A stretch of 64,000 nt of DNA. It comes from Flavobacterium sp. 140616W15. GTDB taxonomy: Bacteria > Bacteroidota > Bacteroidia > Flavobacteriales > Flavobacteriaceae. The translations under genes and the position numbers were made by a program. Positions within the stretch are counted from its first letter, which is position 1, and each line of letters opens with the position of its first letter. Below the pieces are notes generated by a model. The model saw only the letters and a list, made by a program, of their open reading frames with translations. It searched no databases and was not told where the DNA came from. The DNA is taken from assembly GCF_003668995.1 (NCBI RefSeq), contig NZ_CP033068.1, positions 3,720,001 through 3,784,000 of the forward strand, written 5' to 3'. Positions 1 to 64,000 of the stretch are shown piece after piece.

Positions 1-761
1 AGTGGGCTCCAAAATTTGCTGCTGCAGGAACTACCGTTATCGATAACTCATCAGCTTGGAGAATGGATCCTACAAAAAAATTGATCGTTCCTGAAATCAA
101 TGCTTCTTCATTAACCAAAGAAGATAAAATTATAGCAAACCCAAACTGTTCAACTATTCAAATGGTTTTAACATTGGCGCCGTTGCACAAAAAATACGAT
201 ATCAAAAGAATTGTTGTTTCTACTTACCAATCTATCACTGGAACTGGTGTAAAAGCTGTAAAGCAACTTGAAAATGAATACGCTGGAGTAAAAGGCGAAA
301 TGGTTTATAAATATCCTATTCACAGAAATGCTATCCCTCATTGCGATAGCTTTGAAGAAAATGGATACACCAAAGAAGAAATGAAACTAGTTCGTGAAAC
401 TCAAAAAATTCTTGGTGACAATACTATTGCTGTAACTGCAACTGCAGTTCGTGTTCCTGTTGTTGGTGGACATAGCGAAGCTGTAAATGTTGAGTTTACA
501 AATGATTTTGATGTAAATGAAGTACGTGAAATTTTACATCATACGGATGGTATTGTTGTTCAGGATAACCTTGACACATTTACTTACCCAATGCCTCTTT
601 ATGCTGAAGGTAAAAATGATGTTTTTGTAGGTCGTATTCGTCGTGACGAAAGCCAGCCAAACACTTTAAACATGTGGATTGTTGCTGATAACTTAAGAAA
701 AGGTGCTGCAACAAATACAATCCAAATTGCAGAATATCTTGTCGCTGCAAAATTGGTATAA
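1..761 (+). CDS. asd: Aspartate-semialdehyde dehydrogenase, 3' part (cut by window edge)
   Basis: Makes aspartate 4-semialdehyde from aspartyl phosphate with NADPH, the branch point for lysine, threonine, methionine and diaminopimelate synthesis in the cytoplasm. The frame is open from base 3 and continues upstream of the window, so the N-terminal NADP-binding part is missing. The catalytic cysteine lies in NPNCSTIQM (codon at 147-149), and the acid-base histidine in RVPVVGGHSEAVNVEF. GRIRRDES near the C-terminus is also typical of the family. The ATG at 63 is internal and not the start. A strong terminator follows 20 bases after the stop, so this is the end of a transcription unit. Confidence 0.95.
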   Translation, partial: WAPKFAAAGTTVIDNSSAWRMDPTKKLIVPEINASSLTKEDKIIANPNCSTIQMVLTLAPLHKKYDIKRIVVSTYQSITGTGVKAVKQLENEYAGVKGEMVYKYPIHRNAIPHCDSFEENGYTKEEMKLVRETQKILGDNTIAVTATAVRVPVVGGHSEAVNVEFTNDFDVNEVREILHHTDGIVVQDNLDTFTYPMPLYAEGKNDVFVGRIRRDESQPNTLNMWIVADNLRKGAATNTIQIAEYLVAAKLV

Positions 762-781
762 TTCACCTCCTAATATCTGAT

Positions 782-817
782 AAAAGCCGTAATCGCAAAG
801 TTGTGATTACGGCTTTT
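782..817 (+). terminator. Intrinsic terminator after asd
   Basis: Perfect inverted repeat AAAAGCCGTAATC / GATTACGGCTTTT with a 10-base loop. The A-run on one side and T-run on the other make it a typical Bacteroidota terminator. Confidence 0.85.
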
Positions 818-883
818 CTGTAGAAAAAGAGTATTCTCAACAATAAAAAAAGCCATATCTTAGCTACTAAAAACTCAGAACGC

Positions 884-1393
884 ATGAACTTCGATAACTA
901 TAAAGTAATTCCGAATTACAACACCCACAGAACCGACTTGTTTCTTGCTGATGATGAAGACATTCAGGCTTGCGAACAAACTTTAAACATCACTTTTGAC
1001 AACAATTATAAGGAATATGTTGTAACGTACGGAAGCGGCATTCTAGGCGGAACCTACGTAAGAATCTATCTTCCTGAAACGATTGTACTCACTGTTGATG
1101 CATGGAAAAAAAGAATTAACGAATATTGGTTTTGGGATGAGGGAGCAACTGTTCTAACAAAAGAGCAGGTTTTAGACTCAGTAAGAATTGGAGATACATT
1201 TGACGGTGACGAAATTATTCTCTACAAAAACGAGTATTTCATTTTACCAAGAAATAGTGAAATGATATACAAAGCAGGTAAAACACTTGAAGAAACTATA
1301 AATTGGTTGTGCAATTCTGGAATTTTAACTGAAGCTTTTTCCGAAAGAGAATTCGAACCTTTTGACCCAAGCGAATGGGGCGATAAATTATAA
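884..1393 (+). CDS. SMI1/KNR4 (SUKH) family protein
   Basis: A cytoplasmic 169-residue protein with the pattern of a SUKH-type SMI1/KNR4 domain: an N-terminal acidic helix (residues ~22-45), then YVVTYGSGILGGTYVRIYLP (~46-65), then a region around WDEGATVL and a late strand YFILPRNSEM. SUKH proteins are commonly immunity proteins of contact-dependent or polymorphic toxins, but many are orphans. No toxin gene is adjacent. It is followed at 23 bases by a DUF4265 gene on the same strand, and the three genes to 2617 form a tight group of small orphan proteins. The immunity role is inferred from the family only. Confidence 0.7.
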   Translation: MNFDNYKVIPNYNTHRTDLFLADDEDIQACEQTLNITFDNNYKEYVVTYGSGILGGTYVRIYLPETIVLTVDAWKKRINEYWFWDEGATVLTKEQVLDSVRIGDTFDGDEIILYKNEYFILPRNSEMIYKAGKTLEETINWLCNSGILTEAFSEREFEPFDPSEWGDKL

Positions 1394-1416
1394 TAAAACA
1401 ATAGCATTTAAATAAA

Positions 1417-1881
1417 ATGGCAGAAGAACAAGACAAATATGTCAAAATACTTTTTAGATTTTTCAGTAATATTCTTAACGAATCGGCTGTAGAAACGTTA
1501 TGGGCAACAACAATTAATGCTGAAAATGGATTGTATAAATTGGATAATATTCCGTTTTATGCACCCGTTTCTTGTGAAGATGTTGTCTTTGCAGAATTTG
1601 ATGAAACAGAACAAAAATTAGTCTACAAACAGACTATTGAACATTCAGGAAATTCTACAATTCAGGTTATTGTTTTAGATAAAAATGTGCCAATAAACGA
1701 TTTACGTGAAGTATTTAATGAACTTGGCTGTGAGTCTGAAAAATTCAATAATGACTATTTTGTAATACAAATTCCAGCAGCTTTAAAATACGAACCTATC
1801 CGACAAAAATTAATTGAGTTAGAAGAAAGCAAGATTATAAATTATGCTGAACCTGATTTATCAGATAATCATTGGTATTAA
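1417..1881 (+). CDS. DUF4265 domain-containing protein
   Basis: A 154-residue soluble protein. It fits the DUF4265 pattern: VKILFRF near the N-terminus, the ETLWA segment, then ENGLYKLDNIPFYAPVSCEDVV (residues ~36-58), and a second half with alternating strands that ends in NYAEPDLSDNHWY. The biochemical role of the family is unknown. It starts 23 bases after the SUKH gene and is probably co-transcribed with it. Members are often found beside other small immunity-like genes, which suits this neighbourhood. Confidence 0.75.
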   Translation: MAEEQDKYVKILFRFFSNILNESAVETLWATTINAENGLYKLDNIPFYAPVSCEDVVFAEFDETEQKLVYKQTIEHSGNSTIQVIVLDKNVPINDLREVFNELGCESEKFNNDYFVIQIPAALKYEPIRQKLIELEESKIINYAEPDLSDNHWY

Positions 1882-1883
1882 AA

Positions 1884-1942
1884 GTGTAAGATGTGAAATG
1901 TGAAATGTAAACTGTAAACTGTGAAATGTGAAATGTGAAATG
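1884..1942. repeat. Short GTGAAAT-type heptamer repeats
   Basis: The gap between the DUF4265 and DUF2625 genes is made of imperfect 7-base units (GTGAAAT, GTAAACT). They generate false start codons such as the GTG at 1928. Traces continue after 2617 (gatgtaaaatgagaatag). Confidence 0.6.
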
Positions 1943-2617
1943 AGAGACGTCGAAGAATTAATAAACACTACAGATCCAGGTTGGCCAATTGTAACCGAAT
2001 GGATTAAGGAAGCAAATAACAAAATAGAAATTCTAACTGTTGACGATGCTAAAGCAAAAGAAGCATTGTATAAAACTCAGGTTTCTACGCGTTCACCAAT
2101 GGGTGCAATTATTTTCAGCACAGGGGGAATATTAGTTGATAATGGCTGGATTAGAATTCTAGGCTCAGGTAGTGAAAAACTCGATCGTTCCTTACCCGAT
2201 TGGAATGTTGGAAAATTCACTGAAGAGTTTGGAGAAAATCCAAGATTATTATTAATTGCTGATGATGCTCTCGGTGGATTTTTTATATTAAATGGTGGTG
2301 ATCTGGGAAGTGATTTGGGGAACATATATTATTTTTCTCCAGACAATTTAGAATATGAGCCACTTGATATAACATACAGTGAATTTTTATCTTTTTGTTT
2401 CAATAATGATTTGGATGAATTTTACCGCAACCAAAGATGGAACAACTGGCAAGCAGAAGTTTCTAGATTAGATGGTAATTCCGTTTTTAATTTTATTCCG
2501 TTTCTTTGGAGTAAAGAAGGCAAAGACATAAACAAGAATAGCCGTAAGGAAATTCCAGTTGAAGAACAATTCAATTTTAATATTGAAATGAGAAAGCAAT
2601 TAGCCTATAAAGGGTAA
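1940..2617 (+). CDS. DUF2625 family protein
   Basis: A 225-residue soluble protein that matches DUF2625 along its length. It opens MRDVEELINTTDPGWP, continues with STRSPMGAIIFSTGGILVDNGWIRILGSGS, and carries LLLIADDALGGFFILNGGDLG and IYYFSPDNLEYEPLDITYSEFL. I place the start at the ATG at 1940 because it gives the family's usual N-terminus. The frame is open to a GTG at 1928, but that lies inside simple repeats. Members are known in Enterobacteria and Bacteroidota with no established function. The LG-GFF and E-F-F blocks resemble SUKH-like folds, but that is only a resemblance. Confidence 0.75.
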   Translation: MRDVEELINTTDPGWPIVTEWIKEANNKIEILTVDDAKAKEALYKTQVSTRSPMGAIIFSTGGILVDNGWIRILGSGSEKLDRSLPDWNVGKFTEEFGENPRLLLIADDALGGFFILNGGDLGSDLGNIYYFSPDNLEYEPLDITYSEFLSFCFNNDLDEFYRNQRWNNWQAEVSRLDGNSVFNFIPFLWSKEGKDINKNSRKEIPVEEQFNFNIEMRKQLAYKG

Positions 2618-3223
2618 GATGTAAAATGAGAATAGTAAAATGACAAGTTTGGGATTGTTTTGCGTAAAACTAAAATTGCTTACAATCTTGGAATACTACT
2701 TTTAGAAAACATATTTCTTCTTATAAATTCAAGGGTCATTTACATACTAATTTATTTAGCCCTTGAATCTAATTACTCTTCTTTTTACTCAGGTGATTAT
2801 TTCCTATCTAATACATAGAAACATAGGTTTTCACTACAAGAATCCTCAAAAAGAAATCTATTTCTTTCAAATAATAATACTTCAGTTATCACAAATCGAA
2901 CAAAAAACTTACTTTTGCCCCAAAAAAATGTGCTTTAAAATAATAATAGCTAACCGATTTATTTACTAATTTAGATATGAAGTAAATCGCTTTGCATTAA
3001 TTTATTTTTGTTTGTTTATTTGTTAGAGTAACCCTCTTTTATTTTTTTACAAAAAAGAGAATCTATTGTATTAAATCAATCTGTGTTATCTTATTTTAAG
3101 CACAATTGACGCCTATTCTTATTCAGATTACATCAAAAACTCTTTCGAAAATTATAGTACGTAAATACAAAAACGAACTAGAAAATGATCAATACTATTG
3201 CACAATAGACAAATTTTGATAAA
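2618..3223 (+). other. Long intergenic region and leader of regulator A
   Basis: About 600 AT-rich bases without a convincing gene. A TACTTTTG promoter -7 element at 2910-2917 lies 307 bases before the regulator ATG, implying a leader of about 300 bases. Inside the leader a weak hairpin, CTCTTTT / AAAAGAG, spans 3034-3059. The TACTTTTGC sequence also begins the two cassette leaders further down. A short open frame at 2763-2969 has a TTG start and low-complexity composition, so I do not treat it as a gene. Confidence 0.45.
2910..2917 (+). promoter_or_regulatory. Candidate promoter -7 element for regulator A
   Basis: TACTTTTG fits the Bacteroidota -7 consensus TAnnTTTG. No clear TTG lies at the usual -33 distance, so activity may need an activator. 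Confidence 0.4.
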
Positions 3224-4708
3224 ATGAAAAAAACTATTTTAATTGTTTTATTTATATTTTCCTTTTTCAACACTATTATTTTTGCTCAAAACTACAATAA
3301 GAAGCAGATAGATAGCTTGTTAAAACTTTCTTATAGTTATATGGGAAATATTCCATATAAAATAATTCCTTTAAATCTAGAGATTGTAAAAGCTTCAAAA
3401 AAAATTGGATATAGACGAGGGGTAATAATTGCTTATGCTTATATCAGTAAAGAATATTATAATTTAGACGAAATTAAAAAAGCTCTGATCTATATTTCAA
3501 AAGCTGAAGCTGAGGCAAATATCATTAATGACCCTTCCTTATTGTCTAGTATTTTCAGAATAAAAGCAATGTGTTTCGCTCGTGCGGGTCTTCATACTGT
3601 TGCGAGAAAAGAATTAATTAAAGCATTAGCTATTACTGATTCTATTAAGGATCTAGATGAACAACACATAAAAAGAGGATTCATTTATAGATTAATGGCA
3701 CTTGCAATTGTAGCCGAAAATAACAAACCAAAAGATTCCAGCCTATATTATAGCAAAAAAAGTTATAAGGAATTTTTGAGTATGAAAAATGAGAACTTTC
3801 TAAAAAATGATGGACTATCTATTGCTTCATTAGAACTAGGTCATAATTTTACTATCTTAAAGCAGAATGACTCAGCAGAATATTATTTTAAAAAAGGTTT
3901 TTCAATTGCTAATAAAATAGACTATACCTATGGAAAAGCCTATTCACTTAAACTTTTAGGAGAACTCTATTTTATAAAACAAGAATATAAGCAATCTATT
4001 ATTTATTATAATGAAGCAATTATCGAGGCAAAAAAAAACCAATTAAGATCTCTTTTAAAAGATTGTTATATTGGCTTATCAAAAGTATATAACGCTATAG
4101 GTAATACTCAAGAATACAAGAAATCACTTAGTAATTATATTGAACTAACAGATAGTCTTAAAGTATTAAATGACAAAATAGTTGATGAGTCTGTAGAATA
4201 TGTTATTAAAGAAAAAGAGAAAGATTACGAATACGGTACTTTAAAATTACAAAAGATAAAAACTTTTTTAATAGGTATCATTCTAATAATTGCAGTTCTA
4301 TTGTTTTTCATTTATAAAAAATATAAATTTGAGAGAATAAAAAGAATAAAAAATACTGAATTACTGAAAAAAAAGAAAGAAAAATTAGAACGCCTAACCG
4401 ATTCTAATAGAATTACTTTACAGGAAGTATTGCAATTAGCAATTGATAAAGCCCCCTCTTTTAATGCTAAATTTCAGGAATTAGAACCCGACTTTTATGA
4501 CAAACTAAATCAAAAAGCCATTGTGCCGCTCAATTATAATGATTTACTATTTTGTGCTATGATTCGTTTAGGATTCACAACAAAAGAAATTGCACAAAAT
4601 CTAAATTCTACAGTAGGAGCTGTAGAAACCCGAAAATACCGATTACGAAAAAAGTTTAACATGGTTTCATCAGAGGAGGATCTTACGCTTTGGATAATGA
4701 ACCTATAA
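3224..4708 (+). CDS. Membrane-anchored TPR regulator with LuxR-like HTH (cassette A)
   Basis: A 494-residue predicted one-component transmembrane regulator. Residues 1-22 form a signal peptide ending IIFAQ. Residues ~30-330 are tetratricopeptide repeats, expected in the periplasm. One membrane helix lies at 348-366 (FLIGIILIIAVLLFFIYKKY). A charged linker leads to a C-terminal HTH at ~436-480, with LNYNDLLFCAMIRLGFTTKE followed by IAQNLNSTVGAVETRKYRLR. This TPR-TM-HTH plan is frequent in Flavobacteria. Its last ~107 residues are about 85% identical to those of the second regulator at 11837, while the TPR halves have diverged. It precedes two exported-protein genes after a 611-base leader. Inference: it senses something in the periplasm and controls the genes downstream. 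Confidence 0.85.
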   Translation: MKKTILIVLFIFSFFNTIIFAQNYNKKQIDSLLKLSYSYMGNIPYKIIPLNLEIVKASKKIGYRRGVIIAYAYISKEYYNLDEIKKALIYISKAEAEANIINDPSLLSSIFRIKAMCFARAGLHTVARKELIKALAITDSIKDLDEQHIKRGFIYRLMALAIVAENNKPKDSSLYYSKKSYKEFLSMKNENFLKNDGLSIASLELGHNFTILKQNDSAEYYFKKGFSIANKIDYTYGKAYSLKLLGELYFIKQEYKQSIIYYNEAIIEAKKNQLRSLLKDCYIGLSKVYNAIGNTQEYKKSLSNYIELTDSLKVLNDKIVDESVEYVIKEKEKDYEYGTLKLQKIKTFLIGIILIIAVLLFFIYKKYKFERIKRIKNTELLKKKKEKLERLTDSNRITLQEVLQLAIDKAPSFNAKFQELEPDFYDKLNQKAIVPLNYNDLLFCAMIRLGFTTKEIAQNLNSTVGAVETRKYRLRKKFNMVSSEEDLTLWIMNL

Positions 4709-5045
4709 AAGCTTCGTTTGCATTTTATCTGGTTCTAAAAATACCCCTGGTCTTATAAATATACCCATAAAAAAATATTTTATACGGTTAGAGTTGACTC
4801 AGACTGTCAAAATTTCCTGATTTAAAAAAGACCTAAAATTAGGTTTTAAGCAGGCCATAAATAGTGTTTTTATACCCTCTCTTAATTAAAATTTTCTTTT
4901 CACTGTATTTATTTAATAAAAAAAACAAAAAAGGAAGCTCTTTCTGAATGATTATAAATTATTGTTTTTCAACTATTTACGATTAAAAAAATTCTTTGTG
5001 ATAAATTGTGATATTTAAAATTAGTACTAAATTACAATTTCACAC

Positions 5046-5053
5046 TACTTTTG
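5046..5053 (+). promoter_or_regulatory. Candidate promoter -7 element, cassette A
   Basis: TACTTTTG inside the conserved block CTACTTTTGCACTCCCCC. The same octamer is at the equivalent place in cassette B (13632-13639). No TTG is at the -33 position in either copy, which suggests an activator-dependent promoter. Confidence 0.5.
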
Positions 5054-5210
5054 CACTCCCCCTTTGTAGCAAAAAATTATCATACGCATAATTATTACGT
5101 TACATCCAAATTCAGTCAGATTATAGAATAAGTATATTTTTCATCTTACTGTACTCCCATCAAAATAATTTGATAGTTATTACACTAACATCATCTCTAA
5201 AAATTTAAAT

Positions 5211-5224
5211 AAAACACATGTTTT
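5211..5224. promoter_or_regulatory. A/T-flanked palindrome, cassette A leader
   Basis: AAAACACATGTTTT, one base pair short of perfect symmetry. The matching site in cassette B is a perfect 18-base palindrome. In RNA it could form a short stem followed by a U-rich run. It contains an ATG (5218) that opens the downstream frame but is unlikely to be the real start. Confidence 0.45.
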
Positions 5225-5234
5225 TTTATTTAAA

Positions 5235-5280
5235 GACGTCTTGCATTGGGTTCTGTTTTACCAAAATAATGCAAGGTGTC
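5235..5280 (+). promoter_or_regulatory. Conserved 46-nt leader hairpin, cassette A
   Basis: The arms GACGTCTTGCATT (5235-5247) and AATGCAAGGTGTC (5268-5280) pair over 13 consecutive positions as RNA, with two G-U pairs and a 20-base loop. The equivalent hairpin in cassette B is the same length and keeps the outer nine pairs despite sequence change. It ends 39 bases before the start codon. Confidence 0.55.
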
Positions 5281-5319
5281 CTGTTATATTATAAAATCAA
5301 TAAATCAAATACTACCATT

Positions 5320-5913
5320 ATGAAGAATACAAATTACTTATCCCAACTATTTATAATTATGTCACTTCTTGTGTCTTTACCATTGTTTGCCCAGCATAAA
5401 GGGACTGGTATAGGTACCTTCACTCCCGATCCGAGTTCCTCTTTAGATGTAAAAAGTGAGAATTCAGGAGTATTAATTCCCAGAATCTCCGGATTAACAA
5501 ATGATAATACTACCTCATCTGTCAAAAATCCGGCTAACGGTTTGTTGGTTTACAATAAAGACAAACAGTGCCTAAGCCAGAATATTGGCACCCCAGAAGC
5601 AGCTAACTGGATTTGTATTAGCGGTAATGTCGTAAAATTCTTTTATATGCCCTCAATAGCATTAGATATTACGATTACAAACGGCAGATATGATTTATTT
5701 GAACTGTATAAAAAACAATTTTCTAATCCGGTAGTAAAGAGTGATGGCGCGCCTTCACAAATTCCCTTTTTTGGCGCCGCACAGGATCTATACTATTATG
5801 TAACTGCATATAGTGCTATTGTTTTTGAAGACGTAAAAGTCAGTCCAGAAGGTATCCTCACCTACAAAGTAAAAAAGACGCACAGACTAACAGTGACAGC
5901 AGTGATTTTATGA
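5320..5913 (+). CDS. Small exported protein with FISUMP-type N-terminal region
   Basis: A 197-residue predicted secreted protein. Signal peptide at 1-25 (MKNTNYLSQLFIIMSLLVSL, then PLFAQ). The next part (GIGTFTPDPSSSLDVKSENS, GVLIPRISGLT, NPANGLLVYNKD) is the stretch seen at the N-terminus of many Bacteroidota surface proteins with FISUMP or tail-fibre-like organisation. The same type of region begins the 1102-residue protein of cassette B. The last ~85 residues are unfamiliar. I chose the ATG at 5320 because it starts the signal peptide. An upstream in-frame ATG at 5218 lies in the conserved leader palindrome. The next gene begins 32 bases downstream. Confidence 0.7.
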   Translation: MKNTNYLSQLFIIMSLLVSLPLFAQHKGTGIGTFTPDPSSSLDVKSENSGVLIPRISGLTNDNTTSSVKNPANGLLVYNKDKQCLSQNIGTPEAANWICISGNVVKFFYMPSIALDITITNGRYDLFELYKKQFSNPVVKSDGAPSQIPFFGAAQDLYYYVTAYSAIVFEDVKVSPEGILTYKVKKTHRLTVTAVIL

Positions 5914-5945
5914 ACATTGTTCTTGTTGTAAAATAATATGAAACT

Positions 5946-8900
5946 ATGAATCAGATTAATTTTTATATAATACATAGCAAAAAGCAGAAAGGAAGAAAAC
6001 TATTTTCTTTTATTCTTTTCTTTTTGTTAATGAATTTTACCGCTGTTGTATATGGCCAGAAGACAGGCTGTCCAGGTGATTTTGATTGCGATACCGTTAT
6101 TGATGCTTTGGATATCGATGATGATAATGACGGTATTTACGATCATATCGAATCGCCTGGTTGTTTTTATCTGGATAAAAAAATACATGAAACCGGAGAT
6201 CGGAGAGATCAATTGGCAGTTAGTACTACTTTACCGTATTCTACAGGAACACCAGAAGAGTTGGTAGACGGGGTAACCAATACAGGTGGAATTACAATTC
6301 CTGTTTTAACAGCTATAGCCAATCAGGAGATATTCAGGCTAACAACGAAGTTAGCTACTGGTATCGAATATACTTCTTTGATACTATCTTCTTCTACTTC
6401 TATGTTTACCACTGCTGCAGAAGTAGTTTTACAAGGCTCAAAAGATGGAAAGAACTGGATTAATTTAACCCCCAATCTTAAACCCGGATCGGTCAATTCG
6501 TTTACTTTTAACGTTGATGCAGGTAAACAGGATTTATATAGACATTATCGTTTGTGGGGTATAACAGGAACTACGTATTATTACTTACAATCTTTTATGG
6601 AAATTACTGGAATAGTTGGGAATTATATGCCGTCTTTATATCCTAAAGATGTATGTGAAGGAGAAGATATCGATGGGGATGGACAACCCAATCATCAGGA
6701 TTTAGATGCTGATGGGGATGGTATAGCCGATGTACTCGAAGCTGGTTTTTCGGATCCGGATAAAGATGGAAAATTAGGAAATAGCCCAGTTACAGTAGAT
6801 TCGTATGGAGCCGTTATTGCTGCCTCTGGGTACAGCATACCCTATGAATATTATAAGATAGCCGCCATTGATGCCACAAAAGATACTGATGGTGATGGTG
6901 TTTGGGATCTATTTGATGTAGATGATGATAATGATGGCATCTACGATCATATTGAATCATCAGGTTGTTTTGAACTGGATAAAAAAGCATATGAAACGGG
7001 AGACCGAAGAGAGCAATTGGCGTTTAGTACTACTTTACCATACTCTGGAGGGACGCCAGAAGAGTTGGTAGACGGGGTGGTAACCAATTCAGGTGGAATA
7101 ACGATTCCTGGATTGACCTCTATAGCCAATCAGGAGATATTCAGACTCACAACGAAGTTAGCTGCTGGTATCGAATATGCTTCTTTGATACTATCTTCTT
7201 CTACTTCTACGTTTACCACTGCTGCAGAAGTGGTTTTACAAGGCTCAAAAGATGGAGAGAACTGGATTAATTTAACCCCCAATCTTAAACCCGGATCGGT
7301 TTCTTCGTTAACTTTTAAAGTTGATGCGGATAAACAGGATGTATACAGACATTATCGTTTGTGGGGTATAACAGGAACTACGTATAATTACCAACAATCT
7401 TTTAGGGAAATTACAGGAATAGCAGATCATTATATGCCGTCTTTATATCCGAAAGCTATATGTGTAGGAGAGGATATCGATGGAGACGGAATCCCGAATC
7501 ATCAGGATTTAGATGCTGACGGAGATGCTGCAACTGATGTGCTCGAAGCGGGTTTTTCGGATCCAGATAAAGATGGATTATTAGGAAATAGTCCCGTTAC
7601 AGTAGACCGCTTCGGAGCTGTTACTTCTGCGTTAGGGTACAGCATCCCGTATGAATATTATAAAATTGCGACCATTGATGCTACAAAAGACACCGATGGA
7701 GATGGTGTTTGGGATCTATTTGATGTAGATGATGATAATGATGGTATCTACGATCATATTGAATCACCGGATTGTTTTGATCTGGATAAAAAAGTATATG
7801 AAACTGGAGACCGAAGAGCACAATTGGAGGTGACTACTACTTTACCTTATACCAAAGGGGTTCCAGAAGGCTTAATAGACGGGATATTAACCGATGCAAC
7901 AGGTATTAGAATTCCTGGGTCAACACCTATAACCAATCAGGAGATTTTCAGACTGACCACTAAATTGACAGCTGGGATCGAATATACTTCTCTTACATTA
8001 TATCTTGATTATTCTATTTTTATCAGTGGTTCGAAAGGAATTTTACAGGGTTCTAATGATGGATTGAATTGGGTAAATTTAACGGATGATAATCAATTGG
8101 GGACCTATTATCCCGTTACTATTTTGGTTACCAAGAATCATGGAGCCTTCAGACATTATCGACTGTTGGGTACAGCTGGTAAAACCACAACAACTGTTCG
8201 GATTATTAGAGAAATTACGGGAGTAGTTGGGAACTATATGCCTTCTTTATATCCAAAAGCAACTTGTGAAGGAGAAGATATCGATGGAGACGGAATCCCA
8301 AATCATCAGGATTTGGATGCTGACGGAGATGGTGCGTCTGATGTACTCGAAGCGGGCTTTTTGGATCCTGATGCGGATGGTTTTTTAGGAAATAGTCCTG
8401 TTATAGTAGATTCATATGGAGCTGTTCAGGATCATGGCTATATTAGTCCGTTATTGTATTATAAACTGAAAGACAATACCATTACAGAAGATACCGATGG
8501 AGATGGCGTCTGGAATATATTTGATTTAGATGATGATAACGATGGTATTTATGATTACATCGAATCCCCTGAATGTTTTACAGCCAAAAATGTTTTTGAA
8601 ACCGGAGACAAAAGAGAATTCCTTGAGGTTAGTACCACTTTAGCATATACCGCTGGAACTCCGAAAGAATTGATAGACGGAGTAACCAGTACAGATGGCA
8701 TTACGATTCCTGCTGCAACGCCTATAGCCAATCAGGAGATTTTCAGACTGAGTACTACCTTAGCTTTGGGTATCGAATATGCTTCTATTTCGTTAACTCT
8801 TGATAATCCTATTTTTAATAATGGATCCAAAGGAATTTTACAGGGATCCAACGATGGATTAAGTTGGACAGATTTAACAGCCGACAGCCAGCTGAATACA

Positions 8901-10637
8901 ACTAATCCAGTTACTATCTCAGTTGCGAAAAATCAGGGGTCGTATCGGGTATATCGCTTATTGGGTACAGCAGGAACTACTACCACTATCCGAATTATTA
9001 GAGAAATTACGGGAGTAGTTGAGAATTATATACCGTCTTTATATCCGAAAGCAATATGTGAAGGAGAAGATTTGGATGGAGATGGAATCCCGAATCATCA
9101 GGATTTGAATGCAGATGGAGATACGTGTAATGATGTTTTGGAAGTTGGTTTCTTAGATGATGATAAAGATGGAATATTAGGCAACAGTCCGGTTACTGTA
9201 AATCAGTTTGGAATGGTTACCTCAGCACAGGGATATACGCTTCCTCCTAATATGTATTGGCTGGATATTACTAAAAATGTATGTTCAGGAGAAGGAATTC
9301 CTTTGGACGAAGATTCCCATTGCACTGATTTAGAAGACCTCAATAGCGACACCAATTTAGCACAATCTATTTTCCATTCTACTATAGTAACCACTAAAGA
9401 CGGTTACTCCATATTTGGGCAGGCAACACATCCTTCTGGTAGTGGTAATCTTACAACCCCTACTCCTATGACTCCAGGAAATGGTTTCACTTACGAAGGA
9501 GAAATCAGATTGGCAGCGTTAGCGGGGGTAACTGGAGGATATGACTTTTCTCAATATTTTATATTATCAACAAAAGGATTGTATGTATGGGGGCCTACAA
9601 AAAACATGGCTATCCCCACAGGATGGACTACTAATACTGGATTTTCAAAAATTCAGCTGCCAGCTGGTGTTACTCCAGAAAACATTAAGAATATGAGTGC
9701 CAGTTATACCAATTTGGTGCTGTTAACCAAATGGGGAGAGGTCTATATTGCAGCTGGAAATTATAGCACTGTTCATCCTTCTGTATATGGGGATGGAAGC
9801 ACTGTTATAGATAATACATGGCATAAAGCGGCAATTAATCAAGTTGTTTCTGTTAAAATCAATAGCTTCGGTCAGGCACTGGCATTAACAAATTCAGGAA
9901 AATTATATACTTGGGGTGCAAATGTTTATTTAGGAGATGCTTCAGCATATAAGATATTGTCTGTTCCAACTCAAATGACACTTCCTTCCTCAATAACCAA
10001 GGTTAAAATGACTGCACTGACTTATAATGGCGGAAGTGCTACTTATTTTGTTTTGGGAGAAGATAAAAGAGTTTACTCTTTAGGAGGAGGGAATAATGGG
10101 ATTTTAGGTATTAATTCGACAGCAATTTCGACTACTTGGAATACAGTAAAAAGCCCTTCTGGAACTGGGGCAGGTACTGGTACTGGTACTGGTACTGGTA
10201 CTGGTTATCTGGAAAACATTAAATTTATTACAGCAACTCTTCATGATAATACTGTTGGTGCAGCTGGTGCAATTGATGAGAATGGCGTGCCCTACTTGTG
10301 GGGAGAAAATGGTAGTTCCCGTTTAGGAGCTCCTTCTAGTGGCTCGATACTTTTACCAAGAATACCAGATGGAATAACCCCAGGATTTCATAATATTATT
10401 GCAGTGGAGATGGGAGGCCATGTTACCCCTATTATAGATAAACGACTGGGTAAATTTGGGTATATAGGACATAAGACTTCTGGGAGTATGGGAGTACCCG
10501 GAGAAGGTACAATAACAAAATATGATTTTGAGAATACGCCTGAAGTCGATTTTTGTAATATTGTAATCGGTAGCCGCAAAAAAATGCGTGTTACTGTTAA
10601 CCCAATGACTATTAATACTCCCATAAAAAAAGAATAA
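5946..10637 (+). CDS. Giant exported protein with four Ca-binding/discoidin-like modules and RCC1-like repeats
   Basis: A 1563-residue predicted secreted or surface protein. Signal peptide at 1-38. Four tandem modules of 267-269 residues begin near residues 58, 326, 595 and 862. Each opens with an acidic TSP3-like segment (DVDDDNDGIYDHIES), has a beta-rich part with DGVTNTGGITIP and TNQEIFRLTTKL, and closes with DIDGDGIPNHQDLDADGD and GNSPVTVD. From ~1150 to ~1530 the protein changes to RCC1-like propeller repeats (GLYVWGP, KLYTWGANVYLGD, VYSLGGGNNGILG, PYLWGENGSSRLGAP). A (GT)n stretch lies near residue 1415. No T9SS tail is visible. Adhesion or Ca-dependent surface assembly is inferred. Modules 1 and 2 are very similar at DNA level. 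Confidence 0.8.
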   Translation: MNQINFYIIHSKKQKGRKLFSFILFFLLMNFTAVVYGQKTGCPGDFDCDTVIDALDIDDDNDGIYDHIESPGCFYLDKKIHETGDRRDQLAVSTTLPYSTGTPEELVDGVTNTGGITIPVLTAIANQEIFRLTTKLATGIEYTSLILSSSTSMFTTAAEVVLQGSKDGKNWINLTPNLKPGSVNSFTFNVDAGKQDLYRHYRLWGITGTTYYYLQSFMEITGIVGNYMPSLYPKDVCEGEDIDGDGQPNHQDLDADGDGIADVLEAGFSDPDKDGKLGNSPVTVDSYGAVIAASGYSIPYEYYKIAAIDATKDTDGDGVWDLFDVDDDNDGIYDHIESSGCFELDKKAYETGDRREQLAFSTTLPYSGGTPEELVDGVVTNSGGITIPGLTSIANQEIFRLTTKLAAGIEYASLILSSSTSTFTTAAEVVLQGSKDGENWINLTPNLKPGSVSSLTFKVDADKQDVYRHYRLWGITGTTYNYQQSFREITGIADHYMPSLYPKAICVGEDIDGDGIPNHQDLDADGDAATDVLEAGFSDPDKDGLLGNSPVTVDRFGAVTSALGYSIPYEYYKIATIDATKDTDGDGVWDLFDVDDDNDGIYDHIESPDCFDLDKKVYETGDRRAQLEVTTTLPYTKGVPEGLIDGILTDATGIRIPGSTPITNQEIFRLTTKLTAGIEYTSLTLYLDYSIFISGSKGILQGSNDGLNWVNLTDDNQLGTYYPVTILVTKNHGAFRHYRLLGTAGKTTTTVRIIREITGVVGNYMPSLYPKATCEGEDIDGDGIPNHQDLDADGDGASDVLEAGFLDPDADGFLGNSPVIVDSYGAVQDHGYISPLLYYKLKDNTITEDTDGDGVWNIFDLDDDNDGIYDYIESPECFTAKNVFETGDKREFLEVSTTLAYTAGTPKELIDGVTSTDGITIPAATPIANQEIFRLSTTLALGIEYASISLTLDNPIFNNGSKGILQGSNDGLSWTDLTADSQLNTTNPVTISVAKNQGSYRVYRLLGTAGTTTTIRIIREITGVVENYIPSLYPKAICEGEDLDGDGIPNHQDLNADGDTCNDVLEVGFLDDDKDGILGNSPVTVNQFGMVTSAQGYTLPPNMYWLDITKNVCSGEGIPLDEDSHCTDLEDLNSDTNLAQSIFHSTIVTTKDGYSIFGQATHPSGSGNLTTPTPMTPGNGFTYEGEIRLAALAGVTGGYDFSQYFILSTKGLYVWGPTKNMAIPTGWTTNTGFSKIQLPAGVTPENIKNMSASYTNLVLLTKWGEVYIAAGNYSTVHPSVYGDGSTVIDNTWHKAAINQVVSVKINSFGQALALTNSGKLYTWGANVYLGDASAYKILSVPTQMTLPSSITKVKMTALTYNGGSATYFVLGEDKRVYSLGGGNNGILGINSTAISTTWNTVKSPSGTGAGTGTGTGTGTGYLENIKFITATLHDNTVGAAGAIDENGVPYLWGENGSSRLGAPSSGSILLPRIPDGITPGFHNIIAVEMGGHVTPIIDKRLGKFGYIGHKTSGSMGVPGEGTITKYDFENTPEVDFCNIVIGSRKKMRVTVNPMTINTPIKKE
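6117..9290 (+). repeat. Four in-frame tandem modules of 801-807 bases
   Basis: The GATGATGATAA motif that opens each module is at 6117, 6921, 7728 and 8529, giving periods of 804, 807 and 801 bases, all multiples of three. Modules 1 and 2 share long near-identical DNA runs. Modules 3 and 4 form a second pair (both have GGATTATTAGAGAAATTACG or a close variant). Confidence 0.85.
10173..10202 (+). repeat. Hexanucleotide microsatellite (GGTACT)5
   Basis: Five exact copies of GGTACT inside the RCC1-like part of the giant gene, encoding alternating Gly-Thr. The unit is six bases, so gain or loss of copies keeps the frame. Confidence 0.85.
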
Positions 10638-10669
10638 ATCAATTCGTTATTAGCATCATTTTTTTCACA

Positions 10670-10703
10670 AGAGGTTGTCTGAAAGTAATTTTAGACAACC
10701 TCT
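10670..10703 (+). terminator. Terminator after cassette A
   Basis: AGAGGTTGTCT / AGACAACCTCT stem with a 12-base loop, then TTTATTT. Thirty-two bases after the giant gene's stop. A sequence relative lies at 10994-11027. Confidence 0.75.
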
Positions 10704-10724
10704 TTTATTTGTTGAAATAATATT

Positions 10725-10975
10725 ATTGATAAAGAAAGTCCAGCGGGACGTTACATTTATAGCAATTTTATTTATAATCAAAAGAACCCCATCAGGGTGG
10801 TGTTTCATTAACCACACAACCAACACTCCTGAACGACAATCAATTGGAACAATACCTATAACAATCTAAAGAAAAAACCAAAATATCGCTACGCTGTAGC
10901 TTTTTCCTAAACCCATTTAAATTTGCTATAAATAGGATGCTCCGCTGGAGCAATTATCTATCATGTCTTCTAAAA
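10725..10975. repeat. Degenerate dispersed repeat remnants
   Basis: No gene is visible. Pieces such as TCCAGCGGGACGTTACATTT, CCCCATCAGGGTGGTGTTTC and TGCTCCGCTGGAGCAAT resemble the short imperfect palindromic repeats scattered through Bacteroidota genomes. The match is from memory of such elements. Confidence 0.45.
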
Positions 10976-10993
10976 TTTAAAAAAAACAACAAA

Positions 10994-11027
10994 GAGGCTA
11001 TCTGAAAATTACTTTTCGGACAGCCTC
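10994..11027 (+). terminator. Second terminator-like hairpin, related to 10670-10703
   Basis: GAGGCTATCTGAAAA / TTTTCGGACAGCCTC, with one mismatch and one G-U pair. Its sequence parallels the hairpin at 10670-10703, so the two are probably copies of one mobile hairpin repeat rather than independent terminators. Confidence 0.6.
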
Positions 11028-11185
11028 ATTTGTTTAAAGTATTTTTTAGATGTAATACCATTGAATAATTCAATCGTTATACTTTCAAAAAGCAAAAGGA
11101 CTAGATTAAAATAATGCTGTTATTGCAAGAAGCTTTACACAAAACCAACCACATTTGAATATAAACAGACCTTCAAATCTAATCT

Positions 11186-11548
11186 ATGGGAATACTTGAC
11201 AGACTATGTGGAAAATCGATATCTAAAAATCCTGAAGAGGAATATATCATACCAATAACAGATGAATCTATAAAAGTGGAACATCCTGATAGAGAAACTG
11301 AAACCATTTTATGGAAAGATATTGAGTCCATAAAATTAATAAATACAGATAATGGTCCTTTTGCACCAGATGTTTGGTTGGCATTAATCGATAAAAATAC
11401 GGGCTGTTTAATTCCTCAGAGAACAAAGGGATTCGAAACGGTTTATGCCATCGTTTCAGAATATGAAAATTTCAATTTTGAGAATTTCATCGAATCAATC
11501 TCCTGCACCGATAATGGAGAGTTCTTACTTTGGAAAAAAGAGGAATAA
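11186..11548 (+). CDS. Hypothetical protein
   Basis: A 120-residue soluble, acidic protein that I do not recognise. Visible blocks are an N-terminal MGILDRLCGK, a strand-rich middle (ETETILWKDIESIKLINTDN), a conserved-looking GPFAPDVWLALIDKNTGCLI and a C-terminal FLLWKKEE. The pattern of strands followed by an amphipathic helix would suit a small PH-like or immunity-type fold, but that is a guess. It sits alone between the two cassettes, with an unclear promoter and no terminator of its own. Confidence 0.6.
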   Translation: MGILDRLCGKSISKNPEEEYIIPITDESIKVEHPDRETETILWKDIESIKLINTDNGPFAPDVWLALIDKNTGCLIPQRTKGFETVYAIVSEYENFNFENFIESISCTDNGEFLLWKKEE

Positions 11549-11563
11549 ATATTAATTTAGTAA

Positions 11564-11809
11564 AACTATTACTTTATTTTAGTCTATTCATTTTTATTTG
11601 TTGGAGCATTCTTCTTTTTATTATTTATAAAAACCAGTGTCTTTTATAGTAATGCGTTTTATATGAGCTGTGTTATTTTTATTTTTAATTCCATTGATAC
11701 CAGCTCTTATCTGGATGATATCAATACACTTTCGGGAAAACTCCAAAAAAAATTTGCTGTACATAAAAAAACAAACCATAAAGTAATCGATACTGTAAAT
11801 AATAGATAA
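11564..11809 (+). other. Open stretch without a good start, possible small membrane protein or gene remnant
   Basis: The frame is open for 82 codons. Before its first ATG (11663) it reads FILVYSFLFVGAFFFLLFIK, which looks like a membrane helix, followed by a polar tail ending VIDTVNNR. Starting at 11663 would give only 48 residues and lose the helix. It may be a decayed gene, a protein with a non-ATG start, or chance. Confidence 0.25.
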
Positions 11810-11836
11810 TTTTATATTTAGACAAACTATAATAAA

Positions 11837-13303
11837 ATGAAAAAAACGGTGGCAATTATTATTTTTCTATTCTGCAATACTATTGCTCTTTCTCAAACCT
11901 ATACTAAGGGACAGATCGATAGTTTAATCGTAGTATGCGAAAAATATATATACGATATGAATGGCAAAACAAAACCACTGGCTTTGGATATTATAAAACA
12001 TTCTGAAAAAATAAAATATCCTCATGGAATCATTCTTGGTTACGAACTCATTATTTCTAATTATGGTTTTTTAGGAGATTTTAAAACAGCACTAGAATAT
12101 ATTACCCTTGCAGAGAAAGAAATGCCTAAAATACAAGATAGTACCCTATTTATTGGTATTATCCGTTTAAAAGGAGATTGCTTGAGCAGAACAGGTCTTT
12201 ATCAAAGAGCAAGAAAAGAGTTTAACAGAAGCCTGAGATTAGCTGATAAAATAGAAAATAAAGATTATAAACACAGTTTCAAAGCAAACATTTATAATTC
12301 TATTGCAATGACTATAAGCAAACAAGATGAGACTAACGATTCTATATTTTATTATTACAGAAAATGTATTTCTGAATTTCAGCAAAGAACAACTCATCAG
12401 GAAGGGAAGAAAAGATCTATAGCACAAATTAATTTAAATATAAGCACTTGTTTTATTCAGATTAAGCAATATGATTCTGCAGCCTATTATGTTCAGAGAG
12501 CCCTTAAATTACTCGATAAAAAAGATACTACCGTCCTTAAACTAAATGCTTATAAAAATTTAGGAGATATTCATTTAGGAAAAAGAGACTATAACTCCGC
12601 AATTTATTACTATGAATCCATATTAGACAAAGCAAAAACAGCGCATCAAATATATATTTTAAGTAATGCTTATTCTAAATTATCAACTATTTATGCTATT
12701 CTGGGTGATGATCAGAAATCAAGAGCGTATCAGGAAAAATTTACAATAATAAACAGAGAGATCAATAAATCAGAAAAAGATGCCTTAGAAGTTTCTGTTA
12801 AAAATATAGAAAAAAAACATGACGACAACGTTAAGTCTTCCCGACTAATTTTTAACGTTATCCTAAGTTGTGTACTATTACTTTCAGGTATTGTAGTGTA
12901 CTTTCTTATTAAGAAATTAAAAAACACAAAAGCAGCTAAAAAAAATAAAGCCAAACTACTTTATGAGAAAGAATTAGAATTAGAGCGTTTAGCAGATTCT
13001 AACAAAGTTACTTTACAGGAAGTATGGCAATTAGCAGTTGATAAAGACCCTTCTTTTAATACTAAATTTCAGGAATTAGAACCCGACTTTTATGACAAAT
13101 TAAATCAAAAAGCCATTGTTCCGCTTAATTATAACGATCTATTATTTTGTGCTATGATTCGTTTAGGATTTATAACAAAAGAAATAGCACAAAATCTAAA
13201 TTTGTCAGTAGGAGCTATTGAAACCCGAAAATCTCGATTACGAAAAAAGTTCAATATGATTTCTTCAGAGGACGATCTTACAATCTGGATGATGAATCTT
13301 TAA
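11837..13303 (+). CDS. Membrane-anchored TPR regulator with LuxR-like HTH (cassette B)
   Basis: A 488-residue paralogue of the regulator at 3224. Signal peptide at 1-20 (ending TIALSQ), TPR region ~25-310, one membrane helix at ~337-358 (LIFNVILSCVLLLSGIVVYFLI), a charged coiled linker, then a C-terminal LuxR-like HTH (LLFCAMIRLGFITKEIAQNL then NLSVGAIETRKSRLRKKFNM). The HTH half is about 85% identical to regulator A over ~107 residues and the DNA is similarly close, whereas the TPR halves share little beyond pattern. This suggests a shared DNA target with different sensed signals. The leader that follows is the homologue of the one after regulator A. Confidence 0.85.
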   Translation: MKKTVAIIIFLFCNTIALSQTYTKGQIDSLIVVCEKYIYDMNGKTKPLALDIIKHSEKIKYPHGIILGYELIISNYGFLGDFKTALEYITLAEKEMPKIQDSTLFIGIIRLKGDCLSRTGLYQRARKEFNRSLRLADKIENKDYKHSFKANIYNSIAMTISKQDETNDSIFYYYRKCISEFQQRTTHQEGKKRSIAQINLNISTCFIQIKQYDSAAYYVQRALKLLDKKDTTVLKLNAYKNLGDIHLGKRDYNSAIYYYESILDKAKTAHQIYILSNAYSKLSTIYAILGDDQKSRAYQEKFTIINREINKSEKDALEVSVKNIEKKHDDNVKSSRLIFNVILSCVLLLSGIVVYFLIKKLKNTKAAKKNKAKLLYEKELELERLADSNKVTLQEVWQLAVDKDPSFNTKFQELEPDFYDKLNQKAIVPLNYNDLLFCAMIRLGFITKEIAQNLNLSVGAIETRKSRLRKKFNMISSEDDLTIWMMNL

Positions 13304-13631
13304 ACCTTTCTTTTGTATTTATCTGATTCTAAAAAAACACAGCTAATTCTATAAATTATAAAAAAAATTATAGGTTTAGAATTGACTCTGTATCTCAAAA
13401 ATTATTGATTTAAAAAGACAAAAAAATATGTTTTAGACAGGCCATAAATGGTGTTTTTTGTCATCCCCTGATTAAAATTTTCTTCTCATTATTTTTATCT
13501 CTTAAAAAAATAAAAATAAAAAGCTATTTTTTTAAATTTTCAACTTACTAAAAAACAACCACTTACAAAATAAAATACGCCTTGTAATAAATTGTAATGT
13601 TTAAAAATAGTTCTGAATTATAATTTCACGC

Positions 13632-13639
13632 TACTTTTG
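13632..13639 (+). promoter_or_regulatory. Candidate promoter -7 element, cassette B
   Basis: TACTTTTG in the block CTACTTTTGCACTCCCCC, identical to that of cassette A. Predicted leader of about 255 bases before the ATG at 13898. Confidence 0.5.
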
Positions 13640-13795
13640 CACTCCCCCTTTGTAGCCAAAAATTATCATACGCCTAATTATTGCTTCGCACCCAAATCCA
13701 GCTAGATTATAAAACAAGTATATTTTTCATCTTGCTGTCCTCCCACGAAATAATCTGATTGTTATTGCCCCAACATCATATCTAAAAACTTAAAT

Positions 13796-13813
13796 AAAAA
13801 ACACGTGTTTTTT
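13796..13813. promoter_or_regulatory. Perfect 18-base palindrome, cassette B leader
   Basis: AAAAAACACGTGTTTTTT is perfectly self-complementary. It could be an operator for a dimeric regulator or, in RNA, a seven-pair stem followed by a U-rich run. The equivalent at 5211-5224 is slightly imperfect. Confidence 0.5.
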
Positions 13814-13821
13814 ATTTTAAA

Positions 13822-13867
13822 GATGTCTTGCCTTTGGTTCTATTTTACCAAAATAGTATAAGATATC
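13822..13867 (+). promoter_or_regulatory. Conserved 46-nt leader hairpin, cassette B
   Basis: The outer nine pairs of GATGTCTTG with the facing arm hold. Compared with cassette A, C5237-G5278 has become T13824-A13865, a compensatory double change, and T5239-G5276 has become T13826-A13863. Two inner pairs are lost. It ends 30 bases before the start codon. Confidence 0.55.
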
Positions 13868-13897
13868 CTGTCATATTAAAAAATTAAAGTAAAAAAA

Positions 13898-15073
13898 ATG
13901 ATAACTAAAAGAATACTATTGACGCTCTTTTTTGTTTACAATTGTGCCATATGGGCACAGAATATTACTATCTCATTTATAAAATTCCCTTCAAAAAGCT
14001 ATGCATTAATTGAATATAAAGGAACAAAATCTGATACGATAGTAAAAGGTTATTTAGACAAGCAAGGAAACGCAAAATTACAGCTGCCTGCTTCGGTTAA
14101 AAATTATCAAGGAATGGTATCGCTTATTATAGATAAAGATGCAAAAATGGATATGATTATGAACAATGAGAATTTTTCAGTTGCATCAATCTATGCCTAT
14201 CCTGATACGCGTACATCACAATTTATAGGATCTGAAGAAAACCAATTTCTCAAAGATTATCTTTTGGGAAATGAAGTAATTGCTAATCCTAAATTATACG
14301 TTAATCAATTGAAGAAGGAAATGGACTATCTCAATCGAATTTTAGTAGCAGCGAATGCTTCAGATTCAGCCATAGAAAGTCTGCGCTCAGAATTTTTAAA
14401 TGTAGACATGCCTGTACTTTATCATTCTCCATTTTGGAAAACAATGCTTACTTATTGGGTAATAATGTATAACAATCGAATAAAAGATGATGATAAACTA
14501 ATCGCTGATGCTTTGCAAATCATGAAAAACATAAAGCAGGAAGCAACATTAGACGAGTTTGCCAATAACCTGGTAGATATATGCGAGCAATATGGTTGGG
14601 AATATATTAAAAATCAGTTGGTACAACAGATCTATAATTCAGGGATGATCAAATCTCCAACCCGTCATCTAGCTATACTTTTAAAAAGTAGCGGAGTGCA
14701 AATAGGAGAAACACCACCTGATTTTTTAGTAGATAAAAAAACTAAACTGAGCTCTTTATTTAAAGATAAACTGTTATTGTTTTTTTACGACAGTGCTTGC
14801 TATAAATGCAGTAATGAAATAAAAGAATTGAAGGCCTATTCAGAAAAACTAACAGAAAATAAGATAAAAATAGTATCCATTTCGGTAGATCCTACTAAAG
14901 ATGAATTAGAAGAAAATACCAAGGATTTTTCATGGAAATACAAACTAAATGATCCAGATAATCATATTTTCCATCCTTATGGAGTAATCATGACCCCTAC
15001 CTATTTTGTAATAGAAAAAGGAAAGATAGCAGGTAGATATGCCCGATTGGAAGATATAGGATTACATAAATAA
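13898..15073 (+). CDS. TlpA-like thioredoxin-domain exported protein
   Basis: A 391-residue predicted periplasmic thiol-disulfide protein. Signal peptide at 1-20 (ending AIWAQ). Residues ~22-250 form the N-terminal domain typical of Bacteroidota TlpA-like proteins (a beta-rich part, then helices). From ~270 comes a thioredoxin/AhpC-TSA fold: GETPPDFLVD, the redox motif CYKC at C301-C304 within SACYKCSNE, and the cis-proline at 367 in MTPTYFVIEKG. Such proteins reduce or shuffle disulfides in the periplasm. It is the first gene after leader B and lies 39 bases before the Ig-like/FISUMP gene, whose product has many cysteines. A folding role for that partner is inferred. Confidence 0.8.
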   Translation: MITKRILLTLFFVYNCAIWAQNITISFIKFPSKSYALIEYKGTKSDTIVKGYLDKQGNAKLQLPASVKNYQGMVSLIIDKDAKMDMIMNNENFSVASIYAYPDTRTSQFIGSEENQFLKDYLLGNEVIANPKLYVNQLKKEMDYLNRILVAANASDSAIESLRSEFLNVDMPVLYHSPFWKTMLTYWVIMYNNRIKDDDKLIADALQIMKNIKQEATLDEFANNLVDICEQYGWEYIKNQLVQQIYNSGMIKSPTRHLAILLKSSGVQIGETPPDFLVDKKTKLSSLFKDKLLLFFYDSACYKCSNEIKELKAYSEKLTENKIKIVSISVDPTKDELEENTKDFSWKYKLNDPDNHIFHPYGVIMTPTYFVIEKGKIAGRYARLEDIGLHK

Positions 15074-15112
15074 ATTTCAAATTAATTAAACTTTACAAAC
15101 ATTAAAAATATT

Positions 15113-18100
15113 ATGAGAACTAGAATGAGAATGAGATTTTTAATTCCTTTTTTATTACTGTTGCCTACAGTAATTTTAGCACAAACAGTTATAGGATCGG
15201 TTTCAAAGCCTGCCAGTTATTCCTTGCTGGAATTATCTACAGCAAAAATTAAAGGAGGTATTAGAATGCCTCAACTTACCACAGTAGAAAGAGACAATCT
15301 TACTACGCCAAGCTTTATTAGTGATGCAAAAGCAATAGGGCTTACAATATATAATATAGATACCAAATGTATAGAATACTGGAATACAAACAAATGGGTA
15401 AGTTTATGTTCTGGTAATGCTGATATTGGCTTTAAGCCAAATGATCCCTCCAAGCCTGTTTATCCTCCAGAAGGCGGAATAGTAGGCCCTTTTATCCCTA
15501 TAGAAACTCCTCCTTGTACAGGAAAGATTCCTTATACTCATACAGTTATAACAGGTAGTGATTTTATTTCTATCGACATTACAGATAATAATACGGGAGC
15601 ATTTACTATAAAAATGGAGCCTAACTTAACTGCAACTTCACGTACAGCGATTGTACGTTCTACAAATAATTGTACAGGAGAATATAAAGAGTTTTTATTT
15701 ACACAAGATGGGGATACTAAATTATGTGATTTAACCGTTGCAAAGCCGCTAATAGCTGTGAGCAACAATGGCGTGCTTTGTATCGGTGGAGATGTATTTA
15801 TGGAAGTAACAAACGTAAAATCTGGGGCAAATTATATCTGGACAATTAATAATATTGTACAAGGACAAGGAACGAGCTTTAGAGCAACCCAATCAGGTAT
15901 TTATAAGGTATATGTGGGAGCAATAGGTTGCGATAAATTAAATGCAAATAGTGTCTCGGATAATATAAAAGTTACTACAGGTTCTGGCACCGCACCAAAC
16001 AATACTACAGTTTTATATGCAACTAATAACGGAATAATCTGTGGAGCTACAGGAGAAGTTACACTAACTGCTTATAATTTTTCACAACTCAGTGAGCTTA
16101 CTTGGTATAAAAATGGAAAAAAAACAACTAAAAAAGGGACTGCAATTATTCTTAAAGCAGCAGATAAGGGAGAATGGACTGCTGTTATAGAACGCGATAA
16201 TTGTAGTTCTTTACCTAGCAAAAGCGTTACTGTATCTGTAGATGAGTCAAGCAAACCGCTTAAACAACCGATAATTTCGATTAATGGAAAACTACTGTCA
16301 CAATTAAATGATTTTTGTAGTAACGGGCGTTTAAAACTAGAATTAAGTAACCCACCTAGCGATTATACAAATGCTGTGACTGTTAAGTGGTATAACGGCC
16401 TAGAGTATCTTGGTGAAGGCAAAGAGCTTACGATAACGGCGCCTTCTAGTGGCAATAATATTATACTGCGTTGTGTAGTTTCAGATAATACAGGAGTTCT
16501 TTGTTCAGCAGAATTTACCGAGACTAAAAAATTGCAAGGAACAGCACCAGCAACTCCAGTAATTACAGCTAATCCGCCACTTATTTGTGGTAGTGTAGAT
16601 GCTCAGTTAACAGCAACTGTAACTGGTGGTCCTTTTACTTTTCAGTGGTACAAAGAAGGAGTACTTATGCCTGATAAAGTAAGCCAAACTCTTACTGTTG
16701 ATAAAATAGGTTCGTACCAAGTAGAAGCAATTAATCAATCCGGTTGTATTAGTTCTTTATCAGCTGCACTTTTGATAGACTTGTCTGATTTTCCAGTTTT
16801 AGAATGGAAGGCAGTTTATGATAAAGCCGAGCTCAACCAAACAAAAATATTTCAGGTATCCGATACATTTAATCCTACATCCTATACCTGGACAGCAGAT
16901 AATGGAGCAACAATAGAAAATGGACAGGGTACAAATACCGTTCGTATAAAATTTCCTAATGCAGATGCAATAGTGAATATAACAATTGAAGCAGAAAATG
17001 GTTGTGGTATTAGTAACAAATTGAATCAGAAAGTAACAGTAGCTCCTGCTTGTATTGCAGCTGTTATAAAAAAGACTACCATGTCTCCTACAGGAACAGT
17101 TCTTACGGGTAACTCGGTAACTATGTCAGTACTCGCAGAGGGATCAAACACGGCTACAGCACCTATTACCTATCAGTGGAAGTTTAATGGTACTTCAATT
17201 TCTGGAGCAACTTCGGCTACGTACACAATAAACAATCTAAAAACGAATAATAGTGGTAGTTATAGCTGTGTTGTAAACAATTGTAGTAACAAACCCGTTA
17301 CAACCACAGCTGGAACAATTGATGTTATTGACGAAACTACGCTTCCAAAAGGGAGTGGTGCTATAGCTGGAGAAGATTGTTTTGATATTGCCTCTGCATC
17401 AAGTAATAATGCTAAATGTGGGCTACTCTCATCTAGAGAATCCCACAGAGCCGATTTTAATAAATCGTACACTTATACATTTACAAGTATTGGTTCGAGT
17501 AATACAAATTTACGCTTTGTTATTAATGATCCTGAAAAAGCAGTGGAGAGTTATCAAGTACAAAAAGACATACCAGCCACTTTAGGGAATGGAGCAAAAT
17601 ATACAGTTACGATTAAATATAAGCAATCTTTAATGACTACTGCAGCAGGTAGAGACAATGACAATCCTGTTAGAGTTACACTAGTAGCTCTTTATAAAAC
17701 GGGAGGTGTTGAGGGTAAATCGAAACTAGAAATTACAATTAAAGATTGTACGTGTTGTTCTGTGGCTACAGATCTTGATGGGAATGTATATACAGCAAAA
17801 CTTTTTGGAGATACTTGCTGGATGACCCAAAACTTACGCACAACTGTAGACAAAGATGGAAAAAGTTTGGGTGGAGTATATCTATATGCTGGAAGTGGGA
17901 TTTCAGGCATTTATAATGCAAGTGATCTGAAAAGCGGTACTGTAACTTATGTTGTAAATGATGTACGTACAACTGAATCTCGTGCAGATTTTGCGTCTAA
18001 ATTTGGTTTATTATATAATGATTACCAAAAGGCTCTTAATCCTTGTCCAGAGGGATGGCACGTATCTACAATTTCAGAATGGATTAACTTACGTAGTTTG

Positions 18101-18421
18101 TTGTTGGCAAAAAATAGTAAGTATGGCAAACAAGCAAAGGCAAATAATAATAAATATCAGCCATCGTATGGCGGTGGATATACCTGGGGAGGGTACGCTC
18201 CAAATGACAGTAACAATTCAGGCTTTAACCTGTTGCCAACAGGATATACATACAATAGTGGGAGTGGTACTTATGGTCAAAATTTTGCAAGCGTTGCAAT
18301 GATGGCGTTATCTGGAACTACTCAATATATTTGGTTGACAAACAATAGCGATGTTTTTTATTTTACGAATGCTACAGCAGATACAAAGTATAATAAACCT
18401 ATTAGATGTGTTAAAAATTAA
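15113..18421 (+). CDS. Exported Ig-like and FISUMP-domain surface protein
   Basis: An 1102-residue protein with a signal peptide at 1-24 (ending ILAQ). Residues ~25-100 hold the same N-terminal region as the small protein of cassette A (SLLELSTAKIKGGIRMPQL, GLTIYNIDTKCIEYW). The middle is a string of Ig-like or PKD-like beta domains with repeated Trp/Cys pairs (VKWYNGLEYLGEGK, TFQWYKEGVLMPDK, TYQWKFNGTSISGA). From ~878 comes a FISUMP domain: DLDGNVYTAKLFGDTCWMTQ, NPCPEGWHVSTISEW, GYTWGGYAPNDSNNSGFNLL, and the closing KPIRCVKN. No T9SS tail is apparent. Last gene of cassette B, with a terminator 86 bases later. Adhesion is inferred. Confidence 0.85.
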   Translation: MRTRMRMRFLIPFLLLLPTVILAQTVIGSVSKPASYSLLELSTAKIKGGIRMPQLTTVERDNLTTPSFISDAKAIGLTIYNIDTKCIEYWNTNKWVSLCSGNADIGFKPNDPSKPVYPPEGGIVGPFIPIETPPCTGKIPYTHTVITGSDFISIDITDNNTGAFTIKMEPNLTATSRTAIVRSTNNCTGEYKEFLFTQDGDTKLCDLTVAKPLIAVSNNGVLCIGGDVFMEVTNVKSGANYIWTINNIVQGQGTSFRATQSGIYKVYVGAIGCDKLNANSVSDNIKVTTGSGTAPNNTTVLYATNNGIICGATGEVTLTAYNFSQLSELTWYKNGKKTTKKGTAIILKAADKGEWTAVIERDNCSSLPSKSVTVSVDESSKPLKQPIISINGKLLSQLNDFCSNGRLKLELSNPPSDYTNAVTVKWYNGLEYLGEGKELTITAPSSGNNIILRCVVSDNTGVLCSAEFTETKKLQGTAPATPVITANPPLICGSVDAQLTATVTGGPFTFQWYKEGVLMPDKVSQTLTVDKIGSYQVEAINQSGCISSLSAALLIDLSDFPVLEWKAVYDKAELNQTKIFQVSDTFNPTSYTWTADNGATIENGQGTNTVRIKFPNADAIVNITIEAENGCGISNKLNQKVTVAPACIAAVIKKTTMSPTGTVLTGNSVTMSVLAEGSNTATAPITYQWKFNGTSISGATSATYTINNLKTNNSGSYSCVVNNCSNKPVTTTAGTIDVIDETTLPKGSGAIAGEDCFDIASASSNNAKCGLLSSRESHRADFNKSYTYTFTSIGSSNTNLRFVINDPEKAVESYQVQKDIPATLGNGAKYTVTIKYKQSLMTTAAGRDNDNPVRVTLVALYKTGGVEGKSKLEITIKDCTCCSVATDLDGNVYTAKLFGDTCWMTQNLRTTVDKDGKSLGGVYLYAGSGISGIYNASDLKSGTVTYVVNDVRTTESRADFASKFGLLYNDYQKALNPCPEGWHVSTISEWINLRSLLLAKNSKYGKQAKANNNKYQPSYGGGYTWGGYAPNDSNNSGFNLLPTGYTYNSGSGTYGQNFASVAMMALSGTTQYIWLTNNSDVFYFTNATADTKYNKPIRCVKN

Positions 18422-19113
18422 TTTTATATTTTAAAAAAAATAATGAAACAGTAGTATTGGTTTAGTTGTATAGTAAACGATTATTATAAAAACAAGCCAT
18501 TATTGATAAGCTGAGCATAGTCAAGGTTATAGATAACTTCTTGATTCTGCTCAGCTTTTTTAATTAAAAAAATGAATAAATCTGTGTCTTCATAATAACG
18601 AATCCGTCTAATCTGCCTCAGAATATATAGTTTTTGAATTCTAACTAATTGGTTATAATTATTGTATTTCTAAAAAAACAAGGTGGAAAAAGAAGCTATA
18701 CGTACTAATAAAATTCATCAAATCATTTAATACACAAACCCTTATTTATATTCTAATCTTGAAATCGAAAGACATAAACTTCAAAAACTCTAAAACATTT
18801 TTTTTTATTATATTTGATACAAGTATTGACTTCGTTTATTTACGAATTAAAAACCCTAAATATCAATATATTAATTAAAACTAATTCCGTGTTTTCACTT
18901 AAACTAATTACACTCTACTACATTTTTTAGCAATTAGAACTTAAGTAAATCGCTTGGATTGATTCAATTTTAATAGTGAATTAAAAAGTACAAATTACTA
19001 AACATCTGAACTAAACTTATTAGGTATTCTTTGTCACTACAAGATGAGAAATGGTTAAAACTAAAGTCAATATTTGAGAAGAATTTACAAAAAACAGAAT
19101 AAATTAAATATTC
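18422..19113. other. AT-rich intergenic region
   Basis: Apart from the terminator at 18508-18561 I see no gene, RNA or clear promoter in these 690 bases. A piece AAGTAAATCGCTT (near 18943) also occurs near 2981 in the leader of regulator A. Confidence 0.5.
18508..18561 (+). terminator. Terminator after cassette B
   Basis: AAGCTGAGCA / TGCTCAGCTT outer stem with a second inner stem (TCAAG-GTTAT / ATAAC-CTTGA) and a T-run at the 3' side. Confidence 0.8.
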
Positions 19114-19641
19114 ATGGAAACCATTAAAATTGAGAAAGTCACGATAAATGATATTGAAAAACTGCAAAATATCGGAAGACAAACGTTTCTAGAAACTTTT
19201 TCGAAGCCAAATACGGAAGAAAACATGAACCATTATTTGTCTACCAGTTTTGCCTTTGATAAACTAAAAAAGGAAATTGAAAATCCTGATTCCGAATTCT
19301 TCTTTGCAGTATTGAATGATGTCGTTATTGGATACTTAAAAACAAATTCAGGAGAAGCACAAACAGAATTAAAAGATAATAATGCCTTAGAAATAGAACG
19401 TATTTACGTTTCACAAGAATTCTTAGGCAAAAAGGTTGGGCAGCTTTTGTATGACAAAGCATTACAAATTGCCAAAGAAAAAAATGTAGGCTATTTATGG
19501 CTTGGCGTTTGGGAGCAAAACCATAGAGCATTGGCTTTTTATAAAAAAAATGGCTTTGTTGAATTTGACAAACATATTTTTAAATTAGGAAATGACCCGC
19601 AAACAGATATAATGATGAAATTGACCTTAAATTGTCTATAG
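19114..19641 (+). CDS. paiA: GNAT N-acetyltransferase, PaiA-like polyamine acetyltransferase
   Basis: A 175-residue GNAT enzyme closely resembling Bacillus PaiA, which acetylates spermidine and spermine. Shared blocks are RQTFLETFSKPNTEENMNHY, LEIERIYVSQEFLGKKVGQL (the acetyl-CoA-binding motif A strand and loop), YLWLGVWEQNHRALAFYKKN and the end TDIMMKLTL. Cytoplasmic. It stands alone between a long empty region and a repeat block. The exact polyamine substrate cannot be told from sequence. Confidence 0.75.
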   Translation: METIKIEKVTINDIEKLQNIGRQTFLETFSKPNTEENMNHYLSTSFAFDKLKKEIENPDSEFFFAVLNDVVIGYLKTNSGEAQTELKDNNALEIERIYVSQEFLGKKVGQLLYDKALQIAKEKNVGYLWLGVWEQNHRALAFYKKNGFVEFDKHIFKLGNDPQTDIMMKLTLNCL

Positions 19642-19665
19642 AGGAACGCGGATTAAACAGATTCT

Positions 19666-20033
19666 AAAACTTTGCGACCTTTGCAGTTAATTCTTTTGCC
19701 ACAGATTAAAATAGTTAGTCGCGAAATATTTTTTCTCGCAGATCAAAAAAAAATTGAGCAGATGCGCACAGATTTTTTGCAAATTAAATCGGCTTGGATT
19801 CCCCTAAATCTGCAGAATCTGCGTGAAACAATAAAAAACTACGAATCTCAAAACTTTGCGACCTCTGCGGTTAATTTTTAGCCACAGATTAAAATAGTTA
19901 GTCGCGAAATATTTTTTCTCGCAGATCAAAAAAAAATTGAGCAGATGCGCACAGATTTTTTGCAAATTAAATCGGCTTGGATTCGCCTAAATCTGTAGAA
20001 TCTGCGTGAAACAATAAAAAAACTACGAATCTC
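19666..20033. repeat. 184-base tandem repeat, two full copies
   Basis: Copy 1 starts at 19666 and copy 2 at 19850, both with AAAACTTTGCGACC, and they are nearly identical. A third truncated start follows at 20034 and a fourth near 20090. Each copy contains CGCAGATCAAAAAAAAATTG, an AATCTGC/GCAGATT inverted pair and the phrase TTTGCGACCTTTGCGGTTAA seen in many flavobacterial intergenic repeats. Short open frames across it are chance. Confidence 0.85.
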
Positions 20034-20062
20034 AAAACTTTGCGGTTAATTTTTTAGCCACT

Positions 20063-20078
20063 CCCGATAGCTATCGGG
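20063..20078. repeat. CCCGATAGCTATCGGG palindrome
   Basis: A perfect 16-base palindrome. A variant, CCCGATAACTATCGGG, appears near 38357. It belongs to the dispersed intergenic repeats of this genome. Confidence 0.7.
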
Positions 20079-20148
20079 ATAAAGGATTAAAAACTTTGCG
20101 ACCTTTGCGGTTAATTCTTTTACTACAGATTAAAAACAAAAACACAAA

Positions 20149-20529
20149 ATGAGTTTAGAGCTTGATAATTTCTACCTAAAACAAGAAGAACCTAATAAAG
20201 GGTGCTTGCTGGCATTACGACAAATTATTCTTTCACAAGATTCTGAAATCACCCATACTTTAAAATATGGCATGCCTTTTTTCTGTTATAAAGGAAAGAT
20301 GTTTTGCTATTTATGGGTTCATAAAACAAATAACAAACCCTATCTCGGAATCGTTGAAGGCAAACACTTTGACAATCCTGAATTAGTAGCCGAAAAACGC
20401 TCACGGATGAAAACAATGTTATTTGATCCAAACGAAGACCTACCAATAGATACCATAAAGTCAATTTTGGAGAAAGCAGTCGACCTTTACAAAAGTGGAA
20501 AAATTAAAATAGTAAAAAGAGGAAAATAG
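20149..20529 (+). CDS. DUF1801 (YdhG-like) protein
   Basis: A 126-residue soluble protein with the DUF1801 layout: an N-terminal helix, LRQIILSQDSEITHTLKYGM, the strand pair PFFCYKGKMFCYLWVHK, then a GIVEG segment and a C-terminal helix. Function in the family is not settled. It begins a run of five same-strand genes (20149-22450) with short gaps, probably co-transcribed with the tautomerase 18 bases downstream. Confidence 0.75.
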   Translation: MSLELDNFYLKQEEPNKGCLLALRQIILSQDSEITHTLKYGMPFFCYKGKMFCYLWVHKTNNKPYLGIVEGKHFDNPELVAEKRSRMKTMLFDPNEDLPIDTIKSILEKAVDLYKSGKIKIVKRGK

Positions 20530-20547
20530 TAACATTAAGAATCAATT

Positions 20548-20946
20548 ATGCCATTTGTTAGAATAAGTTTACCGAAAAAATTATCGCAAGAAACCAAAGA
20601 AAACATTTCGATCTCGATACACGAATCTTTAATTCAGGAGTTCAATATCCCGCAAGATGATTATTTTCATGTAATAGAAGAATTAGAAACCTCCCAAATT
20701 AAATTTCCTAAGAGTTATCTTGGTATTACCCATTCAGAAAATATTATTTACGTTCAGATAACAGCTGGGCAAGGGAGAACAAAAGAGCAAAAAACAAAAC
20801 TATATGCTCAGATTGCTGCTAGGATTTCGAATACTACCGAAATTCTAAAAAATGACATTATCATAATTTTATTAGAGAATAATGGCAGCGAAAATTGGTC
20901 ATTTGGAAATGGAGAAATTCAAGAACCAAAACATTTAAAACAATAA
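20548..20946 (+). CDS. Tautomerase-family protein
   Basis: A 132-residue member of the 4-oxalocrotonate tautomerase superfamily. After removal of Met it starts PFVRISLP, leaving the catalytic N-terminal proline. The longer Tautomerase_2 form is suggested by a two-unit layout: residues 1-60 (helix NISISIHESLIQEF), then YVQITAGQGRTKEQKTKLYA (~67-86), and the end DIIIILLENNGSENWSFGNG. The substrate is unknown. It lies between the DUF1801 gene and an orphan at 16 bases. Confidence 0.8.
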   Translation: MPFVRISLPKKLSQETKENISISIHESLIQEFNIPQDDYFHVIEELETSQIKFPKSYLGITHSENIIYVQITAGQGRTKEQKTKLYAQIAARISNTTEILKNDIIIILLENNGSENWSFGNGEIQEPKHLKQ

Positions 20947-20961
20947 GTAACAAGCACTATA

Positions 20962-21471
20962 ATGGACAATTACCTAAGACAATTAATAGCAATCGAATTT
21001 GAAGACAGAAAAGAAATTTTTACGGGTTTTCTTATTGATTATACCGACGATTGGATTTTAATTAAAAATAATCCCGTTGATTTTATAATTGATGGTTACG
21101 TAATTTTAAAGAACAAAAATATAAAGTCAATAACTCGAGATAGCGATAATGCATTTACAGAAAGTGTCATTAGACTGAAAGGATTGAAAACCAACTCAGA
21201 CGAAATAATTCCGCTAAGAGATTTATCTTCAATACTTACCTTTATAACCAACAAATATGAAATTTTTCAGATTGCAAAAAAATCCGAAAAAGCGGTTTAT
21301 CTTGGTAAATTAATAAAATTAGACGATGAAGAACTGGTTATTGATTTTCTTGAGACAAGAGGAAAATTTGGTGGTGAGCTAAGTTTTAATCCTAACAAAA
21401 TAAGAGTAATAGAATTTGATACCGATTATATCAATTCATTAAAGCTTCTGGTTAATGAAGGAAGAAAGTAA
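20962..21471 (+). CDS. Hypothetical protein
   Basis: A 169-residue soluble protein I do not recognise. It looks like two similar halves of strands: IAIEFEDRKEIFTGFLIDYT then DDWILIKNN in the first, YLGKLIKLDDEELVIDFLET then LSFNPNKIRVIEFDTDYINS in the second. This hints at a duplicated small barrel, Sm-like in feel. No signal peptide or membrane helix. It sits 16 bases after the tautomerase gene. Confidence 0.65.
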   Translation: MDNYLRQLIAIEFEDRKEIFTGFLIDYTDDWILIKNNPVDFIIDGYVILKNKNIKSITRDSDNAFTESVIRLKGLKTNSDEIIPLRDLSSILTFITNKYEIFQIAKKSEKAVYLGKLIKLDDEELVIDFLETRGKFGGELSFNPNKIRVIEFDTDYINSLKLLVNEGRK

Positions 21472-21542
21472 TTTGTTAGAACCCTAAAGCAAAAACATAT
21501 TCTACAGGAACATGCTGGATAGAATAAAAAATTTAAACAATC

Positions 21543-22073
21543 ATGGAAATTACCATACGACAAGAAAATAAAGACGATTACCCAAAAGTTTTCGAAATCA
21601 TCGAAGAAGCATTTAAAAATGAGGAATACAGCGATCATAAAGAACAATTTCTAGTTGAAAAACTAAGAAACTCTGATGCATTTATTCCTGAATTATCCCT
21701 TGTTGCCGAAATCGACAATGAAATAGTTGGACATATTTTGTTGACCAAATTACAAATCGAAAACAAAGACCAAGTATTTGATTCACTTGCTTTAGCTCCT
21801 GTTTCGGTAAAACCAGCATTTCAGGGAAAAGGAATTGGTGCAAAACTGATTCTAGAAAGTCATGCTATCGCAAAAAAACTAGGTTACAAATCGATAATTC
21901 TTTTGGGTCATGAAAACTATTATCCTAGATTTGGATACGAACTTACTAGCAAATACAATATCGAAATGCCGTTTGATGTTCCCGCAGAAAACTGTATGGT
22001 AATTTCGTTAACCGAAAATGGATTAGATGGTGTAAGCGGAAAAGTAAAATATCCAGCAGCATTCATGGAGTAA
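21543..22073 (+). CDS. GNAT N-acetyltransferase, YhbS-like
   Basis: A 176-residue acetyltransferase. It resembles the YhbS group by LALAPVSVKPAFQGKGIGAK (acetyl-CoA loop Q-x-x-G-x-G), followed by SIILLGHENYYPRFGYE, where the NYYPRFGYE element is typical. The C-terminal half is the usual YhbS extension ending GKVKYPAAF. The acceptor is unknown. It lies in the cluster of small genes, 72 bases after the preceding orphan. Confidence 0.8.
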   Translation: MEITIRQENKDDYPKVFEIIEEAFKNEEYSDHKEQFLVEKLRNSDAFIPELSLVAEIDNEIVGHILLTKLQIENKDQVFDSLALAPVSVKPAFQGKGIGAKLILESHAIAKKLGYKSIILLGHENYYPRFGYELTSKYNIEMPFDVPAENCMVISLTENGLDGVSGKVKYPAAFME

Positions 22074-22096
22074 AATAGTAGCTAAATAGTACTAGA

Positions 22097-22450
22097 ATGG
22101 ATTTAGATAAACTGAAGATAAGCATTCCATACGAGCAACCGATTGAAATCATAATCGAATTTCCAATGGATATTCTCTCTGAATATAATGGGCCTTCTGA
22201 TCTTGATGTTACTTGGGATGATAACATAATGTACTTTATCAATGATTCCTTAATCAACAACGGAATTCATATCAAACAATCACAGTTAGAAATAGGAGAA
22301 CGTACTCTTTCTTACTCACTAGTACTTGTTGCAAAACCTCCAATACTAGATTTAAGTTGTATTGTTGACCGCTTGATCAAAGAAAATTTTCAAAAAGGAT
22401 TAGCTATTAAACAGAAAACAAAATACAACAATTCAATGAAATTATTTTAG
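22097..22450 (+). CDS. Hypothetical protein
   Basis: A 117-residue soluble protein that I do not recognise. It opens MDLDKLKISIPYEQPIEIII and has a pattern of strands (ERTLSYSLVLVAKPPILDLS) followed by a helix and a basic tail. It starts 24 bases after the YhbS-like gene and ends 52 bases before the arylamine N-acetyltransferase start, so it is probably in the same transcript. Confidence 0.55.
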   Translation: MDLDKLKISIPYEQPIEIIIEFPMDILSEYNGPSDLDVTWDDNIMYFINDSLINNGIHIKQSQLEIGERTLSYSLVLVAKPPILDLSCIVDRLIKENFQKGLAIKQKTKYNNSMKLF

Positions 22451-22501
22451 CCCTGTAAAGTGGTTGGCTTTTTGGTTATAATTTTAATTAATTCAGATAG
22501 A

Positions 22502-23284
22502 ATGAAAAAACAAGCAAAATCAAACCCGATAGTTTCAGACAATTTTGTTTTACAAGATTATCTGGACAGAATTCATTTTGTTGGCGATATTAAATCAAAT
22601 ATCAAAAGCATAAGTAAATTAATGCAATGTCAGTTGTTCTCCATTCCTTTTGAAGATTTAGATGTTCAGGCAGGAAAAACCATTTCATTAGCAGGAGACG
22701 ATATTGTCGATAAACTCATTACTCGTAAACGTGGCGGGTATTGTTATGAACTCAATGGTTTGTTTGCTCTAATGCTTCAAAAAATGGATATTCCGTATCG
22801 TTTTGTGGCCGCTCGTCCATTGGTAACTCCTGCTGAAAATCCTAAAACGCATATAGCAATTATTGTAACTGTTGAAGATGAAGAGTATTTAGTCGATTTA
22901 GGCTTTGGTGGCAACGGAATAAGAGAACCATTAAAACTAAATGATACTACAGCAGCACAACAAGGCGCTGAAACATTTGCTATAGTAAAAGCAGAAAACG
23001 GAGATTATCTATTGCAAACTTTATCACATAAGGAATGGAAAGATTTATATTCATTTGATTTATCACATCAGGAGTGGATTGATTTTAAACCGGCTAATCA
23101 TTATAACTCAACACATCCTGATTCCTTTTTTACCCAAAATCTTGTCGTTGTTTTACAAAATCCATTAGGTAAAAAGATACTTTTTAAAAACACATTCAAG
23201 TCTATAGAAAACGGAAAAGCCCTAAGTTATACTTTCGAACCCGATCAACTTGAGGGTATTCTAGCAACCGAATTTAACTTATAA
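22502..23284 (+). CDS. Arylamine N-acetyltransferase
   Basis: A 260-residue enzyme that transfers acetyl groups from acetyl-CoA to arylamines or hydrazines through a cysteine intermediate. The full catalytic triad is present: C81 in RGGYCYELNGLFA, H117 in KTHIAIIV and D132 in EYLVDLGFGGNG. The N-terminal FSIPFEDLDVQAGK is also family-typical. Length fits. I chose the ATG at 22502. The frame is open to a GTG at 22460, but that would add a hydrophobic stretch not seen in the family. Confidence 0.92.
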   Translation: MKKQAKSNPIVSDNFVLQDYLDRIHFVGDIKSNIKSISKLMQCQLFSIPFEDLDVQAGKTISLAGDDIVDKLITRKRGGYCYELNGLFALMLQKMDIPYRFVAARPLVTPAENPKTHIAIIVTVEDEEYLVDLGFGGNGIREPLKLNDTTAAQQGAETFAIVKAENGDYLLQTLSHKEWKDLYSFDLSHQEWIDFKPANHYNSTHPDSFFTQNLVVVLQNPLGKKILFKNTFKSIENGKALSYTFEPDQLEGILATEFNL

Positions 23285-23427
23285 AAAACGTAGTAATCAA
23301 TATTGTCAAGGCTACCTGCTCTGTTTTTTAAGTAGACTGAAGTCAAAACCATAATTCGAAAAATATACTTAATTTTGCAGAATGTCAGTTCATAACAAAC
23401 CAAAAGAAACAGATTAAAAGCAATGTT

Positions 23428-23970
23428 ATGAAATTAACATCCGAAGAATTATTAGTAATTATTGATCCTCAAAAAGATTTTACGGCTAGTAATGGTGCTT
23501 ACGCAAAAAGGCATCCTGATAGTCGCAACATAGAAGAAGTGAAGTCCAGAATAAATCAATTAACAAAACTAGTCGATAAGAATAGGCTGGTAATTGTTTT
23601 TTCAAATTATCAAAAAGACCAATTCGGAACTGGATTATCAATGTGCATTGAAGGTACTGCTGGTCATGAAATTGATATCGATTTTGATGCTAATTCTAAG
23701 CTAATTCCAAAAACGCAACATAGTTGCTTTTCGTCAGAAGAGTTTAATAATTACCTAAAAACCAACAACATTCGAACCCTTATTTTATGTGGTTTCCTAG
23801 CAGAATACTGTGTAAAACAAACCGCAATCGATGGACTTCAAAATGGGTACAACATATCGCTGCTAAAGGAATACATAGGAACTGGAAATGATGTACAACA
23901 TAGAAAACAAGAAATGCTACTCGATTTAGAAAACAGAGGAGCGACAATAATTGAGAATATCTTCGATTAA
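23428..23970 (+). CDS. Isochorismatase-family cysteine hydrolase
   Basis: A 180-residue hydrolase of the isochorismatase/nicotinamidase superfamily. The triad is visible: D13 in VIIDPQKDF, K95 in IPKTQHSCF and C128 in FLAEYCVKQTA. The metal-site histidines of nicotinamidases are not evident, so I call it an unspecified family member. Cytoplasmic. It lies 18 bases upstream of an AraC-type regulator, which may control it. Confidence 0.85.
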   Translation: MKLTSEELLVIIDPQKDFTASNGAYAKRHPDSRNIEEVKSRINQLTKLVDKNRLVIVFSNYQKDQFGTGLSMCIEGTAGHEIDIDFDANSKLIPKTQHSCFSSEEFNNYLKTNNIRTLILCGFLAEYCVKQTAIDGLQNGYNISLLKEYIGTGNDVQHRKQEMLLDLENRGATIIENIFD

Positions 23971-23988
23971 GTAATTATTTTATAAAAC

Positions 23989-24816
23989 ATGCAAGTTTTA
24001 CCTCCAAAGGAATTATCGCCTTATATCAAACACTATCTTTTTTTAGAAAATAAAGGTAATGATACTCAGAAACTCCGTTTGTTTTCTGATGGTAATACTG
24101 GTGTTGTGTTCTCTTTGAAAAGTAAACTTATTTCAGGCTTCAGTAATTATGAAGCACAAAATTACTTACCAAGCTCCTTTTTATATGGGCAACTAAATGG
24201 TTTTAAAGATATTTATTCGGGAAGTGAAATGTCGATCGTTATTGTTGTTTTTCAACCTAACGGAATCAACCAATTATTAGGAATTACAAGTAGCGAACTG
24301 CGTGATACCATAATCACGATCGATGATATATTTGGCTTAGAAGGAATTGAACTTCAGGAAAAACTATCCGAACAAGCTACTATTCAGGAAAAACTAAGCC
24401 TTTTAAATCATTTTTTTAAAACGCTTGAAGCGAAAAAACCACTATCAAACCAATTGATTGCAGCGGCTTCATTAGATTTCATCCTCAAAACCAAAGGACA
24501 GTTTTCGCTCAAACAATTAGTTGATTATACGGGTTATACTGAAAGACATATTGAAAGAAAATTTACAGAATGCGTGGGATTAAATCCAAAGAAATTTGGC
24601 AATATTGTGAAGATTCATGGCTTTTTAAAACTACTCAAAAACAAATCAGAAGATACCAGTCTCACTACTATTTCTTATGACGCAGGATTCTCAGATCAAT
24701 CTCATCTGATACGAGAATTCAAAAAACATACCGGAATGACTCCCAGAGAATATTTGTATAATGCCGGAAAACTAACCAATAACTTTATAGAAACTCTTCC
24801 TGCGAAAGCAATTTAA
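23989..24816 (+). CDS. AraC-family transcriptional regulator
   Basis: A 275-residue regulator. The N-terminal ~150 residues start LPPKELSPYIKHYLFLENKG and contain FQPNGINQLLGI, as in the DUF6597-type sensor domain. The C-terminal AraC double HTH starts at ~165: FSLKQLVDYTGYTERHIERK, then LTTISYDAGFSDQSHLIREF and KKHTGMTPREYL. It follows the isochorismatase-like gene at 18 bases and is probably co-transcribed. No inducer can be named. Confidence 0.9.
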   Translation: MQVLPPKELSPYIKHYLFLENKGNDTQKLRLFSDGNTGVVFSLKSKLISGFSNYEAQNYLPSSFLYGQLNGFKDIYSGSEMSIVIVVFQPNGINQLLGITSSELRDTIITIDDIFGLEGIELQEKLSEQATIQEKLSLLNHFFKTLEAKKPLSNQLIAAASLDFILKTKGQFSLKQLVDYTGYTERHIERKFTECVGLNPKKFGNIVKIHGFLKLLKNKSEDTSLTTISYDAGFSDQSHLIREFKKHTGMTPREYLYNAGKLTNNFIETLPAKAI

Positions 24817-24837
24817 TAATGCTGTCATCTACAATTA

Positions 24838-24937
24838 AACACGAATTTCACTAATTAACACGAATTTCGTTTGTAGAATTAATTTCACCAATCAAATCAT
24901 TTATTTAGAATTTGTGCAAATTCGTGAAATTCGTGTT
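24838..24937. repeat. Dispersed inverted repeat (AACACGAATTTCAC family)
   Basis: AACACGAATTTCAC (24838-24851) is exactly complementary to GTGAAATTCGTGTT (24924-24937), with an extra direct half-copy at 24857. Similar words occur at 43577-43620. It may also act as a terminator after the AraC gene. Confidence 0.7.
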
Positions 24938-24997
24938 CAAACTATTTTAACCTATTTATATTCCATGATTTGTTTCAAAATGTCGGTTTTATACAAT

Positions 24998-25025
24998 TTG
25001 TAAAGTATCGCCAACACTATTTTTG
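24998..25025 (+). promoter_or_regulatory. Promoter of the nitrilase gene
   Basis: TTG, 17 bases, TATTTTTG, which fits the Bacteroidota promoter. It lies 23 bases before the ATG. Confidence 0.6.
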
Positions 25026-25048
25026 TCTAAAATTAATAGTGTACAATT

Positions 25049-26014
25049 ATGAAAAATCTAAAAATAGCCACTGCTCAGTTTGAGAATAAAAGCGGCGATA
25101 AAAACTATAATTTATCTGTAATCGAGAAACTTTCGCAAAAAGCATCTGGTGAAGGTTGTGATGTAATTGCGTTTCACGAATGCTCCATAACTGGATATAC
25201 ATTTGCAAGGCATTTATCGGAAGAACAAATGCTGAATCTGGCAGAAGTCATCCCAAACGGAGAAAGCGTCTTAAAACTTACAGAAATAGCCAAAAACAAT
25301 GACATAGTTATATTAGCAGGACTTTTTGAAAAAGATGAGAATGATAATTTATTCAAAGCCTATGTATGTGTAGATAAAAATGGTTTGGTTGCCAAATACA
25401 GAAAACTACATCCGTTTATAAATCCTTACCTAACACCTGGAGATCGTTATTGCATCTTTGAAATCAAGGGATGGAAATGCGGAATCTTAATTTGCTACGA
25501 CAACAACATCATCGAAAACGTACGTGCAACAACACTTTTGGGTGCTAATATTATTTTTATGCCACACGTAACGATGTGTACTCCTTCTACCCGACCTGGC
25601 GCAGGTTTTGTTGCTCCTCAGCTTTGGGAGAATCGTGAAGCCGATCCAACTTCGTTACGATTGGAATTTGACGGAATGAAAGGTCGTGATTGGTTAATGA
25701 AATGGTTGCCTGCAAGAGCATATGACAATGCTATTTATGCCGTTTTCTCCAATCCAATTGGTATGGACGATGACCAATTGAAAAATGGATGTTCTATGAT
25801 TATTGACCCTTTTGGAGATGTAATTGCCGAATGCCGTTCTTTTGATGACTCATTTACAACAGCAATCATTACTCCCGAAAAATGCATTCAAGCTGGAGGG
25901 AATCGCTACATAAAAGCTAGAAGACCAGAATTATACCGAGATATTATCGGGCAAGAACATAAATCGGAACAAAATGTAGTTTGGCTTAACACCGACGAAA
26001 AAAGTAAAAACTAA
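25049..26014 (+). CDS. Nitrilase-superfamily amidohydrolase
   Basis: A 321-residue carbon-nitrogen hydrolase. The Glu-Lys-Cys triad is present: E44 in AFHECSITGY, K119 in KYRKLHPF and C149 in GILICYDNN. The family's later elements are there too (FMPHVTMC, PARAYDNAIYAVFSNPIG, IDPFGDVIAE). This hydrolyses an amide or nitrile in the cytoplasm. The substrate cannot be read from sequence. It has its own promoter and stands apart from the AraC gene by 232 bases containing a repeat. Confidence 0.88.
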   Translation: MKNLKIATAQFENKSGDKNYNLSVIEKLSQKASGEGCDVIAFHECSITGYTFARHLSEEQMLNLAEVIPNGESVLKLTEIAKNNDIVILAGLFEKDENDNLFKAYVCVDKNGLVAKYRKLHPFINPYLTPGDRYCIFEIKGWKCGILICYDNNIIENVRATTLLGANIIFMPHVTMCTPSTRPGAGFVAPQLWENREADPTSLRLEFDGMKGRDWLMKWLPARAYDNAIYAVFSNPIGMDDDQLKNGCSMIIDPFGDVIAECRSFDDSFTTAIITPEKCIQAGGNRYIKARRPELYRDIIGQEHKSEQNVVWLNTDEKSKN

Positions 26015-26088
26015 TAATTTTACAGGCTTATAGCAAATGAAAGATTTATCTTTGAGGAATTGATTAATCTACAGAATAAAACACTACA

Positions 26089-26595
26089 ATGGAATTTTTT
26101 AAAACTACAAATGAAGATATTGATGCCGTTTTCGATATCTATAATGAAGCTACATCTTATCAAAAAACAGTCAATAATAAAAGCTGGAGAGGTTTTGAAA
26201 AAGCACTAATAGAAAAAGAAATCGCCGAAGACCGACATTTTATAATCAAAGACGAAGGTGAAGTTGCTTGTACATTTGTACTTACTTTTAATGATTTGAT
26301 TATCTGGAAAGAAGCGGCTCAAGATCCTGCAGTATATCTTCATCGTATTGCTACTAACCCTAAATTTAGAGGTCGTTCTTATGTTACAAAAATCATAGAG
26401 TGGGTAAAAATATATGCCAAAGAAAATGGTAAATCGTATATAAGACTAGACACGCATAGCGGAAACGAAAGAATAAACAAATACTACACTAGTTGTGGTT
26501 TTGAATACAAAGGAATCAGCACAATAGAATGGACAAACGAATTACCGGAACATTACAAAGAAGGTTCTTTTAGCTTATTTGAGATTAAATTGTAG
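26089..26595 (+). CDS. GNAT N-acetyltransferase
   Basis: A 168-residue acetyltransferase. The acetyl-CoA motif is AVYLHRIATNPKFRGRSYVT (R-x-x-G-like loop), followed by ENGKSYIRLDTHSGNERINK and YYTSCGFEYKG. The acceptor is unknown. It is the third GNAT enzyme in 7 kb and follows the nitrilase gene by 74 bases. Confidence 0.85.
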   Translation: MEFFKTTNEDIDAVFDIYNEATSYQKTVNNKSWRGFEKALIEKEIAEDRHFIIKDEGEVACTFVLTFNDLIIWKEAAQDPAVYLHRIATNPKFRGRSYVTKIIEWVKIYAKENGKSYIRLDTHSGNERINKYYTSCGFEYKGISTIEWTNELPEHYKEGSFSLFEIKL

Positions 26596-26621
26596 TTTAA
26601 AATTATATCATTATTGAGAAT

Positions 26622-27242
26622 ATGAATACGCATAAAGATTTTGAAGTTGGGCAATGGGTTAAATCCTATGCAAAAGGGATTCATCGAATTGAGAAATTTG
26701 TTTCTATTGAGTTTGAAGAATATCATTTTTTCGTTCGTGCTATAACAAAAGATAAGATTGGAACTCTAGATGAACCTTTTGTAATACTGAAACGTCTTTT
26801 TAATTCAAAATTCAAGAAACAAGTAGGAACAGATTTTTGCTCAAGTACCTTTTTGAAACCAATATCAACTGAAGAAAAAGCCAATATTGAGGAGCAATTA
26901 ACCCTAAATCCAAAATTCATAACAGATTTAGACAAATATAACATTTCAAAATTTGAATCGAGATATGGATTAAACATTCATATTTCTGAAGAAACAAAAT
27001 CGATTCTTCCAGAACTGGCTTCGTTTATAAGAGAAGGAGGCAAAACCTTTACAGAAATATTCGAATGGCTAGACAATAAAAACTGTAAAGATCTTTTGGA
27101 CAACAGAAGTAGTTTAGGTAATAATGATCGTTCCCATTATCTGCAATTTATAAATTGGAGCTACGAAACAAGAGATAACAAACTCCTGTTTACAGATTTA
27201 TTAGCATTTACGCCTAACTTTGAAAAGATTGATTTAGGATAA
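26622..27242 (+). CDS. Hypothetical protein
   Basis: A 206-residue soluble protein I do not recognise. The N-terminal part (VGQWVKSYAKGIHRIEKFVS) looks like a small beta domain, such as those in regulatory or immunity proteins. The C-terminal part has helices around FTEIFEWLDNKNCKDLLDNR. It starts 26 bases after the GNAT gene and is followed at 21 bases by another orphan. Confidence 0.6.
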   Translation: MNTHKDFEVGQWVKSYAKGIHRIEKFVSIEFEEYHFFVRAITKDKIGTLDEPFVILKRLFNSKFKKQVGTDFCSSTFLKPISTEEKANIEEQLTLNPKFITDLDKYNISKFESRYGLNIHISEETKSILPELASFIREGGKTFTEIFEWLDNKNCKDLLDNRSSLGNNDRSHYLQFINWSYETRDNKLLFTDLLAFTPNFEKIDLG

Positions 27243-27263
27243 TAAAATTAAAATCTACTAAAG

Positions 27264-27578
27264 ATGGACAAATTGGATTATTTAATAGAACATGTTTTTG
27301 TTGGACTTGAAAATCTAAATGATGGATTTGATTCTGAATCAATATATTATTTTTCTGAAGATGATTTTGAAATCGTTCTTGATAGAATTGAAAAACTTGG
27401 AATTGAAATTTTAGGAATTGAACCCTGGAAAAATGGAGAGTTTTATGATGTACTTAATCCAGACAATTTTAACTTTGATTTAGAATGGTATCGAAAAGCA
27501 TTTATTAAATTTAAAGAAAGTGGAGAAAATCTTCAGTATGCTGCAAGTTATAAAATACCAACTAACTTATTAAAATAG
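27264..27578 (+). CDS. Hypothetical small acidic protein
   Basis: A 104-residue acidic protein with YYFSEDDFEIVLDRIEKLGI, then GIEPWKNGEFYDVL and a C-terminal basic-aromatic helix (WYRKAFIKFKESG). It resembles small immunity proteins of polymorphic toxins in size and charge, but I cannot name a family. The bidirectional terminator with the tRNA-Ser lies 28 bases later. Confidence 0.6.
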   Translation: MDKLDYLIEHVFVGLENLNDGFDSESIYYFSEDDFEIVLDRIEKLGIEILGIEPWKNGEFYDVLNPDNFNFDLEWYRKAFIKFKESGENLQYAASYKIPTNLLK

Positions 27579-27605
27579 ATAAACCTGTTGTAACATTAAA
27601 AAACA

Positions 27606-27637
27606 AAACCCTTGTGAATAAAACTTCACAAGGGTTT
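27606..27637. terminator. Bidirectional terminator between orphan gene and tRNA-Ser
   Basis: AAACCCTTGTGA / TCACAAGGGTTT stem with an 8-base loop. Followed by CTTTTT on the plus strand and by TTTTGTTT on the minus strand, so it can end both converging transcripts. Confidence 0.8.
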
Positions 27638-27644
27638 CTTTTTG

Positions 27645-27729
27645 CAGAGAGGATGGGATTCGAACCCACGATATGTTGCCATATACACGCTTTCCAAGCG
27701 TGCGCCTTCAGCCACTCGGCCACCTCTCT
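27645..27729 (-). tRNA. tRNA-Ser (GGA)
   Basis: On the minus strand the seven-base acceptor arms AGAGAGG and CCTCTCT pair, with discriminator G. The D-arm region has GGCCGAGTGGCTGAAGGC, the anticodon arm CACGC-TTGGAAA-GCGTG gives anticodon GGA, there is a long variable arm as expected for serine, and the T-arm reads GGGTTCGAATCCC. 85 bases. CCA is not encoded. Confidence 0.95.
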
Positions 27730-27789
27730 ATTATAGGATTGCAAATAACATGAAAAAAACTGAGCTATTAAAATAAAATCAACTAATCC

Positions 27790-28662
27790 TTACATACTTT
27801 TCCTAAATTCTTCTACAAACAGTTTTACTGCCTTTTTTTGATATGCTCCTCCGATAGTAAGCATAAACGAATCTCTCTTGGTAGCCACTCCCGTTATCTG
27901 AATCGCTTTAAGGTTATCCCAGCCTTTTAGTGCTTTTTCAGTAACTACAGTCGCCCAATGGCCACCTTCAACCAATCGAAATAAGGCATGAATTGCATTT
28001 AGTTCTATAGAAACTCGAGGTTTCATATTATTCTTTATAAACAATTCATCCAAAAACTCTCTTGAATTAAACCCCCTTGCTGGTAAAATAAGTGGTAGCT
28101 TTTCTATTTCTTTAAAAGCAATTGTATCTAAACTTGCGAGTTCATGTGATTTAGCAACAGCCATAACTAAATCAGAAGTAAACAAAGGAACTTTATGAAA
28201 TGGCTCTTCTATTTCATATGAAGAAATTAATAAAACTAAATCCAGCTCATTATTCAATAATTTTTTCTGCATGGGTTCTGTAGTCCCATATTCAACCACA
28301 ATTTTTAAATTCGGGTAGGTTCTCGCAAATAAATTTACAATTGGCAAAACCAAAAGACCAAAAATATAGGTTACCCCAATTCGTAATTCGCCACCAATCA
28401 TTTCATTCAAATCATCAATCGCTTGCTTCCCGTTCTGAACGTTTTCTATTACTTGTTTGGCATGGATCAAAAAAACCGCCCCGGCTTCGGTGAGTTGCAC
28501 TTTTTTACCAATCCTAGCAAACAAAGGCATTCCGAGTTCTTCTTCGAGTTTTTTTATTTGCTGTGATAATCCCGATTGGGTTACAAAACACAATTCGGCA
28601 GCTTTTGTAAAATGAAGTACTTCTGCTGTTTTAATAAAATAGTGCAATTGATAGATTTCCAT
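27790..28662 (-). CDS. LysR-family transcriptional regulator
   Basis: A 290-residue regulator. The N-terminal winged HTH is clear (LHYFIKTAEVLHFTKAAELC then FVTQSGLSQQIKKLEEELGM, residues ~5-45), followed by a substrate-binding domain (GELRIGVTYIFGLLVLPIVN). It is divergent from an MFS transporter gene with 91 bases between them, the usual arrangement in which the regulator controls the transporter and itself. The gap contains a candidate LysR box at 28672-28695. Confidence 0.92.
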   Translation of the reverse strand: MEIYQLHYFIKTAEVLHFTKAAELCFVTQSGLSQQIKKLEEELGMPLFARIGKKVQLTEAGAVFLIHAKQVIENVQNGKQAIDDLNEMIGGELRIGVTYIFGLLVLPIVNLFARTYPNLKIVVEYGTTEPMQKKLLNNELDLVLLISSYEIEEPFHKVPLFTSDLVMAVAKSHELASLDTIAFKEIEKLPLILPARGFNSREFLDELFIKNNMKPRVSIELNAIHALFRLVEGGHWATVVTEKALKGWDNLKAIQITGVATKRDSFMLTIGGAYQKKAVKLFVEEFRKSM

Positions 28663-28671
28663 ATTGATAAG

Positions 28672-28695
28672 TTTTACTACTTAGTATCAGTAAAA
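28672..28695. promoter_or_regulatory. Candidate LysR operator
   Basis: TTTTACT, 10 bases, AGTAAAA: an interrupted dyad containing the T-N11-A pattern of LysR sites. It begins 10 bases before the lysR start codon, in the gene pair's shared promoter region. Confidence 0.5.
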
Positions 28696-28753
28696 TTATT
28701 AATTTTTCTAATGAAATCATAATCCCGAACTTTGTAAAAAAATATTCAGCATC

Positions 28754-29986
28754 ATGTTTAAGGCATTAAAATCAAAAAACTTCAAACTATTCTTTTACGG
28801 ACAATCAGTATCTGTAATTGGTACATGGTTGCAAAAAACTGCCGTAAGTTGGATGGTTTATAGCATTACAGGTTCTGTTTTTCTATTGGGGTTGGCTACT
28901 TTTTTAAGTATGATCCCTTCTTTGTTTCTTGCTCCTTTGGCCGGAAGCATCATTGGCCGTTACGACAGACACCGCAGTATGATTATCTTGCAATCTTTAG
29001 CAATGTTTCAAGCTGGTGCATTGGCTCTACTTATTTATCTCAAAATATATAACATCAACTTCATTTTAGCATTGAGTCTTTTTCAGGGAATCATAAATGC
29101 ATTTGATATGACCTGCAGGCAAACAATGATGATTGATATCGTTGACAATAAAGAGGACTTACCCAATGCAGTTGCTTTAAATTCTACTCTTAATAATTTT
29201 GCTCGAATTGCTGGTCCTGCCTTAGCGGGAATTATTTTGCATCAATATGGAGAAGACATCTGTTTTATTGGAAACTTCCTGAGTTATATTCCAGTTATTA
29301 TTTCTTTATTAATGATGAAAATTACCCCTCACATTAAAGCAACTGATAAACTTAAAATGCTTGAAGATTTTATTGAAGGCTGGGATTATGTAAAAAAAGA
29401 AAAAGAAATGGCAAGAATGCTTTTAATGCTAATGTGCAGTAGTTTGTTTGTTATCTCTTTCAATACGCTAATGCCTGTTTTTGCAAAAGATATCTTTAGT
29501 GGTAATGCTGAAACTTTTAGTTGGTTTGAAAGTGCTGCTGGTATTGGCTCTATTATATCGGCTATCTATCTGGCTAATTTAAAAACAGCAAAAAACATGA
29601 ATAAAATAATGATTGCTGCCAGTCTTTTAATGGGCTTTAGTATTATTATTTTGGCCTATTCAAACAGTTTAACAATAGCTCTTATTTGCATGGGATTAAG
29701 TGGCGTTGGAATGATGGCACAAACCTCATCGATAAACATATACATCCAAACACAAAGCACCGTTAATATGCGTTCGAGAAGCATTAGTTATTATCTTATG
29801 GCCTATCAAGGAATGATTCCTGTGGGAAGTTTAATAATTGGGTATGTGTCACACACATTAGGAGTACGCCACACAGTTGCAATACAAGGAATAGTATGTA
29901 TTATCTCAGTAATTGTTTATGTGTATTACAAAAAAGTTAGTTCTCAAGAAGAGTTTGAAACTTGCGAGGTTCGTTATAAGAATTAA
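28754..29986 (+). CDS. MFS transporter (MFS_3/EntS-like)
   Basis: A 410-residue integral membrane exporter with about 12 helices. Family features are the N-terminal FKLFFYGQSVSVIGTWLQKT, the loop SIIGRYDRHRSMI (motif A-like), and the AFDMTCRQTMMIDIV stretch, which are typical of the MFS_3 group that includes enterobactin exporter EntS. The substrate is not identifiable. The divergent LysR gene points to an inducible exporter. Confidence 0.88.
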   Translation: MFKALKSKNFKLFFYGQSVSVIGTWLQKTAVSWMVYSITGSVFLLGLATFLSMIPSLFLAPLAGSIIGRYDRHRSMIILQSLAMFQAGALALLIYLKIYNINFILALSLFQGIINAFDMTCRQTMMIDIVDNKEDLPNAVALNSTLNNFARIAGPALAGIILHQYGEDICFIGNFLSYIPVIISLLMMKITPHIKATDKLKMLEDFIEGWDYVKKEKEMARMLLMLMCSSLFVISFNTLMPVFAKDIFSGNAETFSWFESAAGIGSIISAIYLANLKTAKNMNKIMIAASLLMGFSIIILAYSNSLTIALICMGLSGVGMMAQTSSINIYIQTQSTVNMRSRSISYYLMAYQGMIPVGSLIIGYVSHTLGVRHTVAIQGIVCIISVIVYVYYKKVSSQEEFETCEVRYKN

Positions 29987-30101
29987 TAAATTCCTGTTTT
30001 TTAAAGCCCAAAAGAAAGCACAGCTTAAACCAGATAAGTGATATAAGAAAATATAAGTCTGGCATAAATAACCTGAGCCGAAATCCTAATTATCGACAAA
30101 C

Positions 30102-30207
30102 TTGTCATTTCGACGAAAGGAGAAATCTTAGCAAGTAACTCGACAAAGATTGGCGATTATGATAACGGAATTTCTCATGAAGATTTCTCCTTTCGTCGAA
30201 ATGACAA
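30102..30207. repeat. Dispersed element with 28-bp perfect inverted repeat
   Basis: The arms 30102-30129 and 30180-30207 are exactly complementary (outer end TTGTCATTTCGACGAAAGG) around a 50-base centre. It belongs to the TCATTTCGACGAAGGAGAAAT repeat family known from many Bacteroidota. It lies between converging genes in a 281-base gap and may also terminate transcription. Confidence 0.85.
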
Positions 30208-30267
30208 TATTGGGGAAGAACTTCACGAAAATGGACTTAGATCACCTACCTAATATGTTTAATGAAT

Positions 30268-31299
30268 TTAAAGAGAAATCTCACCGCGTAATGCCGTTTC
30301 AAAAACAGTTTTAAAGTTTTCGGCTTCAATTTCATGTCCTAACAAATACATTAGTTTTGTAATTGCAGCTTCGGTTGTAATATCTTTTCCTGAGATAATA
30401 CCAAGTTGTTTAAGCTCAGTACTTGTTTCATATTGTCCCATATTCACACTTCCGCCTGAACATTGCGTTACGTTTACGATATGTATACCTGATTGAATTG
30501 CTTTTTTAATGGCATTCAGAAACCAGTCTTCTGTTGGTGCATTACCAGATCCATAGGTTTCAAGAACAATTCCTTTTAAACCCGGGATTGTTAGTATTCC
30601 TGCAAAAACAATTTCGCTCATTCCCGGAAACATTTTTATGATAGCAACATGATTGTCTAGCTTTTTGTGAACAATCAGTTTAGCATCTGTTTTTATAGGA
30701 AGAAACAAATGTCTGTTTAATTTTAAGTGAACTCCAGATTCTACTAATTCAGGATAATTTGGAGCTGTAAAAGCTTTAAAATGCTCTGCATTTACTTTAG
30801 AAGTTCTGTTACCACGATACAATTTGTATTCAAAATACAAGCAAACTTCATTAATTACAGGCTTCCCATTTTCCTGAAGTGAAGCAATCTGAATCGCCGT
30901 AATAAGATTTTCTTTAGCATCGGTGCGCAAATCTCCAATTGGCAATTGCGATCCAGTAAAAATAACTGGTTTTGCTAAATTTTCGAGCATAAAGCTCAAT
31001 GCTGATGCTGAGTATGACATGGTATCCGAACCGTGCAAAACTACAAATCCATCAAAAGAATTGTAATTATCCTCGATAATCAGGGCAATTTCTGTCCACT
31101 TATCCGGATTCATATTCGATGAATCAATAGGATTGTCATATGAAACCGTTTCGATTTCACAATCCAATTGTTTTAGCTCAGGAATTTTTTGCAATAATTT
31201 ATTAAAGTTGAAGGCTTTGAGCGCTCCAGTCTCAAAATCTTTACTCATACCGATAGTTCCTCCGGTATAAATTAAAAGTATTTTGGCTTTAGATGGCAT
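30268..31299 (-). CDS. ansA: Type I L-asparaginase
   Basis: Hydrolyses L-asparagine to aspartate and ammonia in the cytoplasm. The 343-residue protein has no signal peptide, as for type I. Catalytic elements: T12 in YTGGTIGM, the HGSDTMSYSASAL motif (S91-D92-T93) and K129 in RTDAKENL. The C-terminal domain has VTQCSGGSVNMGQYETS. Its start overlaps the end of the upstream acyltransferase gene by 11 bases, so translation is probably coupled. Confidence 0.93.
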   Translation of the reverse strand: MPSKAKILLIYTGGTIGMSKDFETGALKAFNFNKLLQKIPELKQLDCEIETVSYDNPIDSSNMNPDKWTEIALIIEDNYNSFDGFVVLHGSDTMSYSASALSFMLENLAKPVIFTGSQLPIGDLRTDAKENLITAIQIASLQENGKPVINEVCLYFEYKLYRGNRTSKVNAEHFKAFTAPNYPELVESGVHLKLNRHLFLPIKTDAKLIVHKKLDNHVAIIKMFPGMSEIVFAGILTIPGLKGIVLETYGSGNAPTEDWFLNAIKKAIQSGIHIVNVTQCSGGSVNMGQYETSTELKQLGIISGKDITTEAAITKLMYLLGHEIEAENFKTVFETALRGEISL

Positions 31300-32425
31300 C
31301 TTCGTATTTTAATTTATTGACAACTGGATTGGCATACATTGCCAAAATCCCTTGTACTGCAATTGGATTATCGCTACCAATACGCATTTCTAAACGTCTT
31401 TCAAATAATGATTTCTCGTTTTCTTTATACAAATGAGAGAACTTATCTGTTTTATTTAAAATATCGTAAGCGATATAATTAGTCGGCCATAATTTATAGT
31501 TCTTCAATATAGAATCATCTATAGCCTGTGCCAACGCCTGAATTTGTTTGTTCGCATTGTCATTTTCTGCGGCGATCTGGTCTATTTCTTTATCTAAAAC
31601 ATCCCCAACAGAAATATGTATTCTTTTTTTAGTTCCCATGATACCACTTAAAATGGTCATGAAATCTTCATTTTTTTCTTTAATGTAAATCTCGTTATTA
31701 GCTTCTGCCATTAACTGTGGCATTTTTAACGCATCCGTCGGGTCATATTCGTATGAAATAGATACTGGAACTATTTTCATTTTCTTGAAATAATCCATCA
31801 AGTTTGCTTCATCCGATCCCATTCCTAGCATTTTTAAAACACCTGGATTTGTAGCGTCATTTCCGTCTTTAGTTCTTCCTTCACGCTGTGCAATCCAAAC
31901 AGAACGGTTTTCGCGGAACAATAAATGTCCGATATACTCCGACAATAACTTTGAACTTTGTAACATTTCTCTAGGAGAAAGTCCACGAAGAACCAAGAAA
32001 TTACGGTTTAATTTTGCTAATATATTTAAGAAACTTTTCTTAACTAAATTGTCTCCAATTGCCGAAGCTGTCATTACCAATCCATGCTCGAATAAGCAAA
32101 CATTTAATAATGTTGTATCTAAAAGAATGTCTCTATGATTAGAAACAAATAAATAAGAAGTGTTTTTTTCAAGTTTCTCAAACCCCGAAGTGGTTAATCC
32201 TTCTGAGCTTCTTTCTAAAACTTTCTGAATTGTCTGATAAATAAAATTGCATTGAAAATCACGAATAGAGTGAGTTCTCTTCAATTGTTCCTTCCAAACT
32301 TCGTCTTCTAACTCTGGAAATGAAAAGTTCATCATGGCTTTCATCATTGGATGATTTGCCACACCATGAAGGGCTTCATTTACTTCTGAATCATAAAACG
32401 GTCGAATCGCATCAAATTTCTGCAT
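31289..32425 (-). CDS. 1-acylglycerol-3-phosphate acyltransferase-like protein
   Basis: A 378-residue acyltransferase of the PlsB/PlsC superfamily. The catalytic block is FVSNHRDILLD (residues ~94-104), followed by the second motif ENRSVWIAQREGRTKDGNDA with the EGRT element. It has N- and C-terminal extensions relative to short PlsC proteins, as is common in Bacteroidota. No clear signal peptide; membrane-associated. First gene of a two-gene unit with ansA. Confidence 0.82.
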   Translation of the reverse strand: MQKFDAIRPFYDSEVNEALHGVANHPMMKAMMNFSFPELEDEVWKEQLKRTHSIRDFQCNFIYQTIQKVLERSSEGLTTSGFEKLEKNTSYLFVSNHRDILLDTTLLNVCLFEHGLVMTASAIGDNLVKKSFLNILAKLNRNFLVLRGLSPREMLQSSKLLSEYIGHLLFRENRSVWIAQREGRTKDGNDATNPGVLKMLGMGSDEANLMDYFKKMKIVPVSISYEYDPTDALKMPQLMAEANNEIYIKEKNEDFMTILSGIMGTKKRIHISVGDVLDKEIDQIAAENDNANKQIQALAQAIDDSILKNYKLWPTNYIAYDILNKTDKFSHLYKENEKSLFERRLEMRIGSDNPIAVQGILAMYANPVVNKLKYEDAI

Positions 32426-32490
32426 TATTAATATCTATATTTAAGTGGACAAATGAACAAAAAAAAAATTAAAGTATCATATGTTCTAAG

Positions 32491-33270
32491 TTAAATCCCA
32501 AAAACGTCTTTTGAGTTTTGGGTTGTTATTGTTGCTATTTCTTCATCGGAAACATCATATATATCGGCTAATTTCGACACAACGTTCACCAGATAACTAC
32601 TTTCGTTTCGCTTGCCGCGAAAAGGAATTGGTGCTAAATAAGGCGAATCAGTTTCTAACACTATATGTTTTAAATCGATCTGATTCAAAAATTGATCGAT
32701 TTTTCCATTTTTAAATGTTACTACACCGCCGATTCCGAGCTTCATATTATAGGATATCGCTTGTAAAGCTTGCTCATGAGTTCCTGTAAAGCAATGAAAG
32801 ATTCCAAATAAATCAGCTGATTTTTCTTCTTCTAAAATTTCAAAAATTTCATCAAAAGCATCACGGCAATGAATCACAATTGGTAATTTATATTGTTTTG
32901 CCCATTGAATCTGGGTTCTAAAAGCAATTTGTTGTTCCTTAAGATGTGTTTTATCCCAATACAAATCGATTCCGATTTCTCCAACTGCATAGAATTTTCG
33001 TTTTGCTAATTCCGTTTCTACATGCTTTAGCTCATCAAGATAATTATCTTTCACGTAAGTGGGATGCAAACCCATCATTAAGAACACATTATCTGGATAT
33101 TTCTGCTCCAAATCATACATTGGTTGTGTAGAAGCAGCATCAATTGCAGGAATAAAAAAACGAGAAACACCTGCATCGATTGCTCTTTGAATCATCTGAT
33201 CGCGGTCTTGATCAAATTCTTCTGAGTATAAATGGGTATGTGTATCAGTAATAATTGTATTTGGATTCAA
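32491..33270 (-). CDS. tatD: TatD-family metal-dependent DNase
   Basis: A 259-residue TIM-barrel hydrolase. Metal ligands are visible: H11 and H13 in DTHTHLY, E98 in VGEIGIDLYW, a histidine in LPIVIHCRDAF, another in FGIFHCFTG and the aspartate of VLETDSPYLAP. The GIDLYWD form and length fit TatD. It acts on DNA 3' ends in the cytoplasm. Sixty-five bases lie between it and the acyltransferase gene downstream. Confidence 0.93.
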   Translation of the reverse strand: MNPNTIITDTHTHLYSEEFDQDRDQMIQRAIDAGVSRFFIPAIDAASTQPMYDLEQKYPDNVFLMMGLHPTYVKDNYLDELKHVETELAKRKFYAVGEIGIDLYWDKTHLKEQQIAFRTQIQWAKQYKLPIVIHCRDAFDEIFEILEEEKSADLFGIFHCFTGTHEQALQAISYNMKLGIGGVVTFKNGKIDQFLNQIDLKHIVLETDSPYLAPIPFRGKRNESSYLVNVVSKLADIYDVSDEEIATITTQNSKDVFGI

Positions 33271-33424
33271 TTTTATAATTTTAAAAGCCCAAAATTACGA
33301 CAATAATAAAAACTTTCCCAATTTGATTACAATTACTAAAAAAGAGACAGAAATTATCACTTTACTATTTACTTATCATTGCTTTAGATAAAATATTGCT
33401 TTTCTGATAACGGAAAAACTAAGT

Positions 33425-35086
33425 CTATTTTCCCGTTTCAACAAACAACAAAGCACGATCAAGAACCTCATCTTTTCCTTGCTGAATCCCTAAAATCGTA
33501 GGTTTAACTTCTATATCTGGAACAATTCCTATTCTTTGTGTCTGACGTTTATCGGGATAATAAACCCCAATTCCTGAAAATAGCGTATGAAATCCCTTGT
33601 AGTCAAAATGACTTACATTCCCATCGGCACCAGCAGTTTGACTTCCAATAATAGTCGTATTACCTGCTGTTTGAAAACACATTGCTGTCCATTCGGACTG
33701 ACTCACAGATTTTTCGTTAAGCAATACAATTACTTTTCCCTTATAATTATCTTTATTTTCAAAACCACTAGAAGATCCCCCGCTCCATCTATACCTACCA
33801 GGATAACTCAAATCTGGACGAGTATATATTGCAAATTGCTTTTCCTGAGGATTCAAAAATTTTGAAATTTCCTCATAAGTACCATTAGGATAATTTCTCA
33901 TATCAAAAATAATAGCTTTAGTAGGTTTGAGCATTTCAATCATATCTGGAATATGTCTAGTTTTTATAATCCCCATATCGACATAACCAATATTATTCTC
34001 TAAAACTTTGAATTTATCTTTCTTTTTTTGAGCCCCTTTTTTAAATTCATTCCTATGAGAATCATGATAATCAAACCAAGTCATTATTTTAATTGCGTAC
34101 TTACCATCTTTTAAAAACTCAACTTTAACAGTATCCAAATTATTCATCAAGATTACCTTTACCAATTTATCTAGATACGACGCTTCATTTGACGCACAAA
34201 TTAAATCCCTATTCTCTGCTATATACTCTTTAATACTTTTATCATTTACTTTGGTAATTACATCCCCAATTTTTATATCATCCGCTTGTGCTAAACTATC
34301 TCCTAAAATTTCTGTAACAACTATTTTTTCATCAATTATCTTCCCATCAGCTGGAAAATAAGTTTTAATATTAGAATTTGACGAAGATTGATAGGTAACA
34401 AATTCAACATGACTATCATCCAGTTTACTCACTACTTTTCTCATTGCAGTAAAAAAACTACTTGCATCTTTTGCAATGATGACATTAGGTACTGCTTTTT
34501 CTAAAACTGTTTCCCATTTCTCACCCATTTGATATTTATAAGGAAAAAAGTATTCAATTAGATTCCAATACATAAACAACATTCGGAGCTTTGAATTTGT
34601 ATCATTGAAATCTGGATTCAGATAACTTTCATTTTTCAAGGTAACATTCCCTACATGTTCTGCTCCATCAATATAAAACTGAACTCCTTGGAATCTATTT
34701 ACCTCAATAAATTGCAACTTTTTTGAAAGTTTTTTCGAAAACAGTTTATTGGTGTTAATCCATGATAAATCAAAATTTTTATCAAAATACTCAACAGCTG
34801 TTGCAGGAGTAATTGGCGCAATCGATGGTACTTCGCCTAATGAATCAATCCAGTTTTCTATTACTAACGAAAATTCTTCTTTTGTTTGTGCTTTGTCAAT
34901 TTTTGGTAAGACTTCAAGAAGTTGATTGTCCCAATTAAAATCACCATTGGCTACTTTTGGGTGGTAATATTTTAAAAAGCCCCATACTTTACAAGTGGCA
35001 GCTAATTTTTCGGTTTCGGTAATTTTGGTTTGACTAAAAATGGTATGTGAGAAAACAAGAAGAAGAAATAGGGTAATTTTTTGCAT
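33425..35086 (-). CDS. Exported S41-family peptidase
   Basis: A 553-residue C-terminal processing-type protease. Signal peptide at 1-18 (ending TIFSQ). A helical N-terminal part (KVWGFLKYYHPKVANGDFNW) is typical of Bacteroidota S41 proteins, then a PDZ-like domain (residues ~255-320; GDVITKVNDKSIKEYI), then the S41 core with AIIFDMRNYPNG and the likely nucleophile in LNEKSVSQSEWTAMCFQ. The later part has GSQTAGADGNVSHF. Periplasmic or envelope-bound. It has its own transcription unit, separated from neighbours on both sides. Confidence 0.88.
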   Translation of the reverse strand: MQKITLFLLLVFSHTIFSQTKITETEKLAATCKVWGFLKYYHPKVANGDFNWDNQLLEVLPKIDKAQTKEEFSLVIENWIDSLGEVPSIAPITPATAVEYFDKNFDLSWINTNKLFSKKLSKKLQFIEVNRFQGVQFYIDGAEHVGNVTLKNESYLNPDFNDTNSKLRMLFMYWNLIEYFFPYKYQMGEKWETVLEKAVPNVIIAKDASSFFTAMRKVVSKLDDSHVEFVTYQSSSNSNIKTYFPADGKIIDEKIVVTEILGDSLAQADDIKIGDVITKVNDKSIKEYIAENRDLICASNEASYLDKLVKVILMNNLDTVKVEFLKDGKYAIKIMTWFDYHDSHRNEFKKGAQKKKDKFKVLENNIGYVDMGIIKTRHIPDMIEMLKPTKAIIFDMRNYPNGTYEEISKFLNPQEKQFAIYTRPDLSYPGRYRWSGGSSSGFENKDNYKGKVIVLLNEKSVSQSEWTAMCFQTAGNTTIIGSQTAGADGNVSHFDYKGFHTLFSGIGVYYPDKRQTQRIGIVPDIEVKPTILGIQQGKDEVLDRALLFVETGK

Positions 35087-35440
35087 TCAGTAAAAAGATT
35101 TAAATTATAAATAGTTTGAGGTTAGTGTATTTGCAAAATCGAATTTAGAAATTAAAATCCTAACTTGATTATAATCATAAAAAAAAGCAACAAAGAATGT
35201 TGCTTTTTTTCTATTTATCATTGTTTTACACACCCCTTGTCAGACTGAGTATCTCGAAAATATTATGGCAAATGATACGCAGATTAAACGGATTTTCTAT
35301 TCGTAATCTTGTCTCGTCCCAATATTGTCAAACTGAGCGAAGCCGAAGTTCCGCAAGTAACGCTACAAAAAAATTCGCAAAGTATCTTAACTCTTTGCGA
35401 ATCCTTGTGTAAACTCTTTTTCTATTTAGTAAAAAACTTC
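35087..35440. other. Intergenic region with terminator and dispersed repeats
   Basis: No gene. It holds the hairpin at 35179-35210, the repeat phrase GTCAAACTGAGCGAAGCCGA (35327 on) with a degraded relative near 35236, and an ATTCGCAAAG / CTTTGCGAAT stem at 35373-35402. These resemble flavobacterial intergenic repeat families. Confidence 0.6.
35179..35210. terminator. Bidirectional terminator-like hairpin
   Basis: A-run plus GCAACA / TGTTGC plus T-run. Suited to ending the sigma/anti-sigma transcript that runs leftward. Confidence 0.7.
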
Positions 35441-36172
35441 TTAATCCAATTCGTTCAAGAGTTCTTGTACATCATCATAGCCTTCATAATCTTGAGAAAT
35501 TGTCTCCAAAATTTCTTTACACGATTGGTAATCTTTCTGTTTTAATTTGCTCAAAGCAAGATTCCATAGTGCTTTGTCTTTATATACAGATGTTCCCATT
35601 TTTAATTCGTTAAAGACCGTTTCGGCTTTCTGAAACTCATTTTCTTGTAGTAATGCAACACCATAAAAATATTGAACTTCAGGTGTTTTTATTCCTTTTA
35701 GAGTTTCCTCAAAAAGAGGAATTGCTTCTTTATACTTTCTTGCATTAAATGCGATTTCAGCTTGTTTTAAAGTAATATTTAAATCCCCTCTTTCGGTAAA
35801 AGAAGCTTGCTCAGGATGATTAAAATCTTCAAAAGTAGGGTTCGAATCATAATTGAAAAAGAACAAACCAATTAAAACGGCCACAGAAGCAGCTACTGCA
35901 TAATACCAAGGCTTTAAGGATACTGCTTTGGATTTTTTCTTCTTTTTATTAAAATGAGAATTCGAAATCTGAGTTAGATTTTCTTTAAACTCTTCTCTTT
36001 CTTTTTTATAACCAAATTTGGTTTCCAAATGAAGATTTACCGTTTTAAAAGTCTCAAATGCCGAAGCAAATTCTGGATTTTCAGCTAATTGTTTTTCAAA
36101 ACTATTTTTTTCTTCAACAGTCATCTCTCCCTGAAGATATTGATCGAATAATATATAGCGTTCTTCGTTCAT
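35441..36172 (-). CDS. Membrane TPR protein, probable anti-sigma factor
   Basis: A 243-residue single-pass membrane protein. The N-terminal cytoplasmic part (MNEERYILFDQYLQGEMTVE) has the layout of flavobacterial anti-sigma proteins, though without zinc ligands. A membrane helix lies at ~92-110 (YYAVAASVAVLIGLFFFNY), and the C-terminal ~120 residues hold TPRs (ARKYKEAIPLFEETLKGI, VQYFYGVALLQENEFQKA), expected in the periplasm. It directly follows the ECF sigma gene. If the sigma reading frame is restored, only two bases separate them. Role inferred from position and topology. Confidence 0.72.
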   Translation of the reverse strand: MNEERYILFDQYLQGEMTVEEKNSFEKQLAENPEFASAFETFKTVNLHLETKFGYKKEREEFKENLTQISNSHFNKKKKKSKAVSLKPWYYAVAASVAVLIGLFFFNYDSNPTFEDFNHPEQASFTERGDLNITLKQAEIAFNARKYKEAIPLFEETLKGIKTPEVQYFYGVALLQENEFQKAETVFNELKMGTSVYKDKALWNLALSKLKQKDYQSCKEILETISQDYEGYDDVQELLNELD

Positions 36173-36224
36173 GGCTACTTGTTTTTTAGAGATTTAAAGT
36201 TTTTACTTTCCTGAATCCACTCGG

Positions 36225-36758
36225 TTAACTGACCAATACAAAGCGATTTTTTTTGCGAACATAGCCGTAAGTAACATTTAGTTTCTCGGCCACTTCTTCC
36301 ATCGATTTTATCGTAAAGCTTAACTTTAGCAACTCTTGACATTTGTCTCCTAATTTCTGAAACATAGTGTCGAACAATTGCTGTTTTTCTTCAAATTCTT
36401 CGGCTTGATCAACCAATTCGTGTGCAGATTCATTTATAGATGCTGCATCTTCGTTAATTGTTACCCCTTTATTCGATGTTTTTTTTAGTTCATTCAACCA
36501 CTTTCTTTTACACAACAAAAAAAAGTAAGCATCAAATGGGCAAGTCAATTGTAAGACATTGGCTTTAGCCTGATTAAAAAGCAAAATCATTATTTCCTGA
36601 ACTACATCTTGCGCCTGATCTCTATCACCAGAATTATTCATTACATATGAAACCACTTTAGGAACAAACTTCTTATAGATGGATTCTATAACTGCCGAAT
36701 CATTTGCAGCAAGCCCTTCAATATATATTTGATCTACATGAATTTTAGATTGGCTCAT
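36225..36758 (-). CDS. ECF RNA polymerase sigma factor, C-terminus lost by a frameshift
   Basis: A 177-residue sigma-70 family protein as read. Region 2 is visible (VVSYVMNNSGDRDQAQDVVQ, FDAYFFLLCKRKWLNELKK), then region 4 (CQELLKLSFTIKSMEEVAEK). The frame ends in an odd tail, YGYVRKKNRFVLVS, just after an A8 run (T8 on plus at 36247-36254). With nine A's it continues RKKKSLCIGQLTEWIQESKN and reaches a stop at 36175, giving 194 residues and a two-base gap to the anti-sigma gene. That tail is the usual ending of this sigma group, so a base is probably missing here, either truly or by sequencing error. Region 4 HTH is just complete. Confidence 0.85.
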   Translation of the reverse strand: MSQSKIHVDQIYIEGLAANDSAVIESIYKKFVPKVVSYVMNNSGDRDQAQDVVQEIMILLFNQAKANVLQLTCPFDAYFFLLCKRKWLNELKKTSNKGVTINEDAASINESAHELVDQAEEFEEKQQLFDTMFQKLGDKCQELLKLSFTIKSMEEVAEKLNVTYGYVRKKNRFVLVS

Positions 36759-36888
36759 AAAATGACTTTTTAATTAGCTAATGTAAAAAAAATCTAAAAA
36801 CAAATTCCACATAAATGGGTAACAATTGCAAAATCAAGTTGATATACAAAAACAAGAGTCTTTTAAAACAATTAAAAAATTAAGAGAA

Positions 36889-37188
36889 ATGGAAAGTTAT
36901 CAATTTATAAACAATAAGAATTTAGAGCAATTTCATAAGATGCTTTCTACCAAAATCCAAAATGGTTTTGTCATTATTGAGCATAACGAAAAGTTACCAT
37001 ATGTCGTTTTATCCAAAAAGAAAAAAGAAATCAATCATTCTTTACAACTCTTTCTTACTTGCACCACACTCGGCTTTTGGTCGATCATTTGGTTGTATCA
37101 AATCATTACACTTTCTAAGAAAAAAAACATTCTGGTTGCCTTAGATGAAGATGGCAATCTCTTTGAAGAAAAATGTCTTTTAAAATAA
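36889..37188 (+). CDS. Hypothetical small membrane protein
   Basis: About 99 residues from the ATG at 36889 (MESYQFINNKNLEQFHKMLS), with one membrane helix LFLTCTTLGFWSIIWLYQII and a short tail ILVALDEDGNLFEEKCLLK. A longer version would start at a TTG at 36826. I prefer the ATG with its A-rich upstream. No family recognised. It is divergent from the sigma gene, and GGGTAACAA occurs 64 bases before its ATG. Confidence 0.6.
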   Translation: MESYQFINNKNLEQFHKMLSTKIQNGFVIIEHNEKLPYVVLSKKKKEINHSLQLFLTCTTLGFWSIIWLYQIITLSKKKNILVALDEDGNLFEEKCLLK

Positions 37189-37200
37189 AACCAAAAACTA

Positions 37201-37219
37201 GGGTAACAAATTATTACCC
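37201..37219 (+). promoter_or_regulatory. GGGTAACAA motif within an inverted repeat, upstream of the lipoprotein gene
   Basis: GGGTAA, 7 bases, TTACCC. The word GGGTAACAA also occurs at 36817-36825, upstream of the small membrane protein gene and in the promoter region opposite the sigma gene. Could be a -35 element read by the adjacent ECF sigma factor, or an operator. Confidence 0.35.
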
Positions 37220-37260
37220 CAAAACATCTATTACTATAACAACCATTAAAACTAGAAATC

Positions 37261-38248
37261 ATGAACACAAATTTTAAAACAATCGGACTTTTATTCTTAG
37301 CAATAATCACTTTTGCAAGTTGCGACAATAGCGACAACAACGACAGCAATATTGTTATTCCTCCATCTGGAGCTGCATTTAAAAGCATCAGCGAAAAAGG
37401 ACTTAAAAAAAACACACAAAACTTTACCATCACAGCAGGAACAGGAGTTGTAACACTTACTTCTGCCAAAGGAGTAAAACTAAGCATTAACGGAGATTGC
37501 CTTACCAAAAATGGAAATCCTGTAACTGGAGTAGTTGATATCGAATACGTAGAACTTTTTGACAAAGGCAATATGCTTATCTCCAACAAACCTACTATGG
37601 GAGTTATGCCCGACGGAAAGAAAAATTTATTAATCTCAGGCGGAGAATTCTTTATTAAAGCTACACAAAGTGGCGTTGAGCTTAAAACAACTTGTTATAT
37701 GGATTTAGTTGTTCCTACAAGCTTAACTGGCGGAGTCGATAATTTAATGACTTTTTGGAAAGGCGCAATCGATGATAAAGGAGAATTAGCATGGGAACAG
37801 CCTAAACCAGATGCTACTGGAAATGGGGGGTAAAGATGGAGTTCAGGCAGAAGGAGGTAATTATTATGTACATTTCGGAAGCTTTGGCTGGACAAACGTA
37901 GACCGTTTTTACAGTGACCCAAGACCTAAAACTACACTATTAGTAAAAGCTCCAGAAGGATACACCAACATAAATAGTGCAGTTTATTTATCTTACGATG
38001 GTGAAGGAACAAATGCACTTGCAAAACTAGACACTTATACGCCTGCAGGATTATTCAGCGAACACTACGGACAAATACCTATCGGACTTGCCTGTCACGT
38101 AATTTTTGTTACCGAAGATAATGGCCAATGGCATTACGCTATCAAAGCAGTCACAGTTGCTGCCAATGATGTTTATACTTTTACTCTTAGCCAAACAACA
38201 GTCGGCACCGAAGCCCAACTGATAGCGGCAATCAATGCTATTCAGTAA
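37261..38248 (+). pseudogene. Lipoprotein, split by a one-base frameshift in a G6 run
   Basis: The two halves read 37261-37833 and about 37811-38248 in different frames. Removing one G from the G6 run at 37825-37830 joins them into 328 residues through DATGNGGKDGVQAEGGNYYV. The N-terminus is a lipoprotein signal with lipobox FASC (C21). The first half contains a beta domain (TGTGVVTLTSAKGVKLSING not literal; see TLTSAKGVKLSINGDCLTKN), the second half FGSFGWTNVDRFYSDPRPKT and NSAVYLSYDGEGTNALAKLD. Outer-membrane or surface lipoprotein of unknown role. The match of both halves suggests a recent break, an error, or a switchable frame. A terminator follows. Confidence 0.75.
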
Positions 38249-38268
38249 CTTACAAAATATTTTTCAAG

Positions 38269-38300
38269 AAAAAGTGGTGATTTGCTCATCACTTTTTTTT
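38269..38300 (+). terminator. Terminator after the lipoprotein gene
   Basis: AAAAAGTGGTGA / TCATCACTTTTT stem with one G-U pair and a T8 run. Confidence 0.8.
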
Positions 38301-38344
38301 ACATTTAATCCAGTTTAAAACTTATTCTGATAATTTCAAGAAGC

Positions 38345-38440
38345 TAATCCTGCTTCCCGATAACTATCGGGACGTATAATCTTTTCCTTCCTAAAGAAGT
38401 CAGAAAAAGGATTTCCACTGCTATCAGGGCTAAAAAACAA
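38345..38440. repeat. Dispersed intergenic repeat
   Basis: Contains CCCGATAACTATCGGG, CTTTTCCTTCCTAAAGAAG and GGATTTCCACTGCTATCAGG in the order seen in a common flavobacterial intergenic repeat. No gene. Confidence 0.55.
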
Positions 38441-38445
38441 TAGTT

Positions 38446-40398
38446 ATGAAACCACTAACATCTATTTTCTTTATTCTATTTTCTATTCTCTCAATAGGAC
38501 AAACCAAAGTAAAAGATACTATAACCCGAAGAGCCATCATTGGTTACAATCAAAACGGAAATCTAGTAAGTTTCAAACCCGAAACTCCGCCATTAATCCC
38601 TATTGCTGGAGCACCAAAACCAAGCTATTCTTATTTATGGGAACTTGGCGATGGTCATTACAGCAAACAAGCTGAGCCCAAACATGTTTATAAAAACAAA
38701 GGAACATATACCACAAGACTTGCCGTAACTAACAATTATGATAACGGAAAACCTCCCGCAACACGACCTAAAAAAGTTGCCATTAATGATATTACCGATA
38801 ACAGCTACAAAGATATTGCTTCGATAGCTGATCAAAATGGATTTGCAATCCTAAAAAATTGTGACCCAATTCCAGATCAGGAAATGGTAGTTGTAGTAAG
38901 CTACCAAAATCTGGAAAACTATGTTTCTAGCGGAAAACTCTATCTTTTTTACAACGAAAAACAATTCAAAGACAATAATTTCCAATTGGTCGATTTTCGA
39001 ACCTATGCTGGCGAACGCGAAACAAAAGAAAATACAATCGCTTCAGTTAATGATCTTGATAATACCAGCACTTATTTGGCTTCAGTCGAAAATAATATTA
39101 AAACCAAAAAATACCGAAACACAACCACCGAAGAAGATCTTGACGCATCATTACTAGACGCAAATAAAACCTATCATAATGTTTCTGTTTTAGAATTTGA
39201 CGATGCCAACCCGAGTGAAACCCGAAATGTATTTTACACTTTTAAGACCACTCCCGAAATGATTAAAGATACCAGCGCAACTGTAACCATGCGAGGAATA
39301 TTTGTACCAAATCGAAGCTATAAAAATCATAAAATAAAAAACCTAGAAATGGAAATTGTGACTTCTCACGACCCAAACAAAATGGGCTCCAACGGAAGTT
39401 TTATGAATTACAGATTAGTACGTTTTAAAAGAGTCAATTTTAAAACACGCTTCCAAAACAATGGCGAAGGCCCAGCAAGAATGATTCGACTCGAAACGGA
39501 CATTCCTGATATGTTCGACAAAAAAACATTTCAGATAGAAGATATGTATCCAAAATGTCCTATTTGCCCCAAAGATGAAATTCCTACCACAAGTTGTTTA
39601 GATACAATCATAAAGAAAAACCAGATATTCTTTACTTTCAAAAATATTTATTTACCCGGAAGCGAACAAAAAAATGTAAAAGAAAAAGACAGTACCAAAG
39701 GTTTTGTAAAATACTCTATGAAGTTTGGTGATGACTTTCATAAAGTAAAAACCCGAAGCCGAACCGCCATAATATTCGACAAGAATGAGCCTATTATTAC
39801 CAATTATGCCACTACCCGATTCCTGCCCGGAATATCTATTGGTGCTAAAGCTGGTTATAATTTATATCCTGATTTAGACAAATCAACGAGTTACTTTGTA
39901 GGCGCAACTATTTCACCTTTTAAATCCTATCGATTTTATTGGCAAGTCGAATGGCTCAACGCGATAAACAAATACGAAAGCGGCACCACAATACGAGAAG
40001 GAATTGGGATAAATCCGAATGGAATGAAACAATTTCAACGCATAACAAATAGTACCGAAAACAAAAATATCAATTGGGAAGTTCCTATACTTATTCGGTA
40101 TAACATTAATAATTACATAGGAGTTGGAGCAGGTTTACAAGCCAACATCAATGTTTCCGAAGAACAGAATCAAACCATAAAAACAGAAAGTTTTGAAGGA
40201 GGAACCGATCAGTTCTTAATGGACGCCAAAACGGAATCAAACACAATAAAAAACTCATTCACAGGATTTAAAACAGGCATCTTATTTGATTTAACGGCAG
40301 GTTTTACCCGAATTGGTCCTAGTTTAGGCGCCCGTTATGTGATAAACTTTGAGCAGAATTTTAATTATTTTCAGTTTTATGGGATTTGGAAGTTTTAG
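38446..40398 (+). CDS. Exported PKD-domain protein with a likely outer-membrane C-terminal domain
   Basis: A 650-residue protein. Signal peptide at 1-19 (ending SIGQ). A PKD domain at ~55-105 is clear from SYSYLWELGDGHYSKQAEPK and HVYKNKGTYTTRLAVTNNYD. Around residues 320-400 comes VNFKTRFQNNGEGPARMIRL, a DUF11-like segment with a CPICP motif. The last ~200 residues alternate like a beta-barrel (SIGAKAGYNLYPDLD, YIGVGAGLQANINVSEEQ, GPSLGARYVINFEQNFNYF) and end in aromatic residues. Expected in the outer membrane. It lies 109 bases upstream of the TPR-CHAT gene and is probably part of the same functional group. Confidence 0.75.
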   Translation: MKPLTSIFFILFSILSIGQTKVKDTITRRAIIGYNQNGNLVSFKPETPPLIPIAGAPKPSYSYLWELGDGHYSKQAEPKHVYKNKGTYTTRLAVTNNYDNGKPPATRPKKVAINDITDNSYKDIASIADQNGFAILKNCDPIPDQEMVVVVSYQNLENYVSSGKLYLFYNEKQFKDNNFQLVDFRTYAGERETKENTIASVNDLDNTSTYLASVENNIKTKKYRNTTTEEDLDASLLDANKTYHNVSVLEFDDANPSETRNVFYTFKTTPEMIKDTSATVTMRGIFVPNRSYKNHKIKNLEMEIVTSHDPNKMGSNGSFMNYRLVRFKRVNFKTRFQNNGEGPARMIRLETDIPDMFDKKTFQIEDMYPKCPICPKDEIPTTSCLDTIIKKNQIFFTFKNIYLPGSEQKNVKEKDSTKGFVKYSMKFGDDFHKVKTRSRTAIIFDKNEPIITNYATTRFLPGISIGAKAGYNLYPDLDKSTSYFVGATISPFKSYRFYWQVEWLNAINKYESGTTIREGIGINPNGMKQFQRITNSTENKNINWEVPILIRYNINNYIGVGAGLQANINVSEEQNQTIKTESFEGGTDQFLMDAKTESNTIKNSFTGFKTGILFDLTAGFTRIGPSLGARYVINFEQNFNYFQFYGIWKF

Positions 40399-40507
40399 TT
40401 ATTACACTAAGCTGCACAAAGAAAAAGAAGATACGCTAAGTTTCTAAATATCAAACTTTTATTTTCTTTGCGAAAAAGCTTTGCGAACCTTTGCGAAACA
40501 ACATTTT

Positions 40508-43231
40508 ATGAAAAAACGATATTGTTATATCTTATTCTTCTCAACGATAATTCTATTCGGGCAACGTCAGGAGGACAAAATATATCTTGCAATCGATTCT
40601 TTTATAGCACATCCATCTCCCAAAGCATTACAAAATCTAACAAATACAGAAACCTCGTTTTGGAAAAACCAAAATTCAAAAACCAAAGATGAATTACTGG
40701 CAGTCGTCGTTTTAAACTGCAACAAAGCCTATTATGAAAATCAGTTTGGACAAACAGAAAAAGCAATTGCGAGTTACGAAAAAGCTTGGCAGATATACGA
40801 AAAAAACAAACTAAAAGATTACGATATTATCGAATATTGCCTGAAACCTTTGGGCAATTTATATACCGTTCTGGGTGATTACGATAGTGCCGAAAACACC
40901 ATAAAACAATATTTTTATATTGTAAACACATCTAAGAATTATCCCGAAGCTCAGAAACAAAAATTTGCTGCAATTCTGAATTTATCAAATGTTTATCAGA
41001 ATTCTGGTAAAATTTCTTTGGCTATTGAATTACTAGAAAGTACCTTAAAAACCGAAAAACTATCAAATGATCAAAAAGGGATTTTATGGAATAATCTGGG
41101 GAATGGTTATTTATTGAGTACTAATGGATTTATCGTTAAATCGAATGCCTATTCTAATACAGAAAAAGCATTTGAATCTTCTATAAAATATTTAAAAAAC
41201 GAAAAAGGTCAATCGGAAACTTTATCCAATTCTTACCGAAACTTAGCAGCTTTAAACAGACAATGGCAACGATTTGAAATTGCAAATTCATATTTAGAAA
41301 AAGCAGAAAAATTATTTTTAGAAACACCAAACCAACAACCTCGTAAACTAGCCAAGTTGTATTATGAAAAGGCATTGTTACTTTTTGATGAAGGAAAATA
41401 TGATGAAAGTGCAAAACAAGTTCAGGCTATTTTTAAAATCCTGATTCCGAATTACAAAATATCAAAAAACAGTTTACCAAATCAAAATCAATTGTATGCC
41501 GAAACGGTCTTGATTGATGTTCTGGATTTGCAAGCAGAAATCTTTTCTAAACAAAATCAATCCAAAAAAGCACTCGAAGCATTTAGTCTTTCTTTTGATA
41601 TTGAAGATTTACTAATGAATGTTTTGGTTTATGAAAACTCTAAAATCATTACACAAATACGAACACGAAATCGTACCGAAAAATGCATTTCGATTTATGA
41701 TGAACTGTTTAAAAAAGAAAACAAAATTCAATATCTGGAAAAAGCTTTTCAATTATCAGAAAGAAGCAAATCGGGTATTTTAAAAGGATATAGATCGAAT
41801 ATTAAAACCGCTACTGCAGAAGAGAAATCTTTATTACAACAGCTTCAAAACTTAAACAATACCATTTTAAAAGAACAGCAAAAAGGAGATTTAGCTACTA
41901 TTTCTAACATTAATTCGGCAATAAAAAAACAAAACGAATTAATGCTTTCGCTGAAGAAAATCCAAACCAAAAACCTCAATTATATTCCTGAGAATTGTGA
42001 TACGAAAGCGCTTTTATCAAAACTGGAAAAAGATAAAGCCGTAATGGTTTACTATTTTGTGGGCTTGGAAAAAATCTATTATTTCACATTACAAGATAAA
42101 AAAATTGCATTGAACCATTTTAACATCACCGATACAGCAATGCCTCAAATTATGGGATTCATCGAATATTTCGGTAATTCAAACAATATTAATGATGACA
42201 TTTCTGGATATAACAGAATCGGAAAAAAAGTTTTTGATATGCTGAAATTACCCAAAAATGCTGTTTACAAAAACCTCATTATTATTCCCGATGGAATCCT
42301 TAATTTCTTACCATTTGAAGCTTTGATTACTCAGGAATCCAGCACAACAAATTTTGCCAAAATGCATTATTTACTCCATAATTTTAAAATTGCCTATAAC
42401 ACTTCAGCTAGTAATTATCTGAATTCAAAATCAGTTTCAAAATCAGAAAAAACTGTTTTAGGGATTTTCCCTGTTTTCGAAAAAACTGCTTATGAATTGA
42501 CTTATTCGAAGAAAGAACTGGAATCAATTCAGAGCAATTTTAAAGGGAAATATCTAGAAAACTCAGATGCCATTTTTTCTAACTTTAAAAATAATGCAAA
42601 CCAATATTCGATTTTACATTTGAGTACACATGCTTCTTCAGGCGATGTCGAAACTCCGGCAAGTATTAAATTTTACGATCAAGAAATCCTGTATTCAGAA
42701 TTGTACAATCTTACACTCAATCCCGATTTAGTGGTTTTAAGTGCTTGCGAAACAGGAATCGGAAAATTATATAAAGGCGAAGGTGCTATGAGCATCGCAA
42801 GAGGTTTTCAGTTTGCCGGAGCTCAAAACCTGTTATTTTCGTTATGGAAAGTAAATGATTATACAACATCCATTTTTATGGCTGATTTTTATAAAAACAT
42901 AAAAAACAATGTTCCGTATTTTGAAGCCAATGCCAATGCAAAGCTTGATTTTTTAAACAACAAATCGATTCCTAATGCCAAGAAATCTCCTTATTATTGG
43001 AGTTCTTTTGTTTATTATGGTTCGATTTCTCCCGAAGAGAAATCTTCAAATTATATGCTATACATCATTAGTTTTTTGGCTGTAATTGCTTTATTTTTGA
43101 TATTCAATCAGTACCAAAAATGGAAAACCTTCACGATGTTCTCAAAAAGAGAAATACAAAAAAATAAAATTAAAAGTTACCAAAACACAACACCTTTTAA
43201 TAAAAGCAAAAATCAATGGTGTTTCTGGTAA
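40508..43231 (+). CDS. TPR-CHAT domain protein with signal peptide and C-terminal membrane helix
   Basis: A 907-residue protein. Signal peptide at 1-18, TPR region ~30-430, then a CHAT (caspase HetF-associated) domain at ~550-840. The caspase-like dyad is intact: H708 in LHLSTHASSG and C747 in LSACETGIG. Also typical are YKGEGAMSIARGFQFAGAQN and LFSLWKVNDYTT. A membrane helix lies at ~852-870 (MLYIISFLAVIALFLIF), so the TPR and CHAT parts should be periplasmic, with a short cytoplasmic tail. As read, the tail is 40 residues. If the A5 run at 43144-43148 lacks one base, it would end near 43166 and overlap the next gene's start. I chose the ATG at 40508 because it opens the signal peptide. Confidence 0.85.
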   Translation: MKKRYCYILFFSTIILFGQRQEDKIYLAIDSFIAHPSPKALQNLTNTETSFWKNQNSKTKDELLAVVVLNCNKAYYENQFGQTEKAIASYEKAWQIYEKNKLKDYDIIEYCLKPLGNLYTVLGDYDSAENTIKQYFYIVNTSKNYPEAQKQKFAAILNLSNVYQNSGKISLAIELLESTLKTEKLSNDQKGILWNNLGNGYLLSTNGFIVKSNAYSNTEKAFESSIKYLKNEKGQSETLSNSYRNLAALNRQWQRFEIANSYLEKAEKLFLETPNQQPRKLAKLYYEKALLLFDEGKYDESAKQVQAIFKILIPNYKISKNSLPNQNQLYAETVLIDVLDLQAEIFSKQNQSKKALEAFSLSFDIEDLLMNVLVYENSKIITQIRTRNRTEKCISIYDELFKKENKIQYLEKAFQLSERSKSGILKGYRSNIKTATAEEKSLLQQLQNLNNTILKEQQKGDLATISNINSAIKKQNELMLSLKKIQTKNLNYIPENCDTKALLSKLEKDKAVMVYYFVGLEKIYYFTLQDKKIALNHFNITDTAMPQIMGFIEYFGNSNNINDDISGYNRIGKKVFDMLKLPKNAVYKNLIIIPDGILNFLPFEALITQESSTTNFAKMHYLLHNFKIAYNTSASNYLNSKSVSKSEKTVLGIFPVFEKTAYELTYSKKELESIQSNFKGKYLENSDAIFSNFKNNANQYSILHLSTHASSGDVETPASIKFYDQEILYSELYNLTLNPDLVVLSACETGIGKLYKGEGAMSIARGFQFAGAQNLLFSLWKVNDYTTSIFMADFYKNIKNNVPYFEANANAKLDFLNNKSIPNAKKSPYYWSSFVYYGSISPEEKSSNYMLYIISFLAVIALFLIFNQYQKWKTFTMFSKREIQKNKIKSYQNTTPFNKSKNQWCFW

Positions 43232-43556
43232 TTTCATTCTAGATACTGGTGCATCTAATACTTGTGTAGGCTTTGAGAGTATTGAGCGTTTTGCATTGGG
43301 TGCTGAAGCTTCTAAAACTAAAGCCGCTGGTGCTGGTGCTACAGGAATGCTTACTCAAACAGCATCTAACAATATATTGCAAATTGGTTCTTGGAAAGAT
43401 TTAGATTTTGCCTTAGTAATTTTTGACCTTTCGCACGTAAACGAAGCTTTACGACAATACAAAGCCAGACCTGTTCATGGAATTATAGGAGCAGATGTTT
43501 TACTTCAGGGCAAAGCGATTATCGACTATTATAATCATTATGTATATCTGCAATAA
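43120..43556 (+). pseudogene. Retropepsin-like aspartic protease, frameshifted near the start
   Basis: From the ATG at 43120 the frame stops after about 15 codons. Adding one A to the A5 run at 43144-43148 gives a 145-residue protein beginning MENLHDVLKKEKYKKIKLKV and running to 43556. The body is a retropepsin-type (clan AA) protease: catalytic motif FILDTGASNT and the second hallmark HGIIGADVLL. It has no signal peptide, so it is cytoplasmic. The natural start overlaps the end of the TPR-CHAT gene. The frame after the run is intact, so the break is recent or an error. Confidence 0.75.
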
Positions 43557-43569
43557 AAAGAGGCTAGTT

Positions 43570-43720
43570 TAAATACATAAACTAACACGAATTTCACTAA
43601 TTATCACTAATTCGTTCGTCGAAATAATTTCGCAAACTAATTAAACTAACAGGAAAGTCACAATACTTTACCGAATGAATCTCTCGCCAAGTCGCAAAAG
43701 CGCAAAGAAATCATACCAAA
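43570..43720. repeat. Degenerate dispersed repeats
   Basis: Relatives of the AACACGAATTTCAC element (see 24838) and a fragment GTCGCAAAAGCGCAAAGAAA related to the TTTGCG repeats. No gene in this gap. Confidence 0.55.
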
Positions 43721-43806
43721 ACATCGCCTTTGATAACAGAAACTCATTTATTTTCAAAAACCACATAACTACAGATACATATGTAATTAAAATTCAGTTT
43801 TTTAAG

Positions 43807-43814
43807 TATATTTG
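43807..43814 (+). promoter_or_regulatory. Candidate promoter -7 element of the T9SS protein gene
   Basis: TATATTTG fits TAnnTTTG. It lies 26 bases before the ATG. The -33 element is not clear. Confidence 0.5.
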
Positions 43815-43840
43815 TTTCAGAATTTAACAAACCGATACGT

Positions 43841-45352
43841 ATGAAAAAAACTTTACTCTATCTATTCTTTTTACTTACATCCTTTAGCTTTTATGCACAA
43901 ATCAGTCCTATTGTGCATTGCGATGGAAATACTTTATTTGATTTAACCAGTCGAGAACCAGAAATAATTGGAGATTTAAAACCCGCCGAAACTACAATTA
44001 GTTATCACCTTAATAGCTATGATGCCAGTAGGGGCGCTTATGCAATTCCAATCCCAACTTCGTTTGAAAGTACAGGTTCATCAACTAGTGTTTATGCCCG
44101 AATTAATAACAAAGGAAATGTTACTGTAAAATCTTTCCTTTTAAACGTTAGCCGTTCTCCTCTTATCTTAAATGCTACCATTAAACATTCCGGATGTTAC
44201 AAATCATTAATAACCTTAAATGCTTCAGGTGGCACCTTTCCATATCAGTATTCAAAAGACGGAGTTACCTATCAAATCGAGAACTATTTTTATAATATGA
44301 TCCCAGGGGCTTATACAGTATATACCAAAGACTCAAATGGCTGCACAAATTCAATAATTATAGTTGTACAAGATATAACGATTCCCCCTTTAGAAGCGAT
44401 AACATTAAATACTATGGTTAGATGTAATGGTGATTCCAACGCAGAAATAACGTCATTTGTATCTGGAGGAACTCCGCCTTATAGTTGTTATATTGAAGAG
44501 AAAATGGATGCTTTTGTGAGTGTATATGAAAATAGCTACACCATTCGTAATATACCTGCTGGCATGTACAGGGTAGTTATTAAAGACGCCATGGGATGTG
44601 CTGTAATGAACCCTATAGAAGTTCAGGAACCTAAAGCACTTACAGCTACTGTTGTAATTACAGACCAAACAATAACGGTTAATGCAACTGGCGGAACTGG
44701 CAAATACAGTTATTCTATAAATCACATGCCTTATCAGTCTGGTAATGTTTTCACAAATATATCTCCAGGAATATATGATGCTTATGTTATAGATGAAAAT
44801 GGATGCATAGTATTAATTACTCAAAATATTGTAAATCCACCTTCACCTCTATTTGAGGGCAAAAAAGCAATTACTTTAAATCTTACTGCGGGACAAACTC
44901 TTGCAGATATTAATGTTTCTGGTACCGGTATTAAATGGTATAGTAATGCTACTTCGCCATCTGGAAAGACTAAAAAGTTAAACGAAACTTTTTTACCATT
45001 ATCAACTGTATTAGTAGACAACACTACTTATTATGCTTCTCAAACTATTAATGATATTGAAAGTAAAGAAAGACTAGCGGTAACTGTAAAGCTTAATACG
45101 TTATCGAATCCTGATTTTGAATTTGGTAGTTTTAAATATCATCCTAATCCTGTAAAAAACATATTAAGTATCGAAAACTCATCGGTAATTGACGAAGTAA
45201 CTCTATTCTCTGTTGCTGGAAAGGTCATTCTCGATAAAAAAATAAATAGTCTGCATTCAGATCTTGATTTATCACATGTAGCAATAGGAATTTATTTCCT
45301 TAAAGTAAAATCTGAAGGTCGCGAAAAAACGATAAAGATTGTAAAAGAATAA
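43841..45352 (+). CDS. T9SS-secreted surface protein with SprB-like repeats
   Basis: A 503-residue protein. Signal peptide at 1-20 (ending SFYAQ). At least three SprB-type beta repeats follow: TLNASGGTFPYQYSKDGVTY, ITSFVSGGTPPYSCYIEEKM and VNATGGTGKYSYSINHMPYQ, each closing with GAYTVYTKDSNGC-like lines. An Ig-like piece (GIKWYSNATSPSGKTK) leads to a type A T9SS sorting domain at ~425-503: FKYHPNPVKNILSIENSSVI, VTLFSVAGKVIL and GIYFLKVKSEGREKTIKIVK. It is exported and attached or released by type IX secretion. Probably an adhesin. Confidence 0.92.
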   Translation: MKKTLLYLFFLLTSFSFYAQISPIVHCDGNTLFDLTSREPEIIGDLKPAETTISYHLNSYDASRGAYAIPIPTSFESTGSSTSVYARINNKGNVTVKSFLLNVSRSPLILNATIKHSGCYKSLITLNASGGTFPYQYSKDGVTYQIENYFYNMIPGAYTVYTKDSNGCTNSIIIVVQDITIPPLEAITLNTMVRCNGDSNAEITSFVSGGTPPYSCYIEEKMDAFVSVYENSYTIRNIPAGMYRVVIKDAMGCAVMNPIEVQEPKALTATVVITDQTITVNATGGTGKYSYSINHMPYQSGNVFTNISPGIYDAYVIDENGCIVLITQNIVNPPSPLFEGKKAITLNLTAGQTLADINVSGTGIKWYSNATSPSGKTKKLNETFLPLSTVLVDNTTYYASQTINDIESKERLAVTVKLNTLSNPDFEFGSFKYHPNPVKNILSIENSSVIDEVTLFSVAGKVILDKKINSLHSDLDLSHVAIGIYFLKVKSEGREKTIKIVKE

Positions 45353-45370
45353 AAATATCAATCAGCATAA

Positions 45371-45405
45371 AAAAAGCCGTCATTTAATAAAAAATGACGG
45401 CTTTT
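45371..45405. terminator. Bidirectional terminator
   Basis: AAAAGCCGTCATTT / AAATGACGGCTTTT hairpin between converging genes (T9SS protein and sucB). Its A- and T-runs suit both directions. Confidence 0.85.
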
Positions 45406-45425
45406 CAATTGAAAATTATTATAAA

Positions 45426-46652
45426 CTATAACTCTAATGCTTTCTTAGGATTGTTATCCATCAATAATTCAACTGGGTTTTCTAATGCTTCTTTAATAGC
45501 AACTAAGAATCCTACTGACTCACGACCATCGATAATTCTGTGGTCATAAGAAAGTGCCACATACATCATTGGGTGAATTTCTACTTTACCATTTACAGCA
45601 ATCGGACGCTCAATAATATTGTGCATTCCTAAGATTCCTGATTGTGGTGGATTGATGATTGGTGTACTTAACATACTTCCGAAAACTCCTCCGTTTGTAA
45701 TTGTAAATGTACCACCTGTCATATCATCAACTGTAATCTGTCCGTCACGCGCTTTAATAGCCAATCTTTTGATTTCTGCTTCTACACCACGGAAAGTCAA
45801 ATTCTCTGCGTTACGAACTACAGGAACCATTAATCCTTTTGGTCCAGATACTGCGATTGAGATATCACAGAAATCATAAGCTACTTTATAGTCACCATCC
45901 ATCATAGAGTTTACGTCTGGATATAATGCTAAAGCTCTTGTTACAGCTTTTGTAAAGAATGACATGAATCCTAAACCTACACCTCCGTGTTTAGCTTTGA
46001 AAGCGTCTTTGTATTCGTTACGCAAGTTGTTTATTGGTGTCATGTTAACTTCATTGAATGTAGTTAACATAGCTGTTTCGTTTTTAGCTGCTACTAATCT
46101 TTCTGCTACTTTACGACGTAACATAGAAAGTTTTGTACGCTCTGAACCACGGTTTCCTCCTGTTGGAGTTCCCATAGAAGGTACTGCATTTAAAGCATCT
46201 TCTTTAGTGATTCTTCCATCTTTACCTGTTCCTGAAACAGTTGAAGCTGTTATATTTTTTTCGTCTAAAATTTTTCTTGCTGCTGGCGATGGCGTCCCAG
46301 ATGCATATGTTGCAGCTGGTGCTGGAGCCGCTTTTGGAGCTTCTGCCTTAACTTCAGCTTTAGGCGCTTCTGCCTTTGGAGCTTCTGCTGCTGGAGCAGA
46401 TCCAGATGGTTTTGCTGCACTAGTATCGATTAAGCATACTACTGCTCCTACTGCTACTGCATCTCCTTCTTCAGCTTTTAATGTGATTGTCCCACTAGCT
46501 TCAGCCGGTAATTCAAGAGTTGCTTTATCAGAATCAACCTCAGCAATAGCCTGGTCTTTTTCTACATAATCTCCGTCTTTTACTAACCAAGTTGCAATTT
46601 CAACTTCTTTTATTGATTCCCCTGGTGATGGGACTTTCATTTCTAAAATCAT
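45426..46652 (-). CDS. sucB: 2-oxoglutarate dehydrogenase E2, dihydrolipoamide succinyltransferase
   Basis: The succinyltransferase core of the 2-oxoglutarate dehydrogenase complex in the TCA cycle. The 408-residue protein has a lipoyl domain at 1-75 with the lipoylated lysine K43 in [13 protein letters not shown], an Ala/Pro/Lys-rich linker, an E1/E3-binding domain (~120-155; [17 protein letters not shown]), then the catalytic domain ending [17 protein letters not shown] with the active-site histidine. It follows sucA by 113 bases on the same strand. The linker explains the large spurious open frame on the other strand. Confidence 0.96.
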
Positions 46653-46765
46653 GTCTTATTATTTTAAATTATGAATTTATATTTTTAAATTGTTTTGAAA
46701 ACAACTTTCGTTAATTGATTTTTATTCTTTTAGCCCTGATGACAGTAGGTCACGATAGCTCCTTA

Positions 46766-49537
46766 TTATCTGAACAGATTTTTATCAAAAACCATTCTGA
46801 TAGCATCTGCATGACGGCGTTTTGCACGTGTATAACTTCCTGATGCTGGCGCAGCGTATGCTTTTAATGATGCTAATCTCCATTTTACAAGGTCAAAGTT
46901 CATTAACATAAAACTATAAGCTCCCATGTTTTTAGGCTCTTCTTGTGCCCAAACATAATCATCTGCATTAGGGTACTGTGCAATAATTGCTTTTAATTGC
47001 TCAACTGGGAATGGGAATAATTGCTCGATACGAACAACAGCAACATCATTACGTCCATTATTTTCTCTTTCAGCAACTATATCATAGTAGAATTTACCTG
47101 TAACAAAAACTAATGTTTTCACGTCTTTTTTGTTAACCGTATTATCATCTATTGTTTCTTGAAAACTTCCAGTTGCTAATTCCTCTACTGTAGATACACA
47201 TCTTGGATCACGCAATAAACTTTTTGGAGAGAAAACTACCAAAGGTTTACGGAATGTTGTTTTCATTTGTCTTCTCAATAAGTGGAAGAAGTTAGCTGGC
47301 GTTGTACAATCGGCAACATACATGTTTTGTCTTGCACAAAGTTGTAGGTAACGCTCCATTCTTGCTGAAGAGTGCTCTGCTCCTTGTCCTTCGTATCCGT
47401 GTGGTAACAATAAAACAATCCCATTTTGGTTGTTCCATTTGTCTTCTCCACATGAAATATATTGGTCGATCATGATTTGTGCTCCATTTGAGAAATCCCC
47501 AAATTGTGCTTCCCAAATTGTCAATGCATTAGGATTAGCCAAAGCATATCCGTAGTCAAATCCTAAAACTCCGTACTCTGATAATAATGAGTTGAATACC
47601 CCGAATTTCCCTTTTTTGTTCTCAATAGCATTCAATAGAATTACTTCTTCTTCTGAATCTTCTACTTTTACCACTGCATGACGGTGTGAGAATGTACCAC
47701 GCTCTACATCTTGACCAGAAATACGAACATCAAATCCTTCTGTTAATAGTGAACCGTAAGCTAATGCTTCTGCAGTTCCCCAATCGATAGTATTGTTGTC
47801 ATAACCTGTTTTTCTATCAGTAACAATTTTGGTTATTTTGTTAATGAATTTTTTGTCTGATGGTAAACTTGAGATTGTTTTTATGATTGAATCCAATCCT
47901 TCTTTAGCAAAAGTAGTATCAAATTTCTTCAACATCACAACATCTGAAACCTGCTCAAATCCTTTCCATTCATTTTGCATAAATGGTGTAATGATTGTCA
48001 AGTCTTTTTTACGAGATGCTTCAAGGTTTACCTCCATTGTCGATTTGTATTCTTTCTCTAATGCATTTACATAAGTTGCATCGATAATACCTTCTGACAA
48101 TAATTTTTGCGCATAAATATCTCTTGGATTTTGATGCTTAGCAATGATTTTATATAAAACCGGTTGTGTAAAACGAGGTTCGTCACCTTCGTTATGACCG
48201 TATTTTCTGTATCCTAATAAATCAATAAATACATCACGACCAAATGTCATTCTGTAATCTAATGCAAATGAAACGGCATGAACTACAGCTTCTGCATCAT
48301 CTGCATTAACGTGTAATACTGGCGAAAGTGTTACTTTGGCAACATCTGTACAATAAGTAGATGAACGTGCATCAAGGTAATTCGTTGTAAAACCAACTTG
48401 GTTGTTAATTACAATGTGAATTGTTCCTCCAGTTTTATATCCGTCTAATTGTGCCATTTGTATGATCTCGTACAAGATACCTTGTCCTGCTATCGCAGCA
48501 TCACCGTGAACGGCAATAGGTAATACTTTTGAGAAATCATCTGCGTAATATTTATCTTGTTTAGCTCTGGTAATCCCTTCAATAACAGCTCCAACTGTCT
48601 CTAAGTGAGATGGATTTGGCGCTAGGTTAATATTGATATTTTTACCAGCTCTTGTTTTTCTGTCGGCAGTAAGTCCTAAGTGGTATTTTACGTCACCATC
48701 AAAATATTCTTGATCGTAATCTTTACCATCAAATTCTCCGAAGATGTCTTGCGTTGATTTACCAAAGATATTGGCCAATACGTTAAGACGTCCACGGTGA
48801 GCCATACCCATTACAAATTGCTCTACTCCTTTTTCAGCTGCTTTTTCGATTAGAGCATCTAAAGCTGGAATAATTGATTCTCCTCCTTCTAGCGAGAATC
48901 GTTTTTGCCCAACATATTTGGTATGCAAGAAGTTCTCGAAAGAAACTGCTTGATTTAATTTATTTAAGATAACCTTTTTCTCATCTGTAGAGAAATTCGG
49001 CTGATTGTCATTTACTCCAAGTTTGTCCTGAATCCATTTTACAACATTAGGATTACGAATATACATATACTCTACCCCGATATGCTGACAATAAATTGCC
49101 TGAAGTCGTCTCACAATATCTTGCAATGAGCAAGGTGGAACACCAATTACTTTGGCTGCATCGAAAACAGTCGAAAGATCTGCCGATGTAAGTCCAAAAT
49201 TTTCGATGTCTAAAGTTGGTGATGATGTTCTACGATCTCTTACCGGGTTTGTTTTGGTAAACAAGTGACCGCGAGAACGATATCCATCAATCAATTTTAA
49301 TACGTTGAATTCTTTTTGCAATTTTTCAGATACCAAACTACAATCGGTGTTGTTAGCTGCGAATTCAACAATTTGCTGAACTGGTGCTTCGTCGTTGTAA
49401 GTTGTCATTCCAAAATCAAAACCTTGGAAAAAACTTCTCCAGCTTGGCTCTACACTATCTGGGTTTTGTGTATATTGATCGTACAATTGTGCGAAAAACT
49501 CTGTATGCGCTGCATTTAAAAATGAAAACCTATCCAT
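46766..49537 (-). CDS. sucA: 2-oxoglutarate dehydrogenase E1
   Basis: The thiamine diphosphate-dependent decarboxylating subunit of the 2-oxoglutarate dehydrogenase complex. 923 residues from the ATG at 49537 (MDRFSFLNAAHTEFFAQLYD), the usual N-terminus of the family. An upstream in-frame ATG at 49576 is not used. Visible elements: GMAHRGRLNVLANIFGK, the TPP-binding GDAAIAGQGILYEIIQMAQL, INNQVGFTTN, and the transketolase-like C-terminal domain (LLPHGYEGQGAEHSSARMER). It forms one unit with sucB. Confidence 0.96.
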   Translation of the reverse strand: MDRFSFLNAAHTEFFAQLYDQYTQNPDSVEPSWRSFFQGFDFGMTTYNDEAPVQQIVEFAANNTDCSLVSEKLQKEFNVLKLIDGYRSRGHLFTKTNPVRDRRTSSPTLDIENFGLTSADLSTVFDAAKVIGVPPCSLQDIVRRLQAIYCQHIGVEYMYIRNPNVVKWIQDKLGVNDNQPNFSTDEKKVILNKLNQAVSFENFLHTKYVGQKRFSLEGGESIIPALDALIEKAAEKGVEQFVMGMAHRGRLNVLANIFGKSTQDIFGEFDGKDYDQEYFDGDVKYHLGLTADRKTRAGKNININLAPNPSHLETVGAVIEGITRAKQDKYYADDFSKVLPIAVHGDAAIAGQGILYEIIQMAQLDGYKTGGTIHIVINNQVGFTTNYLDARSSTYCTDVAKVTLSPVLHVNADDAEAVVHAVSFALDYRMTFGRDVFIDLLGYRKYGHNEGDEPRFTQPVLYKIIAKHQNPRDIYAQKLLSEGIIDATYVNALEKEYKSTMEVNLEASRKKDLTIITPFMQNEWKGFEQVSDVVMLKKFDTTFAKEGLDSIIKTISSLPSDKKFINKITKIVTDRKTGYDNNTIDWGTAEALAYGSLLTEGFDVRISGQDVERGTFSHRHAVVKVEDSEEEVILLNAIENKKGKFGVFNSLLSEYGVLGFDYGYALANPNALTIWEAQFGDFSNGAQIMIDQYISCGEDKWNNQNGIVLLLPHGYEGQGAEHSSARMERYLQLCARQNMYVADCTTPANFFHLLRRQMKTTFRKPLVVFSPKSLLRDPRCVSTVEELATGSFQETIDDNTVNKKDVKTLVFVTGKFYYDIVAERENNGRNDVAVVRIEQLFPFPVEQLKAIIAQYPNADDYVWAQEEPKNMGAYSFMLMNFDLVKWRLASLKAYAAPASGSYTRAKRRHADAIRMVFDKNLFR

Positions 49538-49573
49538 AATATTAGTGAATATACTTTTTGTTAAATAGAATGG

Positions 49574-49581
49574 CAAAAGTA
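49574..49581 (-). promoter_or_regulatory. Candidate promoter -7 element of sucAB
   Basis: On the minus strand this reads TACTTTTG, matching TAnnTTTG. It ends about 36 bases upstream of the sucA ATG. Confidence 0.5.
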
Positions 49582-49652
49582 CGATAATCGAGTTTATTTA
49601 AATCTTTTTTTTACGTACTTTTACGTAAAAATTTGTTAAAATCCGCTTAACT

Positions 49653-50204
49653 ATGAAGAAAAATCATTTTTCAATCGTTTTCAAATCAATTTTTATCATT
49701 TTGGGTCTATTATTTTCATCTGGTGCAGTTGCACAACAAAAATATTACATTCCACAAAAGCAAAATGATTTCTGGAGCAATGTACAATTTGGTGGTGGAG
49801 TCGGTTTAAGTTTCGGATCTGGATATACCGATATTTCATTATTACCGAGTGCTATTTACAACATTAATCCAATTGTTGCCGTTGGTGTAGGTCTGCAAAT
49901 AGGATATGTATCTTCTAAAAACCAATACTCTTCTTTTCTTTACGGAGGAAGTCTTATCGGATTAGTAAGTCCTATTCCTGAAATTCAGCTTTCGGCAGAA
50001 TTAGAACAAATCAATGTTAATACTGATTATAAATATTTTGGAGAGCCTCGTTTTAGTGACAATTTCTGGAATACATCTTTATATCTAGGTGCAGGTTATC
50101 GAACAGGAAATGTAACTATGGGAGTACGTTATAATGTACTACATGACAATAATAAAAGCATTTATGGAGAAGCTTTTATGCCGTTTGTGAGGGTATATTT
50201 CTAA
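49653..50204 (+). CDS. Outer-membrane beta-barrel protein
   Basis: A 183-residue protein with a signal peptide at 1-27 (ending GAVAQ). The rest is alternating glycine and aromatic strands (FGGGVGLSFGSGYTDISLLP, IVAVGVGLQIGYVSSK, LYLGAGYRTGNVTMGVRYNV) and ends with a terminal phenylalanine (MPFVRVYF), as outer-membrane barrels do. Often found divergent to sucA in Flavobacteria. No function is known beyond the fold. Confidence 0.75.
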   Translation: MKKNHFSIVFKSIFIILGLLFSSGAVAQQKYYIPQKQNDFWSNVQFGGGVGLSFGSGYTDISLLPSAIYNINPIVAVGVGLQIGYVSSKNQYSSFLYGGSLIGLVSPIPEIQLSAELEQINVNTDYKYFGEPRFSDNFWNTSLYLGAGYRTGNVTMGVRYNVLHDNNKSIYGEAFMPFVRVYF

Positions 50205-50250
50205 CTTGAAGTTCCTAAGGTTCTAAGTCGCTGAGTTACTAAGTTTTTAA
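50205..50250. repeat. Short dispersed repeat
   Basis: CCTAAGGTTCTAAGTCGCTGAG is related to text near 50823 (CACTTAGAATCTTAGCGTCT). Such CTAAG-phased words are common in flavobacterial intergenic DNA. Confidence 0.45.
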
Positions 50251-50258
50251 ATACAAAA

Positions 50259-50825
50259 ATGAAGAGATTTTTTTTTATATTAATGGTTGTTTTAATTTCG
50301 AGTTGCAACAATTCTAAGAAAGCTGAAGTCGAAAATCTAAAAGTTGTAAAAAAAGAATTAAGCCCTTTTTTTGATTCAGATAAAATTGATCATTATTATT
50401 TAGAATTTTCCAAAAGAGGATTTGAGCATTTAGTTGGCGAAAATGCACAGGAAATTGAAAAGAAAAAGGAATTCTCCCATTTTTTTTACGGGAATTATCC
50501 AGACAGTATTCCAAAGAAGAGTTTTGAAAAACTTCTCTTAAAGTACAAATACAAAAAATCAATCTTGTCAACCAAGCAAGAAAAAGAAATTCAAAACGTA
50601 TTTAGTGAGAAAGATTCACTGCAAAATAGCGGTTATGCCTGCATTGCAGAATATCGGGATATTTTTATTTTTAAGAAGAAAGAAAAAACTGTAGGGATAG
50701 CAAAAATCTGTTTTAAATGTGGCCGTTTCCAGATTACAGGAAGCAAAATAGATTCTAATGGATTTGGGCTATGGTCCGAATTAGATAGATTAAAAAACAT
50801 TATTCGTCCAGGTAAAAAATCTTAG
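50259..50825 (+). CDS. Hypothetical lipoprotein
   Basis: A 188-residue protein with a lipoprotein signal, lipobox ISSC (C16), then an Asn/Ser-rich linker. The middle (FDSDKIDHYYLEFSKRGFEH) and the end (FKCGRFQITGSKIDSNGFGL) suggest one compact domain. No family recognised. Envelope location is from the lipobox only. Confidence 0.7.
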   Translation: MKRFFFILMVVLISSCNNSKKAEVENLKVVKKELSPFFDSDKIDHYYLEFSKRGFEHLVGENAQEIEKKKEFSHFFYGNYPDSIPKKSFEKLLLKYKYKKSILSTKQEKEIQNVFSEKDSLQNSGYACIAEYRDIFIFKKKEKTVGIAKICFKCGRFQITGSKIDSNGFGLWSELDRLKNIIRPGKKS

Positions 50826-50852
50826 CCACTTAGAATCTTAGCGTCTTCGCCT

Positions 50853-51209
50853 CTATCTGCTATAAAAATTCCTAAACCAAACCTTCTGCCATTCTCTTTT
50901 TAAGATCAAAAAAGAAACTTGTTCAGCTAGGATTACTAAATCAGATCCGTCTAGCTTTTTTATTTCGGCTTCAGAAACATCTATAATATAAAGCAGATTT
51001 AAATACTCGGCAAACTTATACTGAATCATTCGGTATACTTTTTCGTGCATCTGGATCTTAAGTTCTTCTGGAGAAATACTCATCGGAAAATCAATTCCTT
51101 CATTAGCCAAATTAAAATCCTTATTAATTTGTTCGATTAATTTAAGATACAAAGCTTCTTTCTCAGCTTCCTGAAGTAATAGATCTGTATTTTGTGGAGC
51201 TACAAACAT
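50853..51209 (-). CDS. Conserved hypothetical protein
   Basis: A 118-residue mainly helical cytoplasmic protein. Blocks are EEAEKEALYLKLIEQINKDF-like helix (read as LLLQEAEKEALYLKLIEQIN), ISPEELKIQMHEKVYRMIQY and KFAEYLNLLYIIDVSEAEIK. It has no signal peptide. It lies just upstream of the polyprenyl synthase gene's end, with 123 bases of simple repeats between. Function unknown. Confidence 0.7.
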   Translation of the reverse strand: MFVAPQNTDLLLQEAEKEALYLKLIEQINKDFNLANEGIDFPMSISPEELKIQMHEKVYRMIQYKFAEYLNLLYIIDVSEAEIKKLDGSDLVILAEQVSFLILKREWQKVWFRNFYSR

Positions 51210-51284
51210 TTGATTAAAAAATTGAAAGATTTAATGATTGAAAGATTTAAAAATCTGAATCTCAATTAAAATAAAAACCTGATT

Positions 51285-51335
51285 ACTAAAAACTGAAACT
51301 GGAAACTGAACGCTGCAACTGGAAACTGAATACTA
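51285..51335. repeat. Short tandem words AACTGGAAACTGAA
   Basis: AAACTGAAACTGGAAACTGAA and CAACTGGAAACTGAATACT are imperfect tandem copies. No gene. Resembles simple repeats found in other flavobacterial gaps. Confidence 0.5.
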
Positions 51336-52307
51336 AACCTTTCTCCCCATTAAGTTTTCACCAAATGTTCGCAATGACAATTTCTTTTCATCGCTAATAT
51401 CCATTTTATCTAATGTTTTAAAAGCCTCAAGTGTGTACATTTCTATTGCCTCTTGCGTTTCTTTTGAAGCACCCGATGCATTAAAAATATTTTTTGCTAT
51501 CTCTATTTTTTTCGAATTATCCTCAGGTTGTGTTGTAAACAATTCTTTTAATTGCTTTGCGGTCTCTTCATTAGAATGTGCTAATGCTTTTAGATACAAA
51601 TATGTTTTTTTATTTTCAATGATATCTCCACCTACTTGTTTTCCAAAAGTTTCTGGATCTCCAAACGCATCTAAATAATCATCTTGTAACTGGAAAGCCA
51701 AACCTAATTTTAATCCAAAATCATATATTAAATTGGCATTGTCTTCAGATGTTTTAGCCACAATAGCACCCATTTTCATAGCTGCCGCAACCAAAACTGC
51801 CGTTTTATACTCAATCATTTTTAGATATTCAGGAATTGTAACATCATTTCTTTGTTCAAAATCAACATCCAACTGTTGCCCTTCACAAACTTCTAAAGCT
51901 GTTTTACTAAAAAGCTTAGCTAATTCTCTAAAAGTATTTGGTTCATATTGCTCAAAATATTGATATGCCAAAATAAGCATTGCATCACCAGAAAGTATTC
52001 CTGTATTAAGATCCCATTTTTCATGAACTGTTTTTTGTCCTCTTCGCAAAGGAGCATCATCCATTATATCATCATGCACTAATGAAAAGTTATGAAAAAC
52101 TTCGACTGCCATAGCTGCCGGAAGCGCTTGATTGTATGCAACATCAAAAACTTCTGCAGTCATTAATGTTAATACTGGACGCATTCTTTTTCCGCCAAGA
52201 CTTACAATATATTCAATTGGTTCATAAAGATTTTTAGGCTCTTTACTTATGGTTTGTTTTTCTAGATAATCAACAAAAAATTCCTGGTATTGATAAATGG
52301 CATGCAT
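51333..52307 (-). CDS. Polyprenyl (isoprenyl) diphosphate synthase
   Basis: A 324-residue trans-isoprenyl diphosphate synthase. First aspartate-rich motif DDIMD (D79-D80-x-x-D83) in LVHDDIMDDAPLRRGQ, second DDYLD (D209-D210-x-x-D213) in LAFQLQDDYLDAFGD, and the LGGKRMRPVLTLM substrate block. It condenses isopentenyl diphosphate in the cytoplasm. The residues before the first motif (SLVH) are not enough to say whether the product is C15, C20 or longer. Likely serves quinone or lipid carrier synthesis. Confidence 0.9.
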   Translation of the reverse strand: MHAIYQYQEFFVDYLEKQTISKEPKNLYEPIEYIVSLGGKRMRPVLTLMTAEVFDVAYNQALPAAMAVEVFHNFSLVHDDIMDDAPLRRGQKTVHEKWDLNTGILSGDAMLILAYQYFEQYEPNTFRELAKLFSKTALEVCEGQQLDVDFEQRNDVTIPEYLKMIEYKTAVLVAAAMKMGAIVAKTSEDNANLIYDFGLKLGLAFQLQDDYLDAFGDPETFGKQVGGDIIENKKTYLYLKALAHSNEETAKQLKELFTTQPEDNSKKIEIAKNIFNASGASKETQEAIEMYTLEAFKTLDKMDISDEKKLSLRTFGENLMGRKV

Positions 52308-52404
52308 AAAACTAATTTTCGGCTAATTTACGGCATTAAGCCTGCAATGCAAACTCCGTTTCTTAATGAAATGTTAAATAATCAAAAATACTTTGGAAAC
52401 TATT

Positions 52405-52434
52405 TTGGTGTTTAGAGTTTCCGATATACATTTG
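52405..52434 (+). promoter_or_regulatory. Promoter of the yceI-like gene
   Basis: TTG (52405-52407), 19 bases, TACATTTG (52427-52434): a near-ideal Bacteroidota promoter. The start of transcription would give an untranslated leader of about 75 bases. Confidence 0.7.
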
Positions 52435-52516
52435 CACCGAAATTTAACATGTAGAGGCTCTGATCAATTTCCAAATAAACTTGTTAAATCACATTTATTA
52501 ATAAATAATAATACTT

Positions 52517-53038
52517 ATGAAAACACACTGGACAATTGATTCTGCTCAATCTGATGTTTTAATTAAAATGAGACATTCTATCCTTGCTTATTTAGACGGG
52601 TCTATTAATACATTTAATGGTCATGTAGATTTACAAAACAATGAAATAGAGGATGCTACAATAGAATTTTCATTGGATGTAAACAATAGAGAATCCAAAC
52701 TAGAACAAATAAATACTTACCTGAAACTAAATGATTTCTTTGATGTAAACAAATACCCTACGATAAGATTTAAGTCGACATCTTTTCAAAAAGTAAACAA
52801 AAACATCAACTTCTTAAAAGGAGATTTAACGATAAAAGATGTTACAAAAACTGTTGAACTCGATGTAGAATTGGTAGAAACTGATTACTATAATGGCAAC
52901 AAAAAAGTTTCCTTTGAGCTTACAGGTGACATCAACCGTAAAGATTTTGGGTTAGCTTATAATTCATTTAATCACAACAGTGGTTTATCAACTGGACAAG
53001 ACATTAAACTAGTGGCTAATTTAGAATTTTCGATCTAA
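52517..53038 (+). CDS. YceI-family protein
   Basis: A 173-residue lipocalin-like protein that binds isoprenoid-type lipids in characterised relatives. It opens WTIDSAQSDVLIKMRHSILA, has DFFDVNKYPTIRFKSTSF and FLKGDLTIKDVTKTVELDVE, and ends NHNSGLSTGQDIKLVANLEF. It has no signal peptide, so a cytoplasmic location is likely, unlike E. coli YceI. It precedes the TetR gene by 46 bases. A polyprenyl synthase is divergent next door, which is suggestive of shared lipid substrates but unproven. Confidence 0.88.
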   Translation: MKTHWTIDSAQSDVLIKMRHSILAYLDGSINTFNGHVDLQNNEIEDATIEFSLDVNNRESKLEQINTYLKLNDFFDVNKYPTIRFKSTSFQKVNKNINFLKGDLTIKDVTKTVELDVELVETDYYNGNKKVSFELTGDINRKDFGLAYNSFNHNSGLSTGQDIKLVANLEFSI

Positions 53039-53084
53039 AATTTACATTAAATTAAAGTTTTAAAAATAGATTAAGAAAAACGAA

Positions 53085-53684
53085 ATGAAAGAAAAAATTA
53101 TATCAAAAGCGAGTGACTTATTTTTAAGATTGGGTTTTAAAAGTGTTACTATGGATGATATTGCAGGTGAAATGTGCATCTCAAAAAAAACTATTTATAA
53201 GTATTTCTGCAATAAAGAGGTTCTAATTCAAGAAAGTACTTCGGCTGTTCATAAACAAGTTCACGAATTAATTGACTCAATAGTTATTAAAAAACTTAAT
53301 GCAATTGAAGAAAATTTTGAGATTAGACAAACTTTTAAAAATTTATTTCAATCTTCAATTGATACATCGCCAATATACCAATTGAAAAAACACTATCCTG
53401 AAATTTACACTAATTTGATGCGACATGAAATAGATCAATGTAGTCAATATTTTAGAGATAATATCGCTAATGGAATATCACAAAAATTATATCGTGCAGA
53501 CATCAATGTCGATATATATGTAAAATTTTATTACACACTGATATTTCATATAAATGAAAACACAAGCTCTGAAAAAGAAGCGCAACTGGCAGAACTCGAA
53601 GCCTTAGAATACCATACTAGAGCCATGGCAACTCCAGCAGGAATACTAGAACTCGAAAAGCAAATACAAAAAATCAGCAATTAA
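53085..53684 (+). CDS. TetR-family transcriptional regulator
   Basis: A 199-residue regulator. The N-terminal HTH at ~5-48 is clear (ASDLFLRLGFKSVTMDDIAG and EMCISKKTIYKYFCNKEVLI), and the helical C-terminal ligand-binding domain follows. It lies 21 bases upstream of the TolC-like gene and heads the efflux operon, so it is probably the operon's repressor. Confidence 0.92.
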   Translation: MKEKIISKASDLFLRLGFKSVTMDDIAGEMCISKKTIYKYFCNKEVLIQESTSAVHKQVHELIDSIVIKKLNAIEENFEIRQTFKNLFQSSIDTSPIYQLKKHYPEIYTNLMRHEIDQCSQYFRDNIANGISQKLYRADINVDIYVKFYYTLIFHINENTSSEKEAQLAELEALEYHTRAMATPAGILELEKQIQKISN

Positions 53685-53705
53685 TCAATCAGCAATCCAT
53701 AATCC

Positions 53706-55076
53706 ATGAAAAGAATACTGTTTCTATTTCTCTTGACCTTTGCAATAACTGCAAATGCACAAGACACAAACAATAGCAATCTGAGCAAGCAAGGTGTACA
53801 GACTTTGACCTTAAAAGACGCTATCAACTATGCTCTGCAAAACAAATCGGACTCTAAGAAAGCCAAAATGCAAGTAGAAAATAGTGAGTATAAAATACAG
53901 GAAGTACGTTCAAGAGCATTGCCTCAAATTTCTGCAAACGGAAATTTAACTTACAATCCAGTAATACAAACTACCGTTATTGATGGTGCGGGATTTGGAG
54001 CTCCAGGAACTACGATTCAAGCCGCTTTTGGTCAAAAATGGACCTCTACTGCAGGAGTCACATTAACTCAGAACATATTTGATCAGGCTGTATTTACTGG
54101 TTTAAGAGCCGCAAAAAGTACTCGTGAGTTTTATCAAATTAACGAGCAACTTACTGAAGAAGATGTAATCGAAAGAGTAGCAAATAGTTATTACGATGTA
54201 TATGTACAACGTTTAAACTTAACTGTATTAGACACTAATTACGTAAATACTACCCGAGTAAAAAATATTCTTCAAGGACAGTATGATAATGGTTTAGCAA
54301 AAAAAATTGACCTAAATAGAATTATTGTAAAACTCTCTAACATTAGTACACAACGTCAACAAGTAATCAACAAAGTTGCATTACAGGAAAATGCTTTGAA
54401 ATTCTATATGGGAATGCCTGTAGAAACTCAAATTGTAATTCCGAATTCCGAATTTGAAATTACTCCTCAAGCTTTATCAGAAACTCCAAATGTTGAAAAT
54501 CTAACTCAATATTTGCTTCTGAAAAAACAAGAAGAGCTTTTAGTTTTTCAGAAAAAAGCAGTACAGGCCGAATATTACCCAACACTTTCTCTAAGTGCAG
54601 GATACAACTATATTGGCCAGGGTCCAGAAATGCCTTGGTTTGCAAAACCATCATCTGGGGTATACTGGTCTGATTTTTCGGCTATCGGATTAAATCTGAG
54701 AGTACCAATCTTTACAGGTTTTGGTACACGTGCCAAAGTTCGTCAGGCAGATGTTGCTATTCGTTCTTTACAAGAAGACCTAAAAGACACCAAGCTTTCG
54801 CTTGACATTGCATACAGCAATGCCATGATTCAGATGGAAAATAGCCTTATAACTATTAATAATCAAAAAGAAAACAGAGAGCTTGCACAGCAAGTTTTAC
54901 AAAACACAAAAAACAATTACCTACAAGGATTGGCCTCATTAAATGATTTATTAGATGTAGAAAATGCCTATATCGAAGCAGAAAATAATTATTCATCGGC
55001 AGTGCTAGGATATAAAATAGCAGAAATTCAAGTAATCAAATCAAAAGGCCAACTAAAATCACTTATAAATAACTAA
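53706..55076 (+). CDS. TolC-family outer-membrane efflux protein
   Basis: A 456-residue outer-membrane channel. Signal peptide at 1-18 (ending ANAQ). TolC repeats are visible: LTLKDAINYALQNKSDSKKA, an N-terminal helix pair, then LSLDIAYSNAMIQMENSLIT and NYLQGLASLNDLLDVENAYI at the second repeat. It works with the adaptor (55081) and pump (56244) as a tripartite exporter. Spacing to the adaptor gene is 4 bases. Confidence 0.93.
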   Translation: MKRILFLFLLTFAITANAQDTNNSNLSKQGVQTLTLKDAINYALQNKSDSKKAKMQVENSEYKIQEVRSRALPQISANGNLTYNPVIQTTVIDGAGFGAPGTTIQAAFGQKWTSTAGVTLTQNIFDQAVFTGLRAAKSTREFYQINEQLTEEDVIERVANSYYDVYVQRLNLTVLDTNYVNTTRVKNILQGQYDNGLAKKIDLNRIIVKLSNISTQRQQVINKVALQENALKFYMGMPVETQIVIPNSEFEITPQALSETPNVENLTQYLLLKKQEELLVFQKKAVQAEYYPTLSLSAGYNYIGQGPEMPWFAKPSSGVYWSDFSAIGLNLRVPIFTGFGTRAKVRQADVAIRSLQEDLKDTKLSLDIAYSNAMIQMENSLITINNQKENRELAQQVLQNTKNNYLQGLASLNDLLDVENAYIEAENNYSSAVLGYKIAEIQVIKSKGQLKSLINN

Positions 55077-55080
55077 ACAA

Positions 55081-56151
55081 ATGAAAAAAACAATAATAAT
55101 AACAATAGTAGTCATAATCGGGGCATTAGCATTAATAGGCTTCATTTTAACGAAGAACAAAGAAGAGAACAAAGCTAAAACTGATATTGTTGCTGAAAAG
55201 AATGCTGCCGTTTCAGTTAAAGTTTCTACTGTAAAAACAGAAGAAGTTTCATTAGATTTTGTTGCAAACGGAAACTTTCAACCTATTCAAGAACTAACTT
55301 TCTCTGCTGAAAAATCAGGAAAAGTAATTACTGTTTTAGCAAAAGAAGGTGATTATGTAAAAGTAGGTCAGACGTTATTAACCGTTAGAGGTGATGTAAT
55401 TAATGTAAATGCACAAGCTGCACAGGCTGCATACCAAAATGCAAAAGCAGATTACATGAGATATGAAAATGCTTTTAAAACTGATGGAGTTACGAGACAA
55501 CAATTAGATCAGGCAAAATTAGCATTAACAAATGCTGAAGCAAACCTAAAACAAGCAAATATCAATGTTGGAGATACCAAAGTAAAAGCCCCTATTAACG
55601 GTTTCATTAATAAAAAATATATTGAGCCAGGATCTATTCTAGCTGGTATGCCTGCAACTGCATTATTTGACATCGTAAATGTTTCAAAATTAAAACTAGT
55701 TGTAACTGTAAATGAAAATCAGGTTACAAGTATAAAATTAGGAAATCCTATAAAAGTAACTGCTAGTGTGTATCCTGACAAAGTCTTTTCTGGAAAAATC
55801 ACTTTTATTGCAGCAAAGGCTGATGAAAGTTTAAACTTCCCGGTAGAAATCGAAATCACAAATAATATAAATAACGACCTTAAAGCAGGTATGTACGGAA
55901 CTGCAAATTTTGCATCAAACCAACAAAACCAAAACTTGATGGTTGTACCTAGAAATGCATTTGTAGGAAGTGTGAGCAGTAACCAAATATTTGTAGTTGA
56001 AAATGGTATTGCAAAATTGAAAAAAGTAACAGCTGGAAGAATTTTAGGTGATAAAGTAGAAATTATAAACGGACTAACTGATGGAGAAATCGTAATTACT
56101 ACAGGTCAAATTAACTTACAAGACGGAAATACTGTAGAAATTATTAAATAA
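55081..56151 (+). CDS. RND efflux periplasmic adaptor (membrane fusion protein)
   Basis: A 356-residue HlyD/AcrA-type adaptor. An N-terminal membrane anchor at ~3-24 (TIIITIVVIIGALALIGFIL) is followed by a lipoyl-like/barrel-sandwich domain (KEGDYVKVGQTLLTVRGD), a helical hairpin (AQAAYQNAKADYMRYENAFK), GDTKVKAPINGFINKKYIEP, and a C-terminal beta-barrel. It links the TolC-like channel to the inner-membrane pump. Four bases after the TolC gene. Confidence 0.93.
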   Translation: MKKTIIITIVVIIGALALIGFILTKNKEENKAKTDIVAEKNAAVSVKVSTVKTEEVSLDFVANGNFQPIQELTFSAEKSGKVITVLAKEGDYVKVGQTLLTVRGDVINVNAQAAQAAYQNAKADYMRYENAFKTDGVTRQQLDQAKLALTNAEANLKQANINVGDTKVKAPINGFINKKYIEPGSILAGMPATALFDIVNVSKLKLVVTVNENQVTSIKLGNPIKVTASVYPDKVFSGKITFIAAKADESLNFPVEIEITNNINNDLKAGMYGTANFASNQQNQNLMVVPRNAFVGSVSSNQIFVVENGIAKLKKVTAGRILGDKVEIINGLTDGEIVITTGQINLQDGNTVEIIK

Positions 56152-56243
56152 TTGTAGGCTATAAGCCGTAAGCAATAGACTTTAAGCGCAATTTTAAAAG
56201 CATAAAGTCTACAACTTACAGCCTAAGGCATAAAAAAAAACAT

Positions 56244-59200
56244 ATGAAATTAGCCGAAATATCCATAAAACGTCCGTCGTTGATAATTGTAATGTTTACA
56301 ATTTTGATACTTGGTGGATTATTCAGCTATAGCCAATTAGGTTATGAGCTGATCCCAAAATTTGAACAAAACGTTATTACCATTTCTACTGTTTACCCTG
56401 GAGCATCTCCTAGTGAGGTAGAAAATACCGTAACAAAGAAAATTGAAGATGCGATTGCATCCTTAGAGAATGTTAAAAAAATCGACTCAAAGTCGTATGA
56501 AAGTTTGTCTATTGTTTCAATCACACTGACATCAAACGCAAAAGTTGACTTTTCTCTGAATGATGCGCAACGAAAAATCAATGCAATCATTAGTGATTTA
56601 CCTGATGACGTTAAAACACCCGCGCTAACAAAATTCTCGTTGAGTGATTTACCAATTATGACTCTTGGTGCCAACGGAAAAATGGACGAAGCAGCATTTT
56701 ATGACTTAATTGATAAAAAAATTGCTCCTATATTATCTCGTGTACAAGGTGTTGCTCAGGTAAATATTATTGGTGGATCAGAGCGTGAAATTCAAGTAAA
56801 TCTTGATGCATTAAAAATGCAAGGTTACGGACTTTCGATTCCTCAGGTGCAACAAAACATTCTGACTTCGAATTTAGATTTCCCGACAGGAAACATTCAA
56901 ACTCGTGAACAAAAAATATTAATTCGTTTAGCGGGTAAATATAAAAGTGTTGATGAATTAAGAAACTTAGTGGTATCATCTCAAAACGGAATTCAAGTTC
57001 GTTTAAGTGATATTGCTGATGTTCAGGATACTCAAAAAGTTGCAGAAAAAATATCTCGCGTTGATCAAAAAAGTGCGATTATTTTACAAATTATCAAACA
57101 ATCAGATGCAAATGCAGTTGCTGTAAGTGAGCAATTATTAAAAACAATTACTGTTCTTGAAAATGACTATAAAGAAAATCAGCTAAAACTAGAAGTTGCA
57201 AAAGACAGTACTGTTTTTACACTTGAAGCTGCTGACTCTGTAGTTCATGATTTATTAATTGCAGTAGTTCTGGTTGCATTAGTAATGTTGTTCTTCTTGC
57301 ACAGTATCAGAAACTCATTGATTGTAATGGTTGCAATTCCTGCATCTTTAATTTCTACGTTTATTGGTATTTACTTTATGGGATACACACTAAACTTAAT
57401 GAGTTTATTAGGATTATCTCTTGTTGTAGGTATTCTTGTCGATGATGCGATTGTGGTTCTAGAGAACATTTATCGACATATGGAAATGGGTAAAAGCCGA
57501 ATCCGTGCATCTTATGATGGAACAGCAGAAATTGGTGGAACAGTAACTTCGATTACATTAGTAATTGTGGTGGTATTCTTGCCTATTGCAATGAGTTCTG
57601 GTTTGGTTTCTAATATCATTACACAATTTTGTGTTACTGTAATTATTTCAACCTTATTCTCACTTTTAGCTTCTTTCACAATTATACCTTGGTTATCATC
57701 TCGTTATGGAAAACTAGAACATATTGAAGGAAAGAATTTATTTGGAAGAGTTATTTTAGGCTTTGAAAGTTATTTAACTCGTTTTACAAACTGGATATCT
57801 AATTTGTTAAACTGGTGTTTGGACCATTATATTAAAACCATTACAATAGTTTTAATATTATTTTTTGCGTCGACTGTAGGATTAGGCAAGGGTGGTTTTA
57901 TTGGTACCGAATTTTTCGCAGCATCAGATAGTGGTGAGTTTTTAGTGCAAATCGAAATGCCAAAAGATGCTTCATTGGAGCAAACTAACTTTATGACCCA
58001 AAAGGCAGAAGCTTACTTAAAAAATGAGAAATATGTTCACAGTCAGATTACAACAGTAGGACAAACTAGTGAAGGTTTTGGAGCATCTCAAGCTACGGCT
58101 TACAAAGCAGAGATTAACGTAAAAATGATTGATCAAAAAGATCGTACTGATGACGCCTCAGTTTATGCAGCAAAAATCAAACGTAAACTTGAAAAAGTAT
58201 TAGTTGGAGCCAAAGTAAAAACAGTTCCAGTAGGTATTTTGGGAACTGCCGAAGATGCTACTTTAGGATTAATTGTAACAGGACCTTCTACAGAAAGCGC
58301 CATGGCTTTTGCAAAATTAGCCGAAGCAGAATTACGTACAATTCCTGGAACAACTGAGATTAAATTAACAGTTGAGGATGGGAACCCTGAAATTAACGTT
58401 AAAGTTGATCGTGATAAAATGGCTGCATTAGGATTGACTCTTCAAACAGTTGGTTTAACCATGCAAACTGCTTTTAGCGGAAACACAGATGGTAAATATA
58501 GAGCTGGTGAATACGAGTACGATATCAACATCCGATACAATGAATTCGATAGAAAAAGTATCACTGATGTTAGTAACCTAATTTTCATTAATGCCGCTGG
58601 CCAACAAATAAAACTATCACAGTTTGCTACAATTACTGAAGGTTCGGGACCTAGCCAATTAGAACGAAGAGATAAGTCAGCTTCGGTAACTGTAAAAGGA
58701 CAAAACGTTGGGGTGGCATCTGGAACCATTGTAACACAATGGCAAGCAAAGCTTGATAAACTGAAAAAACCTGCTGGAGTAAATTACATTTGGGGAGGTG
58801 ATCAGGAAAACCAAAGTGAAGGTTTTGGAACATTAGGAATTGCTTTATTAGCCGCTATTATTTTAGTTTACCTTGTAATGGTTGGACTTTATGATAGTTT
58901 CGTTCACCCGTTTGTGGTATTGTTTGCCGTTCCGCTTTCGTTTATTGGTGCAATGCTGGCTTTGGCCTTAACTAATAACTCATTAAATATCTTTACGATT
59001 CTGGGGATTATTATGTTAATTGGTCTGGTGTGTAAGAACGCAATTATGCTTGTTGACTACACCAATCAGCGAAGAGCTGCTGGGGAATCAATCAGAACAG
59101 CATTAATTCAGGCAAATCACGCTCGTTTGCGTCCGATCTTAATGACAACAATTGCGATGGTATTTGGAATGTTCCCAATTGCATTGGCATCTGGAGCTGG

Positions 59201-59420
59201 AGCTGAATGGAAAAATGGTTTGGCATGGGTAATTATAGGAGGATTAATTTCTTCATTATTCCTAACTTTAATTATTGTTCCTGTTATCTACGAGATCATG
59301 GAAAAAATTATTCATAGATTCTCTAAAGACGAAAAGATTGATTATGAGGCAGAAATGGTTGCTGATTATGTACATACAGAACTAAGTGAAGACGGATTCA
59401 ATCCAAAGCATACTCTTTAA
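56244..59420 (+). CDS. RND efflux pump permease (AcrB-like, HAE1)
   Basis: A 1058-residue inner-membrane proton/drug antiporter with the RND layout: two sets of six helices and two large periplasmic loops. N-terminal KLAEISIKRPSLIIVMFTIL is typical, and the central helix 4 carries the proton-relay pair in VGILVDDAIVVLENIYRH. The last helices include GLVCKNAIMLVDYTNQRRAA. A terminator follows at 59443. Substrate unknown. It ends the TetR-TolC-adaptor-pump operon. Confidence 0.95.
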   Translation: MKLAEISIKRPSLIIVMFTILILGGLFSYSQLGYELIPKFEQNVITISTVYPGASPSEVENTVTKKIEDAIASLENVKKIDSKSYESLSIVSITLTSNAKVDFSLNDAQRKINAIISDLPDDVKTPALTKFSLSDLPIMTLGANGKMDEAAFYDLIDKKIAPILSRVQGVAQVNIIGGSEREIQVNLDALKMQGYGLSIPQVQQNILTSNLDFPTGNIQTREQKILIRLAGKYKSVDELRNLVVSSQNGIQVRLSDIADVQDTQKVAEKISRVDQKSAIILQIIKQSDANAVAVSEQLLKTITVLENDYKENQLKLEVAKDSTVFTLEAADSVVHDLLIAVVLVALVMLFFLHSIRNSLIVMVAIPASLISTFIGIYFMGYTLNLMSLLGLSLVVGILVDDAIVVLENIYRHMEMGKSRIRASYDGTAEIGGTVTSITLVIVVVFLPIAMSSGLVSNIITQFCVTVIISTLFSLLASFTIIPWLSSRYGKLEHIEGKNLFGRVILGFESYLTRFTNWISNLLNWCLDHYIKTITIVLILFFASTVGLGKGGFIGTEFFAASDSGEFLVQIEMPKDASLEQTNFMTQKAEAYLKNEKYVHSQITTVGQTSEGFGASQATAYKAEINVKMIDQKDRTDDASVYAAKIKRKLEKVLVGAKVKTVPVGILGTAEDATLGLIVTGPSTESAMAFAKLAEAELRTIPGTTEIKLTVEDGNPEINVKVDRDKMAALGLTLQTVGLTMQTAFSGNTDGKYRAGEYEYDINIRYNEFDRKSITDVSNLIFINAAGQQIKLSQFATITEGSGPSQLERRDKSASVTVKGQNVGVASGTIVTQWQAKLDKLKKPAGVNYIWGGDQENQSEGFGTLGIALLAAIILVYLVMVGLYDSFVHPFVVLFAVPLSFIGAMLALALTNNSLNIFTILGIIMLIGLVCKNAIMLVDYTNQRRAAGESIRTALIQANHARLRPILMTTIAMVFGMFPIALASGAGAEWKNGLAWVIIGGLISSLFLTLIIVPVIYEIMEKIIHRFSKDEKIDYEAEMVADYVHTELSEDGFNPKHTL

Positions 59421-59442
59421 CTTACAAAATAATTTTAAATCT

Positions 59443-59476
59443 AAAAAACCTGTTCAGCTAGCTGAACAGGTTTTTT
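59443..59476 (+). terminator. Terminator after the efflux operon
   Basis: AAAAAACCTGTTCAGCTAGC and its mirror image form a perfect palindrome ending in a T-run. Confidence 0.88.
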
Positions 59477-59552
59477 TATTCCTTTTTAACAAATAAAACT
59501 ATTTTATGTTAAAAAACTAACAATGAAATAAATTGAATCCTTGTTTTAAATT

Positions 59553-59632
59553 TTATTTAGAATAGATAAAAATAATTTGGTTGGTTTTTATTCAACAACT
59601 AAATTTGCATTATTAAAAACAATTCTAAATAA
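59553..59632. promoter_or_regulatory. Promoter region of the TonB-dependent receptor with an inverted repeat
   Basis: TTATTTAGAAT (59553-59563) is complementary to ATTCTAAATAA (59622-59632). Between them lies a promoter: TTG (59577-59579), 20 bases, TAAATTTG (59600-59607). Could hold an operator for an iron regulator, but no classical Fur box is evident. Confidence 0.45.
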
Positions 59633-59634
59633 TT

Positions 59635-62127
59635 ATGAAATCCAAACTTTCAATATCTTTTTTGAGTTTCTGTTTTGTTATGTTACTAAGTACTACGACT
59701 TGGGCACAGCAAAAAGCAACTATTAAAGGGCAGGTTATTTTAACTGACAATAGTAGTGCCGACAATGTTTCGGTAGTTCTAAAAGGAACCAGAGTAGGAA
59801 CAGTAACAGATGCTGAAGGGAAATATATCCTAAAGAACATTAAACCTGGAACCTATATCATAAAAGTATCGGTAATCGGACAAACTACAAAAGAAAAGAA
59901 AATAACAATTAACAGTGGTGACGAATTAATGGAAAACTTCACCATTAGTTCAAGTTCAGAAGAGCTAAGCGAAGTAGTTATCAATAGTGGTAAAAAAAAT
60001 CATTATGCTCGTAAAGAAAACCAACAAGTATCAAGATTGCCACTTAAAAATCTTGAAAATCCGCAAGTGTATACAACTATTACCGGAGAAGTTTTAAAAG
60101 AACAAGTTGTAACTACTTTTGATGACGCACTAAAAAATGCTTCTGGAATCACACAATTATGGGCATCAACAGGCCGTGCTGGGGATGGTGCTGGTTATTA
60201 TTCTTTGAGAGGATTTGCAGTTCAACCAACAATGGTTAACGGATTACCTGGTTTAACAAACGGAAGTTTGGAACCGTCAAATATTGATAGAATAGAAATA
60301 ATTAAAGGGCCTTCAGGAACATTATTCGGAAGCAGTTTAATTTCATATGGAGGACTAATCAACACAACTACTAAGAAACCTTACAGAACTTTTGGTGGTG
60401 AAGTAAATTATACTGTTGGCAGCTATGGTCTTAATCGTACTACAGTAGATCTTAACACGCCATTAAATGACAAAAAAACATTAAACTTTAGAATCAATTC
60501 AGCTTATAACAAACAAAATAGTTTTCAAGATGCTGGTTTTAGAGAATCCTTTTTTATTGCACCTTCATTATCATATGAGGTAAATGATAGATTATCGTTT
60601 TTAGTAAACACTGAGTTTATGACCAGCGAAAGTACTAATCCGACCATGTTATTCTTAGATAGAACAAGTCCATTAAGAGTTCACAACATTGCTGAATTAA
60701 AATATGATAACAAACGTTCATATACAAGTAACGAACTTACAATGAAAACGCCTTCGTATAACTTACAAGGGCAAATGAATTATAAGATTTCTGATCAATG
60801 GACATCACAGACAATTTTTTCAACGAGTTCTGCAAAATCAATAGGAAACTATACTTATTTGTATGAATCAACAAGCAGAAAAGCTTATGAAACAATTAAA
60901 GAAGGAATTGTTCTTGATAGATCTTTTACGGATCAAGATGCCAGAGATATCTCTACTGACATTCAACAGAATTTTATTGGTGATTTTAAAATTGGAAAAT
61001 TAAGAAACAGACTTGTAGTAGGTTTTGATTATTTCAATAGAACTGCAACAGATCATAACTCAGGTTGGTTCGGCAATGGTTCAGTATATATTGGAGATGA
61101 CTTACAATCTTTCAATAACGTTATTGGTCGCCCTACAAATGGAGACACTGGTGACTTAACAAAAGCAGGATCTGATGCAATTATAGCAAATACTCCAAGA
61201 AATAATAACAAAACAAGACAAGAAGTTTACAGTGCTTATTTCTCTGACGTCATTAACTTCACTCCTGCTCTATCAGCTATGGTAAGTTTACGAGCTGACC
61301 GTTTTGTAAATGGTGGTGATGTTACTACTAAAGACGACAACTACAATCAAACTTCATTTTCACCTAAATTCGGTATCGTTTACCAGCCAATTATAGACAA
61401 GGTTTCTGTTTTTGCTAATTATATGGATGGATTTTCTAATGTAGCGCCAGGACAAAATCGTAATGCAGGTATTGTTACTCCTTTAACATTTAATCCAGAA
61501 CATGCTAATCAATTTGAAGTAGGAACTAAATTGAATCTTTTTAAAGATAAGCTATATGCTACTTTAAGCTACTATGACATAAAAGTTACAGATAAAGTTT
61601 ATGTAATAGAAACGCCATATGTGGACCCAACTGACCCAAGTGCTGTACTTCCTAATAATCAAGTTTCACATCAAGACGGCGGGCAACGTAATAAAGGTTT
61701 TGAAGCAGAACTTATTGCAAACCCAATTAGAGGTTTAAACATCCTTTTAGGCTATAGCTACAATGATGCTGTTTTAACTGCAGGTGATCCTGATTTCGTA
61801 GGCTTTAGACCAGAAAGTGCTGGGCCACAAAACTTAGCAAACCTTTGGGCTACTTATAAATTTTCTCAAGGATTCTTAAGAGGTCTTGGAGTTGGTTTTG
61901 GAGGTAATTATGTTGGAGATAATAAAATCATGAACAGAGCTACAGCAGGAACATTCACAATTCCTGAATACACAGTAATCAACTCATCTATATTTTATAC
62001 TGCGGAGAAATTTACCGTAACACTAAAATTAAATAACATTACAAACGAAGAAATTTACGATGGTTGGTCAACCATTCATCCAAAAGATCCTAGAACTTTT
62101 GCAGCAAGTTTCTCATATAGATTCTAA
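59635..62127 (+). CDS. TonB-dependent siderophore receptor
   Basis: An 830-residue outer-membrane receptor. Signal peptide at 1-24 (ending TWAQ). Carboxypeptidase-regulatory-like domain at ~27-110 (KGQVILTDNSSADNVSVVLK), then the plug (YSLRGFAVQPTMVNGLPGLT, NIDRIEIIKGPSGTLFGS), then a 22-strand barrel ending ASFSYRF. The plug's GFAVQPT and the lengths match FecA/FhuA-like siderophore receptors. Followed by DUF3325-like, DUF3649-like and PepSY genes, the set that accompanies siderophore receptors in Proteobacteria too. Confidence 0.92.
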   Translation: MKSKLSISFLSFCFVMLLSTTTWAQQKATIKGQVILTDNSSADNVSVVLKGTRVGTVTDAEGKYILKNIKPGTYIIKVSVIGQTTKEKKITINSGDELMENFTISSSSEELSEVVINSGKKNHYARKENQQVSRLPLKNLENPQVYTTITGEVLKEQVVTTFDDALKNASGITQLWASTGRAGDGAGYYSLRGFAVQPTMVNGLPGLTNGSLEPSNIDRIEIIKGPSGTLFGSSLISYGGLINTTTKKPYRTFGGEVNYTVGSYGLNRTTVDLNTPLNDKKTLNFRINSAYNKQNSFQDAGFRESFFIAPSLSYEVNDRLSFLVNTEFMTSESTNPTMLFLDRTSPLRVHNIAELKYDNKRSYTSNELTMKTPSYNLQGQMNYKISDQWTSQTIFSTSSAKSIGNYTYLYESTSRKAYETIKEGIVLDRSFTDQDARDISTDIQQNFIGDFKIGKLRNRLVVGFDYFNRTATDHNSGWFGNGSVYIGDDLQSFNNVIGRPTNGDTGDLTKAGSDAIIANTPRNNNKTRQEVYSAYFSDVINFTPALSAMVSLRADRFVNGGDVTTKDDNYNQTSFSPKFGIVYQPIIDKVSVFANYMDGFSNVAPGQNRNAGIVTPLTFNPEHANQFEVGTKLNLFKDKLYATLSYYDIKVTDKVYVIETPYVDPTDPSAVLPNNQVSHQDGGQRNKGFEAELIANPIRGLNILLGYSYNDAVLTAGDPDFVGFRPESAGPQNLANLWATYKFSQGFLRGLGVGFGGNYVGDNKIMNRATAGTFTIPEYTVINSSIFYTAEKFTVTLKLNNITNEEIYDGWSTIHPKDPRTFAASFSYRF

Positions 62128-62138
62128 TAAAAAACAAG

Positions 62139-62169
62139 GCATCTTTCTAATATTACATTAGAGAGATGC
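62139..62169 (+). terminator. Terminator-like hairpin after the receptor
   Basis: GCATCTTTCTAAT / ATTAGAGAGATGC with one G-U pair, then TCTTTTT. May attenuate rather than stop the downstream genes, which follow within 20 bases. Confidence 0.75.
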
Positions 62170-62188
62170 TCTTTTTAATTATATAATT

Positions 62189-62521
62189 ATGATAACCATA
62201 GCCAGCCTTTTTGTTTTTATTTCATTTTATACTTTATACTACACATCTAAAAGAGCAGTACTATCTTATGATTTTAGTTTTCAAAAATGGATGCAAAGAA
62301 ATCCAAGACAAACAAAAATCACAGGCCTATGTTTACTTCTTTTTGCCTATTTATTATGGTTGCTTACCGCCTCTTTGGGCTCAGCAACTTTATTCTTTTT
62401 TATTCAGTTAATGACAATTAGTAGCTTGGTTATCCTATTGACTCCATTAAAAGTCATTAATCTCAAAGGCGTAATTATTCTATTTGCACTATCTGGACTA
62501 TTAGAATTTTACTATTACTAA
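62189..62521 (+). CDS. DUF3325-like small membrane protein
   Basis: A 110-residue protein with three or four membrane helices. It resembles DUF3325: a first helix SLFVFISFYTLYYTSKRAVL, a polar loop with R-Q-T-K-I-T-G, then LCLLLFAYLLWLLTASLGSA and a third helix. DUF3325 proteins sit beside siderophore receptors and PepSY proteins. Function unknown. Match made by eye, moderate certainty. Confidence 0.62.
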   Translation: MITIASLFVFISFYTLYYTSKRAVLSYDFSFQKWMQRNPRQTKITGLCLLLFAYLLWLLTASLGSATLFFFIQLMTISSLVILLTPLKVINLKGVIILFALSGLLEFYYY

Positions 62522-62547
62522 ACCAACTTTTTGTTAATCCAAAAAAC

Positions 62548-62850
62548 ATGCCTGCAAACCCAAAATATTTAACCCAATCCATATGGCAGCGTATTGCCAA
62601 AATAACAGCCGCTATACTTGGTGGTTATTTAGTATCAGTAAGTTTTCATCTTGCGTTAGCTTCATGGATTAGCCATGTCAACGTGATCATAACAATGGCT
62701 TTTAGCGGATTCATACTTTGGGTTGTTTTGATGATTGTTGCTTTCTTGGCAAAAAGTGGATGGAAAATCTGGGGTATTTATTTATTACTGACCTTGATTT
62801 TTTGTAGCATTATATATCTTGGCCAAATCTATAACCCTATTACTGGATAA
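62548..62850 (+). CDS. DUF3649-like small membrane protein
   Basis: A 100-residue protein with three helices. RIAKITAAILGGYLVSVSFH and the later FSGFILWVVLMIVAFLAKSG then WKIWGIYLL follow the DUF3649 pattern of iron-uptake clusters. It starts 26 bases after the preceding gene and ends three bases before the PepSY gene. Function unknown. Confidence 0.62.
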   Translation: MPANPKYLTQSIWQRIAKITAAILGGYLVSVSFHLALASWISHVNVIITMAFSGFILWVVLMIVAFLAKSGWKIWGIYLLLTLIFCSIIYLGQIYNPITG

Positions 62851-62853
62851 TTT

Positions 62854-64000
62854 ATGAATAACAGGAACTATAATATCTATTTTCATACACATACCGTAAG
62901 TGGTATCGTAATAAGTGTTGTGTTATTTGTCATTTTCTTTGCTGGATCTTTTTCGTTTTTTAGAGATGAAATCATCAATTGGGAACGAAGTGAATCTGTA
63001 GCAATAACAAAGAATATTCAACTAGATTACGATAAAGCACTAAACAATTTAGATAAGGAATATACTTTACACGGTAGAAATATTTCTATATCTAAAACAA
63101 GTGCAGAAAGAAGAGTAAATATTTACCTTGAGGGAACCAAAGATTCTTTGGCAGTAGCCAAATTAAAAGAAGGCTCTTTTTTTTATTTAGACACTAAAAA
63201 CTTCAAAACCCACACCTATGAAAACTCCTATTCCTTAGGTGAGTTTTTATACAGACTCCATTTCCTAGCCCAAGTTCGTTATCCTATAGGATATTATCTT
63301 TCAGGATTTGTAGCATTGTTTTTTCTATTTGCAATCGTAACAGGTATTCTATTACATTGGAATAAAATAGTTTCCAACTTTTATATTTTTAGACCAAAAG
63401 AAAAACTAAAAACATTGTGGACTGATGCTCATACCTCATTAGGAATGATTGGCCTGCCTTTTCAGTTTGTATATGCCGTTACAGGAGCATTCTTCATGAT
63501 TAAACTGTTGATTGTTGCACCAAGTGTGATGGCACTTTATAAAGGTGATCAGGATAAATTGTACAAGGATCTAGAATATAATGATCCCGAATATAAGTTT
63601 GATAATAAAAAATTAGCCAATCCATTTAGCATTGACAAATTAGTAGCTAAAACAAAAAGCAATTGGAATGATTTTGAGATTACTCGTGTTTATATTCAAA
63701 ATTACGGTGATACCAATATGCATGTTTTGGTAGAAGGCGAAATGAAGTATGACAAAAAATTCACTGGAATCGGTAAAGTAATTTATAAAGTTGCCAATGG
63801 TAGCATCGTTGCAAAAAAAGACCCAATTACAGAAACCACTTATCTCGATGGAGTAAAAAATGTTTTGTACCGAATACATTTTGGAGATTATGGAGGATAT
63901 GCTCTCAAAATAGTAAGTTTTGTACTTGGCATAATTACTTGTTTTGTAATAATATCAGGAGTTATGATTTGGCTAGTAGCCAGAGATAAGAAAAATATGC
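62854..64000 (+). CDS. PepSY-associated membrane protein, 5' part (runs off the window)
   Basis: Open from the ATG at 62854 to the window end (382 codons, no stop), so the C-terminus is missing. Membrane helices: residues ~14-35 (GIVISVVLFVIFFAGSFSFF), ~148-170 (SGFVALFFLFAIVTGILLHW), ~195-220, and one near the edge. Iron-uptake-type PepSY_TM features are visible: YIFRPKEKLKTLWTDAHTSL then GMIGLPFQFVYAVTGAFFMI, and a periplasmic PepSY-like loop before LDGVKNVLYRIHFGDYGGYA. These proteins are thought to reduce ferric siderophores in the periplasm. It closes the iron locus begun at 59635. Confidence 0.85.
   Translation, partial: MNNRNYNIYFHTHTVSGIVISVVLFVIFFAGSFSFFRDEIINWERSESVAITKNIQLDYDKALNNLDKEYTLHGRNISISKTSAERRVNIYLEGTKDSLAVAKLKEGSFFYLDTKNFKTHTYENSYSLGEFLYRLHFLAQVRYPIGYYLSGFVALFFLFAIVTGILLHWNKIVSNFYIFRPKEKLKTLWTDAHTSLGMIGLPFQFVYAVTGAFFMIKLLIVAPSVMALYKGDQDKLYKDLEYNDPEYKFDNKKLANPFSIDKLVAKTKSNWNDFEITRVYIQNYGDTNMHVLVEGEMKYDKKFTGIGKVIYKVANGSIVAKKDPITETTYLDGVKNVLYRIHFGDYGGYALKIVSFVLGIITCFVIISGVMIWLVARDKKNM

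Follow-up and report, generated by a model that had tools for sequence, protein, structure and literature searches.

Two predicted membrane one-component regulators of Flavobacterium sp. 140616W15 combine unlike TPR sensors with a shared, probably recombined DNA-binding half and promoter

Regulators of the ToxR/CadC type and VtrA-like regulators have a periplasmic sensor, one membrane helix and an N-terminal winged-helix DNA-binding domain. In the Bacteroidota, the excerpts of two reports describe FimS/FimR of Porphyromonas gingivalis as a TPR sensor kinase and a regulator of fimbriae (PMC11053733, PMC1974823). Here we describe two regulator genes, referred to as A and B, each followed by genes for exported proteins. 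Both lie in a window of 64,000 bp, positions 3720001-3784000 of the complete 4.94-Mb genome of Flavobacterium sp. 140616W15 (genome G000).

Regulator A (3224..4708, + strand; 494 aa) has a signal peptide, a TPR sensor at residues ~23-345, a membrane span at ~346-368 and an output half with a helix-turn-helix (HTH) at residues 395-494 (window 4406-4705, + strand). Regulator B (11837..13303, + strand; 488 aa; output half 13001-13300) has the same plan, as the first-pass annotation had proposed; the TPRs of both were detected by Pfam (PF13424, TPR_12), and the signal peptide, span and topology were read from the sequence alone. The C-terminal HTH of both resembles Sigma70_r4 and GerE below the Pfam cut-offs, with GerE scores of 18.6 and 21.8 bits against a curated cut-off of 23.5, and thus neither protein is assigned to the LuxR/GerE family. 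No kinase or receiver domain was matched in Pfam or NCBIfam, and the HTH of A gave a weak NCBIfam match, far under the cut-off, to the BT3442 family. The AlphaFold2 model of A (12 sequences; mean pLDDT 79.5, pTM 0.56) showed a TPR superhelix (helices 26-292), a long helix at 295-392, which includes the membrane span, and, at 399-493, an output domain made up of helices; residues 385-395, where the long helix gives way to the DNA-binding domain, form one of five low-confidence segments. By sequence and fold, the TPR part resembles LGN and Rap peptide receptors. The best 50 of 1240 fold matches to the whole model were chiefly TPR proteins (LGN, kinesin light chain, BtubC, Rap receptors), so they carry no information on the output domain, and no solved structure matched the sequence of the output half below E 0.2. 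Taken together, Pfam, the model and the sequence place a signal peptide and a TPR superhelix ahead of one span joined to a C-terminal HTH, with neither kinase nor receiver. We infer that A and B are TPR-TM-HTH membrane one-component regulators, for which DNA binding and ligand-controlled transcription are predicted.

The two proteins are 30% identical over the sensor (25-345), 29% over the linker (346-394) and 85% over the output half (395-494), which agrees with the earlier estimate of about 85% over the last ~107 residues and of unlike TPR parts. The likeness continues into the DNA behind the genes. The non-coding sequence behind A was 77% identical to that behind B over ~604 bp (E 3e-126), and the homology claimed for these ~600-base regions holds. 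In 50-bp steps, the A copy of the shared block extended over 4374..5320 (+ strand), with the output half and the entire intergenic region. Identity climbed from ~0.5 to 0.9 near 4374-4424 and stayed at 0.86-0.98 through the output half; it was 0.56-0.82 immediately behind the gene and 0.82-0.90 over the promoter and leader, and dropped at the cargo start. The block therefore begins within the gene, shortly behind the helix that spans the membrane, and continues with uneven identity as far as the cargo start codon; its inner edge coincides with the low-confidence segment of the model.

When the output half of A was used as a query among ~5.8 billion proteins, 10 relatives besides A were found, and queries with the A and B sensors added P0012 and distant relatives; since P0012 has a type-2 output and was missed by the output-half search, the list of relatives is incomplete. 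P0002, P0003 and P0005-P0012 were compared as proteins, their DNA lying outside the sequences scanned for the operator and leader; P0006 and P0008 share one 66-kb contig. With two sensor types and two output types, all four combinations exist among the relatives: A sensor with type-1 output in A, A sensor with type-2 output in P0010-P0012, B sensor with type-1 output in B and P0002-P0008, of which P0004 is the F. branchiarum regulator, and B sensor with type-2 output in P0009. In the comparison of 20 sequences, A showed 71-73% identity to P0010-P0012 in the sensor and 68-72% in the output half, and P0009 showed 74% to B in the sensor and 87-91% to P0010-P0012 in the output half. Separate trees of the two halves (20 sequences each) placed these proteins differently. 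In the sensor tree A grouped with P0010-P0012 at full support, and its placement in the type-1 group was rejected (p-AU 7e-56). In the output tree the nine type-1 sequences came together (99/99), and A with P0010-P0012 was rejected (p-AU 3e-84). P0009 was split too (p-AU 1e-86 on the sensor side and 6e-49 against the B types on the output side), and the output-tree group of P0009 with P0010-P0012 had a support of only 76/70. The AU-tested clades were picked after the identity table was known, and a long-branch warning applied to own1, own2 and P0017.

Judged from these protein comparisons, the A and B sensors are old paralogues whose output halves were exchanged, which indicates recombination between genes. 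The linker (346-394) follows the sensor, with 56-60% identity between A and P0010-P0012 and 29% between A and B, so the crossover joint would lie near residues 385-400. The locus had been read in the first-pass annotation as a duplicated transmembrane one-component switch with swapped sensors; the one-component plan and the swapped sensors stand, but plain duplication is not supported, as the tree of each half rejects the grouping found in the other.

Both genes are followed by a common promoter made of a period-10 direct repeat (TTGTRATAAA TnGTRATRT) and then TACTTTTG. The predicted operator of A (4996..5014, + strand) is the direct repeat TTGTGATAA A TTGTGATAT; written as TTGTGATAAA TTGTGATATT, it is followed 33 bp past its 17-base core by the -7 box TACTTTTG (5046..5053, + strand). 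The predicted operator of B (13582..13600, + strand) reads TTGTAATAA A TTGTAATGT, in which each half-site carries an identical G-to-A change; its -7 box TACTTTTG is at 13632..13639 (+ strand). This box fits the flavobacterial -7 consensus TAHHTTTG, given for F. johnsoniae in the excerpt of PMC6847099. The operator-promoter pattern TTGTRATAAATNGTRAT-N33-TANNTTTG was drawn from three of its four sites, all but the one named F2 below, so its independent support is limited to F2 and to its absence from other places. When up to 3 mismatches were allowed, it occurred at 16 places in seven genomes (four perfect, 12 with 3 mismatches) and its reversed control at 14; beyond the four perfect sites, the 3-mismatch pattern did no better than the control. 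The perfect sites were A, B and two in F. branchiarum (G276), F1 in a cassette and F2. Over 398 genomes of the genus and up to 2 mismatches, 52 places were found (4 with none, 7 with one and 41 with two) against 20 for the control, and perfect sites were confined to G000 (2) and F. branchiarum (2). Close regulators of the A/B class were likewise found only in these two genomes, by a profile search of overlapping sets of 269 and 347 genomes, which do not add up to all of the 398. The half-sites matched in 30 of 32 comparisons over the four sites, a value equalled by one of 2000 column permutations.

The 18-mer repeat alone was present twice in G000 and three times in F. branchiarum, once inside a coding sequence. 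It was absent from G298, G313, G072 and G111, and its control had no match in any of the six genomes. Two of the 48 operator matches with 1-2 mismatches were inspected, and both fell in the same ArsC-like coding sequence. An inverted repeat seen by eye near operator A was dropped, F1 and F2 being without it. A scan for sigma-70 promoters and terminators gave fewer promoter-like sites than in shuffles and no terminator.

In A, the first exported protein is encoded at 5320..5913 (+ strand) and has a GIGT...LDV...G.LIPR head; its ORF opens at 5218, and the start is most likely 5320, where the signal peptide MKNTNYLSQLF... begins. It is followed by a 1563-aa exported protein with repeats and F5/8-C-like and RCC1-like segments (5946..10637, + strand). 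In B, the genes behind the regulator encode an exported protein of thioredoxin/AhpC-TSA fold (13898..15073, + strand) and a 1102-aa exported Ig/PKD protein with a terminal Fib_succ_major (FISUMP) domain (15113..18421, + strand). F. branchiarum has a single cassette, F1, which is of B type, stands in the same gene neighbourhood and carries orthologous cargo with 80% and 74% identity to the two B proteins, respectively. Its second site, F2, is 290-320 nt, depending on the choice of start codon, upstream of another exported protein, and no TPR-HTH regulator was found in the 19-kb stretch around it.

The ~90-aa head of the F2 protein matched the first cargo protein of A (E 4e-10) and the second of B (E 4e-8) in a set of 10 proteins, and a direct BLAST of these two at E 1e-3 gave no link. 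The claim that A and B are followed by different exported proteins holds only in part, as one protein behind each matches the same head. Proteins of this kind are numerous: queried with the F2 protein, G000 had 13 matches and F. branchiarum 6, not all of them to the head; those in G000 fell in three regions, the window, 1.40-1.46 Mb and 1.78-1.80 Mb. The 1.40-1.46 Mb region also holds a second TPR-HTH regulator pair, and none was seen at 1.78-1.80 Mb in the printed ORF starts and ends. The target in the A, B/F1 and F2 units is hence predicted to be an operon with an exported protein of the GIGT-type head.

Alignment of the F1 intergenic sequence with those of A and B holds as far as TTTGCA and resumes only in the final ~24 nt ahead of the cargo ATG. 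F. branchiarum has the promoter in common with A and B and also, though less plainly, ~200 bp of sequence ahead of it: over the 220 bp upstream of the operator, likeness was above all shuffles for A-B (z 20.2), F1-F2 (10.7), A-F1 (8.2) and A-F2 (6.1), and not above all of them for B-F1 (2.9) and B-F2 (2.5). From the -7 box to the chosen start codon, the untranslated leaders of the four sites would measure 258-365 nt, with 266 nt in A (5054..5319, + strand) and 258 nt in B (13640..13897, + strand), the last 24 nt of which match the F. branchiarum orthologue at 23/24. The A and B leaders were strongly alike (z 55). F1-F2 (z 4.5) was weak but above all 200 shuffles, and the cross-genome pairs (z 0.6, 2.0, 2.8 and 0.2) did not rise above shuffles; the z of 2.8, for B-F1, is due to the 24 nt that precede the start codon of the orthologous cargo. 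Inspection by eye suggested a short recurring element (AATTaCT..GTTACaTCCaAA) near the beginning of all four leaders.

A search of G000 itself gave two copies of the shared leader. BLAST of the leader in the 398 genomes gave matches in 18 others, all of 29-48 bases and mostly on the AT palindrome; this test is weak, as it was limited to two scored candidates in each genome and failed to find the F. branchiarum promoter match that is evident on direct comparison. A-B identity was 84.5% in the leader, 82.9% in the operator and promoter and 70.8% upstream, against a silent reference in the output half of 85.7% (third positions of shared residues) and 78.6% (four-fold sites). As the leader is no more conserved than silent sites, it shows no constraint beyond a recent common origin, and its likeness would reflect that origin rather than a conserved leader. 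The first-pass annotation had regarded the leader as conserved and proposed looking for it behind each relative of the regulators; a conserved leader was not supported, since its body is no more conserved between A and B than silent sites (79-86% identity). By the proposed check, relatives do lack this body: it is unrecognisable in the orthologous F. branchiarum cassette and was absent from the 1.5 kb downstream of two further regulators of G000.

The leaders of the paralogous A and B are far more alike than those of the one orthologous pair, B-F1 (z 55 against 2.8), and the excerpt of PMC2720389 treats paralogues more alike than orthologues as a mark of concerted evolution. On the other hand, the F1 leader, which is full of repeats, may have been replaced in F. 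branchiarum rather than homogenised in G000. In the output half, A-B identity was 85% against 83% for B-F1 at the amino acid level; the separation was weak at third positions (86% for A-B, 81% for B with F. branchiarum and 72% for A with F. branchiarum) and at four-fold sites (79%, 22/28; 76%, 19/25; and 63%, respectively). We infer that the likeness of the A and B blocks arose by exchange in the lineage of the window, with gene conversion as the presumed mechanism.

We therefore consider it fairly probable that the cassettes are membrane one-component switches in which the HTH half, the promoter and the leader were recombined between paralogues with different sensors. In the proposed mechanism, the periplasmic TPR superhelix would sense a signal, probably a peptide or protein to judge from its fold, and a single long helix would cross the membrane to the cytoplasmic GerE/sigma-4-like HTH. 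The HTH would activate the promoter behind its own gene through the period-10 repeat. Transcription is predicted to start ~5 nt past TACTTTTG, near 5058 in A and 13644 in B, with the repeat centred ~53 bp ahead of this point, and the promoter would yield a long-leadered mRNA for exported surface proteins, with at least one per unit having the common head type. The DNA-binding half, promoter and leader would have been exchanged between paralogous regulators by recombination, with the crossover where the signalling helix ends in a flexible joint, and A and B would descend from one shared target. A broader version of this reading is tentative, somewhat short of an even chance: the joint between sensor and DNA-binding domain would be a standing recombination point, at which sensors are plugged onto a cassette of HTH, operator and promoter that is homogenised within the genome, with helix and operator later retuned together, perhaps in B.

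It could instead be argued that the whole cassette was duplicated and that purifying selection kept the output half and leader while the sensors diverged rapidly, with no exchange. A and B do stand in tandem, on the same strand and in the same order, and one B-type cassette occupies the same place in F. branchiarum; but the AU tests, the four sensor/output combinations and a leader under no greater constraint than silent sites, with a body unrecognisable in the orthologue, make this very improbable, unless the AU results are artefacts of the model used. A function of the leader itself, with both cassettes carrying a structured 5' UTR that serves as attenuator or RNA switch and with the HTH acting elsewhere, seems to us quite improbable, although the leaders far exceed the averages in the excerpts for F. 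johnsoniae (33 nt; PMC6847099) and F. psychrophilum (65 nt, median 24 nt; PMC9723704). Their folding z scores were -1.97 and -1.96, but 10 and 8 of 200 shuffles folded equally well. A predicted hairpin (5235..5280, + strand, in A; 13822-13867 in B) has 14 of its 16 pairs preserved between the two leaders, one of them changed on both sides and three on one side, but it comes from two sequences only and the other two pairs are broken; no Rfam family was found at gathering thresholds, and the leader body is common to neither F1 nor F2. The clear edges of the block and a long palindrome within it (5204-5233 in A and 13792-13817 in B) might suggest a mobile or site-specific switching unit, i.e. phase variation rather than homologous exchange. 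We find this hardly credible, as the block has only two copies in the genome, both in the same direction, and no recombinase was found among the 9 proteins run against Pfam.

A different question is whether each HTH now reads its own promoter only, the operator and recognition helix of B having co-evolved away from those of A. TTGTAAT in both half-sites occurs only in B; A, F1 and F2 carry TTGTGAT in both or GTGAT. At or just before the recognition helix predicted from the model (464-477), B differs from A by S462L, T463S, V467I and Y472S. The F. branchiarum regulator keeps the residues of A at all four positions, and T463S and Y472S are confined to B and the near-identical P0003. However, S462L and V467I also occur in type-2 outputs (both in P0012, V467I also in P0009), and the change is seen in one lineage only and could be neutral. 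We consider such insulation unlikely. The joint change of operator and helix is a single event that is suggestive at most of co-evolution, and A and B may be diverging in their DNA target. For the common DNA target proposed earlier, this leaves a likely common ancestry, as the perfect operator-promoter occurs only in the two genomes where the regulators were found, and today each regulator may still serve both promoters, or B may already be specialising.

A named-genome scan with the A/B alignment gave two distant loci. In G000, two more TPR-TM-HTH regulators stand in tandem at 1442698-1445646; the shared intergenic sequence was absent from the 1.5 kb behind this pair. Other Flavobacterium regulators of this architecture were found as tandem pairs in G000, F. 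branchiarum, G298, G313 and G072 and as single genes in G111 and G333. They share the architecture of the A/B set, but their identity to it, taken from the G000 pair and G111, is 23-31% in the sensor and 37-51% in the output half. All five tandem pairs are near exported GIGT-head proteins, and no such gene was seen in the stretch read around the two single regulators. The perfect operator was not found at any of these regulators beyond the A/B, F1 and F2 sites. The upstream regions of the neighbours of the other tandem regulators share blocks, and many weaker regulator matches exist beyond the five pairs and two singles.

By title and start of abstract, none of the literature matches listed gave an account of this regulator type or its operator. 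For an architecture without a description in those matches, the present analysis names a predicted operator, its candidate targets and a crossover point. The combinations of two sensors with two outputs also form a natural series of chimeric receptors for the study of how membrane one-component switches are rewired. If the broader reading of a standing recombination point is true, operons of surface proteins could gain new inputs with their wiring kept.

Compared with the described systems, A and B share with FimS, as far as the excerpts on it go, the occurrence in Bacteroidota, a periplasmic TPR sensor domain and the control of surface adhesins, which is predicted for A and B. However, FimS is described there as a histidine kinase that has two membrane regions and whose regulator is a separate protein, whereas A and B are each one protein with one span; for the NCBIfam FimS equivalog, with its cut-off of 600 bits, their sensors reach scores of 15.0 and 22.3 and thus fall outside it. 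With the ToxR/CadC-type and VtrA-like regulators they have in common a periplasmic sensor, a single membrane helix and a cytoplasmic DNA-binding domain, and they differ from them in a C-terminal GerE/sigma-4-like HTH combined with a TPR sensor.

The neighbourhood of the single B-type cassette in Flavobacterium branchiarum (locus L088) lacks the A cassette (window 3224-11548, about 8 kb) and otherwise matches that of the window, a difference that reflects either a gain in the lineage of the window or a loss in F. branchiarum. F1, the promoter and leader of this cassette (L088, minus strand), has its leader occupied by GTATACAGTC...TTTAGT-type repeats, which lie at the position where leaders A and B carry their common body. 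Intergenic repeats in tandem were identified at 4564-6261 of L088, and these translate as TARFARLKRKxRKV in several ORFs. An AT-rich long palindrome is present in both leaders A and B (window 5204-5233 and 13792-13817, respectively), the copy in leader B being a perfect palindrome of 26 bp.

Elsewhere in the genome of strain 140616W15, exported proteins with the GIGT head, an N-terminal head type also carried by A cargo 1, are encoded in big clusters at 1.40-1.46 Mb and 1.78-1.80 Mb (L143-L146 and L089), together with genes that, judging by their sequences, we take to be PorP/SprF-like and OmpA-like. The tandem pair of TPR-HTH regulators (1442698-1445646) sits within one of these clusters. At L089, the regions upstream of an exported-protein gene (3215) and of the tandem regulator pair (4690) have 163 bp in common at 78% identity; this perhaps represents a second regulator-promoter set.
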